Below, piece by piece: positions 1-64,000 of a DNA stretch of 64,000 nucleotides. The stretch is taken from the NCBI RefSeq assembly GCF_040712075.1, contig NZ_JBFCVL010000002.1:372001-436000 (forward strand). Direction: 5' to 3'. Source of the stretch: Fodinicurvata sp. EGI_FJ10296 (GTDB lineage Bacteria; Pseudomonadota; Alphaproteobacteria; DSM-16000; Inquilinaceae). Positions within the stretch are counted from its first letter, which is position 1; each line of letters starts with the position of its first letter. Under the pieces are notes generated by a model that was not told the DNA's origin, did not search any database, and saw only the letters and a program-made list of their open reading frames with translations. A program made the translations under genes and the position numbers.

Positions 1-15
1 TCTCGGCGACGTGGA

Positions 16-38
16 GCGGCCGCCCGACCGGCGGCCGC
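16..38. terminator. GC-rich hairpin downstream of DAHP synthase
   Basis: A perfect 9-bp inverted repeat (16-24 pairs with 30-38) encloses a 5-nt loop, 27 bases past the stop of the minus-strand DAHP synthase gene. No T-run follows on the minus strand, so it may be a weak or factor-assisted terminator or an RNA-protecting stem. Position and symmetry are seen directly; the function is inferred. Confidence 0.35.
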
Positions 39-64
39 CATGAAGCTGGAAATCGCCAGCGTGT

Positions 65-1477
65 TTACTCCGCGGCGGCGATGCGTCGCGCCCGATCCTT
101 CTCCGCGCGCTCCTCTTTCAGTTTCTCGGCGATCAGAAACGCCAGTTCAAGCGCCTGATTGGCATTCAATCGCGGGTCGCAAGCCGTATGATAACGCTCG
201 GACAATGCGTCGTCGGTGACTTCGTGGGCACCGCCTGTGCACTCGGTCACATCCTGCCCGGTCATCTCGAAATGCACACCGCCGGGATGAATTCCTTCAC
301 CGTGGCAGACACCGAAAAAGGCGCGCACTTCTTCCAGAATGGCATCGAACCGGCGGGTCTTGTAGCCCGACGTCGACTTGACGGTATTGCCATGCATCGG
401 GTCGGATGCCCAGACGACCGTGCGTCCCTCCTTCTTGACCCGTCGTGCGAGCGGCGCGAAGCCCTTGTCGAGATTTTCCGCGCCCATGCGGACGATCAGC
501 GTAAGCCGTCCGGCCTCATCCTCGGGGTTCAGCAGATCGATCAGACGCATCAGTTCGTCCGGATCGAGGCTGGGTCCGCATTTGATGCCGATCGGATTGC
601 GCACGCCGCGCAGGAACTCGACATGCGCATGATCGACCTGACGGGTACGGTCGCCGATCCACAGCAGATGGCTCGACACGTCGTACCATTCGCCGGTCGT
701 GCTATCGATGCGGGTCAGCGCTTCTTCGTATGGCAACAACAGGGCTTCGTGAGACGTGAAAAATGCCGCCTCGCGAATGGCCGGCGTCGTTTCCGCCGTC
801 ACCCCGCAAGCCGCCATGAACTGCAGGGCTTCGTCGATACGTGACGCGAATTCCTCGTAGCGCTGAACCTCTGGCCCCCGGCCGACAAAGCCCAGGATCC
901 ACTGGTGAACCTGATGCAGATCCGCGTAACCACCCTGTGCGAAGGCACGCAACAGGTTCAGCGTCGATGCCGACTGGTTGTACGCATTGAGCATGCGGTT
1001 CGGGTCGGGAATACGGGATTCTTCGTTGAAGTCGAAGCCGTTAATGATATCGCCGCGATAGCTGGGCAATTCCACGCCGCCGACTGTCTCCATGTCGGCC
1101 GACCGCGGCTTGGCGAACTGACCGGCCATGCGGCCGACCTTGACCACTGGCACGGCGCTGCCGAATGTCATGACCACGGCCATCTGCAGCAGGACGCGGA
1201 AGGTGTCGCGAATCTTGTCCGGGTGGAATTCCTGGAAACTTTCGGCGCAATCACCACCCTGAAGCAGGAAAGCTTCACCCCGGGCGACCTTGGCCAACTG
1301 CGACTTCAGCTCCCGCGCTTCACCGGCAAAAACCAATGGAGGAAATCGCGAAAGCTGCGCCCCGACCTGCGCCAGATGGTCGGCATCGGGATAGGCCGGC
1401 ATCTGTTTCGCCGGAAGGGCCCGCCAGGATTGCGGCGTCCAGTTCCCAGTCGGGCGGTTTCCCGTCAGCGTCGGCAT
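65..1477 (-). CDS. Class II 3-deoxy-7-phosphoheptulonate (DAHP) synthase
   Basis: Condenses phosphoenolpyruvate with erythrose 4-phosphate, the first step of the shikimate pathway in the cytoplasm. The 470-residue length and plant-type sequence mark the class II family (prototype M. tuberculosis AroG), not the shorter AroF/G/H type I family. The family's metal ligands are visible: Cys in QGGDCAESF, His in SDPMHGNT, Glu in HFEMTGQ and Asp in CDPRLN. The start is the ATG at 1477, preceded by AGGAG 7 bases upstream. It stands alone, downstream of the glutathione reductase gene on the same strand with about 200 bp between them. The C-terminal tail is rich in Glu, Lys and Arg and is probably a mobile helix. 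Confidence 0.95.
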
Positions 1478-1679
1478 TTCAGCTCTCCTAGCTCGGTCTT
1501 CGGCCGTTCGCGTCGCGATTCCCCGGCAATCACCCGATCAGCGATTCCTCCGCGGCCCCATGACGATCGGATATATCCGCTTTCAGGCTATACGATGTTT
1601 GCCGCCACAATTCCACCCGTTTTCCGAACGGTTTGCGTACCTTTAGGCAGTTCCACCGGTCCCTCGATCGACCGCGCTC

Positions 1680-3038
1680 TCAATCGGTTACAGGGCTGCG
1701 CATGGTGACGAATTCCTCGGCCGCCGTCGGATGAACGGGAATCGTGCTGTCGAAGTCGGCTTTCGTCGCACCGGCGCTCATCGCCACCCCCAGGGCCTGG
1801 ATGATCTCAGGCGCGTCGGGCCCGATCATGTGGCAGCCCAGTACGCGGTCACTCGCCCGGTCTACGATCAGCTTCATCATGATCTTGTCCTGGCGTCCCG
1901 ACAGCGTGTGCCGCATCGGCCGGAAACGCGTGCGATAGATACCGACGTCGAACTGCAGGCGGGCCTCTTCCTCGGTCAGACCGACGGTCCCGATCGGCGG
2001 CATGGAAAACACAGCCGTCGGGATATTCTCGTACGAAATGCCGCGTGGGCGGTTGCCGAAAACCGTATCCGCCAGGGCATGCCCCTCGGCGATGGCAACG
2101 GGCGTCAGATTGAAACGATCGGTCACGTCCCCGATGGCGTAGATGTTGGGCACGCTGGTCCGGTATTGGTCGTCGACCACGACGGCGCCATAGGGATCGA
2201 CGCCGACGCCGGCGGTCTCCAGGCCCAGCCCGGCTGTCTTGGGCCGGCGGCCGGTGGCGAACATGACCTGATCGCAGGGCAGTTCACGGCCGTCCGACAG
2301 CGAAAGCCGCCGCACACCATTGGCGTCGGCGGTCAATCCTGCCGGCAGGGTGTTCAACAGCACGTCGACGCCCGATCGTTGCAGCTCCTCCTCCAGCTCC
2401 AAACGCAGATCCTGATCGAATCCCCGCAAGATCCGGTCGCCCCGATGGACGAGCGTGACGGAAGCGCCCAGCGCATGGAAGATGCCGGCGAATTCCACCG
2501 CGATGTATCCGCCGCCGACGATGACAACACGTTCCGGCATGTCGTCGAGGTAGAATGCTTCGTTGGAGGATATACCGAATTCGTCGGCACCGGGAATGTC
2601 GGGCATACTTGGCCATCCGCCGACGGCGATAAGGATGCGTTCGGCCGTCACTTCCCGGTCGCCGATCTGCATCGAATGCGGGCCGGTCAGCACCGCACGG
2701 CCCCTGATCAATTCGACCCCGGCGCCATCCAGCAGGCGTTGATAGACGCCGTTCAGGCGGCTGATTTCCTCGTTCTTGTTGGCGATCAGGCGAGCCCAGT
2801 CATGCGTAAATGTTCCGACATTCCAGCCATAGGCGCCCGCATCCTCAAGGTCATGACGGAAATGGGCGGCATAGGCCAACAGCTTCTTTGGCACGCAGCC
2901 CACATTGACGCAGGTGCCGCCCAGGTCCCTGTCCTCGGCGATGCCGACACGGGCACCATGACCGGCGGCGATCCGTGCCGCCCTCACCCCGCCCGAGCCG
3001 GCACCGATCACGAAGAAATCAAAATCGTAGTCTGACAT
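1680..3038 (-). CDS. gor: Glutathione-disulfide reductase
   Basis: FAD/NADPH flavoenzyme that reduces oxidised glutathione in the cytosol. An FAD-binding GxGxxG motif lies at the N-terminus (VIGAGSGG), followed by the redox pair CVNVGC, a second Rossmann motif (IVGGGYIAVEF) for NADPH, the FAD motif YAIGDVTDR, and the C-terminal catalytic HPTAAEE. The 452-residue length is normal for the family. I chose the ATG at 3038 (MSDYDFDFF) because it places the dinucleotide fold at the usual distance; a longer frame reaches 3080. Residues of the NADPH loop (HRGDRILRGFD) support glutathione reductase over lipoamide dehydrogenase or mercuric reductase. Confidence 0.93.
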   Translation of the reverse strand: MSDYDFDFFVIGAGSGGVRAARIAAGHGARVGIAEDRDLGGTCVNVGCVPKKLLAYAAHFRHDLEDAGAYGWNVGTFTHDWARLIANKNEEISRLNGVYQRLLDGAGVELIRGRAVLTGPHSMQIGDREVTAERILIAVGGWPSMPDIPGADEFGISSNEAFYLDDMPERVVIVGGGYIAVEFAGIFHALGASVTLVHRGDRILRGFDQDLRLELEEELQRSGVDVLLNTLPAGLTADANGVRRLSLSDGRELPCDQVMFATGRRPKTAGLGLETAGVGVDPYGAVVVDDQYRTSVPNIYAIGDVTDRFNLTPVAIAEGHALADTVFGNRPRGISYENIPTAVFSMPPIGTVGLTEEEARLQFDVGIYRTRFRPMRHTLSGRQDKIMMKLIVDRASDRVLGCHMIGPDAPEIIQALGVAMSAGATKADFDSTIPVHPTAAEEFVTMRSPVTD

Positions 3039-3135
3039 TGTACTCACCCGACATGCGACGGCGGGTATGGTGACGCCCATACCCGCCGATCTTCAACCAT
3101 TCGCCCTATCGCCACGCCTTACGTCATCGGTAGCG

Positions 3136-4593
3136 TCAGGAATCGATGCCGCCGATATTCACGTATTTGAGCTCCATGAAATCGTCGAGGCCGTATTTCG
3201 AGCCTTCGCGACCGATCCCGCTTTCCTTCACGCCGCCGAAAGGCGCCAGCTCGGTGGAAATGATACCGGTGTTCACGCCGACGATGCCGTATTCCAGCCC
3301 TTCCTGCACACGATAGATCCGTCCGATGTCACGGCTGTAGAAATAGGCTGCCAGCCCGAAACGGGTGTCGTTGGCGAGACGAACGGCATCCGCTTCGTTC
3401 TCAAAGGTATAAACCGGAGCGACCGGACCGAAAGTTTCTTCTTCGGTAATCAGCATGTCGGTGTTCATGTCCGAAAGGACCGTCGGCTGGAAGAAGGTTC
3501 CCCCGAAATTGCCGCGCTCGCCGCCGACCATGACCCGGGCGCCTTTGGATACCGCGTCGGCAATGTGCGCCTCGACCTTTTCGACAGCCTCGCCGTTGAT
3601 CAGCGGGCCGACCTGTACCCCGGATTCCAGCCCGTTACCGACCTTGAGGGCGCGCGTCGCCTCGGCCAGTTTTGCGACGAACACGTTCTTGACGTCCGCC
3701 TGGACAAGGATTCTGTTGGCGCAAACGCATGTCTGGCCGGCGTTGCGGAATTTGGACGCTATGGCGCCAGCGACCGCTGCATCGACATCGGCATCATCGA
3801 AAACGATGAAGGGTGCGTTGCCGCCCAGTTCGAGCGACACCTTCTTCACCGTATCGGCGCATTGCCGCATCAGCAGTTTGCCGATCTCGGTGGAGCCGGT
3901 GAAGGTGATCTTGCGCACCGTCGGGTTGGAGGTGAGTTCGCCGCCGATTTCGGACGCCTTGCCGGTGACGATATTGAACACACCCTTGGGGATGCCGGCC
4001 CGCTCGGCCAGTTCGGCCAGCGCCAGGGCAGACAGTGGTGTGTCCTCGGCCGGCTTCAGAACAATTGTGCATCCCGCCGCCAGAGCCGGTGCGACCTTGC
4101 GGGTGATCATCGCATTGGGGAAGTTCCAGGGCGTGATCGCGCCGACGACGCCGATCGGCTCCTTGGTGACCATCAGCCGCCGATCGGCCGCATAGGTCGG
4201 GATCGTCTCGCCATAGGCGCGTTTGCCCTCTTCGGCGAACCACTCGATGAAACTGGCGCCATAGGCGATCTCGCCCCGGCTTTCCGCCAGCGGTTTGCCC
4301 ATCTCCATTGTCATCAGGACAGCGAGGTCTTCCTGGTTGGCCATCACCAGATCATACCATTTGCGCAGTATGGCAGCGCGTTCCTTGGCCGTTTTCGACC
4401 GCCATGCCGGCCAGGCGGCATCAGCGGCCTCGATCGCGCGGCGGGTCTCGGCGACGCCCAGCCTGGGGACGGTCGCCACGGCATCGCCGTTCGCCGGATT
4501 GATCACCGTGACGGTCGCGCCTTCGCTGCTTTTGACCCACGCACCATCGATATAGCATTGCTCCCGCAGGAGACTTTGATCATGCAGTTTCAT
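3136..4593 (-). CDS. gabD: NADP-type succinate-semialdehyde dehydrogenase
   Basis: Oxidises succinate semialdehyde to succinate, the last step of GABA degradation. It is a 485-residue aldehyde dehydrogenase with the oxyanion Asn in PWNFPNAM, the coenzyme loop FTGSTEIGK, the general base Glu in LELGGNAPF, and the catalytic Cys in NAGQTCVCANR; the Cys-x-Cys pair is typical of bacterial GabD. The ATG at 4593 has GAGGGAG about 9 bases upstream, inside the end of the preceding lipoprotein gene. The two frames overlap by 14 bp, which suggests translational coupling. No GABA aminotransferase is nearby, so the source of the substrate is not shown here; glutarate semialdehyde is an alternative substrate. 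Confidence 0.93.
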   Translation of the reverse strand: MKLHDQSLLREQCYIDGAWVKSSEGATVTVINPANGDAVATVPRLGVAETRRAIEAADAAWPAWRSKTAKERAAILRKWYDLVMANQEDLAVLMTMEMGKPLAESRGEIAYGASFIEWFAEEGKRAYGETIPTYAADRRLMVTKEPIGVVGAITPWNFPNAMITRKVAPALAAGCTIVLKPAEDTPLSALALAELAERAGIPKGVFNIVTGKASEIGGELTSNPTVRKITFTGSTEIGKLLMRQCADTVKKVSLELGGNAPFIVFDDADVDAAVAGAIASKFRNAGQTCVCANRILVQADVKNVFVAKLAEATRALKVGNGLESGVQVGPLINGEAVEKVEAHIADAVSKGARVMVGGERGNFGGTFFQPTVLSDMNTDMLITEEETFGPVAPVYTFENEADAVRLANDTRFGLAAYFYSRDIGRIYRVQEGLEYGIVGVNTGIISTELAPFGGVKESGIGREGSKYGLDDFMELKYVNIGGIDS

Positions 4594-5704
4594 TTGTGAT
4601 GAACTCCCTCGTGGCGAATTTCGTCATCGTATCCGGTATTCCCTGCGCAGCGTCCGGCAGAGGAATAAAGGAAAGTGGTGATTGCGTACCGGGCGGACCG
4701 CCGCCGGGGTGAACATTGCCACCGTTCTCAGCCGTTCCTTCGCCCGCCGCCTTGTCACGATCTTCTGCCGGTGTCCAGTCGACGGACAGACTGCGCGCCG
4801 ACCGATAGCGTTCAATCCATGCTTCATGTCGCTCCCTGAGCCGGTCGATGCGGTTTAGCACCCCCGGCGTCGGCGGTCGGGCCGAATCGATGCTGCTACC
4901 GTCCTCGAATTCGACGCGGCTGGCCAGAGCCGAAACCGCGCCTCGGTGCCGTTGACCTGCATAGCGCGCGGCCAGGTCCCCGTCGAGGTCGTCGGCAAGC
5001 CCGCCCAGTCCTTCTATCGTCATTCGCCTGCCCGGCAATAGCGGTCTGTCCAGCCGTACAGTAACATCCGCATCGGCCCGGGTGTTGCTTTCCCGATCCC
5101 TGAGCGCCACGTCGAGCTGAACACGCACGATCGGGCGATCAAAACCGTTTTCGATTGTTGCCCGCAGCCTCGCCCGATCCGCCTGATGTATGACGCCGCG
5201 GTCGATATCGGCATCAGCGATGCCCAGGGGCGAAAGCCGGATTCGAGCCGTGTCCCGGGCCGTCCGATAGTCGTCGAGCGGAATTTTTGCGTCGGCCAGG
5301 GCTATACCGGCCTGCCCCATCGCCGCACCGACCCGCTCGGCCAGGATGCCCGCCGCCCGGTCCATGAGGCCGGGTCCGGCGAGACCGCCAAACCCGGCAT
5401 CGGCCAGACGCTCGACGATCGCCGGATCGGTCATGGCCGCGATTTCCCCGCGCATGTCCTGATGGGTCCGCGTCCCCGGCTCCGCCTCGGGCATGCCGTC
5501 GAGCGCAAGAAGCGTCCATGCCAGCGTGTCGACCACGCGGTTGCGATCGCGATCGGACAGATCGGCCGTCACGAGACCGAAACTTTCGCGTGCCTGCTCA
5601 GCGTCCGAGAAGTCCGTTTCGGGCGGACTACTGCCGCATGCCACCAACAAGACGGCAAACATCCACGGAATAAGGCGCTTGATGACGATCATGGTTTGAA
5701 ACAT
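4580..5704 (-). CDS. Predicted lipoprotein of unknown function
   Basis: The start at 5704 (MFQTMIVIKRL) gives a short charged N-terminus, a hydrophobic stretch and a lipobox LLVAC near residue 23, so it is probably lipidated and anchored in the envelope. The remaining 350 or so residues are rich in Asp, Arg and Ala with no motif I recognise; the middle looks like a beta-rich domain (YRTARDTARIRLSPLGIAD onward) and the C-terminal part is low-complexity and probably disordered. An upstream in-frame extension to 5797 would spoil the signal peptide. The stop overlaps the gabD start by 14 bp. No function is inferred. Confidence 0.65.
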   Translation of the reverse strand: MFQTMIVIKRLIPWMFAVLLVACGSSPPETDFSDAEQARESFGLVTADLSDRDRNRVVDTLAWTLLALDGMPEAEPGTRTHQDMRGEIAAMTDPAIVERLADAGFGGLAGPGLMDRAAGILAERVGAAMGQAGIALADAKIPLDDYRTARDTARIRLSPLGIADADIDRGVIHQADRARLRATIENGFDRPIVRVQLDVALRDRESNTRADADVTVRLDRPLLPGRRMTIEGLGGLADDLDGDLAARYAGQRHRGAVSALASRVEFEDGSSIDSARPPTPGVLNRIDRLRERHEAWIERYRSARSLSVDWTPAEDRDKAAGEGTAENGGNVHPGGGPPGTQSPLSFIPLPDAAQGIPDTMTKFATREFITNETA

Positions 5705-5956
5705 AGGCGGCCCTTCGGGCGAACGCCAGCCCGGCACAGATCCGGCACTGGAACAGGAGTGCGATCGGCAGACCGACATGCTCTTCCGAATTTCCACGAC
5801 CGTTCAAGACTGAACGTTTCCGGTTGCTCGGATAGTCAACAAAACGTGATATATTTCAGTATGAAAAGTTTTCGTTGCCTTTGACAACCTATGAATGTAG
5901 TGAGGGCGCGGTTCTCTCGAATACTGGCGCAACAGGATTGTTAAGGAGGCTAAAGG

Positions 5957-6319
5957 ATGGACCGACTCGGATACGCACTGGCAAATATCGATCGACGTCA
6001 AACCTATATCCGGATGAACGTATCCTTTAATGGGCGGCGCACGTCGGTCGGGCTGGAGCGCGAAGTTCTGGATATGCTGACGGAGCTTTGTCTTGCCGAA
6101 GAGCTGACATTGAACCAGCTTTGCGCGCGCATTGCCGCGACTGATGGGCCGAACGGTGAAAATGGGGCGAAGAATCTCAGCCGTCGGCTTCGCGTCCTCG
6201 CCCTGACCTATAGCCGGCTGTTCGGATCGGCTCAGACCCTGGCGCAGACGACGGAGTCGCGAAATGCCGGAGCCCAGGCCGCCGGTTCGCCGACCGCAGC
6301 CGTATCCCGCGCCGCATAA
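5957..6319 (+). CDS. Ribbon-helix-helix (RHH_4 type) domain protein
   Basis: A 120-residue protein. The segment around residues 18-80 (IRMNVSFNGRRTSVGLE, then EREVLDMLTELCLAEELTL) fits the ribbon-helix-helix fold of the RHH_4 family: a beta strand carrying polar DNA-contacting residues and two helices. Such proteins dimerise and may bind DNA. The start is well supported by AAGGAGG a few bases upstream. The last 30 residues are Ala/Thr/Ser rich and probably disordered. It is transcribed away from the lipoprotein gene and towards the 3' end of glmS. Its target is unknown. Confidence 0.75.
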   Translation: MDRLGYALANIDRRQTYIRMNVSFNGRRTSVGLEREVLDMLTELCLAEELTLNQLCARIAATDGPNGENGAKNLSRRLRVLALTYSRLFGSAQTLAQTTESRNAGAQAAGSPTAAVSRAA

Positions 6320-6452
6320 AGTCGCGCACTCGTCAAGGCTGCCAGCGGGCCGCATTCACCGCCACATCCCTCCCGCCACCCTGCTCCCAATGTCCTTGGC
6401 AAAGGCCGGTGAACTCGGGTGAGTGGTGGCGGGATCGGAACGACGCTGGCGG

Positions 6453-8276
6453 CTACTCGACTGTTACCGACTTGGCCAGATTTCGCGGCTGATCGACATC
6501 GGTCCCTTTGGCCACCGCCGTGAAATAGGCCAGCAGCTGAACCGGCAGGGCATACAGGATCGGCGCCACGAAGGGATGGACGGTCGGCATCTCGATGCAC
6601 ACTTCGGCCAGACCATCGAAATGGCTGCTTCCCTGCTCGTCGGTGAATCCGATCACGCGGCCGCCGCGCGCGACGACCTCCTGAACATTGGAAATGGTCT
6701 TCTCGAAGACACCGTCGGACGGCGCCAGCACGATCACCGGCACGCTGTCGTCGATAAGGGCAATGGGCCCGTGCTTCATTTCACCGGCGGCATAGCCCTC
6801 GGCGTGAATATAGCTGATTTCCTTGAGTTTCAACGCCCCTTCGAGCGCCAGCGGATAGGACGTTCCGCGCCCCAGATAAAGCACGTCCCGCGCGGAAGCC
6901 ACCCACCGGCTGATCGAGTCGATACTGTCGCCGTGATCGAGAATATCGGCGATCCGGGACGGTACTTCGATCAGGGCATCCGTTAATGCCCGCTCATTCT
7001 CTGCTGTCAGTACATCCCGGCCCCTCCCGGCGGCTATGGCAAGGCATGCGAGGACGCCAAGCTGGGTCGTGAATGCCTTGGTCGACGCCACGCCGATTTC
7101 CGGGCCCGCGAGCGTGCGCAAGACGACGTCGCTTTCCCGCGCCATGGAGCTTTCGGGCATATTGACGACGGATATGATCGTCTGCCCCTGCTCCTTGGCG
7201 TGCCGCAGCGCGGCCAATGTGTCGGCGGTTTCGCCGGATTGGGAAACGAACAGTGCGATGCCGTTCTCCGGCATCGGGGTTTCGCGGTATCGAAACTCCG
7301 ATGCGATGTCCGTCTCGACCGGAAGACCCGCGATCCGCTCGAACCAGTACTTCGCCGTCATGGCCGCGTAATAGGCCGTGCCGCACGCCACCATCGTGAT
7401 CCTGGGCACGACCTTCCAGTCGACCGGCATCGGCGGCAACGTGACCTGCCGGGTGCCGGGGTCGATATGGGCCCGCAGACTGTCGCCAATGACAGCCGGC
7501 TGCTCGTGAATTTCCTTGAGCATGAAATGGGCATAGCCGCCCTTGCCGACCATGGCACTGGATACCGAGGACTTCGTCACCCGACGTTCCACCGGGTTTC
7601 CGTCCCCATCCAAATAGGTCGCACCCGCTCGTGTCAGCTCGACCCGGTCGCCTTCTTCCAGATAGACGAGTTGCGATGTCAGCGGCGCCAGCGCCAGAGC
7701 GTCCGATCCCAGATACATTTCGCCGTCGCCGATGCCGACCGCCAGCGGGCTGCCGCGACGGGCGCCGATCAGCAGATCCTCCTCGCCGCGGAAAAGAATA
7801 ACCAGGGCAAATGCCCCTTCCAGTTGTTCCAGCGCTTGTGCAACTGCCTGGCGCGGAGGGTGCCCCTGGCCCAGCAGATCGGTGATCAGGTGCACGACGA
7901 TCTCGGTATCGGTCTCGGTCTCGAATTGGTGCCCCCGCTCAGCGAGATCCGCACGCAGGGCCTTGTAGTTCTCGATGATACCGTTATGAACCAGTGCGAC
8001 ATCGTCCGTCGCATGGGGATGGGCGTTGGATTCGCAAGGCCGGCCGTGGGTCGCCCAACGCGTGTGGCCGATGCCGCTGCGACCGGTCAGCGGCTTGCGC
8101 TCCAGCAGGTCCCGCAGGTTCACCAGCTTGCCTTCGGCCCGCCGCCTCTGCAGCTCGCCGTTCACCAGCGTCGAGACGCCGGCGCTGTCATAGCCGCGAT
8201 ATTCGAGCCGTTGCAGGGCTTCGACCAACCGGTCCGCCACGTCGTCATGGCCAAGGATGCCGATGATGCCACACAT
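6453..8276 (-). CDS. glmS: Glutamine-fructose-6-phosphate aminotransferase (isomerizing)
   Basis: Makes glucosamine 6-phosphate from fructose 6-phosphate and glutamine, the first committed step to UDP-GlcNAc. After Met removal the N-terminal Cys (MCGIIGILG) is the Ntn glutaminase nucleophile, so the start is the ATG at 8276 and not the in-frame TTG two codons upstream; AGGAG lies 8 bases ahead. The glutaminase domain (about 1-220, with GHTRWATHG and SNAHPH) is followed by two SIS isomerase domains (SQSGETADT and STKAFTTQ in the first, GRGTSYPLALEGALKLKE in the second). It ends in KSVTVE as the family does. It lies 54 bp downstream of glmU in the same direction, a common pairing. Confidence 0.97.
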   Translation of the reverse strand: MCGIIGILGHDDVADRLVEALQRLEYRGYDSAGVSTLVNGELQRRRAEGKLVNLRDLLERKPLTGRSGIGHTRWATHGRPCESNAHPHATDDVALVHNGIIENYKALRADLAERGHQFETETDTEIVVHLITDLLGQGHPPRQAVAQALEQLEGAFALVILFRGEEDLLIGARRGSPLAVGIGDGEMYLGSDALALAPLTSQLVYLEEGDRVELTRAGATYLDGDGNPVERRVTKSSVSSAMVGKGGYAHFMLKEIHEQPAVIGDSLRAHIDPGTRQVTLPPMPVDWKVVPRITMVACGTAYYAAMTAKYWFERIAGLPVETDIASEFRYRETPMPENGIALFVSQSGETADTLAALRHAKEQGQTIISVVNMPESSMARESDVVLRTLAGPEIGVASTKAFTTQLGVLACLAIAAGRGRDVLTAENERALTDALIEVPSRIADILDHGDSIDSISRWVASARDVLYLGRGTSYPLALEGALKLKEISYIHAEGYAAGEMKHGPIALIDDSVPVIVLAPSDGVFEKTISNVQEVVARGGRVIGFTDEQGSSHFDGLAEVCIEMPTVHPFVAPILYALPVQLLAYFTAVAKGTDVDQPRNLAKSVTVE

Positions 8277-8330
8277 ACCCAATTCTCCTGTTCACCGATA
8301 ACGCCCCCGGGCCGGAGCGATGCTAGCCTG

Positions 8331-9737
8331 TTACTTCGCGTTCTTGCCGCCGCGCCGTTTGTCCCAATAGCGTCTGCCGCCATCGGGCGTCACCTTCTGA
8401 CCGGCCCGGGCCGAGGCGAGACCGTTCGCCGGAACATCCGCCGTGATGACGCTGCCGGCACCGATAACCGCACCGTCGCCAACCGAAAGCGGGGCCACGA
8501 ACGCCGTGTTGGACCCCACGAACACCCCATCACCCAATGATGTCCGCGATTTCGACACGCCGTCATAATTGCAGGTGATCGTTCCGGCACCGATATTCGT
8601 TCCGGCGCCGATATCGGCGTCGCCGAGATAACTGAGATGGTTGGCCTTGGCTCCGGCGCCGAGCCGGGCGTTCTTGAGTTCGACGAAGTTGCCGACATGG
8701 GCCGACGGTCCGACATCCGCTCCCGGCCGCAGCCGCGCGAACGGCCCGACCGTGGCCCCGGTCCGTACGGTGCAGTTTTCCAGATGGCAATAGGCGTTGA
8801 TGACGACGTCGTCCTCGACCGTCACGCCCGGCCCGAACACGGCGCCGGGTCCAATCGTGACATCGATGCCGAAACGCGTATCGGCGGCAAGATAGACGGT
8901 CGACGGATCCGTCATCGTCACGCCGGCATCCATGGCGTTATCGCGCAGTCGCCGCTGCAATATCGCCTCGGCGACGGCGAGTTCGCGGCGGCTGTTGATG
9001 CCGAGGACCTCGTCCTCCGGCGCTTCGACGACGCGGCAATCCATCCCCCGTTCCCGCGCGACCGCGACGGCATCGGTCAGGTAAAGCTCTGCCTTGGCAT
9101 TGTCCGGCCGAATGGCGCGCAACAGTTCGAGCGCCACGCTGCCATCGAGCACCATCAGCCCCGCGTTGCAGATTTCGACCGCGCGCTCGGCGGCTGAGGC
9201 GTCGGCGGCTTCGACGATACGCTGCAATCCGCCAGCCTCGTCGAGGATCAGGCGCCCATACGCGCCGGGGTCGACGGGCCGCATCCCCAGAACGACGACC
9301 GCGGCCCCGGTCTCGCGCCGGCTGTGCACCATCGCCCGCAGCGTCTCCGGACGAACGAGCGGCGTGTCGCCATAGACGACCAGGACATCGCCCGAAAAAT
9401 TCTCGATTATGTCGGCGGCGGCAAGGACCGCGCCGGCGGTGCCGTTGCGCTCTTCCTGGATACGGACAGGAGTTGGCGCGCAGCTGTTGGCAAGCGCCTG
9501 CATCCCGGGCCCGACGACCACGGCGCTCCGCACCGCCCCCAGCGCCGACAGGCTGGCGAGGACATGACCAATCATCGGAATTCCGGCCAGCGGATGCATG
9601 ACCTTGGGCAACCGCGATTTCATGCGCGTGCCCTTTCCGGCCGCCAGAACGATACAGGCCAGCCCGGTGTCGGGGATCGCCTCGCCCTTCCCCGATTCGT
9701 CCTGCCCCATTTCGTCCTGCCGCGTCGATGCTGCCAT
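8331..9737 (-). CDS. glmU: Bifunctional UDP-GlcNAc pyrophosphorylase / GlcN-1-P acetyltransferase
   Basis: Acetylates glucosamine 1-phosphate and then joins it to UTP, giving UDP-GlcNAc for peptidoglycan and LPS. The N-terminal nucleotidyltransferase carries LAAGKGTRMKSRLPKVMH, and the C-terminal left-handed beta helix carries hexapeptide repeats (GADVGPSAHVGNFVELK, GAGTITCNYDGVSK) with the acetyltransferase His and Asn regions. At 468 residues it has an extra N-terminal stretch of about 26 residues before the nucleotide site; the true start could instead be an internal ATG near 9710. It is probably in one operon with glmS and faces the HAD gene across a 223-bp divergent spacer. Confidence 0.96.
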   Translation of the reverse strand: MAASTRQDEMGQDESGKGEAIPDTGLACIVLAAGKGTRMKSRLPKVMHPLAGIPMIGHVLASLSALGAVRSAVVVGPGMQALANSCAPTPVRIQEERNGTAGAVLAAADIIENFSGDVLVVYGDTPLVRPETLRAMVHSRRETGAAVVVLGMRPVDPGAYGRLILDEAGGLQRIVEAADASAAERAVEICNAGLMVLDGSVALELLRAIRPDNAKAELYLTDAVAVARERGMDCRVVEAPEDEVLGINSRRELAVAEAILQRRLRDNAMDAGVTMTDPSTVYLAADTRFGIDVTIGPGAVFGPGVTVEDDVVINAYCHLENCTVRTGATVGPFARLRPGADVGPSAHVGNFVELKNARLGAGAKANHLSYLGDADIGAGTNIGAGTITCNYDGVSKSRTSLGDGVFVGSNTAFVAPLSVGDGAVIGAGSVITADVPANGLASARAGQKVTPDGGRRYWDKRRGGKNAK

Positions 9738-9960
9738 ATTAAGGTTGCCTTTATATCATATACACACGTTTTTCGTGCATAGGGTGCCTGTGGAGGCTAT
9801 ACTATCCTGCGTTGTGCTTGTCGGCCCCGGAATCGACCACGAACTTCGTTTCGCGCCGAAATTGCCCGACCGCGCGGGCACGCCGGGATATGGGACGTCG
9901 TGCCACAGCATACGCGCGATCAGAAATCACCTTTTGTGACGACTTATTACAGGATGGATC

Positions 9961-10644
9961 ATGGCTGATGTCGGATGTGTGGTATTCGATCTTGATGGAA
10001 TTCTCCATGACAGCGCTGCCGGGATAACGGCCGCCCTGAACGTGGTCATGGACGGCGACGGCCTGGGCCCGCTTTCCGCCGATGCGGTGAAACCGTTCAT
10101 TGGCGACAATCCGGACAGCATTGTTCCGAAGGCCTACAAAACCCAGGGTTTCGCCTTTGTGCCCTATGAAGCCAATCCCCGGCAACAGTCATTCCGCGAA
10201 GCGATGAAAGCCCGCGCCATTGCCGCCGACGAAGTCTTCGCTGGCGTATCGGAAACGCTGACAGCGCTTCGCCAGCGCGGCATGGCCATTGCCCTGTGCA
10301 CCAACGGGTTCCACGACGTTACCGTCGCCACGATAGAGCGTCTCGGCCTGACCGGGCTGTTCGACGCCATAGTCTGCGGCCAGCCCCAGTCTCCACCGAA
10401 ACCGGACCCGGCACCGATCCGCGAGGCCATCGCAACGGCACGCGCCGCACGTCAACCCGAAGGAAAAGCCAATCTGCTGATCATCGGCAGGAAAGAGGAC
10501 GTGAAGGCCGGAAAATCCGCCGACTGCACAGTAATCGCTGTCAGAACCGGCTATGGCGACGGGCCGATCGAGAACTGGGGCGCGCTCGCTGTACTGGACG
10601 GCGTTGATGCCGTGCCCGGCTGGATCGACACTGCCGCAGCTTGA
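9961..10644 (+). CDS. HAD-superfamily hydrolase, phosphoglycolate-phosphatase-like, with altered motif IV
   Basis: A 227-residue HAD protein. Motif I (VFDLDGILHDS) keeps both catalytic aspartates, motif II is CTNGF, and motif III supplies the Lys in PPKPDPAP, as in Gph-type phosphatases. Motif IV is unusual: the family's GDSxxD reads IGRKEDVKAGKSA here, so the first Mg-binding Asp is replaced by Arg and only the Glu-Asp pair remains. Activity could therefore be reduced or changed. The ATG at 9961 follows ACAGGATGGATC. It is divergent from glmU; a role in phosphosugar or 2-phosphoglycolate clean-up is possible but not shown. Confidence 0.8.
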   Translation: MADVGCVVFDLDGILHDSAAGITAALNVVMDGDGLGPLSADAVKPFIGDNPDSIVPKAYKTQGFAFVPYEANPRQQSFREAMKARAIAADEVFAGVSETLTALRQRGMAIALCTNGFHDVTVATIERLGLTGLFDAIVCGQPQSPPKPDPAPIREAIATARAARQPEGKANLLIIGRKEDVKAGKSADCTVIAVRTGYGDGPIENWGALAVLDGVDAVPGWIDTAAA

Positions 10645-10672
10645 CGGCGACACCCGGGGCCCGGGCGCAAGT

Positions 10673-11191
10673 TCAGCGGACGGGACCGGAGCTTCCGGCG
10701 ACTTCGGTTTCGTCTTCGCCGGGCTTCCCGTCCCCGCTGGAACGGCCCTGGGCCTGATTGCGCTTCTCCAGCATCCGGGCACGCTTGTGAAAGGCATCGA
10801 TCATGCGCAGGGCGGCTTGATGCATGATCTTCTCACCGATCTTCGACATCAGCCGCGAGCGAAAGTCGAAGTCGAGCTTGTATTCCACGCGGCAGCCGGT
10901 TTCGGTGGGGTCGAACCGCCAATGGTTGGTCAGATGGCGGAACGCCCCTTCAGTGGCACGCACATGAATTTCCCTGGGTCGCTCAAGGATGATCTCGCAA
11001 ACATAGCCCAGGCTGAGGGCGGAAATGCCGTAGGTGACCTCTGCGACGAACTGCGTCTCTGAATCCCAGCGGATGATGCGGCATCCGCTGCACCCGGGGA
11101 CGAATTCGGGATACTTTTCGACATCCGCGACGACATCGAAGAGGTGAGACGCGCTGAACGGCAATTCACGATTGGCGTGGTACTGCGGCAT
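10673..11191 (-). CDS. RatA/Coq10-like START-domain protein
   Basis: A protein of about 172 residues whose N-terminal 145 residues form a polyketide-cyclase/START fold of the Coq10/RatA family (FDVVADVEKYPEFVPGC is the family signature). Family members bind ubiquinone or its precursors and support respiration; E. coli RatA was described as a ribosome-associated toxin. The C-terminal 30 residues are polar and probably disordered. I chose the ATG at 11191 (MPQYHANREL), with AAAGG 9 bases upstream, over a GTG at 11209. It converges with the HAD gene, leaving a 28-bp gap. Confidence 0.85.
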   Translation of the reverse strand: MPQYHANRELPFSASHLFDVVADVEKYPEFVPGCSGCRIIRWDSETQFVAEVTYGISALSLGYVCEIILERPREIHVRATEGAFRHLTNHWRFDPTETGCRVEYKLDFDFRSRLMSKIGEKIMHQAALRMIDAFHKRARMLEKRNQAQGRSSGDGKPGEDETEVAGSSGPVR

Positions 11192-11361
11192 TAATTCGAC
11201 GCCTTTCACTTAACGACACTCAACGAGTGGACCCCCGAAAAAAGGGACACCCAATGTTGCCCCGGGACCCGGTCAGAACTTGAAAAATCGGGTCGGCAGG
11301 GCGGAACCGCAACCCGAAGCGCGACCGAAACCATCGCCGCCGTGTCTGCGGCCCCCTCGCG

Positions 11362-12222
11362 TTATTGCCCTATCGACCCGGCTTCACGCAAGTGGATCAG
11401 AAATCGGCCGAACCGCGTATCACCCTGCAGGCGCACCGGCAGAACCGGTCCGTCGCTCAGCGGCCGGCCGAACCACACGTCCATTTGCCGGTCTGACCGA
11501 TCCGCGCCGCGGCTCCAGAAGCTGTCGCTGTCCGCAGCGCTGAAGGCGCCGGACACCAGTTCGATGTGCACGCGACACCGGGTAGCGGGCCCTGAATAGG
11601 CATTGTAACGCGTTGCCTCCAGATTTTCCGACCCCAGTGAAGAGAAAACCAGGTCGAAACGTCGCCGGCCGTCATAGACCGGCGCCCGCATCTGGCAGGA
11701 TTGCGCGTTCTCTACCGTTTGCATGGCCAGGATCAGGGCGCTCACCGGATCGAGCGCTCCCTGCAATTCGGACTCCGGTATGAAATCTTCGTGACCGGGG
11801 GCAGGCTCCTCGCGCTCGGGCGTGTGCACGACATCCACCGGCCGGCCCGAGTCGAACCGCATTCTGACGCTGTCCGCATCGCCGCCGCGCGCCTGGGTCA
11901 GCGTGTGAGCATCCGGGAGGATGCTGCTGCCGTTGACCGCACCGCGCGAATTTGTCTCCAGCCGCCAACTGCTGAAGACGCTCGAAATCCCCCGCAGATT
12001 TGCCCGCAGACCCAGAACATATCGCGCGCCTGTGAGGCTGACGGAAGCATCCGCGACGGCAAGATGGAGGCCGCCGAAATAGATGTCATAGGCCACCCTA
12101 AACGTCGGATCCGATGCCCCCTGGACCGACGGCGCCGCCAGAGCAAGCCAGCCTGCCGCCATTGTCGCGACAGCGGAACGCCGAGTAAACCTGTGCACTC
12201 GTTTCACCATAGTCGTCCGCAT
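11362..12222 (-). CDS. DUF3108-family exported protein
   Basis: A 286-residue protein with a twin-Arg-containing N-terminus (FTRRSAVATMAAGWLALAAP) and a signal cleavage site near VQGASD, so it is predicted to be periplasmic. The mature part fits the DUF3108 family, beta-rich proteins of proteobacteria without an assigned biochemical role: YDIYFGGLHLAVADA, LETNSRGAVNG, and a C-terminal block ending in LPVRLQGDTRFGRFLIHL. The start could be the ATG at 12222 or at 12210; neither has a strong ribosome binding site. It lies alone between the RatA-like gene and the first TTT operon. Confidence 0.75.
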   Translation of the reverse strand: MRTTMVKRVHRFTRRSAVATMAAGWLALAAPSVQGASDPTFRVAYDIYFGGLHLAVADASVSLTGARYVLGLRANLRGISSVFSSWRLETNSRGAVNGSSILPDAHTLTQARGGDADSVRMRFDSGRPVDVVHTPEREEPAPGHEDFIPESELQGALDPVSALILAMQTVENAQSCQMRAPVYDGRRRFDLVFSSLGSENLEATRYNAYSGPATRCRVHIELVSGAFSAADSDSFWSRGADRSDRQMDVWFGRPLSDGPVLPVRLQGDTRFGRFLIHLREAGSIGQ

Positions 12223-12288
12223 ATCCTGAAAGGCCGGTATCAGTGACCCGACTGGCTATCTCAGGAACACGACGAATCTGAGGCATGG

Positions 12289-13776
12289 TCAGATCGGGCG
12301 CCGCTTGACGAGGCCGGCGATGATCGGTCCGGCCACGGAAACCACCGCCAGGACCAGCAATACCAGTGAAATCGGCTTGGTGACGAATACCGACCAGTCC
12401 CCGCCCGAAATCTGCAGGGCACGACGCATGTTCTCCTCCATCAGCGCGCCCAGAATCATCGCCAGTATCAATGGCGCCAGCGGGAATCCGGTCATGCGCA
12501 TCACGAGGCCAATAAGACCGAACGCCAGCAGCATGTTGATATCGAAGGTGCTGAATTTCAGTCCGTAGGCGCCGATCAGGCAGAAGATGATGATCAGGGC
12601 CAGCAACAGGGCCTTGGGCGTTTCAAGTATGCGTGCGATGTACGGGATCAACGGAAGGTTCAGCAGCAGCAGAAAGATGTTGCCGATATACATGCTCGCG
12701 ATCACGCCCCAGAAAACGTCCGGACGGGACTGAAGCATCATCGGGCCGGGCGTGACCCCCATCACCAGTAGCGCCCCGAGCAGAACGGCGGTGGTCCCGG
12801 ATCCGGGCACGCCCAGCGTCAGCAGCGGCACGAAGGACCCGGTACAGGCGGCATTGTTGCCGGCCTCGGGCGCCACAACGCCCTTGATATTCCCATGCCC
12901 GAATGTGTCGGCATCGGACGCCAGACGTTTTTCCATCGAGTAGCAAAGGAACGACCCGATCGTCGCCCCTGCACCGGGAAGAACGCCGACGAAGAATCCC
13001 AGAAGGGAACTGCGGCCGATCGGCGCCGCGATCTGGCGGACCTCCTTGCGATCAAGACGCAGCGAGCCGATCTTCTGCGCCGATTTCGGTCCGGAGACGG
13101 ACTGAAGCAGCATTACAAAGACTTCGGCCAAAGCAAAAACGCCCAGGGCCACGATCAGAAAGTCGATACCCTGCAGCAGTTGAAGATTGCCAAAGGTGAA
13201 CCGCTGGGTGCCGGTCTGCAGATCGATGCCCACGATTGAAACCATGACCCCGAAAACCGCCGCGATCAGCCCCTTGAGCAGCGACTTGTCGGACAAACTG
13301 ACCACCGCCGTCAGGCCCAGCACCATCAGCGCGAAATATTCCGCCGGACCGAACGACACGGCGACCCGCGAGAGCAGCGGCGCCACCAGCATCAGAAAGA
13401 TGACGCCCACGGTTCCGCCGATGAACGACGCGTATGCCGCAAGCGCAAGCGCCTTGCCGGCATCGCCGCGCCGCGCCATCGGATAGCCGTCAAAGGCGGT
13501 TGCCACAGTTCCGGCAATGCCGGGCGCGTTCAACAGGATGGACGATGTCGAACCGCCGAAGACCGCGCCATAATAGACGCCCGCCATCAGAATAAGGCCG
13601 GATGACGGATCGAGCCCGAACGTGATCGGAATCATCAACGCAATGGCGCTGATCGGCCCGAGCCCCGGCAGCATTCCGATGATCGTGCCCGAAAGTACGC
13701 CGACGAAAACGAACATCAGATTGATCGGCTGAAGCGCGATCCCGAAGCCGAATATCAGATTGTTGAGTGCTTCCAT
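12289..13776 (-). CDS. tctA: Tripartite tricarboxylate transporter, large permease TctA (system 1)
   Basis: Large membrane subunit of a TTT-family secondary transporter that works with TctB and the periplasmic TctC to import carboxylates using the ion gradient. The 495-residue protein has 10-12 hydrophobic segments and the family signatures IGMLPGLGPISAIALM near residue 35 and GVLPGAGATIGSFLCY near residue 265, which form the inverted halves of the transport core. I chose the ATG at 13776 (MEALNNLIFGF) because it begins at the first amphipathic segment; the frame is open to 13821. It is the last gene of tctC-tctB-tctA. The substrate cannot be read from the sequence. Confidence 0.92.
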   Translation of the reverse strand: MEALNNLIFGFGIALQPINLMFVFVGVLSGTIIGMLPGLGPISAIALMIPITFGLDPSSGLILMAGVYYGAVFGGSTSSILLNAPGIAGTVATAFDGYPMARRGDAGKALALAAYASFIGGTVGVIFLMLVAPLLSRVAVSFGPAEYFALMVLGLTAVVSLSDKSLLKGLIAAVFGVMVSIVGIDLQTGTQRFTFGNLQLLQGIDFLIVALGVFALAEVFVMLLQSVSGPKSAQKIGSLRLDRKEVRQIAAPIGRSSLLGFFVGVLPGAGATIGSFLCYSMEKRLASDADTFGHGNIKGVVAPEAGNNAACTGSFVPLLTLGVPGSGTTAVLLGALLVMGVTPGPMMLQSRPDVFWGVIASMYIGNIFLLLLNLPLIPYIARILETPKALLLALIIIFCLIGAYGLKFSTFDINMLLAFGLIGLVMRMTGFPLAPLILAMILGALMEENMRRALQISGGDWSVFVTKPISLVLLVLAVVSVAGPIIAGLVKRRPI

Positions 13777-13885
13777 GATGCCGGAACTTCCATTTTTGCC
13801 GAAATCCGAGCCGACATGCACCGCGGGATGTCAGTGACCGGCAAGGGAGCATCGGCCGGGCACCGAAACTGGAATGGGCACGGGC

Positions 13886-14362
13886 TCAGATAGGAAGAAT
13901 GCCCCTGGGCATGGCGATCGCCATCACCCTGGTCAGTACGAGATAGAGCACCAATGGAATGGTGATTGCGACTGGTATGACGACGACCAGCCGCCGATAT
14001 CCATAGTAGACAGACAGTGCGATCACCAGAACCGTCGACGAAACCAGGAATCCGAGTGGCCGCAATGCAAAGGCATAGAGGACAATGGCGAGCGCGGTCA
14101 CCGCGACCATCGCCCAGGGGTGATGATGGATCGGCGTATCGGGCGCGACCTCTATACTCAGAAATTCACCATCACGGGGACGCTGAAAGAAGAGAAAGAC
14201 GGCCATGACGAGAAGGGAAGTTCCGAGAACTTTGGGGAAGAGATCCGAATCGATCGGCCGGGGCAGCGGAAACTGACGGATCTGGAAGGCCTCGTAAAGG
14301 TAGGCCGCGCTGAATACGGCTATGACGATGGCCAGTATCTGGTTTATGTTGAGCCGGCGCAT
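13886..14362 (-). CDS. tctB: Tripartite tricarboxylate transporter, small permease TctB (system 1)
   Basis: A 158-residue membrane protein with four hydrophobic segments and a hydrophilic loop after the second (FFQRPRDGEFLSIEVAPDTP), as expected for the small TTT subunit. It begins RRLNINQILAIVIAVFSAAY. The ATG at 14362 has AGGGACG just upstream. It lies between tctC and tctA, 109 bp ahead of the tctA start and separated from tctC by a strong hairpin. Confidence 0.85.
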   Translation of the reverse strand: MRRLNINQILAIVIAVFSAAYLYEAFQIRQFPLPRPIDSDLFPKVLGTSLLVMAVFLFFQRPRDGEFLSIEVAPDTPIHHHPWAMVAVTALAIVLYAFALRPLGFLVSSTVLVIALSVYYGYRRLVVVIPVAITIPLVLYLVLTRVMAIAMPRGILPI

Positions 14363-14450
14363 CTGATCGTCCCTGTTGTTTTCGCCATCGTTTCTTTGTG
14401 GCGTGATTTTCCGACGACCCTCGCTCTACACTGGCGCGGCCGATCGGAAG

Positions 14451-14473
14451 CCCCCCGGGACAAGCCCGGGGGG
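14451..14473 (-). terminator. Intercistronic hairpin between tctC and tctB
   Basis: A perfect 9-bp stem (14451-14459 with 14465-14473, all G/C) with a 5-nt loop lies 11 bases past the tctC stop and 88 bases before the tctB start on the coding strand. No T-run follows. In operons that encode a binding protein first, such stems often protect the upstream mRNA or partly terminate, giving excess binding protein over permease; that role is inferred here. Confidence 0.5.
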
Positions 14474-14483
14474 AAGAGCAGAG

Positions 14484-15485
14484 CTATTGTTCCAGAAGAC
14501 CCAGATCGCTCAGGATCGACTCGAACTGGTCCAACTGCCCGTCCAGAAACTCGCCGAATTCTTCGCTGTTCTGATAGGCGTTCAACCAGCCGAGTTGATC
14601 GCGGGCCTCGATCCACGACTCGGTCTCCAGCACCTCCGCGAAGAGCTCTTCGTAATAGGCGACGGCTTCTTCCGGCATATCGGGCGGACCCATGACGCCG
14701 CGCCAGATTTCGAAGGTATGATCAATCCCCTGTTCCTCGAAAGTCGGCACGTCGGGCAGAGCGTCGATCCGTTCCGGCGCGGACACGCCGAGCGCCCGAA
14801 TATCGTCGCCTTCAAGCTGGCCGACCGCCTCGCCGGCACCGGTCATGACGGCTTCGACATGGCCGCCGAGGAGATTGGTCATCGCCTCACCACCGCCGGA
14901 GAAGGCGATATAGTTGACCGTCGAGGCATCGATGCCGGCGGCCTGGGCCGCGTCCGCCGCTGCGATGTGGTCCATTGACCCGGGCGCCGACCCACCGCCG
15001 ACCGCCAGACTCGGATTCTCTTCAATGGCATCGAACAGATCGGACGCTGTTTCGTACGGCGAATCAGCACGCACCAGCAGGATGGCGTAGTCGGTGATCA
15101 GCCGCGCGATCGGCGTGAAGTCCTGGTGGTTGTATTCAGACTGCCCGCTCAATGGGACGAGGATGATCGGCGGACTCGTGGCGAAAAGCTTGTGCGGATT
15201 GCCGGCATCGGCCGCAATCTGCGCCCATGCGACCGCACCGCCGCCGCCGGGGACGTTGATCGGCGGGAAATTGACCGGTGCGAGTTCGTTTTCCTGAATG
15301 ACCTGCGACGTTGTCCGCACAAGCGTATCCCAACCGCCGCCTGGATTGGCGGGCGCGATGTATTCGACCGGTTCCGATGGGGTCCATCCGGTGTCGGCAT
15401 GAGCCGGACCCGCGACCATGGCTGCCGGAAGTGCCAGCCCGACGAGGCTTCCGGCTACACTGAGAGAGCTGCTCTTCCTGTTCAT
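14484..15485 (-). CDS. tctC: TTT-family periplasmic substrate-binding protein TctC (system 1)
   Basis: Periplasmic carboxylate-binding subunit (Bug/TctC family), 333 residues. A signal peptide (charged MNRKSSS, hydrophobic core, cleavage at AHA/DT) precedes the family's first ligand loop EYIAPANPGGGWDTLVR; the second loop is around GGGSAPGSMDH. AAGGAGG lies 6 bases before the ATG at 15485, a strong ribosome binding site. It leads the tctC-tctB-tctA operon. The mature protein is very acidic. The ligand is unknown: the family takes citrate, dicarboxylates, aromatic acids and others. Confidence 0.92.
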   Translation of the reverse strand: MNRKSSSLSVAGSLVGLALPAAMVAGPAHADTGWTPSEPVEYIAPANPGGGWDTLVRTTSQVIQENELAPVNFPPINVPGGGGAVAWAQIAADAGNPHKLFATSPPIILVPLSGQSEYNHQDFTPIARLITDYAILLVRADSPYETASDLFDAIEENPSLAVGGGSAPGSMDHIAAADAAQAAGIDASTVNYIAFSGGGEAMTNLLGGHVEAVMTGAGEAVGQLEGDDIRALGVSAPERIDALPDVPTFEEQGIDHTFEIWRGVMGPPDMPEEAVAYYEELFAEVLETESWIEARDQLGWLNAYQNSEEFGEFLDGQLDQFESILSDLGLLEQ

Positions 15486-15745
15486 CGTTTCCTCCTTGAT
15501 GCACCTGTCGGTACTTTTTTGACGTCCGGACTCTACCCCAAGATCAGGTGACGAGGCCAGTGCGGATCACAAGCCTTGGCGACGCCAGCGATCGTGTTAT
15601 CTTCACGGCCGTCCGGCAACAAAATGTCACCGGATGCTAATCATGCGACCGCACCCACAAGCGGGGCGAACGGTCGGCAGGCGAAAATCCAGTATGGCTT
15701 CGCCTGGCATTCAAAGCCGCAACAAGAATTTCCAAGGAGCATCAC

Positions 15746-16654
15746 ATGATACAGCGATCCATACTCGCCGGCGCCAGTGCGCTTGCCCTGGCCTTTGTCA
15801 CCAATGCCGCCGCTGCTCAGGATACGGCGCAGGACCCATCCGACGTCATGCCGGAATCGGCCCATGATTTCGTCACCATGATGCTCGGCATGACGCCCGA
15901 CGGGCTCCTGGAATACGAAAGCATCGAGGCGAATGGCGACGAAGGATTCGTCATGCTGGGCGCCGTCATGACGCCGCCCGGCGAGGAGGAATCGATCCTC
16001 GTCAATCGGATCGAGGTCGATCGCATGGACTGGATCGCCATCATGGCCGACGAGGAACCGTCGTTCCTGACCGCGACCATCTCCGGTATCGACATTCCGG
16101 CCGCCCTGTTCGAAGAGGAAATTGGCGACATCGGCTATGATTTCGGTGACCGGGTGGCAGCCGATGTCGCGATCGATTACGAGCGGGACGATCAAGCCGT
16201 CGATCTTCGCGATTTCGCGATCACGATACCCGACGTCATCGGGCTGGCGCTGGCGCTGGATGCCCAGGGCATCCCCGGTGCCGAGAAACTCGAAAACCCG
16301 ATGATGGCCGCCGGCACCGCCCGTCTGGCCAATTTCTCATTGCGTCTGGAAGATTTCGGCGGGCTGGCCGACATCATTGCGGCATCGGCCGAACAGTTCG
16401 GAATGGACCGCGAGGAAGCGCTGACCATGGTCCGCGCCCAGGCGCCCATGGCACAGATGATGCTGCAGGGCGAACGGGGCAGCGAAATTGCAGCGGCGCT
16501 GATGGCCATCGTGGAAGATCTGCCGAACCTCTCAAACCCGATCACACTCAGCCTGTCGCCCGATCAGCCGGTTACCATGGCTGACTTCATGACGGCCACC
16601 GAACAGGATCCGGAGATGGTGATCACGCGCATGGGTCTTGGGTTGGACTACTGA
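15746..16654 (+). CDS. Exported acidic protein of unknown function
   Basis: A 302-residue protein with a clear Sec signal peptide (MIQRSILAGASALALAFVT, cleavage near AAA/QD) and AAGGAG 8 bases before the ATG. The mature protein is very acidic (runs such as FEEEIGDIGYDFGD) with alternating beta-like stretches and a Met-rich helical part at about 215-255. I do not recognise the family. It is divergent from tctC across 260 bp and ends at a cluster of hairpin repeats. The signal peptide and acidity support a periplasmic location; nothing points to a reaction. Confidence 0.7.
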   Translation: MIQRSILAGASALALAFVTNAAAAQDTAQDPSDVMPESAHDFVTMMLGMTPDGLLEYESIEANGDEGFVMLGAVMTPPGEEESILVNRIEVDRMDWIAIMADEEPSFLTATISGIDIPAALFEEEIGDIGYDFGDRVAADVAIDYERDDQAVDLRDFAITIPDVIGLALALDAQGIPGAEKLENPMMAAGTARLANFSLRLEDFGGLADIIAASAEQFGMDREEALTMVRAQAPMAQMMLQGERGSEIAAALMAIVEDLPNLSNPITLSLSPDQPVTMADFMTATEQDPEMVITRMGLGLDY

Positions 16655-16681
16655 ACCGGGCGCCGCCGCCTCTCTCCCCCT

Positions 16682-17000
16682 CCCCGGATGCGCGAAGCGC
16701 AGTCCGGCAACTTTGTCTATCAATGCAGCATCCGCCCCTGTCTCATCCCCGGAGGTGCGAAGCACCATCCGGGGTCCACATGCACCGGTAGAGAGCTGGT
16801 AGTGTGGTCCCCGGATCAGCGCCGCGTCACGTCCGTGCCGCAGCGCGTCCGGGGAAGGGGAATTCTCCCGCGCGCATCCGCCCCTGTCTCCTCCCCGGAG
16901 ACGCGAAGCGTCATCCGGGGTCCACATGCTCAGGTAGAGCGTTGAAAGTGTGGGCCCCGGCCCGGCGAAGCATCACTTCGTGCTGCATCGCATCCGGGGC
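16682..17000. repeat. Cluster of REP-like bipartite hairpin repeats (family 1, three copies)
   Basis: Three copies of one palindromic unit lie head to tail: a partial copy at 16682-16706, a full copy at about 16747-16855 and another at 16893-17000. The first half of each full unit is CCCCGGA + 5-bp stem + GAA loop + stem + TCCGGGG; the second half is a longer hairpin that also ends in CCGGGG. The inner stems differ between copies but keep pairing (TGCGC/GCGCA, GGTGC/GCACC, GACGC/GCGTC). Further copies are at 41199-41306 and 50005-50136. The cluster sits between two convergent genes, the usual place for REP/BIME elements. Otherwise I see nothing coding in 16655-17033. Confidence 0.85.
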
Positions 17001-17033
17001 AGGGTTTTATTGGCGATAGGGCTGCAGCCCTGA

Positions 17034-17708
17034 TCAACAAGGCCTTTCGCCCACCCCACCGATGAACGGATCTGAAATACCGGGCGCCTTGTCGGCAAGC
17101 GGCATCCGGAACTCCGTGATTGCCGCTCTTGCCCCGCAGTAATTCTCCTGGCAAGCCGCGACCGTATCGGTGCGCACGACCATCGCGCCGCCCTCGTGCG
17201 TCAGGTTCAACCGGCAGCCATCGCTCATCGAAGTCCAGCCTGCGCCACTGCGTTGCGCAGTGAGTATTCCGGTACCGCAAGAAAATCCCCCGGAAAAGAA
17301 CAGGAAGTCGAACCGCAGGTTTGCGCCCTGCTCCTGAAGGCCCATAACTGCGGCATCGTTGCAATAAAGCCCGGTCAACCCGGCACTTTGGGTCGTTTCC
17401 GGCAAAGTGAGTGCGTCGATGCGATCCCGCATGACACGCGACAAGCAGTCCCGATCCGAACCACAGGCATCCCGGCGACCGAGCCAGGCGCGTTGCTCGT
17501 TCAATATTCGATCGCTCTGGTTCTGCGAAGCGGCACCCCGTGCATCACGAAAGGCGCTGGCCATCTGCCGGTCAAGCTGTGAGAGATCGTCATGCGTGCA
17601 AATCGCATTCTCTGTGGGGGTTGCTGCGAGGCTGCAGTCGAAGCTCGCCTGCGCGTGAGAAATTGTCGGCGAAAGTATAAAAAGACAAATAAACCATAGA
17701 TATCTCAT
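17034..17708 (-). CDS. Secreted LprI/DUF1311-family protein (lysozyme-inhibitor-like)
   Basis: A 224-residue protein with a signal peptide (MRYLWFICLFILSPTISHA/QA) and an N-terminal LprI-type domain at about 22-105: FDCSLAATPTENAICTHDDLSQLDRQM, then RAWLGRRDACGSDRDCL, with the conserved disulfide cysteines and the LNEQRAWL helix. M. tuberculosis LprI inhibits lysozyme; most family members are uncharacterised. The C-terminal 110 residues contain further Cys pairs (YCNDAAVMG, FSCGTGIL) and form a second domain I do not recognise. GGAGGG precedes the ATG at 17708. It converges on the repeat cluster. Confidence 0.75.
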   Translation of the reverse strand: MRYLWFICLFILSPTISHAQASFDCSLAATPTENAICTHDDLSQLDRQMASAFRDARGAASQNQSDRILNEQRAWLGRRDACGSDRDCLSRVMRDRIDALTLPETTQSAGLTGLYCNDAAVMGLQEQGANLRFDFLFFSGGFSCGTGILTAQRSGAGWTSMSDGCRLNLTHEGGAMVVRTDTVAACQENYCGARAAITEFRMPLADKAPGISDPFIGGVGERPC

Positions 17709-18189
17709 GAGAACCCTCCAAAACGAAATCCAGGTCTGGCTGATTATAAATCACGTTCCCGATATCAGAGCCCATCAATTGGGTTACCCAAATTGGCCTG
17801 AACTGATGAAGGGGAATCTCACGCCGCCCCTGCATTCTTGAAGGCGTGGCTGGCACAACCGCCGTCCTGATCGCTCCTGCCTTGAGCGGGAGCCTCGCGC
17901 GGTGGCTCCGGACGGGCAAAACGTGAACCGGGCACCGACGGGTCGGGGCCCCTGAACAATGTCAGGAGCTATCAGGCAGGGGAGCGATCAGGAAGGGGAT
18001 CGATCAAGGGATGACGCCACACGTCCGCTCGTCCGGATCCAGAACACGGGTCGGGAAAGCATTGAGACTCCTGTCCCCCGATCGCCACTTCACCCCTTGA
18101 TCTGACCCGGTCCGCTTCCAAGTTGCACGAGACGGTACCGGCCATCGAATACCCCGATGTTCGGGCCGCCAATAGGGAAAGGGAAGTTC
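17709..18189. other. 480-bp divergent intergenic region upstream of lprI-like gene and ohr
   Basis: No convincing gene is seen here; the short open frames overlap the lprI-like gene or lack start signals. It contains one copy of repeat family 2 (17865-17912, listed separately) and must carry the promoters of the lprI-like gene (leftward) and ohr (rightward). The GATC-rich stretch 17966-18012 looks like degenerate short repeats. I cannot assign promoter boxes. Confidence 0.5.
17865..17912. repeat. Hairpin repeat, family 2, copy 1
   Basis: About 48 bp that matches, in inverse orientation, the element at 34360-34408. The core is a hairpin: GCTCCT pairs with GGGAGC (one G-T wobble) around a GCCTTGAGC loop. 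The other copy has GTCCCC/GGGGAC around nearly the same loop, so two stem pairs changed in a compensating way. It lies upstream of the lprI-like gene. Confidence 0.55.
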
Positions 18190-18612
18190 ATGGATACGCT
18201 GTACAAGACCAAGGCGACGGCCACTGGCGGACGCACCGGCCGGTCCAGAACGGAAGACGGTGTCCTGGACCTCACCATGGTGTCGCCAAAGGAAATGGGC
18301 GGCAACGGCGGTGACGGCGTCAATCCGGAGCAACTGTTTGCTGCCGGCTACGCGGCCTGTTTCCTGGGCGCACTGAAGGCCGCGGCTGGAAAGGCCGGCG
18401 TAACCGTCCCGGACGACGCCACGGTAAGTGCCGAGATCGGCGTGGGCAAACGCGACGACGGCGGGGGATTGGGCCTGACCGTTGCGCTGACCGGCAACAT
18501 TCCCGGCGTGGACAAGGCGACGACCGAGGACCTGATGAACAAGGCCCATATCATCTGCCCGTACAGCCATGCCATCAAGCAGACCATCGACGTCAAGCTG
18601 AGCGCCGCCTGA
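18190..18612 (+). CDS. ohr: Organic hydroperoxide resistance protein (Ohr subfamily of OsmC)
   Basis: A 140-residue thiol peroxidase that reduces organic and fatty-acid hydroperoxides in the cytoplasm, normally recycled by lipoylated proteins. Both catalytic cysteines are present, in YAACFLGAL and HIICPYSHA, and the Arg of the active site lies in the N-terminal TGGRTGRSRTEDG segment. The start is the ATG at 18190 (MDTLYKTKA), with AGGGAAAGGGA just upstream; a frame reaching back to 18157 lacks a good start. No OhrR regulator lies next to it, so its control is unclear. Confidence 0.93.
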   Translation: MDTLYKTKATATGGRTGRSRTEDGVLDLTMVSPKEMGGNGGDGVNPEQLFAAGYAACFLGALKAAAGKAGVTVPDDATVSAEIGVGKRDDGGGLGLTVALTGNIPGVDKATTEDLMNKAHIICPYSHAIKQTIDVKLSAA

Positions 18613-18686
18613 CGTCCTGATCCGATCCTCTGCCCCCGACGTCGGGACGCCCGGCGTCAGGGGTCGCGAGTAAAGGGGCGCCCGAC

Positions 18687-19382
18687 TTATCCCCTGTCAG
18701 ACACACCGCCATGCGCCGCCGACCACTCGGCTGGCGCATGAAGGAATTTGCGGATTTCGTCAAGAGTTTCGGTGTCGAAATATGACTCTTCCTCGCAAAC
18801 GCGCAGGACGTCCCACCATGTCGCCAGCGAGTGAAGCTCGACCCCGATCTCGTCCATGACCGCGCGGCTTTGCGGGAAAATATCGTAGTGGAAGATCACG
18901 AAGGCATGTTCGACCCGCGCGCCCGCCTCACGCAGCGCAAGGCAGAAATTCGCCTTGCTCTTGCCGTCGGTTGTCAGGTCCTCCACCAGCAGCGTATGGC
19001 TGCCGGCTTCCAGCGCCCCCTCGATCTGCGCGTTGCGGCCAAAGCCCTTGGGCTTTTTGCGGACATACTGCATCGGCAGCATCAATCGGTCAGCGATCCA
19101 GGCGGCAAAAGGAATACCCGCAGTCTCGCCGCCGGCAACGGTGTCGATCGTCTCGAACCCGACCTCGCGCAGGATCACGCTGGCTGAAAAATCCATCAGC
19201 GTCTGGCGCAGCCGCGGATAGGAAATCAGCTTTCGGCAGTCGATATAAACCGGACTGGCCCAGCCGGACGTGAAAAGGAACGGCTGCTTTGGGTTGAAAT
19301 GGATCGCCTGCACTTCCAACAGCATCTTTGCCGTCATGGTGGCGATTACGTCCCGATCGGGAAAGGTGCTGCCGAATGCCAT
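18687..19382 (-). CDS. pyrE: Orotate phosphoribosyltransferase
   Basis: Joins orotate to PRPP giving OMP. The 231-residue protein resembles the alphaproteobacterial long form: [19 protein letters not shown] at the N-terminal part, the flexible-loop [17 protein letters not shown], and the PRPP motif [10 protein letters not shown] (family VEDxxTxGxS). I chose the ATG at 19382 ([11 protein letters not shown]) by comparison with rhizobial PyrE; the frame stays open to 19475. It lies 124 bp after pyrC and closes the minus-strand TRAP-pyrKD-amidohydrolase-pyrC-pyrE group. Confidence 0.93.
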
Positions 19383-19506
19383 CCGCGTCGCTCCGAAAGC
19401 CGTCAACGATAGACCCGGGATCGGCTCCCCCGCCCCGGGCGCCGCTTGTATAGGGCAACACGGTCGCCAAGACAACTGGGGTGTCAGGAGAGTTTCAGCG
19501 AGAGTA

Positions 19507-20574
19507 TCAGCACGCGGCCGATCCGACCTCGCGCCACGTCAGGGAACCGGGTCCCTTGAAGACGACGACGGCTTCGGCGCCGTCGCCAACCGCCACGGTA
19601 TCGGGAAGTTCCGGCGCGCCACGCTCCAGTTCGATGGTGTCCTCATTGGGCGAGAAGCCATAGAACGCCGGCCCGTTCAGGGAGGCGAACGCCTCCAGCC
19701 GGTCCAGCGCCCCCGCCTCGTCGAATGCCGTCGCATAGGCCGCCATGGCCGAGGGTGCATTGAAGATGCCCGCGCAGCCGCAGGCATTTTCCTTGGTGTG
19801 CAACGCATGCGGCGCGGAATCGGTCCCGAGGAAGAACCGGGCATCGCCCGATGTCGCAGCCCGGCACAGGGCCCGACGGTGGCGTTCGCGCTTTGCCACG
19901 GGCAGGCAGTACATATGCGGCCGGATGCCCCCGACCAGAATATGATTGCGGTTGATCAGCAGATGCTGGGGCGTGATCGTCGCGGCGAGCCGGCCGGTCG
20001 TATCGGCCCATAGGTAATCGGCGGCGTCTTCAGTCGTGATGTGCTCCATCACCACTTTCAGATCGGGAAACCGGCGCCTCAGCGGAATGAGTTCGCGATC
20101 GATGAAGGCACGCTCGCGGTCGAATATATCGATGGCCGGATCCACGACTTCGCCGTGGATCAGCAGCGGCATACCGATCGCCTGCATGCGGTGCAGCGGC
20201 GCGTCGATGGCTTCGATCCGGCTGACGCCGTGGCTCGAATTGGTCGTCGCCCCGGCCGGATACAGCTTTGCCGCCACGAAGGTTCCGTTCCTGAATCCGG
20301 CTTCCAGATCGTCGGGATCGGTGCGGTCGGTCAGATAGCAGGTCATCAGCGGCTGAAACCGGCTGCCTTCGGGCATTGCCGCCATGATCCGGCTTTTATA
20401 GGCAGTGGCCGCGGCGCTGTCGGTCACCGGCGGCGTCAGATTGGGCATGATGATCGCCCGGCCGAACGTCCGGGCCGACCAGCCAAGCACCGCACCGAGC
20501 ATCGGGCCGTATCGCAGATGCAGATGCCAGTCGTCGGGGCGGCGCAGCGTCAGGTGTTGCGGTCGGTCCTGCAC
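19507..20574 (-). CDS. pyrC: Dihydroorotase, class II (E. coli PyrC type)
   Basis: Reversible zinc amidohydrolase that interconverts N-carbamoyl-L-aspartate and L-dihydroorotate. Metal ligands are visible: the HxH pair in DDWHLHLR, the carboxylated Lys in [10 protein letters not shown], His in LIHGEVVD and VMEHITTED, and Asp in LGTDSAPH. At 355 residues it is of the compact class II type. Translation starts at a GTG (20574) with AAAGGA about 9 bases upstream. It lies 53 bp after the M20 amidohydrolase gene, which acts on the same kind of compound, so the enzyme may run in the hydrolytic direction in this locus (inference). Confidence 0.93.
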
Positions 20575-20627
20575 GGGCTTGGTCCTTTCGTTGGGAACGC
20601 CTCAGCCGGAGGCTCTCGTCTCCGGCA

Positions 20628-21926
20628 TTAACCGCTCGCCGCGGTTTGGGCAATGGCTGCGTGCATGATGTCGCTGGCCATCATGAAGTCGTCCAGATCC
20701 ATATGTTCGTCCGGATTGTGCGAGCCGTTACGGTTGCGCACGAACACCATGGCCGCCGGAATGCCGGCATTGGCGAATACCGACGCGTCATGCCCGGCCC
20801 CGCTGGGCATGGCTTCGGCCGGTATCGACAGAGCCTCGGCCTGCGCCAGTAGCCGTTCCTGCAGGATTTTGTCCATGATCGCGGGCTCGGAATACGAATG
20901 CGGGCCGAAGTCGAAGACCACACCCCGATCGCGGCCAATGCGCCGGGCCTCGGAGTGCAGCAGATGGTGGAAAGCCTGCAGGGTCTCGGCGCTCTGGCTG
21001 CGGACATCGATGCTGAAACTGCATTCGCCCGGAATCCGGGTCATCGCGTGCTGGTCGGGGTTGGTCTGCAGGATGCCCGCCGTCATGACCAGGTCGAGGC
21101 CGCGTTCCATCAACGCTGCCCAGTGCTCGTCCATGGTCGACAGCAGATCGGCGACAGCGAGCACCGCATCGTGGCGCAGCCAGCGCGGCACGGCACCGGA
21201 ATGCCCGGCCTCGCCACGGCAGACCACATTCTGGTGGCGCAGATTGCCGCGAATACCGGTGACGACGCCGGCCGGCAGATTGCGCGCGACCAGTACCGGC
21301 CCCTGCTCGATATGCAGTTCGAAAAACGCTGCGACTTCCGCAGGCGTTACCAGCGGTTGCTGGGCCGTCAGCCGATCGGTCTCGATGCCGATATCGGCCA
21401 TGTGCTGCGCCAGTGTCCGGCCGTCCGTCCGGTGGGGGCGGGCCAGATCCTCCTGGGTCAGTTTGCCCAGGATCGCCATCGAACCGAGATAGCATTGGCC
21501 GAACCAGGGGCTTTCCTCGCCCCGCAGAACGATCGTCCGGACCGTCCGTTTCGGGGTTATTCCGTCTTCCTTCATGCGGATTTGCGCCAGAAGCGCGGCG
21601 ATCACCCCGGCAGTGCCGTCGAAATTGCCGCCCTGGGGGACGCTGTCCAGATGCGATCCGGCCCAAACCGCCGGCGCATCCGGATCGCTGCCGATCAGAT
21701 CGATCGTCAGATTGGCCGCCGGATCGCGCCCGACGGTCAGCCCGGCTTCACGCGCAGCATCGGCGATGACCTCTATTGCCTCGGTTTCCAGGGCCGAATA
21801 GGACGGCCGGGTCGTGCCGATCCCGCCGCCCCCGATCTCTGCCAGCCGGTCAAAAAGCCGGCGCGCGAGTTCGCGTCGCGATACTGCCGTCGACACACCC
21901 TCGGATTTTGCCAATGTGGTATCCAT
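20628..21926 (-). CDS. M20-family N-carbamoyl-amino-acid hydrolase (possible ureidosuccinase)
   Basis: A 432-residue zinc hydrolase of the hydantoinase/carbamoylase branch of peptidase family M20, which splits carbamoyl amino acids to amino acid, CO2 and ammonia. Ligands and catalytic residues are visible: His and Asp in GSHLDSVPQGGNFDG, Glu in RGEESPWFG, His in ELHIEQGP, and the C-terminal His in NGSHNPDEHM; the dimerisation domain is at about 215-335. The start ATG (21926) shares one base with the pyrD stop (TGATG), so translation is coupled. Flanked by pyrD and pyrC, the most economical substrate is N-carbamoyl-L-aspartate. Beta-ureidopropionate or allantoate are alternatives. Confidence 0.88.
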   Translation of the reverse strand: MDTTLAKSEGVSTAVSRRELARRLFDRLAEIGGGGIGTTRPSYSALETEAIEVIADAAREAGLTVGRDPAANLTIDLIGSDPDAPAVWAGSHLDSVPQGGNFDGTAGVIAALLAQIRMKEDGITPKRTVRTIVLRGEESPWFGQCYLGSMAILGKLTQEDLARPHRTDGRTLAQHMADIGIETDRLTAQQPLVTPAEVAAFFELHIEQGPVLVARNLPAGVVTGIRGNLRHQNVVCRGEAGHSGAVPRWLRHDAVLAVADLLSTMDEHWAALMERGLDLVMTAGILQTNPDQHAMTRIPGECSFSIDVRSQSAETLQAFHHLLHSEARRIGRDRGVVFDFGPHSYSEPAIMDKILQERLLAQAEALSIPAEAMPSGAGHDASVFANAGIPAAMVFVRNRNGSHNPDEHMDLDDFMMASDIMHAAIAQTAASG

Positions 21927-22882
21927 CAGACTGCCTCCGCCGGTACCGGCTGTGCCGGAAGGTCGCCCGCCGTCTCGCCGACGGCGCCGACCGCGCCCCT
22001 GATATCCATCAACCGTGCCAGTCCCCGCTCCCGGCAGAACGCCTCCAGTCCCTCCAGCACCGTGATCATGGCGGTGGGATGAACGAAGGTGGCGGTTCCG
22101 ACCTGGATGGCCGAACAACCGGCAACAATGTATTCCAGCGCGTCAGACGCGGTCGAAATGCCGCCGCAACCGATGACGGGAATCGAAACCGCCCGGCTGC
22201 ACTGATAGGCCATGCGCAACAGGATCGGCTTGACGGCGGGCCCTGAAAAGCCGCCCATGCCGCTGCCAAGCGACGGTCTGAATGTCGTCAGGTCGATGCT
22301 CATCCCCAGAATCGTGTTGGCAACGACGACGGCGTCCGCGCCTCCGGCCTCGGCCGCGCGGGCGACACCGGCGATATCGCCGGTGTTTGGCGTCAGCTTC
22401 GCCCAGATCGGCAGCGTCGTCGCCTTGCGGATCTCCGTGATGACCTCTTCCGTCAGATCCGGGCGCATGGCAAATGCATGGCCGTCGGCTTCGAGGTTGG
22501 GACACGAGATGTTGACTTCGATCGCCTCGACACCGTCGACGCTGACATCCCGGCACAGCGCGGCGAAATCGGCCGTCGTGTTGGCCGAGACGCTGGCGAT
22601 CAGCGGCGCCTGGATCCGGCGATAGACCGGCACGATGCGATCCAGAAAATCGCCCAGCCCCTTGGACGGGATGCCGATCGAATTCAGCATGCCGCCGCCG
22701 GTTTCCGCCACGCGCGGCGTCGGATTGCCGGCACGGAATTCGCGCGTGATGGTCTTGATCACGCAGGCGCCAATGCGGTCGAGGTCGATGACCTGGGCCA
22801 GTTCGTCGGAGAATGTGCCCGACGCCGGCATGACCGGATTGGCCAGGGAAAGCGACCCGATGGTCGTCGAGAGATCTACCAC
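21926..22882 (-). CDS. pyrD: Dihydroorotate dehydrogenase, class 1B catalytic subunit
   Basis: FMN enzyme interconverting dihydroorotate and orotate, paired with PyrK for NAD. About 318 residues with the class 1B signature: Cys as the active-site base in NISCPNLEADG, the FMN-phosphate region CGGISTASDALEYI and VGTATFV. The start is GTG at 22882, with AGGAGG 7 bases upstream; this start overlaps the pyrK stop by 7 bases (GTGGTAG). Longer in-frame extension to 22996 lies inside pyrK and is rejected. Alphaproteobacteria usually use the membrane class 2 enzyme, so a soluble NAD-linked form beside a transporter suggests a specialised or catabolic role. Confidence 0.93.
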   Translation of the reverse strand: MVDLSTTIGSLSLANPVMPASGTFSDELAQVIDLDRIGACVIKTITREFRAGNPTPRVAETGGGMLNSIGIPSKGLGDFLDRIVPVYRRIQAPLIASVSANTTADFAALCRDVSVDGVEAIEVNISCPNLEADGHAFAMRPDLTEEVITEIRKATTLPIWAKLTPNTGDIAGVARAAEAGGADAVVVANTILGMSIDLTTFRPSLGSGMGGFSGPAVKPILLRMAYQCSRAVSIPVIGCGGISTASDALEYIVAGCSAIQVGTATFVHPTAMITVLEGLEAFCRERGLARLMDIRGAVGAVGETAGDLPAQPVPAEAV

Positions 22883-23739
22883 GATACCGCCTCCTGCAGA
22901 TCGAAGACCGGGCCTTCGCAACAGACCCGCCGATGGACGATATCGCCACCGACATTGAAATCGCGCACGCAGCAAAAGCACATGCCCAATCCGCAAGCCA
23001 TCTGCTGTTCCATGGCCACCTGCCCGAAAATCCCGCGCTCGGCCGCCAGTTTCTGCGCCAGACGCATCAGCCGGTTCGAGCCGCAGGTATAGATGGCGTC
23101 CACCGGCGGCACACCGTTGCCCCCGGCGAGCAGGTCGCGCATCAGGGACTCGACGCGGTCGACGGCGCTGGTACCCTCGCTGTCGGTGACGCCGACGACG
23201 TCGACACCGTGGGCGGCCATATAGTCGACCGACATCAGGAATTCCGGCTTGCGCGCGCTGAAGATGGCCGTCGCCCTGACATCCGGACGGGCGGCAACCA
23301 CCTGGGCCAGCGGCGCCAGCGTTGCCAGCCCGACCCCTCGCGCCAGCAGCAGAACATGGCGGATGCCGTCCGGCAGATCGAAGCCGATCCCCAGCGGCCC
23401 CAGAATGTTGAAGCCGTCACCCGGCCGCAAGGCGGCCATGGATTCGGTACCCGCGCCGGTGACCTTGTAAAGGAAAGCGACCTCGCCCTTGTCGGGGTCG
23501 ACGCGATACACGCTCATCGGCCGACGAAAGAACGGAGCCTCGCCGCCGCCGCGCGGACAGAGCAGATGAAAGAACTGGCCGGGCTGTGCGGCGGTGAACA
23601 CCGGCGGCGCCGACAGCACCAGCATCCGGTATTCGGCATTGACGGCGTCATTGGAGATGACGGCGCATTCCCGTTCGGCGACGGCAAATTGCCGGTCGCT
23701 GGCGTTCGGGATTTCCGGTTGCGTCGGCATGAGTGTCAT
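22876..23739 (-). CDS. pyrK: Dihydroorotate dehydrogenase electron-transfer subunit (FAD/2Fe-2S)
   Basis: A 287-residue subunit that links PyrD to NAD(H). The FAD-binding barrel carries RRPMSVYR, the NAD domain is at about 105-235, and the C-terminal 2Fe-2S cluster ligands are in CGLGMCFCC plus the later CCEGPVFD. It is slightly long at its N-terminus (about 20 extra residues). It lies 7 bp after dctM and overlaps pyrD by 7 bp, so transporter and enzyme are in one transcription unit. Confidence 0.92.
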   Translation of the reverse strand: MTLMPTQPEIPNASDRQFAVAERECAVISNDAVNAEYRMLVLSAPPVFTAAQPGQFFHLLCPRGGGEAPFFRRPMSVYRVDPDKGEVAFLYKVTGAGTESMAALRPGDGFNILGPLGIGFDLPDGIRHVLLLARGVGLATLAPLAQVVAARPDVRATAIFSARKPEFLMSVDYMAAHGVDVVGVTDSEGTSAVDRVESLMRDLLAGGNGVPPVDAIYTCGSNRLMRLAQKLAAERGIFGQVAMEQQMACGLGMCFCCVRDFNVGGDIVHRRVCCEGPVFDLQEAVSW

Positions 23740-23746
23740 GGCTGGC

Positions 23747-25030
23747 TCACCGCAAGATCAGGTTCGGCAGGAACATGGACACGTCCGGTACATAGGTAAT
23801 CAGAACCAGCACGACCAGATTGACTGCCAGAAACGGCCAGACGCCCTGGATCACGGTCAGGACCGGTTTCCCCAGAGTCGACGAGGCCACGAAAATATCG
23901 AGCCCGAACGGTGGTGTGATCATGCCGATGCAGATATTCAGGCAAACGATCAGACCGAAATGCACGGGGTCGATGCCGAATGTCGCCGCGACGGGCGCGA
24001 GTGCCGGCACCAGGATAAGCAGTGCCGAGTTCGGATCGATGAACATGCCCGCGATCAGCAGGGCGAGATTGACGATCAGCAGGAACATCACCGGCCCGGC
24101 ATCGATATAGGCCAGGAAGGTGATGATCTCCGCCGGCACTTGCGCCCGGGTAATGAAATAGGACAGCAAGCTGCCGACGGCGAGCAGGATGAATATGACG
24201 GCATTCGTCACGGCGCTTCGCTCGGCGATCTTCAGCAGATCGCGCCATGACAGATCGCGGTAAATCACGAACTCGATCAGGATGGCATAAATGACAGCAA
24301 CGGCTGCCGCTTCGGTCGGCGTGAAGAACCCCGTATAGATACCACCGAGAATGATGATCGGCAGTCCCAGCGCCCACAGCGCCGCCTTCAGCGCGGCGAC
24401 CGCCTCACCCTTCGGCGGCCGGGCGCCCTTGCCGGCGCCGGTGCGCACGCTTTCCCACATGACCAGCAGCGCAAAGGCCAGACCAAGCACGATACCGACG
24501 ACCAGGCCGCCGGCGAACAGGCCAATGATCGAGGTTCCCGTCAGCCAGCCATAGATGATCAGCGTTATGCTGGGCGGGATCAGAAGCGCCGTTTCCGCGC
24601 TCGACACGATCAGGCCGAGCGAGAACTTTTCGCGATAGCCCGCGCGCATCAATTCGGGATGCATGATGCGGCCAAGTGCTGCCACCGTGGCCGGGGCCGA
24701 GCCGGAGACGGATCCGAACGCCATGCAGGCGCCGATGGTCGTGTGCCCCATGCCGCCGGTTCGATGGCCGAACATCGACTTGATCAGCGCGGTCAGCCGC
24801 AGGGCGATCTGACCGCTCGCCATCGTTTCGGCGGCGAAGATAAAGAACGGGATCGCCAGCAACGTCGAGTGGTTCACACCACCAACGAGCCGCTGAACGA
24901 CGATCACGTCGGGCACGGTTCCGAAGAACATGAACTTGGTCAGAAGCGACGGAACGCCCAGCACCAGGAACATCTCGAATCCGAGAAGCAGCAATCCGGC
25001 GGCAAGCGCGATGATCAGGCCGATTATCAT
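23747..25030 (-). CDS. dctM: TRAP transporter large permease DctM
   Basis: The 427-residue large membrane subunit of a TRAP transporter, with about 12 hydrophobic segments and the family's GSVSGSAPATVAALGRIMHPEL segment (positions 24640-24720) and IPPSITLIIYG. It imports organic acids on a sodium gradient together with DctQ and the periplasmic DctP. It lies 11 bp after dctQ and 7 bp before pyrK. Confidence 0.93.
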   Translation of the reverse strand: MIIGLIIALAAGLLLLGFEMFLVLGVPSLLTKFMFFGTVPDVIVVQRLVGGVNHSTLLAIPFFIFAAETMASGQIALRLTALIKSMFGHRTGGMGHTTIGACMAFGSVSGSAPATVAALGRIMHPELMRAGYREKFSLGLIVSSAETALLIPPSITLIIYGWLTGTSIIGLFAGGLVVGIVLGLAFALLVMWESVRTGAGKGARPPKGEAVAALKAALWALGLPIIILGGIYTGFFTPTEAAAVAVIYAILIEFVIYRDLSWRDLLKIAERSAVTNAVIFILLAVGSLLSYFITRAQVPAEIITFLAYIDAGPVMFLLIVNLALLIAGMFIDPNSALLILVPALAPVAATFGIDPVHFGLIVCLNICIGMITPPFGLDIFVASSTLGKPVLTVIQGVWPFLAVNLVVLVLITYVPDVSMFLPNLILR

Positions 25031-25041
25031 TCAGCGTCGTC

Positions 25042-25611
25042 CTAGTGCGAGGGCGTCGGATTGGCGGCCGGACCGGTGGCATCCCGGCCGGTCTCGTCGT
25101 CGGGCACATGAGCCCAGCCGTCGGGATGGGCACCCCGGCGGACGAACCGGATCGCAAACCGCAGCGCGAGCAGGGTCATGCCGACCGGGACGACCGCGTA
25201 CAGCCAGGCCATCGAGATGCCGAGCGTCGGGCTGGTCTGACCCATCCCGGCGACGAACAGCGTGATGTCGAAACTGAGCTTGGCAATATAAAGCGCGAAG
25301 ACGCAGCCGACGGCGTCTATCAAGCGCCCGACCCAGCGCCGGCCGGTCACGCTGAAGCGCTCGAACACCGAGCCCATGGCGACATGCCGACCCCGCTCCA
25401 TGGCCGCGCCCAGTGCCAGAAACACCGACCAGACGAGCAAAATGCGCGTCGCCTCGTCGATCCAGGCGAAGGAACTGGAATATTGCGGAAGCAGCGTCCG
25501 AACGCCGACATTCGTGCCGTACAGTCCGACCATCACCAGCATGATCGCCGACAGCACCAAAGACTCCACGCGCCGAAGACCGCCGTACAGGCCGGAGACG
25601 AAACTCGACAT
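25042..25611 (-). CDS. dctQ: TRAP transporter small permease DctQ
   Basis: A 189-residue protein with four hydrophobic segments and the family's Trp/Glu pattern near SSSFAWIDEATRILLVWSVF. The start is the ATG at 25611 (MSSFVSGLYGG), with AAGGAA upstream. The C-terminal tail (PDGWAHVPDDETGRDATG) is polar and probably cytoplasmic. It sits between dctP and dctM. Confidence 0.87.
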   Translation of the reverse strand: MSSFVSGLYGGLRRVESLVLSAIMLVMVGLYGTNVGVRTLLPQYSSSFAWIDEATRILLVWSVFLALGAAMERGRHVAMGSVFERFSVTGRRWVGRLIDAVGCVFALYIAKLSFDITLFVAGMGQTSPTLGISMAWLYAVVPVGMTLLALRFAIRFVRRGAHPDGWAHVPDDETGRDATGPAANPTPSH

Positions 25612-25689
25612 GGGCCGGTTCCTTTTGTTGGGCATCAGGGTGGCGGGCACGGGGGCGGCCCCCTCGTCCGCCACCCTCGCCTTTCGGCC

Positions 25690-26718
25690 TTATTCGCCGA
25701 CGATGCGGGCGTACTCTTCCTCGTACAACTCGATCAGGGCTTCACCCTCTTCGCCGGCCTGCTCCAGATAGGCATCGCGGGCCCGCGGATACATGGTCTC
25801 GCGCATCCGGGCCTTTTCCTCGTCGGTCAGTTCTTCGACCTCGAGCCCCGCCTCGCGGATGGTTGCCAGCGCCTCTTCCTGTGCCGTTTCCTTCAGTTCC
25901 TCGACCTCGGGGGCGACTTCCTCGAAGGCCGCTACGATGATGTCCTGATATTCCGCCGGCAGGCTTTCCCACCAGGCCGGATTGAACAGGATGACATCTT
26001 CCATGTGTCCGTGGTCGGAGACGAGCAGATAGTCCTGCACCTCGTAGAACCGCATGGTGGCAATGGTATCGAGCGGGTTTTCCTGGCCCTCGATCACGCC
26101 GGTCTGCAAGGCGGTATACAACTCACCGAACGGCAGGGCGACGGCCGACGCGTTCAGCGCGTTGAACTGCTCGATCAGGATGGCGGAGTCCATGACCCGG
26201 AACCGCTGGCCCTCGAAATCCTCGATATCAGCAATCGGATTGACCGACGTGAAATGCTTGCGGCCGTTCGGCCAGAGCCCGACGGCATGAAAACCACGCT
26301 CGGCGAATGTCTCCAGAACGGCGTCGCCGAATTCGCCCTGGCGCATCTCGCTGGCGTCTTCCAGGTCGGTCGGCAGCAGATAGGGAATGTCCAGGATCGA
26401 GACCGCCGGGTTAAAGCCGCCAAGGAATGCGGCCGGGGAAACGGTGCCCTCGATCGTGCCGAGCTGCACACCCTCGTTCATCGCCCGCGCGTCGCCGAGC
26501 TGTGATGACGGGTAAAGTTCGAACGCGACCTCGCCGTCGGTACGTTCCTCGACCAGTTCGGCAACCCGCTCAAGGCCCTGGTGGCGTGGCTGGCTGGGTG
26601 CCTCCAGATGACCGATCTGCGCAACATAGCTTTGTGCACCCGCAGTTCCGGCAGCGCCGGCGGCGATCGCGGCTGCCACGGTGGCGACGATTATGCTGTG
26701 GCGATTCTCGAATTTCAT
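25690..26718 (-). CDS. dctP: TRAP transporter periplasmic substrate-binding protein DctP
   Basis: A 342-residue solute receptor with a signal peptide (MKFENRHSIIVATVAAAIA, cleavage at AGA/QS). Features of the family: LYPSSQLGDARAMNEGVQLGTIEG, and the conserved ligand-clamping Arg in GQRFRVMDSAILIEQFNAL. I chose the ATG at 26718 with GGGAGC upstream; the frame continues to 26832 but only through an operator-like region. It is the first gene of the transporter-pyr group. A carboxylate ligand is expected; orotate or dihydroorotate fits the neighbours. Confidence 0.92.
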   Translation of the reverse strand: MKFENRHSIIVATVAAAIAAGAAGTAGAQSYVAQIGHLEAPSQPRHQGLERVAELVEERTDGEVAFELYPSSQLGDARAMNEGVQLGTIEGTVSPAAFLGGFNPAVSILDIPYLLPTDLEDASEMRQGEFGDAVLETFAERGFHAVGLWPNGRKHFTSVNPIADIEDFEGQRFRVMDSAILIEQFNALNASAVALPFGELYTALQTGVIEGQENPLDTIATMRFYEVQDYLLVSDHGHMEDVILFNPAWWESLPAEYQDIIVAAFEEVAPEVEELKETAQEEALATIREAGLEVEELTDEEKARMRETMYPRARDAYLEQAGEEGEALIELYEEEYARIVGE

Positions 26719-27066
26719 TTTTTCGTGCTCCCATCGGTAACCCGGAACCGCGTCGGCTCCGGGAGAAGTCAGACACTGGCATGTCACAAAGTCAAGATAA
26801 TTCTCAATTTTGAGACACGGGCTGAATTGCAACGCTTCTGATGAACTCTTGCGGCTTGGTGTGCCCGAAGCCGCCGCCCATGATGCCTACGATAATGTGG
26901 ATAGACCGTTATCGCGAGAGGCGATGCCGAATTCGCAGATCCGGCGCCAAACGACCCAGCGCGTGTGGACGCCGGATGGCGCTCCCGCGCCTCCGGCGAG
27001 GGGATCAGGGGGCGATGCCGCACGATGTGATGCTTTGCGTCTCCGGCGATGGGATCGCAATTGGCG
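26719..27066. other. 348-bp leader region of the TRAP-pyr locus
   Basis: Lies between the regulator's stop and the dctP start, both on the minus strand. It holds the inverted repeat at 26802-26815 (listed separately). The remainder is GC-rich with only short, unsupported frames. A promoter for dctP must lie here, but I cannot point to its boxes with confidence. Confidence 0.5.
26802..26815. promoter_or_regulatory. Candidate operator of the XRE regulator upstream of dctP
   Basis: A perfect inverted repeat TCTCAA-TT-TTGAGA, about 85 bases before the dctP start and in a locally AT-rich spot of an otherwise GC-rich spacer. Helix-turn-helix XRE dimers bind such short palindromes, and an XRE gene is directly upstream. 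The symmetry is seen; binding by this protein is inferred. Confidence 0.45.
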
Positions 27067-27981
27067 TCATGCGGTTCGTTCGGAGAGCGTTTCCTCGCGC
27101 ACGCCGCAACGATCGATCAGGCCGCGCAGATAACGGGCGGCTTCCGGCCCCTTCAAGGCGCGGGACCACAGATCGTCGGCGATCCGCTGATGCAGGTCGA
27201 TGGCTTCCGGCGCCGCCGTGATCAGGGCGACGCCGACGCGGATATTCGGTTGCTCGCCCAAACGAAACGGACTTATCGCCAGCAGCGCGCGGTCGGTCTG
27301 GCCGAAGATCTGAAAGCTGGTATTGGGCATGGTATCGAGGACCACGCCGATCTGGACGCCGATGGGCTGTTCCTCCATCAGATGCACGATGTGGTCGGCT
27401 TCGCGCAGCGCCATGACGCGTCGCCGGTACCGGGTTTCAGGGTCCATATCCAGCGTGCCGACCAGGCCATTGCGCAGAAACCGCTCGAACTCCGCGCCCG
27501 AAATCAGGCTGACGACGGCAGGCCGGCGTTCCCGGTACTGGCGCTTGCGGGCCAGCAGGATCTCCATCAACTCGTCCACCGCGGCGAGCGCCTGGGTCCG
27601 GTTGTCGACCTGTTCCGGGATGCCTTCCTTCAGCACCACGCGTAACGTTTCGTCGAACGCATCCGATGTCAGCAGATAGGACACCGGGCCGAACAGAACG
27701 ATGATGCGCTCGGCATCCGCCTCGATCTGGCGCATCCGCTCGAAAAAGCCGATGGCCGACGGTACATATTCCATGCCGACGCCCAGCAAATTAGGCACCG
27801 ACACGCCCAGAACGTCGGAAATGCGTTCGAGCGTATCGACCTTGGCGACCTCGCCCTTTTCGTAGCGATAGAGCGCGGCGCGCGAAATGCCGATCTGCTT
27901 CGCCAGTTCATCCGCCGAAAGCCCGGCGCCGATGCGAAATGCCTTGAGCCGCTGCCCGATATCCTGAAACCGAATACTCAT
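27067..27981 (-). CDS. XRE-family transcriptional regulator with a large C-terminal sensor domain
   Basis: A 304-residue protein. The Cro/CI helix-turn-helix at about 8-62 (LKAFRIGAGLSADELAKQIGISRAALYRYEKGE) is unmistakable. The remaining 240 residues are unlike a cupin or peptidase; they include VVSLISGAEFERFLRNGL and IGVVLDTMPNTSFQIFGQ, perhaps a ligand-binding domain. The start is the ATG at 27981 (MSIRFQDIGQ). It precedes the TRAP-pyr genes on the same strand, which makes it the likely local regulator, possibly sensing the imported pyrimidine. Confidence 0.85.
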   Translation of the reverse strand: MSIRFQDIGQRLKAFRIGAGLSADELAKQIGISRAALYRYEKGEVAKVDTLERISDVLGVSVPNLLGVGMEYVPSAIGFFERMRQIEADAERIIVLFGPVSYLLTSDAFDETLRVVLKEGIPEQVDNRTQALAAVDELMEILLARKRQYRERRPAVVSLISGAEFERFLRNGLVGTLDMDPETRYRRRVMALREADHIVHLMEEQPIGVQIGVVLDTMPNTSFQIFGQTDRALLAISPFRLGEQPNIRVGVALITAAPEAIDLHQRIADDLWSRALKGPEAARYLRGLIDRCGVREETLSERTA

Positions 27982-28045
27982 GCGGCGATGATGGCGATGC
28001 GGCCCGAACGCGGCAAGTGGTTTTGCGCCCATCGAAAAGCCACGA

Positions 28046-28690
28046 TCATCCCTCGTCGCTGGATACGATCAGATCCGCCTGCACGGACTCGCGGCCGACG
28101 ACGCGGGCATTGACCAGATCGTTGCCGCGCGCGCGCTCTTCGGCGGCCCTGGCATCGTGACCGTGGTCACGCCACCGCTTTATCAGGCGATCCAGCAGCA
28201 CCGGTTCGGGCACCGTCAGCATGATACTCAGATCGAACACGGCGCGGCCCGAAGACCAGGGAGAACGGTCCAGCAACAGGTAATTGCCCTCCACCAGAAC
28301 GGTGTCGATCTCCGGACCGATCTCGCGCCCCGCTGCCCGCGCCAGGTCGAGCCCCCGATCGAAGACGGGTACATAGACGGCGCCGCGAGGGTTCCTCAGC
28401 CGCTGAAGATCGCGAATAAAACCGTCGGCATCGAAGGTTTCCGGTGCGCCTTTTTTCGCCAGCAGCCCATGCGACGTCAGAACCGCGTTGTCGAGATGAT
28501 AGCCATCCATCGGGACGACGGCGGGCGTCGAACTGCCTGACTCCGCCAGTTCGGCGCAAAGACGGTCGGCGAGGCTTGACTTGCCGCTCGCCGGCGGCCC
28601 GGCTATACCGACGACAAAACGGGAGCCAACCGAGCGTTCCTGGCGATTCTTCCACGAGAGAATCGTATTCGCGATCTGCGGCAAGTCCAT
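28046..28690 (-). CDS. P-loop kinase of the uridine/pantothenate-kinase-like family (FrcK/YggC type)
   Basis: A 214-residue P-loop protein with Walker A GPPASGKSS near residue 30, the PMDGYHLDN segment of the phosphoribulokinase/uridine kinase superfamily, and VLVEGNYLLLD as Walker B. This subfamily (nucleoside triphosphate hydrolases such as FrcK of rhizobial fructose operons and E. coli YggC) has no firmly known substrate. The ATG at 28690 has GGGAG upstream. It is divergent from the oxidoreductase gene across 93 bp and follows on directly from the XRE gene, so a uridine-salvage role is possible but unproven. Confidence 0.78.
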   Translation of the reverse strand: MDLPQIANTILSWKNRQERSVGSRFVVGIAGPPASGKSSLADRLCAELAESGSSTPAVVPMDGYHLDNAVLTSHGLLAKKGAPETFDADGFIRDLQRLRNPRGAVYVPVFDRGLDLARAAGREIGPEIDTVLVEGNYLLLDRSPWSSGRAVFDLSIMLTVPEPVLLDRLIKRWRDHGHDARAAEERARGNDLVNARVVGRESVQADLIVSSDEG

Positions 28691-28783
28691 GGTATCTCCC
28701 GGTTGCAGGGGCGGCACCTGGCAACCCGTCCGACGGCGCCGAGCTCCGCGACATCAAAGATAATCGACCACAGGGAGGCACAA

Positions 28784-29812
28784 ATGAGTGCGGATTTCAA
28801 ATGGGGCATTCTGAGCACGGCCCGAATTGCCCGCAGCAGCTTCATTCCCGGCGTGGAAGCGACCCCCGGACAGCGGGTGGTCGCGGTGGCCTCGCGCAGT
28901 GCCGGGCGGGCGGCGGAAATGGCAGAAGCCCACGGCATTCCCAATGCCTGCGAAGGCTATGAGGCGCTACTCGCCGACCCCAACATCGACGCGATCTATA
29001 ACCCGCTGCCGAACGACCTTCACGTGCCCTGGACGGTCCTGGCCGCAAAAGCCGGCAAGCATGTGCTCTGCGAAAAACCGATCGCGATGACCGCCGCCGA
29101 AGCCGAGGAACTGCGCGCCGCGCAGCGCGAAAGCGGCCGGCTGATTGTCGAGGCGTTCATGGTGCACCATCATCCGCAATGGAAAATGGCGCGGCAACTG
29201 ATCGGCGACGGCCGCATCGGGGCCGTCGGCGCGATCCAGACCGCCTTTACCTATCGTCAGAAAGATCCCGGCGACATCCGCAACCGTCCCGAAACCGGCG
29301 GCGGCGGGCTATATGACATCGGATGTTATGCGATCACAACGGCGCGCGCGGTGTTCGGCGCGGAGCCCACCCGTGTCTTCGCCGCCATGGATACCGATCC
29401 CGAAATGTGCGTCGACCGGCTGACCAGCGCCATCGTGGAGTTTCCCGGCGGACGGCATCTGACCTTTACCTGTGCCACGCAACTCGCGAAGCGCCAATTC
29501 TGCCAGATATTGGGCGAGACCGCCCACATGACGCTGCCCCTGCCGTTCAACCCGCCCCGCGACCATGCGGCCAGCATCATCATCGATGACGGATCGGATC
29601 TTACCGGTGCCCGGTCCGACATCATCACCGTTCCCGCCGTCGACCAGTTCGCGCTCGAAGTGCAGTCCTTTGCCCATCGCGCGCGCCTGTGCGACGCCGG
29701 CGACGGCGCCGCCGACGCCGATGGAAGCCTGAACGACGACATCGCCAATATGCGCGTCATCGATGCCCTCTTCCGGTCGGGCGCCAGCGGGCAGTGGGAA
29801 CCCGTCGGCTAA
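28784..29812 (+). CDS. Gfo/Idh/MocA-family NAD(P)-dependent oxidoreductase
   Basis: A 342-residue dehydrogenase. The N-terminal Rossmann domain begins KWGILSTARIARSSFIPGV (a GILSTA variant of GxGxxA, as in trans-dihydrodiol or xylose dehydrogenase-like members), the active-site motif is CEKPIAMT, and the C-terminal alpha/beta domain carries GGGGLYDIGCYAI with the catalytic Asp-His region replaced by DIGCY. GGGAGG lies close before the ATG at 28784. The substrate is probably a sugar or cyclitol and cannot be fixed from context. Confidence 0.87.
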   Translation: MSADFKWGILSTARIARSSFIPGVEATPGQRVVAVASRSAGRAAEMAEAHGIPNACEGYEALLADPNIDAIYNPLPNDLHVPWTVLAAKAGKHVLCEKPIAMTAAEAEELRAAQRESGRLIVEAFMVHHHPQWKMARQLIGDGRIGAVGAIQTAFTYRQKDPGDIRNRPETGGGGLYDIGCYAITTARAVFGAEPTRVFAAMDTDPEMCVDRLTSAIVEFPGGRHLTFTCATQLAKRQFCQILGETAHMTLPLPFNPPRDHAASIIIDDGSDLTGARSDIITVPAVDQFALEVQSFAHRARLCDAGDGAADADGSLNDDIANMRVIDALFRSGASGQWEPVG

Positions 29813-29818
29813 GCGTCC

Positions 29819-30814
29819 CTATTCGGAATGCACGCCCTGATCCACCGCGTCATGCAGAACGCTGGCGTTGTGGCGCAGCATGTCGATATAGCTCGGCGCT
29901 GGGCCGTCGGGGCCCGAAAGCGCGTCGGAGTACAGCGTGCCGCCAACGGCCAGTCCCGCCTCCTCGGCCAGCAGTTCCACCATTCGGGGGCTGGAAACAT
30001 TCTCGGCCAGGATCGCGGCAACACCCTCGGCGTGGATCAGGTCGACCAGACCGGCCATCTGTGCCGCCGTCGGCTCCGCCTCGGTCGTCAGGCCCGACGG
30101 TGACAGGAACGTGATCCCGTATTCCCGGCTGAAATAATCGAATGAGGCGTGCGGCACGATGACGGTGCGCTGCTCTTCCGGCAACGATCCGAGGAGGTCG
30201 TCGATTTCCCGGTCCAGCGCGGCCAACTCGCTATCGTAGGCGGCCAGCCGGTCCCGATAGGCCTCGGCGTTGTCCGGGTCGGCGTCGGCCAGCGCATCGG
30301 CAATGGTGCGCGCATAGCTTTGGCCGCCGGAAACGCTTTGCCAGACATGCGGATTGTAGTCGCCTCCGGTATCACCCTCGTGGTCATGCCCGTGATCGTC
30401 TTCTTCGTGGTCGTCATGACCGTGATCGTCATGACCGTGATGGTCGGCGCCGCCCGTCTCGATCAATTCCGCATCGGCCGATGCCATGACGACCGGACCA
30501 TCGAAACCGCTGGCATCGATCAACCGACCCATCCAGCCTTCATAACCAAGGCCGTTGATCACCACGAGGTCGGCATTGGCGACGGATTGAGCGTGCGATG
30601 GCGACGGCTCAAAAACGTGGCTGTCGCTGTCGGGGCCAACAAGGCTTTCGACCACCACATCGTCACCGCCGACATTGCGGGCGATATCCGCCAGCACCGT
30701 GAACGAGGCGACGACGTTCAGCGGCGCGCGTTCCGCTGGCGCCGCCACCGCGGCGCTCGTCAGCAGCGATGTTCCGGCCGCCAGCACGGCCATGCTCAGT
30801 GTTCCTGGTGTCAT
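29819..30814 (-). CDS. znuA: Zinc ABC transporter, periplasmic binding protein ZnuA
   Basis: A 331-residue cluster A-I binding protein with a signal peptide (LTSAAVAAPA). It carries a His/Asp-rich loop (ADHHGHDDHGHDDHEEDD and on) between the first and second metal ligands, which is typical of zinc rather than manganese receptors. Ligand residues include His in DSHVFEPSPS, His in YNPHVW and His in VIVPHASFDYF. The start ATG 30814 has GGAG 6 bases upstream. It is the distal gene of znuC-znuB-znuA, 132 bp after znuB, and converges with the Gfo/Idh gene with a gap of 6 bp. Confidence 0.92.
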   Translation of the reverse strand: MTPGTLSMAVLAAGTSLLTSAAVAAPAERAPLNVVASFTVLADIARNVGGDDVVVESLVGPDSDSHVFEPSPSHAQSVANADLVVINGLGYEGWMGRLIDASGFDGPVVMASADAELIETGGADHHGHDDHGHDDHEEDDHGHDHEGDTGGDYNPHVWQSVSGGQSYARTIADALADADPDNAEAYRDRLAAYDSELAALDREIDDLLGSLPEEQRTVIVPHASFDYFSREYGITFLSPSGLTTEAEPTAAQMAGLVDLIHAEGVAAILAENVSSPRMVELLAEEAGLAVGGTLYSDALSGPDGPAPSYIDMLRHNASVLHDAVDQGVHSE

Positions 30815-30946
30815 GTGATGCTCCATCCTGTTGATTTGCTTCGCAGCGGACAGACCCTGCCCATTCCCGGGCACGAGCCGTTCTAGCGGTGAACGTCGCG
30901 CAGGCTCCGAGTGGAGGTTTGGTCGATGAAAGTTTGGTTTCGGTCC

Positions 30947-31822
30947 CTAGGCGGCGCTGGAAGCGGTCCGCCATTGTCGTGTGATCAGTCCGCCATACGG
31001 ACCGATCACGGCTGAGAGCAGGTAAACGACCCCGGCGAACAGCACGATCGCCGGGCCGGTGGGCAGATCCAGATGGAACGACAGGATCAGGCCCGCATAG
31101 GCGCTGACAAAGGCGACGCCGGCGGCGACGGCGAACAGGCTCCAGACCTGACGCACCCAGAAACGCGACGCCAGCGCCGGCAGCATCATCAGGCCGACCG
31201 CCATCAGGGTACCGAGCGCCTGGAAGGCGGCAACCAGATTGACGACCACCAGTGCCAGAAACAGGACATGGACGACGCCGCCGGCACCCTTGACGGAAAG
31301 CAGGAAATTCGGATCGAACGCTTCGGCGACCAGATGGCGATAGAACGTTGCCAGCGCCAGGACTGTCAGACTGGACAGCCCCGCAACGAGGAACAGCGAC
31401 TCCCGATCAATGGCGAGGATCGTGCCAAACAAAATATGGACAAGATCGACGCTGCTGCCGCCGGTGGAAATCAGCAGCACGCCCAGCGCCAGCGAAATCA
31501 GGTAAAAACCGGCAAAGGTCGCGTCTTCGCGCAATGGGGTCAGCCGCGCCATCACACCAGCCAGCACCGCGACGACGACGCCGGTGATCGCCCCGCCCAG
31601 CGTCATGGCCGTCAGGCTCAGACCGCCAATCAGGAACCCTATTGCCGCACCGGGCAGCACCGCATGGGCCATCGCGTCGCCGACAAGGCTCATCCGGCGC
31701 AGCATCAGCATCACGCCGACCGGCCCGCAGGCCAGCGCCAGGGCAAACCCCGCCACCAGCGCCCGGCGCATAAAGCTGTAATCGTTTATGGGATCGACCA
31801 GCAGGCCGGCCAGATCGGTCAT
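30947..31822 (-). CDS. znuB: Zinc ABC transporter permease ZnuB
   Basis: A 291-residue integral membrane protein of the ABC-3 family with about eight hydrophobic segments and the signature MSLVGDAMAHAVLPGAAIGF that couples to the ATPase. Its start overlaps the znuC stop by 4 bases (ATGA), so the two are translated together. Confidence 0.92.
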   Translation of the reverse strand: MTDLAGLLVDPINDYSFMRRALVAGFALALACGPVGVMLMLRRMSLVGDAMAHAVLPGAAIGFLIGGLSLTAMTLGGAITGVVVAVLAGVMARLTPLREDATFAGFYLISLALGVLLISTGGSSVDLVHILFGTILAIDRESLFLVAGLSSLTVLALATFYRHLVAEAFDPNFLLSVKGAGGVVHVLFLALVVVNLVAAFQALGTLMAVGLMMLPALASRFWVRQVWSLFAVAAGVAFVSAYAGLILSFHLDLPTGPAIVLFAGVVYLLSAVIGPYGGLITRQWRTASSAA

Positions 31823-32601
31823 ACTCCACCCGCGCCGATATGCCCCCGGTCTCCATTGCCCAAGCCCTCGGCACCCACACTCTCAGCACCGAAGGCCGGC
31901 ATCCGGCGGTCGCTGCTCCGGGGAATGGTCGAGATTGGGCCCAGGATTGACGCGGTCGGCCCCCAGGCCTTGACCGTCCGATCCAGCACCAGGCAATCGG
32001 GAAAATAGTGCCGGACCTGCGACTGGTCATGAAGCACGGCAATGACGGTCCGGCCTTCGTCGCGCCAGCCGAGCGTGATTTCCAGCAGGTCGGACACCGT
32101 TGCTTCGTCGACCGCGTTGAACGGCTCGTCCAGCAGAATGACGGGTGCGTCCTGAACCATCAGCCGAGCGAAAAAGACGCGCTGCAATTGGCCAACGGAA
32201 AGGTCGCCGACGACCCGGCGGGCCAATGAGGCCAGTCCGACGGCCTCCAGCGCCGCATCGACGCGGTCCCGGTCGTCGCGGCTGACGCCCCGCCAGCCGC
32301 CGAGACGCGGCCAGAGCCCCAACTGTACGGCGTCCCGTACCGAGATCGGAAAGCTGCTGTCAATGTCGGCGCGCTGCGGCAGATAGGCGATTTGCTGACC
32401 ATGCAGCCGTATCACGCCGCGTGCCGGACGGATCAACCCGACCAGAGCTTTCGACAGCGTGCTTTTCCCGGCGCCGTTGGGACCGATGACGGCCGTCATC
32501 GAGCCCGGTTCGAATGAACCGTCGACACCCTCGACGACTGTCGTACGGCCATAAGCGAGGCAGATGCCCTCGACGTCGACGCTTGCTGTGGCTTTGACCA
32601 T
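31819..32601 (-). CDS. znuC: Zinc ABC transporter ATP-binding protein ZnuC
   Basis: A 260-residue ATPase with Walker A GPNGAGKST, Q-loop in AYLPQRADID, signature LSVGQLQRVFFAR (variant of LSGGQ), Walker B VILLDEPF and the His switch in AVLHDQSQ. The C-terminal 35 residues are a Pro/Gly-rich extension. GGAG precedes the ATG at 32601. First gene of the operon, 46 bases after a Zur-like operator. Confidence 0.92.
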   Translation of the reverse strand: MVKATASVDVEGICLAYGRTTVVEGVDGSFEPGSMTAVIGPNGAGKSTLSKALVGLIRPARGVIRLHGQQIAYLPQRADIDSSFPISVRDAVQLGLWPRLGGWRGVSRDDRDRVDAALEAVGLASLARRVVGDLSVGQLQRVFFARLMVQDAPVILLDEPFNAVDEATVSDLLEITLGWRDEGRTVIAVLHDQSQVRHYFPDCLVLDRTVKAWGPTASILGPISTIPRSSDRRMPAFGAESVGAEGLGNGDRGHIGAGGV

Positions 32602-32646
32602 GAGGACTCCGGAACGAAGCGATCATCCATCGATACGCTCCGAATT

Positions 32647-32670
32647 GATATGTTACATCATAACATCTGT
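32647..32670. promoter_or_regulatory. Zur-like operator upstream of znuCBA
   Basis: The inverted repeat ATGTTA-N5-TAACAT at 32650-32666, within GATATGTTACATCATAACAT, matches the form of alphaproteobacterial Zur boxes (an AT-rich palindrome around ATGTTATA/TATAACAT). It lies 46-70 bases before the znuC start, where repressor binding would block transcription when zinc is ample. Confidence 0.6.
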
Positions 32671-32696
32671 CAAGCCAGGATCTGGGCTGATCGCCT

Positions 32697-33587
32697 TCAG
32701 CCGGGCCGGCGCTCCCGCCACGCCAGAACCAGGGCGCCGGCGACGATCAGGGCGGCGCCGGCCATGCCGGTCCGCGAGGGAATCACCCCGAAAACGCCCA
32801 TATCATAGAGCGCGGCGAAGATCAGCGTGGCGTAGAAGAACGGGATGACGAAGCTGGCGTCGCCCCGGCGCATTGCCTGAATGAAGAGCGCCTGAGCCAC
32901 GACCATGATCACGCCGATGGCCCCCAGCAACAGCCATTGGGTCGGCGACGGCGCGACCCAGAAGAACGAAGCGGCCGCGATCGCCAATCCGCTGCCGATG
33001 GCATTGTTGATTGCCAGAATGCGCAGCGGCGGCTCCCCACCGGTCAGCTTCTTGACGAAGATCGCTTCCAGGCCAAGAAATCCGGCCGCCGCCAGCGCCA
33101 GCAGCGCCGCAACCTGAAATGCCGCCGTTCCCGGCTGAATCAGCACCAGCGCGCCGATCATGGCGGTAATGACCGCCCCGATCCGCCAGATGCCCACCCG
33201 CTCGCGCAGCAGCGGGATCGCCAGCAGCACTGTCACGACGGGGCTGAGGAAGCTAATTGCCGTCGCCTCGGCCAGCGGCATCATCGCGGCGGCGGCGAAC
33301 ATGCAACTGACGCCGCTCCAGCCGGCGACCGATCGCCCGATATGGATCGGCCACGCCGCTCCGCGCAGGCCGGGACGGTAAACGACAAGCAGCGGCACCA
33401 GTGCCAGAAACGCGAAGACGAAGCGCCCCGCGCTGACCTGAACCGGGTGAAGCGCCTCGGCCGCGACACCGGCCTGAACGCCGGCATCCCCGAGCGTTTT
33501 GGCGATCAGCGTCGTGGCCGCGATGCAGGCGCTGGCCGCTACCATCAACAACACGGCGGCGATCGGTGAGGCCACCGGCATTGTCAT
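32697..33587 (-). CDS. EamA-family DMT-superfamily transporter
   Basis: A 296-residue membrane protein with ten hydrophobic segments arranged as two EamA repeats; each repeat ends near a conserved Pro/Gly turn (SFLSPVVTVLLAIPLLRERVG in the first, VIPFFYATLIFAALYD in the second). Family members export metabolites such as amino acids. The start is the ATG at 33587 (MTMPVASPIAAV) or the one two codons on at 33581; upstream extension to 33881 reads into another small frame and is rejected. Substrate unknown. Confidence 0.85.
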   Translation of the reverse strand: MTMPVASPIAAVLLMVAASACIAATTLIAKTLGDAGVQAGVAAEALHPVQVSAGRFVFAFLALVPLLVVYRPGLRGAAWPIHIGRSVAGWSGVSCMFAAAAMMPLAEATAISFLSPVVTVLLAIPLLRERVGIWRIGAVITAMIGALVLIQPGTAAFQVAALLALAAAGFLGLEAIFVKKLTGGEPPLRILAINNAIGSGLAIAAASFFWVAPSPTQWLLLGAIGVIMVVAQALFIQAMRRGDASFVIPFFYATLIFAALYDMGVFGVIPSRTGMAGAALIVAGALVLAWRERRPG

Positions 33588-33649
33588 TGACGGCGTCCCG
33601 GACAAGCGTGTTGCAGTTTGGGCCGAACGGTCAACGGCACGGGTCACGG

Positions 33650-33805
33650 CTAGGCAAGTGCCCAGTAGACAGCGGCCCAAATGGCGATAAGCAGCACCGC
33701 CGCCAGACCCAGTCGTCGGCCAATTCCCCAACCCAGCAGACCGATCCAGCCGCTCGAACGCCTTGCAGCCGAAGACGAAGAATTCGGGGTGTCTGGCGCC
33801 TTCAT
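33650..33805 (-). CDS. Small single-pass membrane protein, hypothetical
   Basis: A 51-residue frame beginning MKAPDTPNSSSS, with GGAGG 8 bases before the ATG at 33805. A soluble Ser-rich N-terminus is followed by a basic pair (GRR) and one clear membrane helix (LGLAAVLLIAIWAAVYWAL) at the very C-terminus. It lies 62 bp upstream of the EamA transporter gene on the same strand. The good ribosome binding site and helix argue that it is real, but no family is recognised. Confidence 0.45.
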   Translation of the reverse strand: MKAPDTPNSSSSAARRSSGWIGLLGWGIGRRLGLAAVLLIAIWAAVYWALA

Positions 33806-33949
33806 ACCAACGGCCTCCGTTGCCAAATGGGCGGAATTTGATATACACACTGAAGTCTACAAAATTTGAGGCCCGGATCACGAACCGTGTCGTGGCTTCC
33901 GGAACGCTGAACTCATATCACGTCAACGCCACAAGGGAAGACCGGCTTC

Positions 33950-34267
33950 ATGCTCACCGACACGATCAAGCGCTTCGAGGAGTCCCAGCCGGGAACGACC
34001 AGCTTCATGGCCTTTGCGGATGGTTGTCTGGCGACGGCGGAGCAGGATTCCGAAAATGCCGCCGCGCTGATCCTTTTGGCCATGGCAGCGCGGGAGTTCG
34101 TCGATCAGGTGCAGGACCAGCCGCTTTCCCTGCCCGAGGCCGAAGCCGGTCGCGACCGGTTGATCGGTCAGGCGCGCAAGGTGGCCGCATCGGCCAATGG
34201 AGATGCCGGCGAAAAACTGGCTGTTGCCAACCGCATCGCCCTGGACCAGATCGGCCAGAGTCGTTAG
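33950..34267 (+). CDS. Small acidic protein of unknown function
   Basis: A 105-residue predicted helical protein (MLTDTIKRFEESQPGTTSF, then an Ala-rich helix AALILLAMAAREFVDQVQDQ). AAGGGAAG lies about 10 bases upstream of the ATG at 33950. I recognise no family; size and composition suggest a cytosolic helical bundle. It stands alone between the EamA region and a hairpin repeat. Confidence 0.5.
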   Translation: MLTDTIKRFEESQPGTTSFMAFADGCLATAEQDSENAAALILLAMAAREFVDQVQDQPLSLPEAEAGRDRLIGQARKVAASANGDAGEKLAVANRIALDQIGQSR

Positions 34268-34302
34268 CGGGACTCGCTGATCACGACCAGCCATTCCCTG
34301 AT

Positions 34303-34408
34303 CGCTCCCGACGTCGATCGGGAGCCCCGAGCCGGATGAACCCGGTTCGTGTCTCCGATTCCGAGAGCCGCCGCGCGAGGTCCCCACTCAAGGCGGGGAC
34401 GATCAGGA
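34303..34408. repeat. Hairpin repeats, family 2 (copy 2) and a related stem
   Basis: Two stems lie here. At about 34303-34326 GCTCCCGA pairs with TCGGGAGC. At 34360-34408 lies the inverse-orientation match to the element at 17865-17912, with GTCCCC/GGGGAC closing a loop reading ACTCAAGGC. Stem pairs differ from copy 1 while pairing is kept. The region is between the small gene ending at 34267 and the 3' end of the LacI gene, and I see no gene in it. Confidence 0.5.
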
Positions 34409-34445
34409 AGCGGAACGCGGGGGCGCTGAACGGCGTCTTCCGTTG

Positions 34446-35447
34446 TCACCGGCAAGGCCCGGTCGTTGCTCCGGGCCTGAGTGTCGGCACGACGACGCTG
34501 GACTGGATCGGCCGCCCCTTGTCGGCCAGCCGCTCCAGCAGAAAGGCCGCCGCCGTCTTGCCGATGGTCTCGCGATCGATCGATACCGTCGTCAGCACGG
34601 GATCGGCCATCTCGCCTTCGCCGATGCCGTCGAAACCGATGACGGACAGGTCTTCCGGCACCCGCGGCCCACCGCTCCGCCGCAATCCTGCCAGCAGTCC
34701 CAGCGCCAACAGATCGCCAAAGCAGACGGCGGCCGTGGGCGGTGGATCGATTTCCACAAGTGACGATGCGGCCGCGGCGCCGGCCTCTCTGGTGGCTCTG
34801 GCCGCGATGCGTACCGGCGGGGCAACGCCTGCGCGTTCCAGGGTCGCGGTAAAGCCGGCCCACCGCCGCTGAAACGTCGACGTCCTGGTGCCGCCGCCGA
34901 TCCAGGCGATCCGCCGATGCCCCAGATCAAGAAGGTGACGCGCGGCCAGCATGCCGCCCATCTCGTCGTCATTGACGATATGATCGCATGTCAAACCCGC
35001 AAGCGTCCGCGATACCAGGACCACCGGGCGCGATGCGGCGAACCGCCGGAAATCCTCCACCGATGATCCCGCTACCGGACAAACGATCAGACCGTCGGCG
35101 TTGTGTTCGGCCAGCGCCCTGAGAAACATTTGCTGGCGCTCCGGCGATTCCGACGTATTGGCGAGAAAAACCATACGGCCAGCCGCCGCCAGACGATCCT
35201 CGACCGCGGCAATGACCTCAGCGAAAAACGGGTTCATCAGATCGTTTATGGCAACGCCGATGCTGAGCGACTGGCGGGTGCGTAGCTGGGCGCCGGCCCG
35301 GTTGTAAACATAGCCCATCTCATCCAGGGCGGCCCGGACCCGGCGCCGGGTTTCCTCGGCAACCAGCGGATTGTCGCGCATGGCCATGGAGACCGTGGAT
35401 ACGGAAATGCCGAGCCGCTCTGCAACATCGCGCAATGTGATCTTCAA
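34446..35447 (-). CDS. LacI-family transcriptional regulator
   Basis: A 333-residue regulator with an N-terminal helix-turn-helix (LRDVAERLGISVSTVSMAM), hinge helix (NRAGAQLRTRQS) and a periplasmic-binding-protein-like effector domain (FFAEVIAAVEDRLAAAGRM, DLSVIGFDGIGEGEMADPVLTTV). Translation starts at TTG (35447): LKITLRD aligns with the family's usual N-terminus and GAGGGGCAGG lies just upstream. It is divergent from the second TTT operon with a perfect operator between them, so it is probably the local repressor, responding to the transported acid or its product. Confidence 0.9.
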   Translation of the reverse strand: MKITLRDVAERLGISVSTVSMAMRDNPLVAEETRRRVRAALDEMGYVYNRAGAQLRTRQSLSIGVAINDLMNPFFAEVIAAVEDRLAAAGRMVFLANTSESPERQQMFLRALAEHNADGLIVCPVAGSSVEDFRRFAASRPVVLVSRTLAGLTCDHIVNDDEMGGMLAARHLLDLGHRRIAWIGGGTRTSTFQRRWAGFTATLERAGVAPPVRIAARATREAGAAAASSLVEIDPPPTAAVCFGDLLALGLLAGLRRSGGPRVPEDLSVIGFDGIGEGEMADPVLTTVSIDRETIGKTAAAFLLERLADKGRPIQSSVVVPTLRPGATTGPCR

Positions 35448-35522
35448 AGCCTGCCCCTCACAGTTCCCGCTTCACGGCTCCATAACCGCTCGTTGCCGCC
35501 ACTCCGCCGTCCAATATCGCCA

Positions 35523-35538
35523 TTTGAACCGGTTCAAA
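35523..35538. promoter_or_regulatory. Perfect palindromic LacI-type operator
   Basis: TTTGAACCGGTTCAAA is a perfect 16-bp palindrome with the central CG typical of LacI/GalR-family operators. It lies in the 201-bp divergent spacer, 76 bases from the LacI start and 110 from tctC, so one site could control both directions. Confidence 0.75.
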
Positions 35539-35648
35539 AAGGCTTGCGCCACCCCGTTTGATAAGACATCGTACCATTCGCAATCATCGGCCCAAAGACG
35601 GCCGACGCAAGGTTCAGTGAAATCAACAATCCTTTGGGAGGATCATAA

Positions 35649-36644
35649 ATGACCCGACACATTCTGACAGCCGCCCTGACCGCAGGCATCGCCGCGGGTG
35701 CATTCGTTGCCGGTACGGCCAACACGGCCGTGGCACAGGATTGCGACTGGACCCCCGATCGCCCCGTAACGTATATCGTTCCCTGGGGCGCCGGCGGCGG
35801 CACGGACGCCAATTCGCGCATGCTGGCCAGCATGCTGGAGGAGCATTTCGGACAGCCGTTCAACGTCGTCAACCGGACTGGCGGCAACGGCGTCGTCGGC
35901 CACACGGCGATCGCCAACGCCGAACCCGACGGCCACACCGTCGGCGCCGTGACCGTTGAAATCGCGACGATGCATTGGGCCGGCCTGACCGACCTCGACC
36001 ACACCGGCATCACACCCATTGCCCTGATCGATATCGTGCCGGCGAGCGTCACGGTTGCCGCCGACAGCGAATTCGAGTCGCTTGAAGACGTTCTCGCCTA
36101 TGCCGATGAGAACCCAGGCGAATTGACGGCTTCCGGAACGGCGCAGGGCGGCATCTGGCACCTCGCGCTTGCCGGCATGCTGAACGCCGAAGGCATGGAT
36201 CCGCAGGCGATCCGCTGGATTCCTTCGGACGGTGCCGCATCGGGCATGCAGGAACTGATGGCCGGCGGCGTCGACATGGTGACGGTTGCCCTTTCCGAAG
36301 CGCTGGCACAGGTCCAGGCCGGCGAGCTTGAAGCATTGGCCTATATGCACGACGAGCCTATGGGCGCCCTGCCCGACGTGCCGCTGACGGCCGAAGTCCT
36401 GGATAGCGGCTGGACCCTGGCTGCCTATATCACGATCAGCGGCCCCGGCGGCATGCCCGAAAACATCGCCTGCTCGTATGCCAATGCGGTTGAGGAAATC
36501 ACCCAGACCGACGAATGGGCGGAATTCAAGGAAGGCCGCGGCGCGGAAGTCGTGTTCCGGGGCGGCGAAGATCTTCGCACATATATCGAGAACTCTGACG
36601 AAAGCCTTGGTGAAACCATGCAGGCGATTGGCCTGGCGCAGTAA
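35649..36644 (+). CDS. tctC: TTT-family periplasmic substrate-binding protein TctC (system 2)
   Basis: A 331-residue carboxylate receptor with a signal peptide (cleavage near TAVA/QD), first ligand loop TYIVPWGAGGGTDANSR and second loop ASGTAQGGIWHLA. The mature N-terminus carries CDWTPDRPV with one Cys, and a second Cys lies in ENIACSYANAV; together they may form a disulfide, as in several TctC proteins. GGGAGG precedes the ATG at 35649. It leads the tctC-tctB-tctA-aldolase operon. It differs enough from system 1 that the ligands are probably different. Confidence 0.92.
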   Translation: MTRHILTAALTAGIAAGAFVAGTANTAVAQDCDWTPDRPVTYIVPWGAGGGTDANSRMLASMLEEHFGQPFNVVNRTGGNGVVGHTAIANAEPDGHTVGAVTVEIATMHWAGLTDLDHTGITPIALIDIVPASVTVAADSEFESLEDVLAYADENPGELTASGTAQGGIWHLALAGMLNAEGMDPQAIRWIPSDGAASGMQELMAGGVDMVTVALSEALAQVQAGELEALAYMHDEPMGALPDVPLTAEVLDSGWTLAAYITISGPGGMPENIACSYANAVEEITQTDEWAEFKEGRGAEVVFRGGEDLRTYIENSDESLGETMQAIGLAQ

Positions 36645-36664
36645 GTCAGGGCCGTTCTGCAATC

Positions 36665-37147
36665 ATGAAGGCGAATGATGCCGTTATCGGGGTGATCGTG
36701 CTGCTTTTCGGCAGCGCGGTCGCCCTTTACGCCCAGACCTTCCCGATCCTGGCGGGCATGCCCGTAGGGCCGGGGCTGTTCCCGAGCATCATCGGTGGCG
36801 GCATGGCGATATGCGGGATTGTCCTGATCGGACGGGCCGTCCTGGACCATCGGCAAGGCAGAGGCGCGCCAATGCTGGTTCTGGCTGACTGGGCGCGCGA
36901 GCCGCTGGGATGGTTCCGGGCTGTTGCGGTCCTGGCGTCGCTCCTTTTCTACATTGCCGCCTCGCAATGGTTGGGCTTTCATATCACAGCCGCAATCGTC
37001 GTCGGCGGCATGCTGGCCGCCTTCAAGGTGAACCCGATTGCCGTGGTTCCGGCCGGGATCGTGGCGGCTCTGGTCATTCATTACATTTTCTATAGTCTGC
37101 TACGAGTGCCGCTGCCCTGGGGCATTCTGCTGCCGATCGCGTGGTAG
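36665..37147 (+). CDS. tctB: Tripartite tricarboxylate transporter, small permease TctB (system 2)
   Basis: A 160-residue protein with four hydrophobic segments and a family-typical GMPVGPGLFPSIIGGGMAICG after the first. Begins at the ATG 36665, 20 bp after tctC; its ribosome binding site is weak. It ends with the FYSLLRVPLPWGILL motif common to TctB. Confidence 0.88.
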   Translation: MKANDAVIGVIVLLFGSAVALYAQTFPILAGMPVGPGLFPSIIGGGMAICGIVLIGRAVLDHRQGRGAPMLVLADWAREPLGWFRAVAVLASLLFYIAASQWLGFHITAAIVVGGMLAAFKVNPIAVVPAGIVAALVIHYIFYSLLRVPLPWGILLPIAW

Positions 37148-37157
37148 AGGGGAATCG

Positions 37158-38663
37158 ATGGACGCCTTCATCCAGGCCATCGGCCATATAACCGAGCCTC
37201 AGACCCTGCTGGTCATTTTTCTGGCGGCGATCTACGGGCTGCTCGTCGGATCGATCCCGGGACTGACGGCGACCATGTCGGTGGCGCTGCTCGTCCCGGT
37301 CACGTTCTTCATGGAACCGGTTCCGGCGATCGCCGCCATCGTGACCACAACCGCAACGGCGATATTCGCCGGCGACATACCCGGTGCCTTGTTGCGGATT
37401 CCCGGCACACCGGCCTCGGCCGCCTATGTCGACGAGGCCTACAAGATGACGCGGCGCGGCGAAGGCGGCTATGCCCTTGGCGCCGGTCTGGTCACCTCGG
37501 TAATCGGCGGCATCATCGGCACGATCATTCTGATGGCGCTGTCGCCGCAACTGGCACGGGTCGCCATCCAGTTCAGTTCCGTCGAATATTTCTGGCTGGC
37601 ATGCCTCGGACTGACCTGCGCTGTGCTCATCTCGGGCCCTTCGCCGGTGCGCGGCGCACTGTCACTGCTGATCGGGCTGTTCATTGCCACGGTGGGAATC
37701 GACATCGCGGTCGGCTATCCGCGCTTTACCTTTGGATCGGTCGAATTGCTCGACGGTATCAGCTTTATTCCAGCGATGATCGCCATGTTCGCGATCTCGG
37801 AAATTCTGCGCAATGCGCTCAAGGGTGATCCCGGCAAAGACGTCGAGCCGCCGCGCGTCGGTCCCCTGTTCACCGGAATGGGCCGGATGCTGCGCCGCTA
37901 CAAAGTCAACATCCTGCGGTCCAGCCTGCTCGGCAGCGGCCTCGGCACGCTGCCCGGCGCGGGTGCCGATATCGCGGCATGGATCTCTTACACCCTCGGG
38001 CGGCGGTTCTCGCGCGAGCCGGAAAAGTACGGCACTGGCCATGTGGAGGGCATCGTCGACGGGGGATCGGCCAACAATGCCGCGGTCGCCGGGGCCTGGA
38101 CGCCGGCGCTGGTGTTCGGCATTCCCGGCGACACAGTGACGGCGATCGCCATCGGCATCCTGTTCCTGAAGGGGCTAACGCCCGGGCCGCTTGTCTTCAC
38201 GGAGCAGCCGGACCTCGTCTATTCGGTGTTTCTGGCCTTCATCGTCGCCAATATCATCATGCTGCCGCTCGGATTCATGGTCATTCGAATTTCCGGCATG
38301 GTGCTGAGGGTGCCGATGCGCATTCTCATGCCGATGATTCTGATCTTCTGCATCGTCGGCGCCTATGCCGTGAACAACACGCTGTTCGCGGTCTGGATCC
38401 TGTTCGGGCTCGGCATCATCGCCTTCCTGATGGAGGAGAACGACATTCCCATTGCGCCGGCGATTCTGGGCATCGTGCTTGGTCCCATGGTCGAGGATCG
38501 CTTCATGATCACGGTCATGCGCGGCCAGGGGTCGATCGTGGCCTTTTTCGACCGCCCGGTTTCCGGCGTGCTTGGTGTGCTGACCGTCGCCTTGTGGATC
38601 GCGATGATCGTCAAGGGCGTCCGCGGGCGGCGGCGCGAGTTGGGCATAACGCCTTCGGCCTGA
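37158..38663 (+). CDS. tctA: Tripartite tricarboxylate transporter, large permease TctA (system 2)
   Basis: A 501-residue membrane protein with both inverted-repeat signatures, LVGSIPGLTATMSVALLVPV at the N-terminal half and GLGTLPGAGADIAAWISY in the second half. The start is the ATG at 37158 (MDAFIQAIGH) with GAGGGG just upstream; longer frames back to 37038 lie in tctB. It lies 10 bp after tctB and 29 bp before the aldolase gene. Confidence 0.93.
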   Translation: MDAFIQAIGHITEPQTLLVIFLAAIYGLLVGSIPGLTATMSVALLVPVTFFMEPVPAIAAIVTTTATAIFAGDIPGALLRIPGTPASAAYVDEAYKMTRRGEGGYALGAGLVTSVIGGIIGTIILMALSPQLARVAIQFSSVEYFWLACLGLTCAVLISGPSPVRGALSLLIGLFIATVGIDIAVGYPRFTFGSVELLDGISFIPAMIAMFAISEILRNALKGDPGKDVEPPRVGPLFTGMGRMLRRYKVNILRSSLLGSGLGTLPGAGADIAAWISYTLGRRFSREPEKYGTGHVEGIVDGGSANNAAVAGAWTPALVFGIPGDTVTAIAIGILFLKGLTPGPLVFTEQPDLVYSVFLAFIVANIIMLPLGFMVIRISGMVLRVPMRILMPMILIFCIVGAYAVNNTLFAVWILFGLGIIAFLMEENDIPIAPAILGIVLGPMVEDRFMITVMRGQGSIVAFFDRPVSGVLGVLTVALWIAMIVKGVRGRRRELGITPSA

Positions 38664-38692
38664 TCAACTATTTCGTAACCCAGAGAAACATC

Positions 38693-39454
38693 ATGAAACA
38701 GAACACCCTCAAAGCGGCCATGAAACGCGGCGAACCCCAGTTCCTGATATGGAACCAGACGGGCAGTCCGGCCCTGGCCGAAGCCGCGGTTGCCGCTGGC
38801 TGGCGCTATGTGCTGATCGACACCGAGCACGGTCCTGGCGGGTTCGAGACCACCATCAACACCGTACGCGCGGTCGAGGCGGCCGGGGGCGAAGCGATCG
38901 TTCGGGTTCCGGCCAACGATCCAACGGCTTTGAAACGCATCCTGGACGCCGGGGCGCTATCGGTCATGATCCCGATGGTCGAAAGCGGCGCCGACGCGCT
39001 GATCGCCGCCCGGTCCTGCCACTACCCGCCCCGGGGCCTGCGCGGCTATGCGCCGCCGATCGCCCGAGCCGCCCGCTATGGCATCGACAGCGATTACATG
39101 ACCGAAAGCGCCAACGAGATCATGGTCATCGTCCAGATCGAGAGCGTGAGGGCGGTCGAGGCCATCGACGACATCGCCGCCGTCGACGGCATCGACATGC
39201 TGTTCATCGGACCCAACGACCTCGCCGGATCGATGGGAAAACTGGAACGGCTGGCCGATCCGGAGTTCGTCAAGGTGATGGAGAACGCCGAAGAGCGCAT
39301 CACCAGGACCGGCAAATGGATGGGCACGATCCCGATCCCGGGCCGCACGATGACCGACACGGCCAAGCTCGGCCATCGGCTGGTCGCCGGCCCCAGCGAC
39401 ATCGTCCTTTTCATGGCCGGCGCCAAGGCCGCAAAGGCCGAACTCGGCAGCTGA
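38693..39454 (+). CDS. HpcH/HpaI-family class II aldolase (2-oxo-3-deoxy acid type)
   Basis: A 253-residue metal-dependent pyruvate-type aldolase of the HpcH/HpaI family, which splits 4-hydroxy-2-oxo acids to pyruvate and an aldehyde. Visible motifs: FLIWNQTGSPALAEA, YVLIDTEHGPG with the catalytic His, the metal-binding Glu in IVQIESVRAVE and Asp in IDMLFIGPNDLAGSMG. It is encoded last in the second TTT operon, so the transporter probably brings in an acid whose breakdown ends in a hydroxy-oxo acid. The start is the ATG at 38693. The exact substrate (for example 2-keto-3-deoxy-sugar acid or 4-hydroxy-2-oxo-heptanedioate) is open. Confidence 0.9.
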   Translation: MKQNTLKAAMKRGEPQFLIWNQTGSPALAEAAVAAGWRYVLIDTEHGPGGFETTINTVRAVEAAGGEAIVRVPANDPTALKRILDAGALSVMIPMVESGADALIAARSCHYPPRGLRGYAPPIARAARYGIDSDYMTESANEIMVIVQIESVRAVEAIDDIAAVDGIDMLFIGPNDLAGSMGKLERLADPEFVKVMENAEERITRTGKWMGTIPIPGRTMTDTAKLGHRLVAGPSDIVLFMAGAKAAKAELGS

Positions 39455-39544
39455 GCCAAAGCAACACGTTACGGCGGTGTCGAGGGGAATCCGGAATTTC
39501 GACAGGCTGTAGTGCCAAACACAAGAATGGGGGACGCGTCGCTC

Positions 39545-41050
39545 ATGCTCCGGAAGCCATCCTGCTTCGCCACAGCATCGATCACAGCCACCGCGATGCT
39601 GTTCGCTTCGGCAGCCCCGGCTCAGGCTGACGCCCCCATACTTGTGGACGCAGCCGCGGACTTCACCGATATCTCCGGGTATCAACCAATCGATACCGCC
39701 GGCTTTTCAGATCCGATCCACGACGGGTTCGAATGGGACGGAACACCGCCTATTACGCCGATGGGCACGATCAGCCCGCAAGTCATGGCGATCCTGGCGG
39801 TCGAGGCCCACGAAGAGCCGGTTGAGCGGGCGCGGTACCGGCTGAAGCTCGGTTTGGGCGGCGTTGGTGGCCATCCCCCTGGACGGGTAACCCAGATGAC
39901 CTTCATCCAGATCGACCGGTTCAATCTGGGGCCGGCCATCCGGGAAGAACTGATCGAAACCCACGGCGCCGAGCATGCGCCGCCCGCTGGCGTGTTCGGC
40001 GATGGCCCTCATGTTTCGTATCGGTTCGCCATGTCGCCGGTTCAAGGCACACCGGCCTCGATCAATTCGATTTCCCGCATGGAAATGCCTGACGCCAAAG
40101 CCGCCTCGGTGGACTGTTTCGACACCTCGTGCCTGACGACCGATACCGTTATTGAAGATGCCGTTTCCTGGGGCAACGAACGCGATGCCAGCATCGATTT
40201 CGATCAGCCCTATGGCGTTCGCCGCGGCGGTGTAATCTCGCCCGCCGCCGCGATGGATATGCTTGCGCTGCAGCAAGGTATCGCATCGATCCATGATGGC
40301 CGGCTTTGGCCCGGCCAGGTCGAACCGCGCGAGAGTGTCGGCTTCGCCGAACCGTTCGTCGAAACCATTATCGAGATCAACCTGGGCCAGGACGAGGTCG
40401 TCGATGCGGCAATACACGACACGCATTTGATGGACCATATGACCGAAGCCTTCTGGCGGCGCGTCGTTGCCGTATCCATGGGACCGGGTCAGGAGCCGCT
40501 ATTGGTGACGGCCGAGGTGGCCGAAGCCCGAACGCAGCCCGACATGGCCACCAGCTCTGAGCCGTCAGTCGACGGGCTGACCAGCGCACCGCCCAGAGAG
40601 CCGGGCACATCGATCGACGCGATCGTTCCAGCCGAGGCCCTGAACATGCCGGCCTATCGCCCGGACGGCGCGCATATGCCGCCCGTCGCGACCTCTGAAC
40701 TGGTCGACTGCGGGGCCATTGACCAAAGCACGCCCGGCGGCATCATTGTCTTTCCCAATGACCGGGGACGGAATTGGACCGATGCCGGTATGGGGCCGGT
40801 TACGGTCGGCTTCGTCGGCTGCTCGAATACCTTCGAAGCCAACATCCAGTATGAGGCCTATCACGGCGACGACGAGGAACCGACGATCGAGGGCTCCGCC
40901 ATGGGCGGCGCTTACGGCGACTGGGGAATGTTCGAATTCGAAGAACGTTTCTGGACCGCTGGCGACTGGACCGTCGAGGTCTTCGAATACAACGTCGCCA
41001 GCGGCCACCGTCTGGACTACGACAGTGTGACGTTCTCGGTCGATCGATAG
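39545..41050 (+). CDS. Large secreted protein of unknown function
   Basis: About 501 residues with a signal peptide from the ATG at 39545 (MLRKPSCFATASITATAM, cleavage near AQA/DA). The frame extends to a GTG at 39512, but that would add a polar stretch before the signal. The mature protein is acidic and beta-rich, with cysteines in VDCFDTSCL, ELVDCGAID and VGFVGCSNTF that may form disulfides. The C-terminal 100 residues (WGMFEFEERFWTAGDWTVEV, then YDSVTFSVDR) look like a beta-sandwich. I recognise no family. It follows the aldolase gene by 90 bp, so it might be read through from the TTT operon or have its own promoter. Confidence 0.7.
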   Translation: MLRKPSCFATASITATAMLFASAAPAQADAPILVDAAADFTDISGYQPIDTAGFSDPIHDGFEWDGTPPITPMGTISPQVMAILAVEAHEEPVERARYRLKLGLGGVGGHPPGRVTQMTFIQIDRFNLGPAIREELIETHGAEHAPPAGVFGDGPHVSYRFAMSPVQGTPASINSISRMEMPDAKAASVDCFDTSCLTTDTVIEDAVSWGNERDASIDFDQPYGVRRGGVISPAAAMDMLALQQGIASIHDGRLWPGQVEPRESVGFAEPFVETIIEINLGQDEVVDAAIHDTHLMDHMTEAFWRRVVAVSMGPGQEPLLVTAEVAEARTQPDMATSSEPSVDGLTSAPPREPGTSIDAIVPAEALNMPAYRPDGAHMPPVATSELVDCGAIDQSTPGGIIVFPNDRGRNWTDAGMGPVTVGFVGCSNTFEANIQYEAYHGDDEEPTIEGSAMGGAYGDWGMFEFEERFWTAGDWTVEVFEYNVASGHRLDYDSVTFSVDR

Positions 41051-41441
41051 ATCTGCATCAATACGCTGAACACTCGATCGTCAGGCACGAAGCGGGTGCA
41101 TCCGGCTCCTGGTCCCCGATCGGTGTCCTATGGGATTCACAAATTGTCGGTGCAGCACCAACTGCACTTGTTAAACCGAAATCCGCTTCCTATCCCCTCC
41201 CCGGAGGCGCGAAGCGCCATCCGGGGTCCACACGCGCCGCGAGAGCGTTGGCAGTATGGGCCCCGGCTCGGCGAAGCTTCACTTCGTGCCGCATCGCGTC
41301 CGGGGCGGGGGAATTCTTTGGGCGCTGTCCCCTTGTCCATTCGCCAGGAAACGAAAAAGCGCCCAGGACGATCAAGGGAATGGTTGCGCGGTTCCACCCC
41401 AACCGTATTCCCGGCCGCAGCGCGGAACGAAGTGACGCGGA
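41051..41441. other. 391-bp convergent spacer holding a family 1 repeat
   Basis: Between the convergent secreted-protein and gcdH genes. A full family 1 repeat lies at 41199-41306; the rest (41051-41198 and 41307-41441) has no convincing gene, and the short open frames here run through the repeat. Confidence 0.6.
41199..41306. repeat. REP-like bipartite hairpin repeat, family 1, copy 4
   Basis: Same bipartite form as the copies near 16.7-17.0 kb: first hairpin CCCCGGA + GGCGC-GAA-GCGCC + A + TCCGGGG at 41199-41226, then a second longer hairpin from GGCCCCGG to CCGGGGC at about 41258-41306. It is nearly identical to the copy at 16893 over most of its length, apart from compensated stem changes. 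Confidence 0.85.
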
Positions 41442-42629
41442 CTATCCGAACGCCTGAATTCCCGTCTGTGCGCGGCCCAGGATCAGGGCATGAATATCAT
41501 GCGTGCCTTCATAGGTATTGACGGCTTCGAGATTCATGACATGCCGGATGACGTGGTACTCGTCGGAAATGCCGTTGCCGCCGTGGATGTCGCGGGCAGC
41601 GCGGGCGATGTCCAGCGCCTTGCCACAATTGTTCCGCTTCATCAGGCTGATGGCTTCCGGCGCCGCGGCATTCTGGTCCTTCAACTGGCCCAGCCGCAAG
41701 GCACCGCTCAGGCCCAGCGTGATCTCCGTCTGCATATCGGCCAGCTTTTTCTGGATCAGCTGGGTCGCCGCCAGGGGCTTGCCGAACATCTGGCGCTCAA
41801 GGGCATAATCGCGGGCTGCCATCCAGCAGAATTCCGCCGCACCCATGCTGCCCCACGCAATGCCATAGCGCGCATTGTTCAGGCATCCGAAAGGCCCGCC
41901 AAGACCGCTGACATTCGGGAGCAGATGGTCTTCGGGCACGAAGACATCGTCCATGGCGATCTGCCCGGTGATCGACGCCCGCAGCGAGAATTTGCCCTCG
42001 ATCTTCGGTGCTGTCAGCCCCTCCATGCCTTTTTCCAGGATGAAGCCGCGTATCTTGCCGTCGTCGGTCTTCGCCCAGACCACGAATACGTCAGCAATCG
42101 GGGAATTGGTGATCCAGGTCTTGGTGCCGCTGAGCCGGTATCCACCGTCGACGGTTTTGGCGCGCGTTTTCATCGACGCCGGATCCGAACCGGCGTCCGG
42201 TTCCGTCAGACCGAAACAGCCGACCCATTCACCGCTGGCAAGCCTGGGCAGAAAATGCTTGCGCTGATCTTCGGTGCCATAGGCAAAGATCGGATGCATG
42301 ACGAGTGAGGACTGGACCGACATCGCCGAACGATAGCCGCTGTCCACCCGCTCCACCGCGCGGGCGATCAGGCCATAGGACACGTAGCTCATGCCCGACC
42401 CGCCATACGCTTCGGGCAGCGTGCAGCCGAGCAGGCCCAGCTCGCCCATTTCGGTCATGATTTCCCGATCGAAGCGTTCGTGGCGATTGGCTTCGAGCAC
42501 GCGCGGCATAAGCCGGTCGCGGCAGTATCCTTCGGCTGTCTCGCTGACCATCCGCTCTTCTTCCGGCAGCAGATCCGTCAGCTTCAGGGGGTCGGTCCAG
42601 TCGAAGGCCGGTCGGGAGTCCTTGGTCAT
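41442..42629 (-). CDS. gcdH: Glutaryl-CoA dehydrogenase
   Basis: An acyl-CoA dehydrogenase (395 residues) that oxidises and decarboxylates glutaryl-CoA to crotonyl-CoA in lysine and tryptophan breakdown. The catalytic Glu is in [17 protein letters not shown] (about residue 374), a motif specific to this subfamily, with FAD contacts [12 protein letters not shown] and TKTWITNSP. The start is the ATG at 42629 ([11 protein letters not shown]); the frame is open further but without support. The ribosome binding site is weak. No CoA-transferase for glutarate lies next to it; one of family III is at 51930. Confidence 0.93.
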
Positions 42630-42893
42630 CGTTATCGCTCTCACGTCAGTTATGGCAGCGTCAGCCGCCAGCGTATCATGCCGCACCATACCATCGCTCG
42701 GAAGCCGGTTCCACCGGCCCGGACGATCCGCCAAGCGCAGCGGTTCCCCGGATACCATGGAATCGGAAGACAGCGAAATATGCACTTGGGTACGGTTCGG
42801 ACTTCGGCGCACCCGCGAGAATGGTATCGTACCGACGTCTGTTATTGAACCGGCTGAGCGATCGGCATGCGGAAACGATCCGTCGACCGGTCT

Positions 42894-43649
42894 CTAATGC
42901 AGATAGGCGGCATCGAACTCGGCAATGCCGGACAGCCTGACGGGATCGAGGATCTCGATCTGGCCGGCATCGAAGGTGGCCAGGCCCAGTTCCCGCATTG
43001 TCCTTAGAACACGGTTCACATGGACGACCGAGATGCCGAGAATATCGGCCAGATCGTGCTGGTTGAACGGAACGCTGCAGGATTGGCCCCCATCGCCGGG
43101 GCCCTTGGATTTCAGACGCCAGGCCAACTCGCAGAACAGCATGGCCATCCGCTCCATCGCCGATTTCCGACCCAGCGCGCCAACCCATGCCTCGAGAATG
43201 GCGTTCCGGCGTGCGATCGCCTTGGTCAGCAACATTCGGAAGCCGTCATCGGCCGTCAGTTGGACATCGATATCCGCCACGGTGGCTGCGGCAACTTCGG
43301 CGTCTTCCATCGCCATAATGTCGAGACTGGTGCGCCGCGTGAATACGGCTTCGGCATTGATGAAATCGCCAGCCATGTAGATCGACACGACCTGACGACG
43401 GCCGTCGGCCATCATATCGAAGCCGAGACAGATCCCGGACCGCACGTAATAGACACGCTTGGGTATGCTCTCCTTCGAGCAAAGGTACGACCGTCGCCGA
43501 TACCAGCGGGACTGCGCGAAATACGTCTCCAGACCGCCCCGGTCGGTGGGCGAAGCGGACGCGGAAGGTTCGCGGTCGTCAGCGGGTTTCCGCCCCTCCA
43601 CCGGACCATCGGGGGGGTGCCCGGCAGGTTCGGATTTGTTCTTGTTCAT
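42894..43649 (-). CDS. Crp/Fnr-family transcriptional regulator
   Basis: A 251-residue regulator: a polar, probably disordered N-terminus (about 45 residues), a cyclic-nucleotide-binding-like beta roll (RVYYVRSGICLGFDMMADGRRQVVSIYMAGDFI), a dimerisation helix and a C-terminal HTH_Crp (FNQHDLADILGISVVHVNRVLRTM). The beta roll has a Cys in SYLCSKES and another in GICLG, but not the Fnr four-cysteine cluster; cAMP-binding residues are not evident. The start is the ATG at 43649. Its targets are unknown. It lies upstream of the EcfG gene and faces away from it. Confidence 0.85.
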   Translation of the reverse strand: MNKNKSEPAGHPPDGPVEGRKPADDREPSASASPTDRGGLETYFAQSRWYRRRSYLCSKESIPKRVYYVRSGICLGFDMMADGRRQVVSIYMAGDFINAEAVFTRRTSLDIMAMEDAEVAAATVADIDVQLTADDGFRMLLTKAIARRNAILEAWVGALGRKSAMERMAMLFCELAWRLKSKGPGDGGQSCSVPFNQHDLADILGISVVHVNRVLRTMRELGLATFDAGQIEILDPVRLSGIAEFDAAYLH

Positions 43650-44247
43650 CGTCCCAACATTCACCGCACTCTGACAATCCGCTACACGACTCCCGCCAGG
43701 TCCCCGCCTGGGTCCGCTCGGGCGCTCAACGCCAGTCCGCCACAATGGACACGCCACTGCCCGCCTTCAACGTATCCCTGGTTCGATGATCCATTGGATT
43801 GACGGCACTTCTCTTACGATCGATCCGCCCTGTCCGATCAGTGCCGATACCATTTCACAACGTCATCGCCGGCTTCATTTTTCTCGAACGGCCGTGGCGC
43901 TCCCTTTGTTCCGGCCCGGGCCACGCGTCGCCCGAACGACGCGCCATTTGGCATCCGCTCGAAAGCCGGACAAATGTTCGACAAAACGCATTCGAGATAA
44001 CCATTTTGTGAGTGAAATCTCGGGCTAGCCGGACTCAACTGGCATCAGAACGCTACAATGTAATTGTCTTGCCCTTATCAAATTAACATATGTTACTCGG
44101 AGATACCACCAATTGGCTACAAGTAGACGCTTGTGCAGCTACGAATTTAGCGCCACATTCGGAACTTAAGTGACAGACCATTTGTTACTGTTGCGAACTC
44201 ACGGGCGCTAGCCGGCGAAATCTGGGTTTACAAACGGAGCTAAGGCT
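43650..44247. other. 598-bp divergent spacer between the Crp/Fnr gene and ecfG
   Basis: It holds the candidate EcfG-type promoter at 44161-44186. The part from about 44040 to 44190 is clearly more AT-rich than its surroundings. The short frames in 43786-44028 have neither ribosome binding sites nor a coding-like composition, so I call nothing coding. Confidence 0.5.
44161..44186 (+). promoter_or_regulatory. Candidate EcfG-type promoter of the sigma gene
   Basis: GGAAC at 44161-44165 and TGTT at 44183-44186 are separated by 17 bases, close to the EcfG consensus GGAAC-N16-17-CGTT (one mismatch in the -10). It lies 62 bases before the ATG of the sigma gene and would give autoregulation. Confidence 0.5.
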
Positions 44248-44847
44248 ATGCAAGAGGCCGCTAACACACGCACGAAAATGCCTGCACCGAATCCTGATGG
44301 AGAAGCACCTGAAGCAATATCGGAACTTCTGGAGATGATCCCGGCGCTTCGCGCATTCGCGAGATCGTTTTGCCGAAGTCCTTATGATGCCGACGACCTT
44401 GTACAGGAAACCCTGATGAAGGGCATCGCCAATATTGACAAATTCCAGCCGGGAACAAACATGAAATCCTGGCTGTTCACGATCATGCGCAACACGTTCT
44501 ATACGGGCATAAAAGTCTATAATCGCGAATGCCCGGGAGCGGCCGACTGCGTATCCAGCAAGCCGTCCAGCCTGCCGTCGCAGGAATGGGGTATTCGCGG
44601 CAGCGAGATTACTCAGGCTGTATTCAATCTTCCCTACGAACAGCGGGAAGTCACCATGCTGATCTCGATGCTGGGGATGAGTTATCCCGATGCGGCTGAA
44701 ATCTGCGATTGCTCGATCGGGACGATCAAGAGTCGGCTCAGCCGCGCACGTCAGAAACTCCTTGAAACGACTGGCGAAAAAAGCCCGACCGATCTGATCA
44801 ACGGCAAGGATTTCCTTGGCGTTGCCGAGCAACGGGGCGTCCAGTAA
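44248..44847 (+). CDS. EcfG-type ECF sigma factor (general stress response)
   Basis: A 199-residue ECF sigma factor of the ECF15 group. Region 2 is at about 25-95 (PALRAFARSFCRSPYDADDL, then WLFTIMRNTFYTGIKVYNRE) and region 4 at about 120-180 (FNLPYEQREVTMLISMLGMS, PDAAEICDCSIGTIKSRLSR). EcfG transcribes general stress genes and is held by the anti-sigma NepR until PhyR is phosphorylated. AACGGAGC sits a few bases before the ATG. Nearby are a NepR-like gene and a reversed PhyR-like gene on the other strand. Confidence 0.93.
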   Translation: MQEAANTRTKMPAPNPDGEAPEAISELLEMIPALRAFARSFCRSPYDADDLVQETLMKGIANIDKFQPGTNMKSWLFTIMRNTFYTGIKVYNRECPGAADCVSSKPSSLPSQEWGIRGSEITQAVFNLPYEQREVTMLISMLGMSYPDAAEICDCSIGTIKSRLSRARQKLLETTGEKSPTDLINGKDFLGVAEQRGVQ

Positions 44848-45129
44848 CCGTCCGCACAGCGCCTGCGCCCTGTTGATCGCCCGACTGTGATCGTCCCCCA
44901 CACAAATCGGAGACTCCGAGCCGAATGCAGCTGTTTCGCGTAAAATAATCGAGAGTTGCTGCAAGAGGTCCCGGGTCGGCAGCGCGTCACTTTGTGGCCG
45001 CGCAACGCCCGGGACGATCAGGGTGAAAAAATCTCCATTTATACCGCAATGCGCCCCGTGACGAACCGATGAAGATCGCAGCCCAACCGGCGCGGGTTTC
45101 GTCCGGTCGCCCGCGCTGAGCCTGAATTG

Positions 45130-45798
45130 TCAGTGAGATTGACGACCGCAAGCATCGCCGCCCATATGCAAGCGCGAGCCGAGACACTCATCCATGATCC
45201 TGTTCAACCAATCCAGCAGCGGGACTTCCCACGGCTTGCCCGCCGCCTCGGCGATTGCACGCTCCAGCGTCTGCGCGACCAGATGATCGCCTGTTTCTTC
45301 GCCACCGGTCATGACACGCGCAGCAAGGCGCAACCTCGGCAGCAGCAGCATGATTTCTGCCACCGACGCCTCGTGCCTCGGCATCGTGCGGGCATTTCCT
45401 TGCCGGCCAACCTGCCGTCGCTGCTGGCCCTTGGCGTCAGTTTCGAGCAGGTCACGGCCCAGCATCGCACCGATCAGCTTTTGCCGGCTGGCCGGCTTGC
45501 GCAGAAAATTCAGATGGATGAAGCGCGATGGCAGCTCGAAGTCGTCAGAACCAGTGAAGAATACGAACGGTACGCCCAGTTTGATCAGATCGTCTGCCAG
45601 CGGAAACACGGGACAACCGTTCAGATTGACATCCAGAACAGCGGCATCGGCGCGCGACAGATAATTCGCCGCATGCCCCAAAGACGGAGATGGCCCGAGA
45701 ACATTCGCACCGGCCTCGGCAACATAGCTCGCCAAATCATCAGCCAGCAGGAATTCGTCCTCTACGATCAGGATGTTCAAGCCCTGAAGGTTCCACAT
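45130..45798 (-). CDS. Response regulator with receiver then sigma2-like domain (reversed PhyR-like)
   Basis: A 222-residue protein. The receiver at about 7-120 has all key residues: acidic pair in IVEDEF, phosphorylated Asp in AAVLDVNL, Thr in FFTGSDD and Lys in LRKPASR. After a basic linker, residues about 148-205 (LLPRLRLAARVMTG, HLVAQTLERAI, LLDWLNRIMDECL) align with region 2 of the neighbouring EcfG (IPALRAFARS, DLVQETLMKGI, MKSWLFTIM). PhyR has the opposite order (sigma2-sigma4, then receiver), and no sigma4-like part is present here. A partner switch on the NepR-like protein upstream is inferred. The start is the ATG at 45798; a GTG at 45807 is possible. Confidence 0.8.
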   Translation of the reverse strand: MWNLQGLNILIVEDEFLLADDLASYVAEAGANVLGPSPSLGHAANYLSRADAAVLDVNLNGCPVFPLADDLIKLGVPFVFFTGSDDFELPSRFIHLNFLRKPASRQKLIGAMLGRDLLETDAKGQQRRQVGRQGNARTMPRHEASVAEIMLLLPRLRLAARVMTGGEETGDHLVAQTLERAIAEAAGKPWEVPLLDWLNRIMDECLGSRLHMGGDACGRQSH

Positions 45799-45852
45799 CG
45801 TTCCCACTTTCAGTCTCGGCGTCTACCGCCGAAAGGCTGGCGCGCCCTGTGG

Positions 45853-46059
45853 CTAGTGGTAATTCGATTTGTGAACGGGGCGCTCGTTCTCAAATTCCTC
45901 ACGTCGTTGGTCCAGTGCATCTTGAAGAAGTTCCGCAAGAATCAGAATGCGCTCCGGCACCGGCTCGTACTCAATATCCGTAACCCAGGACTCCCCGGTC
46001 TCATTGTCTTTCACCCGAACGTTGCGATCGATAATCGGCGTTCTTCTGGATTTCGACAT
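45853..46059 (-). CDS. NepR-like anti-sigma factor (divergent)
   Basis: A 68-residue protein beginning MSKSRRTPIIDRNV. AGGAG lies 7 bases before the ATG at 46059. The stretch EPVPERILILAELLQDALDQ matches the central NepR signature (EPVPDR followed by a Leu-rich helix), which wraps around sigma or the sigma-like domain of PhyR. The first NepR helix (LGRxLRxxYD in the family) is not recognisable, so it is a distant or altered member. It is 54 bp upstream of the reversed PhyR-like gene on the same strand, consistent with a nepR-phyR pair. Confidence 0.6.
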   Translation of the reverse strand: MSKSRRTPIIDRNVRVKDNETGESWVTDIEYEPVPERILILAELLQDALDQRREEFENERPVHKSNYH

Positions 46060-46486
46060 ACTCAGGCTCCTGGCCGGAAGAAATGGCCCGACACCCAAAG
46101 GTGCGGTATTGCGTGCTCAATCGGCAACCAACCGGGCCATTCGATTGCATCCCTTTGTCTCAATGTGCCTTTCGAGGCGCTTTTGGTCAACGATACAGTG
46201 TTATTTTGGTATGCCGGCGCTCGATTACACCGCCCTTTTGAGTCTGGCTGGGATGCACTATGCTGGATACTGATTGTGCTCGGCATTCAAAGGACAGACG
46301 TCCGCTGTTTGAGCATGATCAACTGCCGGCAGGCCCTGGCGGTTCCAATGACCGGCACCTTTCAGCGACACCGCGACGGCGATCGCTTTTCCAGTTAGAC
46401 TACCCTGGACAAGGTCGTGATCACCTGTGCCAAACCCGTGCCGGTTTCCTATATGTTAGCCGGGCCAATCTGGAACCGGACCTTCA
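46060..46486. other. 427-bp spacer between NepR-like and kinase genes
   Basis: Divergent promoter region for the NepR-like gene (leftward) and the large kinase gene (rightward). Short open frames exist but have no coding-like features. No EcfG-type site is seen close to either start; a GGAAC-N17-AGTT match (46321-46346, minus strand) is too far from the NepR-like start and has a mismatch in its -10. Confidence 0.4.
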
Positions 46487-49400
46487 ATGAGCATCGCTTC
46501 ATCCAGTTCCGCCATGACCGGAAATTTTCCCGTTGTCGGTATCGGTGCTTCTGCCGGTGGCATTGCAGCCATGGAAGCCCTCTTCAAGGGCGTTGCGTCG
46601 GACTGCGGCATGGCATTCGTCGTCGTCACGCATCTCAGCCCCGACCGCGAAAGCCTGCTGCACGAGGTCGTCGGCCGGTATACCGACATGGCGGTAAAGG
46701 TGGCAGAGGACGGTGTTGCGGTGGCACCCAACACCGTCTTCGTTCTGGGCGAAAATGCCGCTCTGACGATCGAACAGGGCCGCCTTCGACTTTCCCCGGC
46801 CGATGCGCTGCACCGCGAGCGCAAGCCGATCGATGCGTTCTTCAGCGCCCTGGCCCAGGATCAGGGCGAAAGAGCCGTAGGTATTGTCCTGTCCGGCGGC
46901 GATTCCGACGGCACCCTGGGGGTAAAGGCAATCAAGGAATATGGCGGGCTGACACTGGCCCAGATCCCCGACGGTTCGGGTCCGCGGAACCCCGACATGC
47001 CCAGGAGCGCGATCGCCAGCGGCTTCGTCGACATTGCCGTGACCGCAGAGGATATGGGCAGGAAGCTAATGGCGTTCGCCCACAGCTTCGATGCCATTGA
47101 TGTGGTTCCGAACAACGAGAAGGACGCTGAGAACGAGCTGAAGCAGGCTCGCGAGTCGATCCACGGCCTGATAAAGAGCCACACAGGCCACGATTTCTCC
47201 GGTTACAAGGCAAAGACGTTCATGCGCCGGGTAAAACGGCGCATGCAGATCGCCCAGGTGACAGAGGTCGACGACTACATCGCCCTGCTGAAACGGGACT
47301 CCACCGAGGTCATCAATCTTTTTCGCGATCTACTGATCAATGTGACCAATTTCTTCCGCGATCCGGATTCCTTCAGGGAGCTGGAAGAAAAAGTCCTGCC
47401 GAAGCTGTTTCACGGTCGGGATGCGGGCGACACAATTCGGATATGGGTCGCGGGCTGCTCCACCGGGGAAGAGGTCTACTCCATCGCCATCCTGATGGCC
47501 GAACAACTGGAGAAGCTGCCGGCGCCCGGTCCAAGGGTGCAGATATTCGCAACCGACATCGATGAACCGGCACTGGAAGTGGCCCGGGCCGCGCGCTATC
47601 CGGCACCGCTGTTGAGTGGCGTGTCGGACGAAAGGCGGCAATCATTCTTCCAGAGCGATGGCAGCAGCTTTGTGCTGCGCAAGGATGTACGGGAAATGTG
47701 CATCTTCTCGCCGCACAGCATCACCCGGGATCCACCGTTCTCGAGGATGGATCTGGTGACCTGCCGGAACCTGCTGATCTATCTGAGCCCGGAGGCGCAG
47801 GACCTTGTCATTCCCGCCTTTCACTACTCGCTGCGGCCGGGGGGATTCCTGTTTCTGGGAAGTTCGGAGAGCCTTAGCCAGCACGCCGATCTGTTCGTGA
47901 CGATCGACAAGAAACGCCGGATTTTCCAGGCCCGCGAACACGTCACTCGCATCGGCCGGTTGCCGGCCTTCCATGGCGGTACCGATACCCGGTCGCCCGG
48001 GGCCGGATTTTCCGGCACCGGCGATGGGCGCACAACCGGATACGCGCTGCGCCAGTCGGTCGAGGCGCGGGTGCTGGAACGTCATGCGCCGCCGCATGTG
48101 GTCGTCAATAACGATGGGGATGTGGTCTATTATTCCGCCAAGACCGGACACCTGCTCGAGGCACCACAGGGTGCGCCCACGCGGCAGATCCTGAGCATGG
48201 TTCGACGCAGCCTGCGTATGGATCTGCGCGCCGCACTGCGCGAGGTAACGGAAACACGCCAGCTGGCGGCGAGGGATAACATTGCCGTCGAATACGGCGA
48301 TGGCCGCAGCCAGATCATGCGGATCAGTGTCGAGCCATTCGACGATACAAGCACGCGGGAACCACTGTTGCTCATCCTTTTCGAGCCGCAGAGCCCGATA
48401 CGCAATCCGGGCGAGATCGCAGCGGAATGCGGACGCCGCCCGGATGACACGGCGGAGCTCGAACGGGAGCTTCGGGAAACGCGGGACCGGCTGCAATCCA
48501 CGATCGAGGAATACGAAACGGCGTTGGAAGAACTCAAGTCTTCGAACGAGGAACTGGTCTCGGTCAACGAAGAGGCTCAATCGACCAACGAGGAACTCGA
48601 AGCCTCGAAGGAAGAGATGCAGTCGCTGAACGAGGAACTTAATACCATCAATGCCGAGCTCAACAGCAAGGTCGAGGAACTGGACCGTGCGAACGCGGAC
48701 CTGAAGAACCTGTTTTCCAGCACCCAGATCGCGACCGTGTTCCTCGATCGCAACCTCCGGGTCCGCAACTATACGCCGGCGGTTTCGTCTTTTTTCAGTC
48801 TGCTGCCGTCTGACATCGGGCGGCCGTTGACCGACCTGTCCAACAATCTCGACTATCCGGAACTGCAGACGGATATTCGTATGGTCTTCGACACCGGCGA
48901 GATCCGCGAGCATCACCTGTCGCACGACGCCGAAGGCAAGAAATATCTCGTGCGGCTGATTCCGTACCGGGACGCCGACGAAAACATTCGCGGCGTCGTC
49001 GTGACCTTCATTGATGTCACGCGTCTGGCTAAGGCAGAGGAGCAGCAGAGGGTTTTGGTCGCCGAGTTGAACCACCGGGTCAAGAACATGCTGGCCGTTG
49101 TGGTCAGCATCGCCAACCAGACCCGCGCCACGACACTGTCGCCCGATGAGTTCAACGACGCCTTTGTCGGCCGGCTCCACGCCATGGCCCGCACCTTCGA
49201 CCTGCTGTCGCGCAGGAAATGGCAGGAGGCATCGGTGCGCGACCTCGTCACGCAGGAAATCGAGCCCTTCGGACTTGAACGTGCAATCCTCCATGGGTGC
49301 GACGATGTGTCGCTTCCGCCACAGCAGGGACTTGCCGTCGGGATGGTGCTGCATGAACTGGCGACCAACGCGTCGAAGTTCGGTGCCCTTTCTACGAACG

Positions 49401-49615
49401 ATGGCCGCGTCTTCGTGACATGGTCGGTCGAAGGGGATACCTTCCGTCTGGACTGGCGCGAGCAGGATGGCCCACCGGTCGAAGAACCGGGCCAGGTGAA
49501 TTTCGGTCTGAAGCTGATCAGAGGCGAGATCGAATACAAGCTGAATGGTGAGGTCGAAACAAACTTCCATACCGATGGTTTGAAAGTCCGACTCTCCTTT
49601 CTGCACAGCCCATAG
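46487..49615 (+). CDS. CheB-CheR-PAS-HWE hybrid histidine kinase
   Basis: A 1042-residue protein. Order: CheB methylesterase at about 12-190 (GIGASAGGIAAMEALFKG with the catalytic Ser, His in THLSPDRESLL, Asp in SGGDSDGTLG); CheR N-domain at about 205-265; CheR SAM methyltransferase at about 270-470 (WVAGCSTGEEVYSIAIL); a long coiled coil at about 655-740 (TIEEYETALEELKSSNEEL onward); a PAS domain at about 740-855; and an HWE kinase from 855. The phosphorylated His is 863 in AELNHRVKN, the N-box is HELATNASKFGAL and the family's WxE is in LDWREQDGP. HWE kinases commonly feed PhyR-type regulators. It precedes the receiver gene by 8 bp. Confidence 0.9.
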   Translation: MSIASSSSAMTGNFPVVGIGASAGGIAAMEALFKGVASDCGMAFVVVTHLSPDRESLLHEVVGRYTDMAVKVAEDGVAVAPNTVFVLGENAALTIEQGRLRLSPADALHRERKPIDAFFSALAQDQGERAVGIVLSGGDSDGTLGVKAIKEYGGLTLAQIPDGSGPRNPDMPRSAIASGFVDIAVTAEDMGRKLMAFAHSFDAIDVVPNNEKDAENELKQARESIHGLIKSHTGHDFSGYKAKTFMRRVKRRMQIAQVTEVDDYIALLKRDSTEVINLFRDLLINVTNFFRDPDSFRELEEKVLPKLFHGRDAGDTIRIWVAGCSTGEEVYSIAILMAEQLEKLPAPGPRVQIFATDIDEPALEVARAARYPAPLLSGVSDERRQSFFQSDGSSFVLRKDVREMCIFSPHSITRDPPFSRMDLVTCRNLLIYLSPEAQDLVIPAFHYSLRPGGFLFLGSSESLSQHADLFVTIDKKRRIFQAREHVTRIGRLPAFHGGTDTRSPGAGFSGTGDGRTTGYALRQSVEARVLERHAPPHVVVNNDGDVVYYSAKTGHLLEAPQGAPTRQILSMVRRSLRMDLRAALREVTETRQLAARDNIAVEYGDGRSQIMRISVEPFDDTSTREPLLLILFEPQSPIRNPGEIAAECGRRPDDTAELERELRETRDRLQSTIEEYETALEELKSSNEELVSVNEEAQSTNEELEASKEEMQSLNEELNTINAELNSKVEELDRANADLKNLFSSTQIATVFLDRNLRVRNYTPAVSSFFSLLPSDIGRPLTDLSNNLDYPELQTDIRMVFDTGEIREHHLSHDAEGKKYLVRLIPYRDADENIRGVVVTFIDVTRLAKAEEQQRVLVAELNHRVKNMLAVVVSIANQTRATTLSPDEFNDAFVGRLHAMARTFDLLSRRKWQEASVRDLVTQEIEPFGLERAILHGCDDVSLPPQQGLAVGMVLHELATNASKFGALSTNDGRVFVTWSVEGDTFRLDWREQDGPPVEEPGQVNFGLKLIRGEIEYKLNGEVETNFHTDGLKVRLSFLHSP

Positions 49616-49623
49616 GGGGTAGA

Positions 49624-49984
49624 TTGGCCGCAGGACCGCACGTTCTCATTGTCGAAGATCAATGGCTGATCGCCGAGGATCAGGCGAGTGGGCTGCGGTC
49701 GGGCGGATACCGGATCGCGGGCCCGGTGCCCAGCGTCGAGCGGGCGATGCGGCTTCTGGATTCCCAGCAGGTAGACGCGGCGCTGCTTGATATCTGCGTC
49801 AACGACGGGGATAGCTATGCCGTCGCCGACCGCCTTGCCGCCGCCAGCATCCCGTTTGCCTTTCTGAGTGGGCTACCCCAATCATATCGTTCCGGTCCAT
49901 CTAAGGAATATCGAGTTCCTGCCAAAGCCGGTTCCGAACGATACCCTGCTCTCGACGGTCAGGAAGCTTCTGACCGGTCGATAA
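49624..49984 (+). pseudogene. Single-domain response regulator with a one-base frameshift
   Basis: From a TTG start (49624), preceded by AGGGGG, the frame reads MAAGPHVLIVEDQWLIAEDQ, with phosphorylated Asp in AALLDICVNDG. After FLSG the frame breaks: removing one G of 49870-49872 restores YPNHIVPVHLRNIEFLPKPV and ends LLTGR at the TAA 49982-49984, giving the usual receiver end with the conserved Lys in LPKP. Read as it stands, translation runs into a hairpin repeat and ends at 50121. It could be a genuine inactivating mutation or a sequencing error. It is the natural partner of the kinase upstream. Confidence 0.8.
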
Positions 49985-50004
49985 TCGACACCGCCCCTTC
50001 TCAC

Positions 50005-50136
50005 CTTTCGGATAGGCGAAGCACGATCCGGGGCAGGGATTTCATTCTTGCGCCGCCTCTCTACCTCATCCCCGGAGGAGCGAAGCGACATCCGGGGACC
50101 ACACGCGCCGGGAGAGCGTAGACAGCGGGCCCCGGA
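50005..50136. repeat. REP-like hairpin repeats, family 1, partial copies
   Basis: A fragment at about 50005-50036 matches the end of the second hairpin of the family 1 unit. It is followed by a copy at 50070-50136 whose first hairpin is CCCCGGA + GGAGC-GAA-GCGAC + A + TCCGGGG. Here the inner stem has lost two pairs, and the second half is cut short. The repeats join the frameshifted receiver gene to the MFS remnant. Confidence 0.75.
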
Positions 50137-50150
50137 TCCAAAAAAGCAGC

Positions 50151-50450
50151 GTGTTATACTTTCTGTGCCTGGTCTGGGGCGCGGCCGTGGTTGCTGATTC
50201 ACCGCAATTCTCGGCCAGCAAAATCGAACTGGCCGAGCTTCCGCTCGTCGCCACCATGCTGACGATCCAGACCTTTGCCGGCTTCCTGCTGACGCTCGTC
50301 ACCATTCATCTGATCGCGCGTGCCGTCGAGGCCGTAGGCTGGCGGTATGGCTTCGCGCCGCTCGCGATCAGCCCGGCCATCGGCATCGTCGCCAAGTGGC
50401 GCCTGCGCCGCCACCCGGCGGCCGGCAAACTTGCCGGCGGCCGGCGGTAA
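50151..50450 (+). pseudogene. C-terminal remnant of an MFS transporter
   Basis: The frame opens at a GTG (50151) directly after the repeat and reads CLVWGAAVVADSPQFSASKI, then ATMLTIQTFAGFLLTLVTIH. This matches the ADSPQFSAL and LTIQNxxGF signature of the last third of certain 12-TM MFS permeases. Only about 99 of the usual 400 residues remain, with three membrane helices, and no upstream portion exists in the window. It is a relic truncated where the repeat begins. Confidence 0.65.
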
Positions 50451-50761
50451 TCGCGGTGCGCTCCGCGAACTGGCACGGTTCCTGGCTGAACCGTTCGGCT
50501 GATTCAATGACTGTGCCTAATCAGAGCCCGCGATCGAGGATGGTGAAGGATTTTGTATATTTTGCAGAAATATTGCAATCTTGTCTACTTAAAGTTGTAA
50601 ATCATTGACAAAAATATACACCCGCACCAAGTCATTATAAGCCATCGTTAATACAGTGATGCTACAATTAAATCGACCGTTTATTATATACTGACAATAT
50701 CGGCGACATTTATGTTAAATGGTAGTTATATTTATGTTTTTCCAGCCGAAAGATCAGGCAG
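50451..50761. other. AT-rich 311-bp spacer upstream of the PAS_5 gene
   Basis: No gene is seen. From about 50550 to 50745 the sequence is strongly AT-rich (runs such as TTATATTTATG), in sharp contrast to the GC-rich neighbourhood. It includes a TTGACA hexamer at 50605-50610, but no well spaced -10 element is evident. It may be a promoter or nucleoid-protein binding region, or a trace of foreign DNA. Confidence 0.5.
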
Positions 50762-51304
50762 ATGCAGTTTTCCGATACCGGCCTTCCACATAGCAACGCA
50801 CCCGATCGGGATACATCCACCGGACCCTTCGTGGGCACCGAACTCGAGCGCCGGCTTCAGGCCCTGCCCGGCTTGAGGGATCTTTACACTCTCTGGCACG
50901 GCAAATGCGTTGACGGGACGCTGCCCTCGTGGCGCGATTTCGATGTGCTCGAACTGCAACAATGGCTCGGCTATCTGAACGTTGTCGACGTTGCGGGTGA
51001 CCCGTTCGATTTCCACTATCGTATCTTTGGAAGCGAATTGACGGCGGCGATCGGTGACGAGCTTACCGGTCGGCGATACCGCGAAAGTCTGAGGAACGCG
51101 CTTGCGGACGAAATCGCCGAGTCCTATCGCACTGTCCACGGCGACCCGCAGCCCGTCCTGATCCGCCATCGACAGCCCGCATGGCACGGAAAACCGATCA
51201 GCTTCGACAGGCTTCTACTGCCGATGCGCTCCGACGACGACGGAGCCACGCGCATAGTGCTGGTCGGAGCCTATGTTTCGTCGACTTCCGAACCGCAGCT
51301 ATAG
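50762..51304 (+). CDS. PAS_5-domain protein
   Basis: A 180-residue protein whose residues about 35-165 fit the PAS_5 family common in Rhodospirillales: LYTLWHGKCVDGTLPSWRDF, VVDVAGDPFDFHYRIFGSEL, then GDELTGRRYRES and RLLLPMRSDDD. Family members are single PAS folds without an output domain; function is unknown, perhaps ligand or redox sensing or an adaptor. The N-terminal 30 residues are polar. It has its own AT-rich upstream region. Confidence 0.75.
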   Translation: MQFSDTGLPHSNAPDRDTSTGPFVGTELERRLQALPGLRDLYTLWHGKCVDGTLPSWRDFDVLELQQWLGYLNVVDVAGDPFDFHYRIFGSELTAAIGDELTGRRYRESLRNALADEIAESYRTVHGDPQPVLIRHRQPAWHGKPISFDRLLLPMRSDDDGATRIVLVGAYVSSTSEPQL

Positions 51305-51407
51305 CCGGGCTGCCGTCGGCAGGCCCGATCCTCTGCTACGCGCTTGAACCGTCCCGGGAGTTTGATATACCGGCAGTCCCGCAATACGACGAAGATTGTT
51401 TCCACCG

Positions 51408-51905
51408 ATGACGGTCGAGATGGATATCCAGCCCTATAATGCCGCCACTGATCTCCCAGGCTGCATGGCCATCTGGCGCGCCGCATCCGAAGACGGTCAC
51501 CCGTTTCTGACGACCCGGGACCTGGATGCCGACGAACGCAAGGTTCGGGATGTGTATATGCCGATGGCACAGACGCGAGTTGCGGTCGTGGACGGCACAG
51601 TTGCCGGGTTCATCGCACTGCTCGACGATTTCATCGGCGGACTGTTCGTCGATCCGGCTCGTTTCCGCAAGGGTATCGGCCGACGCCTCATCGAGGACGC
51701 GATCCGGCGCAAGGGTCGTTTGTCGCTCGAGGTCTACGAACGCAACGAACGGGCGCTCGCCTTCTATCGTTCTCTGGGGTTTCGGGCGACGGGGCGGCGA
51801 CCGACGGACGATCAGGACCGGCCGCTGGCGCTCGTTTCACTCGTTCTCGATGACAGTGGCTCGGCGCTGACATCGGCGGCGGATAACGGGCGTCCGGCTC
51901 CCTGA
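51408..51905 (+). CDS. GNAT-family N-acetyltransferase
   Basis: A 165-residue acetyl-CoA-dependent transferase. The acetyl-CoA pyrophosphate loop is RFRKGIGRRLIEDA (the RxxGxG/A motif), preceded by the beta4 strand IGGLFVDPA, followed by LEVYERNERALAFYRSLGF as in many ribosomal-protein or small-molecule acetyltransferases. The start is the ATG at 51408 (MTVEMDIQPYN); a TTG at 51396 is in frame. The acceptor is unknown. Confidence 0.85.
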   Translation: MTVEMDIQPYNAATDLPGCMAIWRAASEDGHPFLTTRDLDADERKVRDVYMPMAQTRVAVVDGTVAGFIALLDDFIGGLFVDPARFRKGIGRRLIEDAIRRKGRLSLEVYERNERALAFYRSLGFRATGRRPTDDQDRPLALVSLVLDDSGSALTSAADNGRPAP

Positions 51906-51929
51906 CCTCCGCCGCCGGTTCGCAGACGA

Positions 51930-53063
51930 TCAGGACCGGCCGGTCGTGAATTCCGCCTTCACCCTGTCGGTGTCGGCCCCCAGTTCCGGAACGGCGCCGT
52001 AATCTTCACGGGGTTCATCTATCACCGCCGGCGGAGCGAGCACCTTGATTTCACCGGCCGAAGTGGCGATGCGCACGTGCCGGGCCTGGGGATGGTGAAC
52101 CAGATCCTCCAGACTGCTCAGCCGCCCGAAGGCAATACCGGTCTTGAACAGACGGTCGGCGAGTTCGTCGCGGTCCATCGTTCCGAAGACGCCGTTGATG
52201 ATAGTGTCGAGTTGCGGCCGGTTGGCCACGCGGTCGGGTGTCGTGGCAAAAGCCGGATCATCAACCATATCAGGTCGCTCCAGAATTTCTTCGCACAGCT
52301 TCTTCCACTCGCGGGCGTTCTGGATCGAGATCAGAATTTCCTCGCCGCCCCTGCAGCGATAGGCGCCATAGGGCGCGATCGTTGGATGGTTCAGGCCGCT
52401 GCGCGCGGGCGTGTGCTGGCCATAAAGGTACTGAAGGAACGGCACGTTCATCCAGTCGGCCAGGGCATGGAACAGGGAAACCTGAATACCGCGGCCCTTG
52501 CCGGTCCGCTCGCGGGCGAACAAAGCCTCCAGGATGGCCTGATAGGAGTACATGCCCGCGGCGATATCGCAAACCGAAACGCCGACGCGGGCGCCGCTTT
52601 CCGGCGTGCCGGTCACCATCGCGAGGCCGGATTCTCCCTGCACCAGGAAATCATAGGCCTTCATGTCGCGATACGGCCCCTCCAGCCCATAGCCGCTGAT
52701 ATCGCACGAAATCAGGCGCGGGAAGCGTGCCCTTAGCTCGTCGCTGCCGAAACCGGCACGCTGGGCCGCGCCCGGGGCCAGATTCTGTATAAAAATGTCG
52801 GCCTTCGCGATCAGGTTATGCAGAAAGGCGCTGTCCTCGGCATTCTTGATATCGATGCAGACGGACTCCTTGCCCCGATTCAACCAGACGAAATAGGCAC
52901 TGAGGCCGTTGACATATTTGTCGTAGCCCCGCGCGAAATCGCCTTCCGCCCGTTCCAGCTTGATGACGCGCGCCCCGGCATCAGCCAGTTTGCAGGACGC
53001 ATAAGGCGCCGCGACGGCTTGTTCGAGCGATACGACCAGCAGCCCTTCCAGATCCTTCGACAT
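51930..53063 (-). CDS. Family III CoA-transferase (CaiB/BaiF)
   Basis: A 377-residue transferase of the formyl-CoA transferase type. Family motifs: EQAVAAPYASCKLADAGARVIKLE at the N-terminus, NRGKESVCIDIK, the catalytic Asp in VSVCDIAAGMYS, and the C-terminal GRLSSLEDLVHHPQ. Such enzymes move CoA between dicarboxylates and other acids. It is divergent from a class I fumarase across 142 bp, so a dicarboxylate (for example mesaconate, citramalate or malate) is a plausible acceptor; glutarate would fit gcdH. Confidence 0.9.
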   Translation of the reverse strand: MSKDLEGLLVVSLEQAVAAPYASCKLADAGARVIKLERAEGDFARGYDKYVNGLSAYFVWLNRGKESVCIDIKNAEDSAFLHNLIAKADIFIQNLAPGAAQRAGFGSDELRARFPRLISCDISGYGLEGPYRDMKAYDFLVQGESGLAMVTGTPESGARVGVSVCDIAAGMYSYQAILEALFARERTGKGRGIQVSLFHALADWMNVPFLQYLYGQHTPARSGLNHPTIAPYGAYRCRGGEEILISIQNAREWKKLCEEILERPDMVDDPAFATTPDRVANRPQLDTIINGVFGTMDRDELADRLFKTGIAFGRLSSLEDLVHHPQARHVRIATSAGEIKVLAPPAVIDEPREDYGAVPELGADTDRVKAEFTTGRS

Positions 53064-53205
53064 TATGGCGGTGTTTCCCGATACGTGAGTGCGCGATCCC
53101 TCGGAGTTGGTGGCCGAGAGCCCTATTGTACCTTATGTTTCTAATAGGAACGGCCGCGATGCGCGACCCTCGATATCGGCAAATGAGATATACAGGCTGG
53201 ATGCG

Positions 53206-54867
53206 ATGACGACTGACACGGCGCACACGACGTCCGGGACCCATCGGGAGACAGAACCGGGACCGGTTGACTATAGCCCCATCTTCCAGCCCGGCCCCGA
53301 CGACACCGTCTATCGGCGGCTTTCGCTGGAAGAAGGTGAAACGGTCGAGTTGCGCCAGCTGGGCGATCGGCGCTTCCTGGAGGTATCGCCCGCCGTGCTG
53401 ACGCGGCTGGCACGAGAGGCCTTTACCGACATTTCGCACCTGTATCGCCCGGCGCACCTGAAATCGCTGGCCGCCATACTGGAGGACCCCGAAGCGTCGG
53501 ACAACGACCGCACCGTCGCCCGCGAGATGTTTCGCAACGCCGTGATCGCCGCCGCCGGAAAATTGCCGATGTGTCAGGATACCGGTACCGCGATCGTCAC
53601 TGGCACGAAGGGCGAGTGCGTGCTGACCGGCGGAACCGATGCGGCGGCGCTGTCGGCCGGTATCGCCGAGGTCTTTCGCACGCGCAATCTGCGGTTCAGC
53701 CAGCTCGCCCCGCTCAGCATGGACGAGGAGCGCAACACCGGCACCAATCTTCCCGCCCAGATCGACATCGCGGCCGGGGCCGGCGACCGCTACAAGCTGC
53801 TGTTCATCGCCAAGGGCGGCGGATCGGCGAACAAGACGTTCCTCTTTCAACAGAACAAGGGCGTGCTGCGCGAAGACCGGCTGCTGGCGTTCCTTGAAGA
53901 AAAGATCCGTGCGCTGGGGACCGCCGCCTGCCCGCCCTATCACCTGTCGATCGTGATCGGGGGCCTGTCGGCGGAACAGACGCTGAAAACCGTCAAGCTG
54001 GCCAGTTGCAAGGAACTGGATGCCCTGCCCGAAACCGGCTCGCCCGAAGGCAGGGCGTTTCGCGACAAGGGGCTGGAAGAAAAAATTCTCCATATCACGC
54101 GCGACTTCGGCATCGGCGCTCAGTTCGGGGGCAAGTATTTCTGCCACGACGTCCGCGTCGTCCGTCTGCCGCGCCACAACGGCTCGCTGCCGATCGGACT
54201 CGGTGTTTCCTGTTCGGCCGATCGGCAGGCCAAAGCGTATATCGATGAGGATGGCGTTTTCCTGGAGGCGCTGGAACGGTCGCCGGAAAGGTTGCTGCCA
54301 GACATCGCCGCCCAGGAATCGACCGCCGTCCCGGTCGATCTGAACCAGCCGATGGACGTCATTCGCGCAACGCTCACCCGCCACCCCGTGGGAACGCGCC
54401 TTTCGCTGACGGGACCCATGATCGTCGCCCGCGATCTGGTTCATGCCTATCTGGAAGAGCGGCTGTCGAAGGGGGAGCCGTTGCCGGATTATATGAAGAA
54501 CCATCCGATCTATTATGCCGGCCCGGCCAAGACGCCGGAGGGCATGGCATCCGGATCGTTCGGCCCGACAACTGCGGCAAGAATGGACAGCTATGTCCCC
54601 GCCTTTCAGGCTGTCGGCGCATCGCTGGTCATGCTGGCGAAAGGCAACCGCGATCCGGCAGTAACAGCGTCATGCCGCGAGCATGGCGGGTTCTATCTGG
54701 GCACGATCGGCGGCGTGGCGGCCCGGCTGGCACAGGACTGCATTACCTCGGTCGAGGCACTGGATTTCGAGGAATTCGGCATGGAAGCCGTCTGGAAGAT
54801 CGAGGTCGAGAATTTCGATGCCTTTATCGTGGTCGACGACAAGGGCAACAGCTTTTTCGACCGATAG
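53206..54867 (+). CDS. Class I fumarate hydratase (4Fe-4S)
   Basis: A 553-residue iron-sulfur hydratase that interconverts fumarate and malate. The likely cluster ligands are Cys in [24 protein letters not shown] and GVSCSADRQ. The N-terminal alpha domain and C-terminal beta domain ([40 protein letters not shown]) are fused, as in FumA/FumB. The start is the ATG at 53206 ([11 protein letters not shown]); the frame runs to 53089. The family also includes mesaconases, and the neighbouring CoA-transferase makes that possible. A weak ribosome binding site is noted. Confidence 0.92.
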
Positions 54868-54896
54868 GCCAAACGGCGCTACGAACGGAAAACGCC

Positions 54897-54915
54897 CCGC
54901 CGGCCAAACCGGCGG
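54897..54915. terminator. Hairpin terminator between fumarase and a small lipoprotein gene
   Basis: CCGCCGG (54897-54903) and CCGGCGG (54909-54915) form a perfect 7-bp stem with a 5-nt loop, followed on the minus strand by GGGGCGTTTTCC. It can end transcription of the lipoprotein gene (minus) and perhaps of the fumarase gene (plus). Confidence 0.5.
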
Positions 54916-54955
54916 AGCGCTCCCCTGCAAGTGCTGGGTGCAAGTGCTGAGCCGA

Positions 54956-55093
54956 TTATTGCATCGGCTGCTCCGGCGGAGGCTGACCACCACCAGTGTC
55001 ATCCACTTCGTCGCAGGCCGTCACAAAGGCCATGCTCGAAACTGCCAACAAGACCGCAAAAAGGGTCCGGGTCTTCGTGATCATCTTAGCCAT
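54956..55093 (-). CDS. Small lipoprotein, entericidin-like
   Basis: About 45 residues from the ATG at 55093 (MAKMITKTRTLFAVL). A hydrophobic core ends in FVTACDE, a lipobox with the acylated Cys, followed by an acidic, Pro-rich tail (GGQPPPEQPMQ). The overall form resembles entericidin-type small lipoproteins of the outer membrane. An ATG at 55102 with GGAAAGG just upstream is an alternative. It ends at the hairpin shared with the fumarase gene. Confidence 0.6.
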   Translation of the reverse strand: MAKMITKTRTLFAVLLAVSSMAFVTACDEVDDTGGGQPPPEQPMQ

Positions 55094-55495
55094 GGGAACC
55101 ATCCTTTCCTTCTGACTGTATATCTCTTCACACGACGGCAAAGCAGATCCACGATCCAGGACTGCTATTGATGGCAATCCCTGATAATTTGAAGCATTCG
55201 ATCAATATCGAAGCGCAACCCAGATGTAGCCGCATTAGAAAAACCTAATTACAGCCGCTTTCATGGATGCGCTGCACTCAATTCCATCAAATGCTATGGA
55301 TCTCTCTCCCTTCACTTTACCTGTCCCGGTATTGACAACGCTGATCCAGCTTCGGTTCCACAAATTTTTTCGGTGTCGGCAGGCCAGGGCTCTTTGCGCG
55401 TCGAACCGCACCCGCTATGACCGTTGTCAATGCAGTGACCGGCGCCGGCGGCCCATATCACGGACCGAGTCTTGAACCAGGGATAGACGACCACC

Positions 55496-56956
55496 ATGCG
55501 CCATCTCCGCCCCGGCCTAGAGCCGTATCGTTCGATCGTCGCGGATATCGAGGCACTGAACGATGCACTGAACGCTTCCAGGCCACCGACGGTTCATGTC
55601 AACACTGCCCGCATTGGCCCGCCGTCGCTGATCGAGCGATTCCAGTCCGATGGCTGGCGCGCCGAACCCCTCGGCTGGATGCCATCGGGCATCAGGCTTC
55701 CAAAGGTCGGTTCGCCCGGTCGTCATTGGGCCTATCGGGCCGGGCTCTATCAGGGTCAGGAAGAAGCCTCGATGATGCCCGTGGCCCTGCTGCAACCGCA
55801 GCCCGGTGAACGGGTGCTCGATCTCTGCGCGGCGCCGGGCAACAAGACGGCGCAAATCGCGTTGGCGGTGGGGCCGACGGGGACGACCGTCGCCAACGAC
55901 CGCGACGCCCACAGGCTCGGCGTCGTGCGTGACACCGCGCTTCGCCTCGGACTCGACCGCATTGTGTCAGTCGTGCACGACGGTGCCACCTTTCCGTTGC
56001 CCGCCGGAGCGTTCGACCGCGTCCTGGTCGACGCTCCCTGTACGTCGGAAGGCTCGTCGAAGGTCAGCCGCGATCCCGACCGCGTGGTCGACCCCGGATA
56101 CCGCCGCTGGGTCATGGGTCAGCAAAAGGCACTGCTGCGCCGGGCGATCGATCTGTGCCGGCCCGGCGGGAGGGTCGTCTATTCCACCTGCACCTTTTGC
56201 CCCGACGAGAACGAGGGCGTCGTTGCCGCTGTCCTGAACGACGTCGGCGATCGGGCACGACTGGCGGATGTCAGATTGCCGGGGCTGCGCACCTCGCCCG
56301 GCCTCACCGGCACAACCGGCTTATCCTCCGGCGGACGGCCGCTTGCGCCGGAACTGGCAAGGTCGGTCAGGCTTTGGCCGCATATCGCCGGGACCGGCGG
56401 CTTCTTCGCCGCGGCGATCGATGTCCTCGGAGAGCCCCCCGGTCAGATGCCCGAACGCCACCGGCACCGGGCTTTCCGCGACGAAGATCACGGCGCACTG
56501 CGCGCGGCCTATCAGGACATATTCGGGCTTCCCGATGCCGCGTTCGACGGCCGTGTGCTCGTCGCCAAGGGCGAGGCAATCGTGATGGTCGCCCGCGATC
56601 TTCAGGCGCCCTCGCACCCGGTCCCGGCGACATACGGTTTGCCGCTGGCGCGAGCCCGCGGGACGGCGCCGAAGATGACCACAGCGGCCGCCATGGCCCT
56701 TGCGCCGTTCGCAAGCGGCAACGTAATCGACCTGACGGCCGATCAACGTGACGCCTTCCACGCCCGTCGAACGATCGAACTCGACAACGGGCAGATGCCG
56801 AAATCGCGCAAAAGCCGGATGGTTATCCTGCGATATGAAGGGTTTGGCTTGGGTGTCGGCTTTCTCGCCCGTGACGGCGCACCGCTCGTGGAAAGCCAGT
56901 TTCCCCGGATCTGGTCGTCGCACAAGGCACGCCGAAATTCCGGCACGCACTCGTGA
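55496..56956 (+). CDS. RsmB/NOP-family RNA (cytosine-5) methyltransferase, RsmF-like
   Basis: A 486-residue SAM-dependent m5C RNA methyltransferase. The Rossmann part has VLDLCAAPGNKTAQIAL (SAM motif I), DAPCTSEG (Cys of motif IV) and YSTCTFCPDENE (the catalytic Cys of motif VI), as in RsmB and RsmF. The C-terminal 190 residues form a PUA-like extension, which makes RsmF (16S C1407) the closest model. The ribosome binding site is weak (AGGGA about 13 bases from ATG). The exact target is not certain. Confidence 0.9.
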   Translation: MRHLRPGLEPYRSIVADIEALNDALNASRPPTVHVNTARIGPPSLIERFQSDGWRAEPLGWMPSGIRLPKVGSPGRHWAYRAGLYQGQEEASMMPVALLQPQPGERVLDLCAAPGNKTAQIALAVGPTGTTVANDRDAHRLGVVRDTALRLGLDRIVSVVHDGATFPLPAGAFDRVLVDAPCTSEGSSKVSRDPDRVVDPGYRRWVMGQQKALLRRAIDLCRPGGRVVYSTCTFCPDENEGVVAAVLNDVGDRARLADVRLPGLRTSPGLTGTTGLSSGGRPLAPELARSVRLWPHIAGTGGFFAAAIDVLGEPPGQMPERHRHRAFRDEDHGALRAAYQDIFGLPDAAFDGRVLVAKGEAIVMVARDLQAPSHPVPATYGLPLARARGTAPKMTTAAAMALAPFASGNVIDLTADQRDAFHARRTIELDNGQMPKSRKSRMVILRYEGFGLGVGFLARDGAPLVESQFPRIWSSHKARRNSGTHS

Positions 56957-57001
56957 CAATCGCCTGGGAGGAATCAATTTGGGGATAACCAACTTGAAGA
57001 A

Positions 57002-57076
57002 TGGTGGGCGCGACTGGGATTGAACCAGTGACCCCTCGCGTGTGAAGCGAGTGCTCTCCCGCTGAGCTACGCGCCC
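57002..57076 (-). tRNA. tRNA-Val (anticodon CAC)
   Basis: Read on the minus strand, the sequence folds into a cloverleaf: acceptor stem GGGCGCG pairs with CGCGCCC, D arm AGCTCAGCGGGAGAGC, anticodon stem CTCGC/GCGAG around loop TTCACAC with anticodon CAC, T arm with GGTTCAATCC, and an encoded 3' CCA. CAC reads the valine codon GUG. Confidence 0.95.
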
Positions 57077-57162
57077 GACCGTCTCGCAGACTGTCAAGAT
57101 GGCCGGGTTATTAGGGCTTCAGGCGCCACGGTGTCAAGCGCTTCGTTCACCGAATCGGGGGT

Positions 57163-58395
57163 TCACCGGATCGGGGTCTCGGTCACGACACTTCCGGCAT
57201 GGTCGGACCAGGGATCGCGGCCGGGGTGGTTGAAAACGGATTCCAGCACCCGGGCCACTTCGGCGTTCGACTGATGCCGAACCTCGTCATCCCGGCCGAC
57301 GAGGAAACCTTCGGTCGTCGTGCAGGACATCAGGATCGCCAGACGCGTGATCGGTCCCGTCATGGGCAGGCCGGTCCGCCCGTCCCAGACGACCCCATCG
57401 GGACCGATGCGCATGTCGCAGGGCGCTATGTTGTAGCCGATCCGCCGTGGGCCAACCAGCGCACCGTCCCACTGGTGATAGGCATCTTCATAGAACACGG
57501 TCCTGACCGGCGAGCCACCGGCACGAAGATCCTCGGCCACATCCTCGCAGCGTTCGGGATCGACCAGCGCATCCCTTCCACCCATCAGGAAAAGTACCGG
57601 GGCTCCTGTCGTGCGGCGGTCGGCGAACCGGGCAATGCATGGTCCGTAATAGGCGATATGGGCCACGAACCGCCGATCCTCATCCGCCATTGCGACCTCG
57701 GCCACCTGGGCCTGAGCCGCGATCATCGACGTGATCCCGCCATAGGAAAAGCCCATGAGCGCGACGCGCGACTCGTCAACGCCTTCGACAACCGACAAAT
57801 AATCGAGAGCCGCATAGGCGTCGGCCACCATCATCATCTCGGTCGTTCTGAAGATGCGTGCAGCGTAAAGATTCCCGGTGAACTCGCTTCGGGAACCGAA
57901 GCTGTCGACCACGATGGCAGCGATGCCCGACGCCATAAGTTGCCGGGCATAGGCAATCTCCCGCGCCGGAAGAACGCCGCCGGCCCCGTGCATCAGGACG
58001 ACGGCCGGTACCGGCGCCTCCGCTGTCGCCGATTCAGGGACGAACAGGCGGGCCTGTGCCACATGCGGTTCGCCGATTTCAATGCCGAGCAACCAGTGCG
58101 TCAGTGTGAACGGGTTGCGGGTGGGAAACGTGACCGGCTCGCCATAGCTGGGGTCCAGCGTTTCAACGACCGGCCAGGATATGTCAATTGCCGAGCCGGT
58201 AACGCTGCGGACGGGCCAGTCGTCACTGCTCAAGACGCTGTTCGCGTCATCGACCGCAGCCGTCTGATAGCTTCCCGCGTCTTCACCCCGGGCCAGACCG
58301 GTGCCGGCCACCAGAACCGCGAAACAAACCGTGAGACTGCCGCAAACAGTGCGCAATTGCTCCCCCCAGGGTTTTTTCGCTGAACGAATTTCCAT
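57163..58395 (-). CDS. Secreted alpha/beta hydrolase, dienelactone-hydrolase-like
   Basis: About 410 residues with a signal peptide (core GSLTVCFAVLVAGTGLARGE), then an alpha/beta-hydrolase fold: VVLMHGAGGVLPA with the oxyanion loop, nucleophile Ser in GFSYGG, Asp in GGRDALVDPE and His in DAYHQWDG. This matches dienelactone-hydrolase-like proteins. The start is the ATG at 58395 (MEIRSAKKP) with AGGGG upstream. Several Cys (GPCIARF, PERCEDV, APCDMRI, SCTTTEG) may form disulfides in the periplasm. Substrate unknown. Confidence 0.8.
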   Translation of the reverse strand: MEIRSAKKPWGEQLRTVCGSLTVCFAVLVAGTGLARGEDAGSYQTAAVDDANSVLSSDDWPVRSVTGSAIDISWPVVETLDPSYGEPVTFPTRNPFTLTHWLLGIEIGEPHVAQARLFVPESATAEAPVPAVVLMHGAGGVLPAREIAYARQLMASGIAAIVVDSFGSRSEFTGNLYAARIFRTTEMMMVADAYAALDYLSVVEGVDESRVALMGFSYGGITSMIAAQAQVAEVAMADEDRRFVAHIAYYGPCIARFADRRTTGAPVLFLMGGRDALVDPERCEDVAEDLRAGGSPVRTVFYEDAYHQWDGALVGPRRIGYNIAPCDMRIGPDGVVWDGRTGLPMTGPITRLAILMSCTTTEGFLVGRDDEVRHQSNAEVARVLESVFNHPGRDPWSDHAGSVVTETPIR

Positions 58396-58524
58396 ACGCA
58401 CAGCCCCTGCCCTGCCGCTGTTCCAGACGGTTCAAACCATCATAGCAATGTGCTTAGCTGATGGCCATTCAGGGGCATTAAATCGTGGGGGCGGCCTTGA
58501 TAGCGGGTGCGCCGGGGGCCGTAC

Positions 58525-58851
58525 CTAAAGCGTGTCCTGCGTCAGGGTGACAGTCAATCCGTCCCACTCGGGAACGAACGACATCTGGCATGAGAGACGC
58601 GATGTGTCCCCGATATCCATGGCGGAGTCGAGGGTGTTCTCCTCTTCCGCGCTGGGCTCTCCGACCACGCTGAACCATTGATCGTCGACATGCACATGGC
58701 AGGTTGCACAGGAACAACAGCCGCCGCATTCCGCCCGAATCAGCAGACCGGCATCGGCGATCAGCCGCATGACGGGCATGCCAGGGCGCGCCGGCACCTT
58801 GTGCGCGATGCCTTCGTGGTCGATCACATTGATGTGATAATCAGTGGACAC
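58525..58851 (-). CDS. 2Fe-2S ferredoxin (adrenodoxin/putidaredoxin type)
   Basis: A 108-residue electron carrier. Cluster ligands are Cys in AECGGCCSCATCHV and a fourth in SRLSCQMSF, the spacing of adrenodoxin-type ferredoxins. It starts at a GTG (58851) with GGGGGA about 9 bases upstream. Family members serve cytochromes P450 or iron-sulfur assembly; no P450 lies nearby. It precedes the hydrolase gene on the same strand by about 130 bp. Confidence 0.92.
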   Translation of the reverse strand: MSTDYHINVIDHEGIAHKVPARPGMPVMRLIADAGLLIRAECGGCCSCATCHVHVDDQWFSVVGEPSAEEENTLDSAMDIGDTSRLSCQMSFVPEWDGLTVTLTQDTL

Positions 58852-58991
58852 GGTTCGAAATCCCCCGCCTTGCTACGTCGGACGTCTGGTTACATCATGG
58901 ATTTTTGCGTTTGCCCGGTGGCGGCACAGGCGTCTCTCATGCCTGCCGCCGACCGGTAATCGCCGGGACAGTGTTATCCGGGTCGGTCAGT

Positions 58992-59366
58992 TCAGGCCTG
59001 GGAGTCCGAGCTCCCGGTGCCGGGCGGCGGGCCTTCCAGAACGTTGATGTCCTTGCTCTTCATCAGGGTCTGCAATTCGCCGGAGAAGTACATCTCCTTG
59101 ATGATGTCGCAGCCGCCGACGAACTCACCCTTTACGTAGAGCTGGGGAATGGTGGGCCATGAAGAGAACTCCTTGATGCCCTGACGAATCTCGTCGCTTT
59201 CGAGAACGTTTACGGCAGCGAACGGAACCTGAAGATTGCCCAGGGCCGCCACGGCCGTTGCGGAAAAGCCGCATTGCGGGAAATCCGGAGTACCCTTCAT
59301 GAAGAGCACGACATCATTGCCGGATACTTCCCGGGCAATGGATTGATGAACAGCGTTTTCCGTCAT
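58992..59366 (-). CDS. grxD: Monothiol glutaredoxin (CGFS type)
   Basis: A 124-residue Grx4-type protein that holds and passes on 2Fe-2S clusters with glutathione. The CGFS active site lies in DFPQCGFSATAVAA, with the FMKGTPD loop, the WPTIPQLYVKGEFVGGCDI segment and a Pro-rich tail. In many alphaproteobacteria bolA lies just upstream; none is seen here. It is close to the ferredoxin gene on the same strand, fitting a shared iron-sulfur role. Confidence 0.94.
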   Translation of the reverse strand: MTENAVHQSIAREVSGNDVVLFMKGTPDFPQCGFSATAVAALGNLQVPFAAVNVLESDEIRQGIKEFSSWPTIPQLYVKGEFVGGCDIIKEMYFSGELQTLMKSKDINVLEGPPPGTGSSDSQA

Positions 59367-59663
59367 GTCTGTTCGCCTTTCGGGTAAAGGGTGCTGAGGC
59401 GCGCGCCGCCCCTTTGGTTTGAACGAAAGCTAGGTACGGTGCCTCGCCTTGTAAAGGGCATTCGGTGCGGCTATCTTGCTGCACATCTTCCGGAGGCCGT
59501 CGATGGGGGCAGATATTCACGCACCCCCCACCGGCCGCTCCGGTCTTCGCGCGGCACAGCGACCTGACATCACTACGGTTGCTACCATGATTGCCCGGGG
59601 AAGACGCCCTGGCGGGTGAGCAGGACCTGCCCCGCACCGCAACCGATAAGGCCCGTTTCATCC

Positions 59664-61568
59664 ATGGATTCGATTTATGCGTTCTTCGAGCGACTCCTGG
59701 ACCCAATCCGGCCTGGCTCGACTTCCGGCACACCCAGCCGACCGCCCGACCGGACGGCAGCATTTTTCCTTGCCTATCTGCACCCGCTCAAGGGGCTGAT
59801 CGCCGTCACGCTCGTCATTGCCGGCATTGCTGCCGTGTCGGAACTGGCTCTCTATGCCTTTCTCGGACTGCTGGTCGACTGGATGGCCAACACCGATCCG
59901 GCGTTGTTCTTTGAAGTGCACGGATGGGCGCTCGTTGGAATGGCGGTGGTCGCTTTGATCATACGGCCGATTTCCACGCTGGCATCGCGCGGACTTATTA
60001 ATCTGGCGATCGTGCCGGGCCTGACGAACCGGGTGCGCTGGGAAAACCATCGCTATGTCGTGCGCCAGAGCCTGAACTTCTTTCAGAACGACTTTGCCGG
60101 CCGCATCGCGCAAAAGGTGATGCAGACGGGGCCGGCCCTGCGCGAAGCCGTGGTCAACGTGATCGACGGTGTATGGTTTCTGGCGATCTATCTTATCGGC
60201 ACCATTGCCCTGCTTGTCGGGCTGGACTGGCGACTTCTGATCCCCGTGGCGCTGTGGATGGTCGGATATGCCGTGGTCATCATGACCATGGTACCGCCGG
60301 TTCGGGCGCGGTCGGCCGCCGTTTCCGAGGCAAACTCGTCGCTGTCCGGCCGGATCGTGGACAGCTATTCGAACATCCAGTCGGTCAAGCTGTTCGCCCA
60401 CGGAGAACGCGAAGACCAGTTTGCCCGCGTCGGCATCGACCGGCACACGTCTACGTTTCGCCAGTTGATGCGATCGATCCTGACCATGACCGTCACCCTT
60501 ACGGTTCTGAACAGCCTGTTGATCCTGGCGATCGCCGTTCAATCGATCACCATGTGGCAGGCGGGCGCCATCAGTGTCGGCGCGATCGCCACCGCCAACG
60601 GTCTCATCATCCGCCTGACCCAGATGTCCGGCTGGGTATTGCGGACGATTACGTCGCTTTTCGAGAACATCGGCACGGTTCAGAACGGCGTCGACACCGT
60701 CTCCCGCCCGAACGTCGTCATGGACACCCCCGGAGCCCGTCCGCTGCAGGTCACCAAAGGTGAAATACGCTTCGAGAACGTCCGGTTCAACTATGGCGCC
60801 GACCCGGATTCGGGTTCGGCTTCGGGGGGAACCGTCGGCGAAGGCGGCAGCGGCGTCATCGACGACGTCAGCCTGACAGTGGCGCCCGGCGAGAAAATCG
60901 GCCTGGTCGGTCCTTCCGGCGCCGGCAAATCGACGCTCGTCAACATCCTGCTCCGGTTTCACGATCTGGAAGGCGGCCGGATAACCATCGATGGTCAGGA
61001 TATTGCGTCGGTGACCCAGGACAGCCTTAGGGCGAATATCGCGATGGTCTCCCAGGACACATCGCTGATGCACCGGTCGATCCGCGACAATATCCGTTAT
61101 GGCCGGCCCGACGCCTCGGACGCCGACATTGCCGCAGCCGCGCGCCACGCCAAGGCAGACACCTTCATCCCCGACCTGGTCGATCCCCACGGCCGGACAG
61201 GTTACGACGCCCATGTCGGCGAGCGCGGCATCAAGCTCTCCGGGGGGCAGCGCCAGCGTATCGCCATCGCCCGCGTCATCCTCAAGGATGCTCCGATCCT
61301 GATCCTCGACGAAGCGACATCGGCACTGGATTCCGAGGTCGAAGCCGCCATCCAGGAACAGCTCGATCAGTTGATGGAGGGCAAAACGGTCATCGCCATT
61401 GCCCACCGTCTTTCCACCATCGCCGCCATGAACCGTCTGGTCGTTCTGGACCAGGGACGAATCGTCGAGGAAGGCACGCATACCGATCTCGTCGACCGGC
61501 GGGGAATATACAGCCGATTGTGGAAGCGCCAGTCCGGAGGGTTCATCAGGTACGATCAGGCCATATAG
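59664..61568 (+). CDS. ABC transporter, fused permease/ATP-binding (exporter type)
   Basis: A 634-residue half-transporter: about six membrane helices at 30-345 (ABC_membrane fold) and an ATPase at about 365-620 with Walker A GPSGAGKST, signature LSGGQRQRIAIAR, Walker B ILILDEATSALD and His switch in IAIAHRLST. It works as a homodimer or heterodimer in the inner membrane. The Gly/Ser-rich loop before the ATPase (DSGSASGGTVGEGGSG) is unusual. The start is the ATG at 59664 (MDSIYAFFERL). The substrate is unknown. Confidence 0.9.
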   Translation: MDSIYAFFERLLDPIRPGSTSGTPSRPPDRTAAFFLAYLHPLKGLIAVTLVIAGIAAVSELALYAFLGLLVDWMANTDPALFFEVHGWALVGMAVVALIIRPISTLASRGLINLAIVPGLTNRVRWENHRYVVRQSLNFFQNDFAGRIAQKVMQTGPALREAVVNVIDGVWFLAIYLIGTIALLVGLDWRLLIPVALWMVGYAVVIMTMVPPVRARSAAVSEANSSLSGRIVDSYSNIQSVKLFAHGEREDQFARVGIDRHTSTFRQLMRSILTMTVTLTVLNSLLILAIAVQSITMWQAGAISVGAIATANGLIIRLTQMSGWVLRTITSLFENIGTVQNGVDTVSRPNVVMDTPGARPLQVTKGEIRFENVRFNYGADPDSGSASGGTVGEGGSGVIDDVSLTVAPGEKIGLVGPSGAGKSTLVNILLRFHDLEGGRITIDGQDIASVTQDSLRANIAMVSQDTSLMHRSIRDNIRYGRPDASDADIAAAARHAKADTFIPDLVDPHGRTGYDAHVGERGIKLSGGQRQRIAIARVILKDAPILILDEATSALDSEVEAAIQEQLDQLMEGKTVIAIAHRLSTIAAMNRLVVLDQGRIVEEGTHTDLVDRRGIYSRLWKRQSGGFIRYDQAI

Positions 61569-61608
61569 TCCGGCCATCCGGCCCACTCCTGGCGCCTGCA
61601 TCCTACGA

Positions 61609-61623
61609 TTAATCGTTCCCTAA
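61609..61623 (+). promoter_or_regulatory. CtrA-like site upstream of the PAS histidine kinase
   Basis: TTAA-N7-CTAA (61609-61623), one base from the CtrA consensus TTAA-N7-TTAA, lies about 75 bases before the kinase start and overlaps the palindrome CGATTAATCG (61606-61615). A match this short can arise by chance. Confidence 0.25.
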
Positions 61624-61695
61624 CTAATCTCCTCTATCGCAATAGTATTCAGGCGCCTTACGGGCCGGACCGACCGTGAATTACAGGTTTCGACG

Positions 61696-63747
61696 ATGCG
61701 CGATTCCCATATGGCAACCAGCGTTCCCGGCCCTTACCGGGACGAGGGAGCGCGTGACGACGAAACCGGCCACGGATCCAGCGAGCGCGGCGACTTCGTT
61801 GCCATACTGGGCATCGTCGGCAGCTCGGATCCGATCAGCGCCGGGTCGGCAGTCACGGTGCTGATGGGGTCCAGGGACTTCGGCGCGATCGTGGGCTTGC
61901 CGGAAACCGTTGCCATGCCGTGCCCGCTCGACGCCGCAAAACACATATGCGACGCCGCCCGCCATGCCCTTGCGGACTCGATACAGCGCGCCATCGACAT
62001 GCGCACGCCGCTCGTTCGACCTTTTCCGCTGAACTATGGCACAGACGAGGTACCATGGACTGCGCGTCCCTGGGCAACCCTGACGCCAATGAATGCTGGC
62101 GGCGGCTTCAGCGCCGTCGCGCTCAGGATCGATACCCGGATCACCGATGAACTCGATGTGGTGCAGCAAACCGACGACACTGTGCTGACGACGGTTCCGA
62201 CGGAAACCGGCGACGAGACCTGGTCGCTGCAGCGCAGTCTGCGTGCCTTGTCGGCCGCCTATGCCGCCTTCTCGTGGAAAACCGATCGTGACGGCCGTAT
62301 CGGCTTCATCAGTGAGGGGGTCACGCGTATTCTGGGCTATGAACCACAGGAAATGTACGGCCACACCCCGGCAGAGTTCATGCCACGCGACGAAGTGCTG
62401 CGGATAAACGCAGGCTTCACGAGCTTTCCGCATAAACTCGAAATGCCGATGGATCTTGAGCACAAATTCCAGCGAAAGGACGGTGGCGAGGTCTGGGTCC
62501 GCGTTGTCATGATCCCGGTATTCGATCCGATTACCGGCATCCGCCGGGGGCATCATGGCCTGACGATCGACATTTCGGACCGCAAGGAGGCCGAAAAGGC
62601 GCTGGGCGCAACGGTCGCCCGGCACTATGCCCTGTTCGAGGCAGCCAGAGACGCCATCGTCATTCTCGATCTCGAATCCGGGACCGTGATCGAGGCAAAT
62701 CGCCAGGCGACCGTGGTTACCTGTCGCGCACTGGAAACGCTGGTGAATCACGATTATCGGGCTCTGTTCGCCGATTCCGACCTTGCGCGGCTCGATCGGC
62801 TTCTCAGCACCGCTGCCGCTGAGTCGGCGACCATAGACGACGAATTCGCCCTCAGGCGTCCGGACGGTTCTCTCGTTCCGGCCGCCTTGCGGGCGACATC
62901 GGTAACGGTCGAAGGTCGGCCCCTGATCCAGTTGATCGTGAGAACGCTTGAGGACAGGATCTCTTACGAGCGTCAACTTCGCCAGGAACGGTATTCGGCC
63001 CAGGCCGCCAATCGTTCGAAGACCGAGTTTCTGGCCAATATGAGCCACGAGCTGCGAACGCCACTGAACGCCATCATCGGATTTTCCGAAGTGCTAGACC
63101 AGGAGATGTTCGGCTCCCTGTCCGACAGGCAGAAGGATTATGTCGCCGACATTCTCGATTCCGGGCGGCATCTTCTGGAAATCATCAACAGCATTCTCGA
63201 CCTTTCAAAGATCGAGGTCGGCAAATTCGAACTGGCCGAGCATGTCATCGATATCGGTGAGACCGTCGGAAAATGTCTGGCGCTGGTCAGGGAGCGGGCC
63301 GTCGCGAGCGGCGTCCATCTCGACCGCGACATAGCAGCCAGTCTGCCCTATCTTCGGGCCGATCCTGTCAGAATAAAGCAGATACTGCTTAACCTTTTAT
63401 CGAATGCCGTGAAATTCACCGGCAAGGACGGCCTGGTAAAGACCTCGGCAATGCTGGATACAACAAGCGGCGAAATGCTGATTGAAATTTCCGACACGGG
63501 GGTCGGCATGACACCGGAGGAAATCGGGCGGGCGATGCAGCCCTTTACTCAGGTCCACGGCGATCGCAACCGGCGGTTCGAGGGAACCGGACTCGGCCTG
63601 TCGCTGGCGCAACGCCTGTGCGAACAGCATGGCGGTTCGCTGGAAATCGCCAGCGAGCCGCAGGTTGGCACCCGAGCGATAATTCGGCTACCTTGCGACC
63701 GTCTTATCTCACTCGGAAACGTCCCGGCAGCGCCATCGGACGACTGA
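61696..63747 (+). CDS. PAS-containing sensor histidine kinase
   Basis: A 683-residue kinase without evident membrane helices. An unassigned N-terminal region (about 1-180) precedes a PAS domain at about 190-305 with PAC end IDISDRKEAEKAL, a second PAS at about 308-425, HisKA with the phosphorylated His 451 in MSHELRTPLNAIIGF, and an ATPase domain at about 555-665 with N-box LLNLLSNAVKF, G1 ISDTGVGMTPE and G2 GTGLGLSLAQRL. A response regulator partner is not encoded next to it. Confidence 0.9.
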   Translation: MRDSHMATSVPGPYRDEGARDDETGHGSSERGDFVAILGIVGSSDPISAGSAVTVLMGSRDFGAIVGLPETVAMPCPLDAAKHICDAARHALADSIQRAIDMRTPLVRPFPLNYGTDEVPWTARPWATLTPMNAGGGFSAVALRIDTRITDELDVVQQTDDTVLTTVPTETGDETWSLQRSLRALSAAYAAFSWKTDRDGRIGFISEGVTRILGYEPQEMYGHTPAEFMPRDEVLRINAGFTSFPHKLEMPMDLEHKFQRKDGGEVWVRVVMIPVFDPITGIRRGHHGLTIDISDRKEAEKALGATVARHYALFEAARDAIVILDLESGTVIEANRQATVVTCRALETLVNHDYRALFADSDLARLDRLLSTAAAESATIDDEFALRRPDGSLVPAALRATSVTVEGRPLIQLIVRTLEDRISYERQLRQERYSAQAANRSKTEFLANMSHELRTPLNAIIGFSEVLDQEMFGSLSDRQKDYVADILDSGRHLLEIINSILDLSKIEVGKFELAEHVIDIGETVGKCLALVRERAVASGVHLDRDIAASLPYLRADPVRIKQILLNLLSNAVKFTGKDGLVKTSAMLDTTSGEMLIEISDTGVGMTPEEIGRAMQPFTQVHGDRNRRFEGTGLGLSLAQRLCEQHGGSLEIASEPQVGTRAIIRLPCDRLISLGNVPAAPSDD

Positions 63748-63778
63748 TGGCAATCCGGGCCTATGGGAAAATTTCAAT

Positions 63779-64000
63779 ATGTCGCTACCGGTGCGCAAAA
63801 ATATCGATGTCCTCACCGAACTTCTGGACCTGCAGGGCCGCACAATCATCGATGTCGGCTGCGGCAACGGCGGGCTGGTCCGCCGGCTGGCCCGCGAAGG
63901 CGCGGAGGTAACGGGTATCGAATGCGGTCAAGCGGCGCTTGACGCGGCCCGGCAGGAAACACCGATCAGCAACGAACGCTATCTTTACGGCACCGGCCAG
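63779..64000 (+). CDS. SAM-dependent methyltransferase, partial (cut by window edge)
   Basis: The reading frame from the ATG at 63779 (MSLPVRKNIDVLTELLDLQG) runs to the end of the window without a stop, 74 residues. SAM motif I IIDVGCGNGGLVRRLAREG and the acidic end of beta2 (VTGIECGQAALDAA) mark a class I methyltransferase of the UbiG/MT-11 type. The C-terminal part lies outside the window. It follows the histidine kinase by 31 bp. Confidence 0.8.
   Translation, partial: MSLPVRKNIDVLTELLDLQGRTIIDVGCGNGGLVRRLAREGAEVTGIECGQAALDAARQETPISNERYLYGTGQ

Follow-up and report, generated by a model that had tools for sequence, protein, structure and literature searches.

A receiver-sigma2 protein encoded beside an accessory EcfG gene in Fodinicurvata sp. 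EGI_FJ10296, most likely a variant form of the PhyR-NepR-EcfG switch

Gene content of the locus and domains of the RR-sigma2 protein

The window, a 64,000-nucleotide stretch of the Fodinicurvata sp. EGI_FJ10296 genome, contains a gene for a response regulator with a sigma factor-like tail, termed RR-sigma2 (45130–45807, complementary strand). The 225-amino-acid (aa) protein, read from a GTG start at 45807, consists of a receiver, a linker, and a sigma2-like domain; the initial annotation used an alternative ATG at 45798, three codons inside. A NepR-like small protein (core PVPERILILAELLQDALDQRR) is encoded 45 bp upstream on the same strand (45853–46098, complementary strand; 81 aa, with a likelier, internal ATG at 46059). 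An EcfG-type ECF sigma factor gene was located at 44248–44847 on the forward strand (Pfam Sigma70_r2 and Sigma70_r4_2), and a CheB-CheR-PAS-HWE histidine kinase gene at 46487–49615, also on the forward strand (Pfam HWE_HK, 3.3e-23; CheR; CheB). The EcfG and NepR-like neighbours reported in the initial annotation could both be confirmed, the latter, which had no Pfam match, as a member of a recurrent family with weak similarity to NepR. A receiver ORF directly after the kinase gene (49624–50121, forward strand) matched the receiver profile over aa 7–81 only, while the remainder, judged by eye, seems unrelated and may reflect a truncation or a frameshift.

The receiver domain (aa 10–117; 45457–45780, complementary strand) was assigned from invariant alignment columns and from matches to PDB sequences, the closest being Sma0114 (4e-12) and SdrG (7e-9), followed by PhyR (1e-6). 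The acidic pair E16 and D17, the phospho-acceptor D59, and K104 are present and were invariant in 19/19 aligned family members. The Pfam Response_reg match at aa 12–113 was weak (16.6 bits against a cut-off of 30.2). A FATGUY-like stretch, PFVFFTGS, was also found; the motif is given as PFXFATG(G/Y) in a passage of PMC5964349, and its alanine is replaced by F, Y, L, or S in the aligned RR-sigma2 family. The FATGUY single-domain receivers SdrG and Sma0114, which were the closest solved receivers by sequence and the closest rows in the receiver tree, have a similar PFxF-x-T/S-G/A-like stretch. However, SdrG, MrrA, and Sma0114 have no output domain, whereas the RR-sigma2 receiver is followed by a sigma2 domain.

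The C-terminal domain (aa 149–215; 45163–45363, complementary strand) was identified by Pfam, profile alignment, AlphaFold2, and purifying selection. PhyR_sigma2 (PF22029) scored 31.7 bits at aa 155–189 (curated cut-off, 27), indicating a sigma2 of the PhyR/EcfG type, and this and Response_reg were the only Pfam matches in the window protein. Among 19 family members, Response_reg was matched in 18, PhyR_sigma2 in 15, and Sigma70_r2 in 3 (E ≤ 0.1). Profile-profile comparison (hhalign) aligned the C-terminal family alignment with EcfG region 2 (62 columns, 97.8%, E 8e-13), as initially noted from shared residues, and with sigma2 of three canonical PhyRs (60 columns, 86%, E 4.9e-6). Window aa 152–188 matched PhyR sigma2 among PDB sequences (9CB6; E 2.2e-6). 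The AlphaFold2 model, with a mean pLDDT of 85.2, predicted three C-terminal helices (149–167, 170–186, and 197–215; block pLDDT 89–95 for aa 151–210) behind a long, loose linker of low model confidence. No helix was predicted beyond the third one and no sigma4 was found in the Pfam search, in agreement with the order of domains described initially. Fold searches with the predicted model returned receiver-type structures only among the 50 matches listed in each, which neither supported nor weakened the sigma2 reading. All but one of the 19 members end in H, N, S, or Q, mostly preceded by a hydrophobic residue (LLH, YLH, HFH, LLS).

The NepR-like peptide and the accessory EcfG

A NepR-like profile was built from six small proteins encoded beside accessory EcfG genes, at loci without RR-sigma2 within 6 kb. 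This profile detected a NepR-like ORF in 18 of 24 RR-sigma2 loci (E ≤ 0.01) but in none of the 62 control loci, which surrounded single-domain or other receivers and among which L107, with a canonical PhyR-NepR-EcfG set, was retained. With a profile built from other loci, the window ORF received an E-value of 1.1e-7. In 13/18 loci, the NepR-like ORF overlapped the RR-sigma2 ORF or was no more than 184 bp away from it; it was absent within 3.5 kb in six of the 24 (L017, L026, L029, L038, L042, and L046). Four more plasmid loci outside the training sets, one of which (Paracoccus AK26) is nearly identical to family locus L074, all contained RR-sigma2, EcfG, and NepR-like genes.

The window peptide resembles NepR/RsiA in being a small protein with a putative P-x-R helix. 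Alignment of the NepR-like family with canonical NepR revealed a weak relationship (37 columns, 58%, E 1e-4; hhalign) with the register of the P-x-R helix kept. Pfam NepR did not match the window peptide and matched 1/17 relatives below the cut-off (E 0.075). Unlike in NepR, the first-helix motif LRxxY was not recognisable in most members, and their second helix is longer (LAxxLxxAL). A profile of the second half of NepR was enriched in family loci (p 0.0017), while that of the first half was not (p 0.25); the canonical NepR profile gave weak matches to the small ORFs of the family (≤10.8 bits; enrichment p 0.00016), several of the best being chance ORFs. These comparisons suggest that it is mainly the second NepR helix that can be recognised. 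Several members have a possible short helix ahead of the P-x-R helix, and the region before this helix in the Ketogulonicigenium peptide is much like canonical NepR; therefore, the loss of the first helix appears incomplete. According to passages of two reports, the two CnrY helices bind different sigma regions, helix 1 sigma4 and helix 2 sigma2 (PMC7406223), and CnrH-CnrY is superimposable on PhyR-NepR (PMC4598750). By this comparison, the second NepR helix would be the expected sigma2 binder, and a sigma2-only mimic would be consistent with a peptide conserved mainly there. A model of a read-through protein contained a confident NepR-like helix (block pLDDT 94 and 92). The NepR part of this protein could not be aligned with the NepR-like rows and was present in only three rows of alignment A6; the model therefore says little on docking.

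Phylogenetic analysis placed the window EcfG together with canonical-locus EcfGs in a clade of 39 rows (100/99) against two outside ECFs, consistent with EcfG/ECF15, and in an accessory clade of 20 rows (100/100) with plasmid EcfGs including S. meliloti L204. The initially annotated neighbour is thus a real EcfG, although of the accessory clade and not a canonical-locus EcfG. At L204, a NepR-like ORF (6561–6737, complementary strand) lies on the opposite strand downstream of the accessory EcfG. This placement matches the unannotated ORF similar to RsiA1/RsiA2 mentioned near rpoE5 of S. meliloti in a passage of PMC6180224, and we infer from it that L204 is RpoE5. Through L204, the RpoE5-type EcfG shares the accessory clade of the window EcfG, whereas R. 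etli EcfG2 was likened by description and not by tree.

An EcfG-type gene was enriched in the fetched family loci (11/24, against 7/62 controls) and was not in the fetched stretch of the other 13/24; ten of these loci had also served to build the EcfG profile, and the counts are to be read as presence, not as E-values. Ten plasmid EcfGs were fetched by similarity, of which seven had a NepR-like ORF and nine had no RR-sigma2 within 6 kb (L203, labelled as lacking it, nevertheless has one approximately 3.7 kb away). The occurrence of such accessory EcfG and NepR-like pairs indicates that RR-sigma2 is not obligatory in cis. In Paracoccus liaowanqingii, the RR-sigma2 locus (L026) and an EcfG with a NepR-like gene (L205) are on different plasmids of the same strain; the partnership is therefore not always in cis and may here operate across replicons. 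The RR-sigma2-linked EcfGs had formed a private clade (100/98), which was rejected after the ten plasmid EcfGs were added (AU p about 1e-141). The HWE kinase was found in 14/24 family loci and 52/62 controls, so its link to the family is neither specific nor enriched. Ketogulonicigenium has RR-sigma2, NepR-like, EcfG, and CheR-family genes, which appear to correspond in kind to those of the window but stand in another order. EcfG-type promoter sites were not more frequent than expected by chance (strict, 3 against 2.3 expected; loose, 10 against 6.0 expected), and a loose site at 44161–44186 upstream of ecfG is not claimed.

Distribution and selection of the family

The scan of genome contigs revealed a receiver and a sigma2 domain in a single ORF at 18 loci among the best 80 of 290 related loci. 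These members belonged to Mesorhizobium, Ensifer, Shinella, a Bosea MAG, Rhodobacter, Cereibacter, Pararhodobacter, Paracoccus, Silicimonas, Tistrella, and two unclassified MAGs; one further locus, L102, was left out of the family rows owing to a stop after the receiver. Nine plasmid loci were found in addition, from Mesorhizobium, Martelella, Shinella, Ensifer canadensis, Paracoccus liaowanqingii, Roseivivax, Ketogulonicigenium, Paracoccus AK26, and Paracoccus yeei; a Tistrella plasmid record was common to the contig and plasmid sets. Overall, the family extends over Rhizobiales, Rhodobacterales, and Tistrella, and the architecture described initially in the window protein is therefore present in other genomes. 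Among 385 genomes sampled across the class, at least three had the full span with a full-length profile, and the same three scored above 70 bits with the sigma2 profile; the count is a lower bound, as 8 or 15 candidates were scored per genome and some true members score below 50 bits with the sigma2 profile. The spread is patchy, the window genome being the only one of 17 in its taxonomic family with the full architecture. No RR-sigma2 match was found in phage records. Plasmid matches were obtained with full-length queries but not, by tblastn, with the 76-aa C-terminal part by itself.

Both the receiver and the sigma2 domain are under purifying selection, as judged from substitution ratios in seven close pairs, three of them drawn from the same three Ensifer. 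The dN/dS was 0.05–0.22 for the receiver and 0.08–0.38 for the sigma2 domain, with dS saturated in one of the seven pairs in each case; for the linker, it was 0.76 and 1.0 in two pairs, 0.24 in one, and saturated in four. At two other sites of the window genome, a copy of the sigma2 domain shares 51 and 52 of 66 residues with that of the window protein, against which its dN/dS is 0.15 and 0.12. The copies (L002 1501–1878 on contig C17 and L003 1501–1812 on contig C3 of the window genome, G000) form the ends of odd ORFs of 547 and 503 aa, which have an N-terminal part in common and no other Pfam match. A remnant of the receiver end is kept in the C17 copy, and transposase-like ORFs were seen, by eye only, near the C3 copy.

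In the window genome, which is 99.4% complete, profile searches did not detect a canonical PhyR. Its two best PhyR_sigma2 matches were ECF sigma factors, and it had no PhyR sigma4-like match over the cut-off, compared with at least one in 12/17 genomes of the taxonomic family, some of which are sigma factors by frame length. Pfam NepR gave no match over the cut-off either; this model is insensitive (14/142 class genomes over the cut-off), and its absence therefore means little.

Proposed working of the module and alternative explanations

PhyR is the anti-anti-sigma factor of the alphaproteobacterial general stress response, in which an N-terminal sigma2 and sigma4 part is followed by a receiver. 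Like PhyR, RR-sigma2 combines a receiver with a sigma2 mimic of the EcfG lineage, has EcfG, NepR-like, and HWE kinase genes as neighbours, and presumably follows the same partner-switch principle. In PhyR, however, the sigma part comes first and the sigma4 half is present, and the RR-sigma2 receiver is probably of another branch. The module is most likely a variant form of the PhyR-NepR-EcfG switch, in which RR-sigma2, in the reading that we lean towards from these comparisons, would serve as a phosphorylation-gated, sigma2-only anti-anti-sigma factor for the accessory EcfG.

The binding and phosphotransfer steps and the direction of control are those that we infer from this likeness. In unstressed cells, the NepR-like peptide would hold EcfG through its P-x-R-starting helix, docked on region 2. 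Under stress, an HWE kinase would become active, with the CheB-CheR-PAS-HWE protein encoded nearby as the obvious candidate, and phosphate would be passed to D59 of the receiver. The phosphorylated receiver would then free the C-terminal sigma2 domain on its flexible linker, and this domain would compete for the helix through which the NepR-like peptide binds sigma2, resulting in the release of EcfG. The sigma4 mimic may be dispensable because conservation in the NepR-like peptides falls on the helix that should bind sigma2.

The mimic or decoy directed at NepR that the initial annotation proposed is plausible in kind, given a sigma2 mimic beside EcfG and a NepR-like gene, while the descent from PhyR that it implied is probably wrong. 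A decoy or buffer independent of phosphorylation, in which the sigma2 tail is always on the NepR-like peptide and sets a threshold while the receiver has a separate phosphate-hub role of the kind suggested for MrrA and SdrG, is an unlikely account. The grouping of the window receiver with single-domain receivers and the long, low-confidence linker would fit it, as would the canonical RT-PhyR', which binds NepR unphosphorylated, decoupled from activation, according to a passage of PMC12148442; however, the joint conservation of phosphorylation residues and both domains across orders fits coupling better. The sigma2 domain could otherwise bind another partner such as the RNA polymerase clamp, making RR-sigma2 a phosphorylation-controlled competitor rather than an activator. 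Region 2 is the clamp-binding part of sigma factors and the three-helix fold is retained here, but the EcfG consensus DADDLVQET has become AADRLVExT in the family, with the second acidic residue replaced, and a NepR-like partner is recurrent, which makes this quite improbable. Even less credence is given to a relic without function in the window genome. The two further C-terminal copies in odd ORFs and the confinement of the full architecture to one genome of its taxonomic family would agree with a relic, against which stand the intact ORF and active-site residues, the constrained sigma2 domain, and the partner gene immediately upstream.

As to descent, the protein had been described as a reversed PhyR, and an ancestral PhyR that lost sigma4 and had its halves transposed is a rather unlikely origin. 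Both halves have PhyR relatives among PDB sequences, and the NCBIfam PhyR model NF006623 matched the window protein in two stretches, the best being aa 150–189 on model positions 4–43, with 42.5 bits against a cut-off of 240 (315.5 for the canonical control, L128). A tree built from 71 receivers split the family into two groups among single-domain stress receivers (14 rows including the window, support 93; 10 rows, support 98), and the PhyR receivers formed one clade behind a long, 100-supported branch; the AU test rejected neither a single origin of the family (p 0.577) nor its joining with PhyR receivers (p 0.505). The 32 single-domain receivers in the tree, which had passed a motif and length filter with Stenotrophomonas near-duplicates removed and four PhyRs missed by the motif, had been collected for their similarity to the family, and this favours their grouping with it; the AU test was run without seven of the PhyRs and without another six single-domain rows that were long or odd. 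The PDB ranking, in which Sma0114 and SdrG precede PhyR, is free of that bias. In a 66-column sigma2 tree, excluding five plasmid members and missing four PhyRs, 18/19 family domains formed their own group outside PhyR sigma2 with weak support (83); the Bosea domain fell outside this group, and one clade for all 19 was not rejected (AU p 0.622). The two trees and the PDB ranking therefore favour a separate assembly, and RR-sigma2 is probably the product of joining a hub-type receiver and an EcfG-lineage sigma2, not a PhyR with its halves swapped.

PMC3892343 reports two or more EcfG genes in half of the completed alphaproteobacterial genomes, notes that the additional ones have 'not satisfactorily been explained', calls NepR control of EcfG2 unclear, and finds no response regulator or anti-sigma gene near R. 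etli EcfG2. No controller for accessory EcfG paralogues was established in the literature passages on them, and no receiver-first or sigma2-only PhyR-like protein was found among the listed titles, opening lines of abstracts, and passages of open-licence papers, which is not proof of absence. Mext_0132 of M. extorquens, described in a passage of PMC4814048 as an EcfG paralogue of sigma region 2 alone, can be likened to RR-sigma2 by description as sigma2-only, with no receiver mentioned there. The RR-sigma2 module is thus a concrete controller candidate for extra EcfG copies and may be how they switch on. The module further suggests that sigma2 may suffice for a working sigma mimic, even with the domain order reversed, a point of relevance to the gating of mimics by receivers. 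A wider proposal, of which we are slightly more doubtful than confident, is that a second, separately assembled class of anti-anti-sigma factors, with a FATGUY hub receiver and a captured sigma2, acts with NepR-like peptides that have been reduced towards the helix binding sigma2, together providing the missing control of accessory, often plasmid-borne EcfG. If true, both partners would be a half-size PhyR and NepR, and the module could be the only such switch of the window genome, in which no canonical PhyR was detected.

Other genes were observed around accessory EcfG loci. A 146-aa sigma-like protein without a receiver, annotated as sigma factor-like, lies beside the accessory EcfG of Paracoccus liaowanqingii (L205 6696–7136) and is possibly a stand-alone mimic. 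A Crp/Fnr regulator recurs near accessory EcfG (window 42894–43757; L024 2290–3000; L200 8337–9083; L205 7232–7975), as do ferritin-like genes (L017, L024, and L198).
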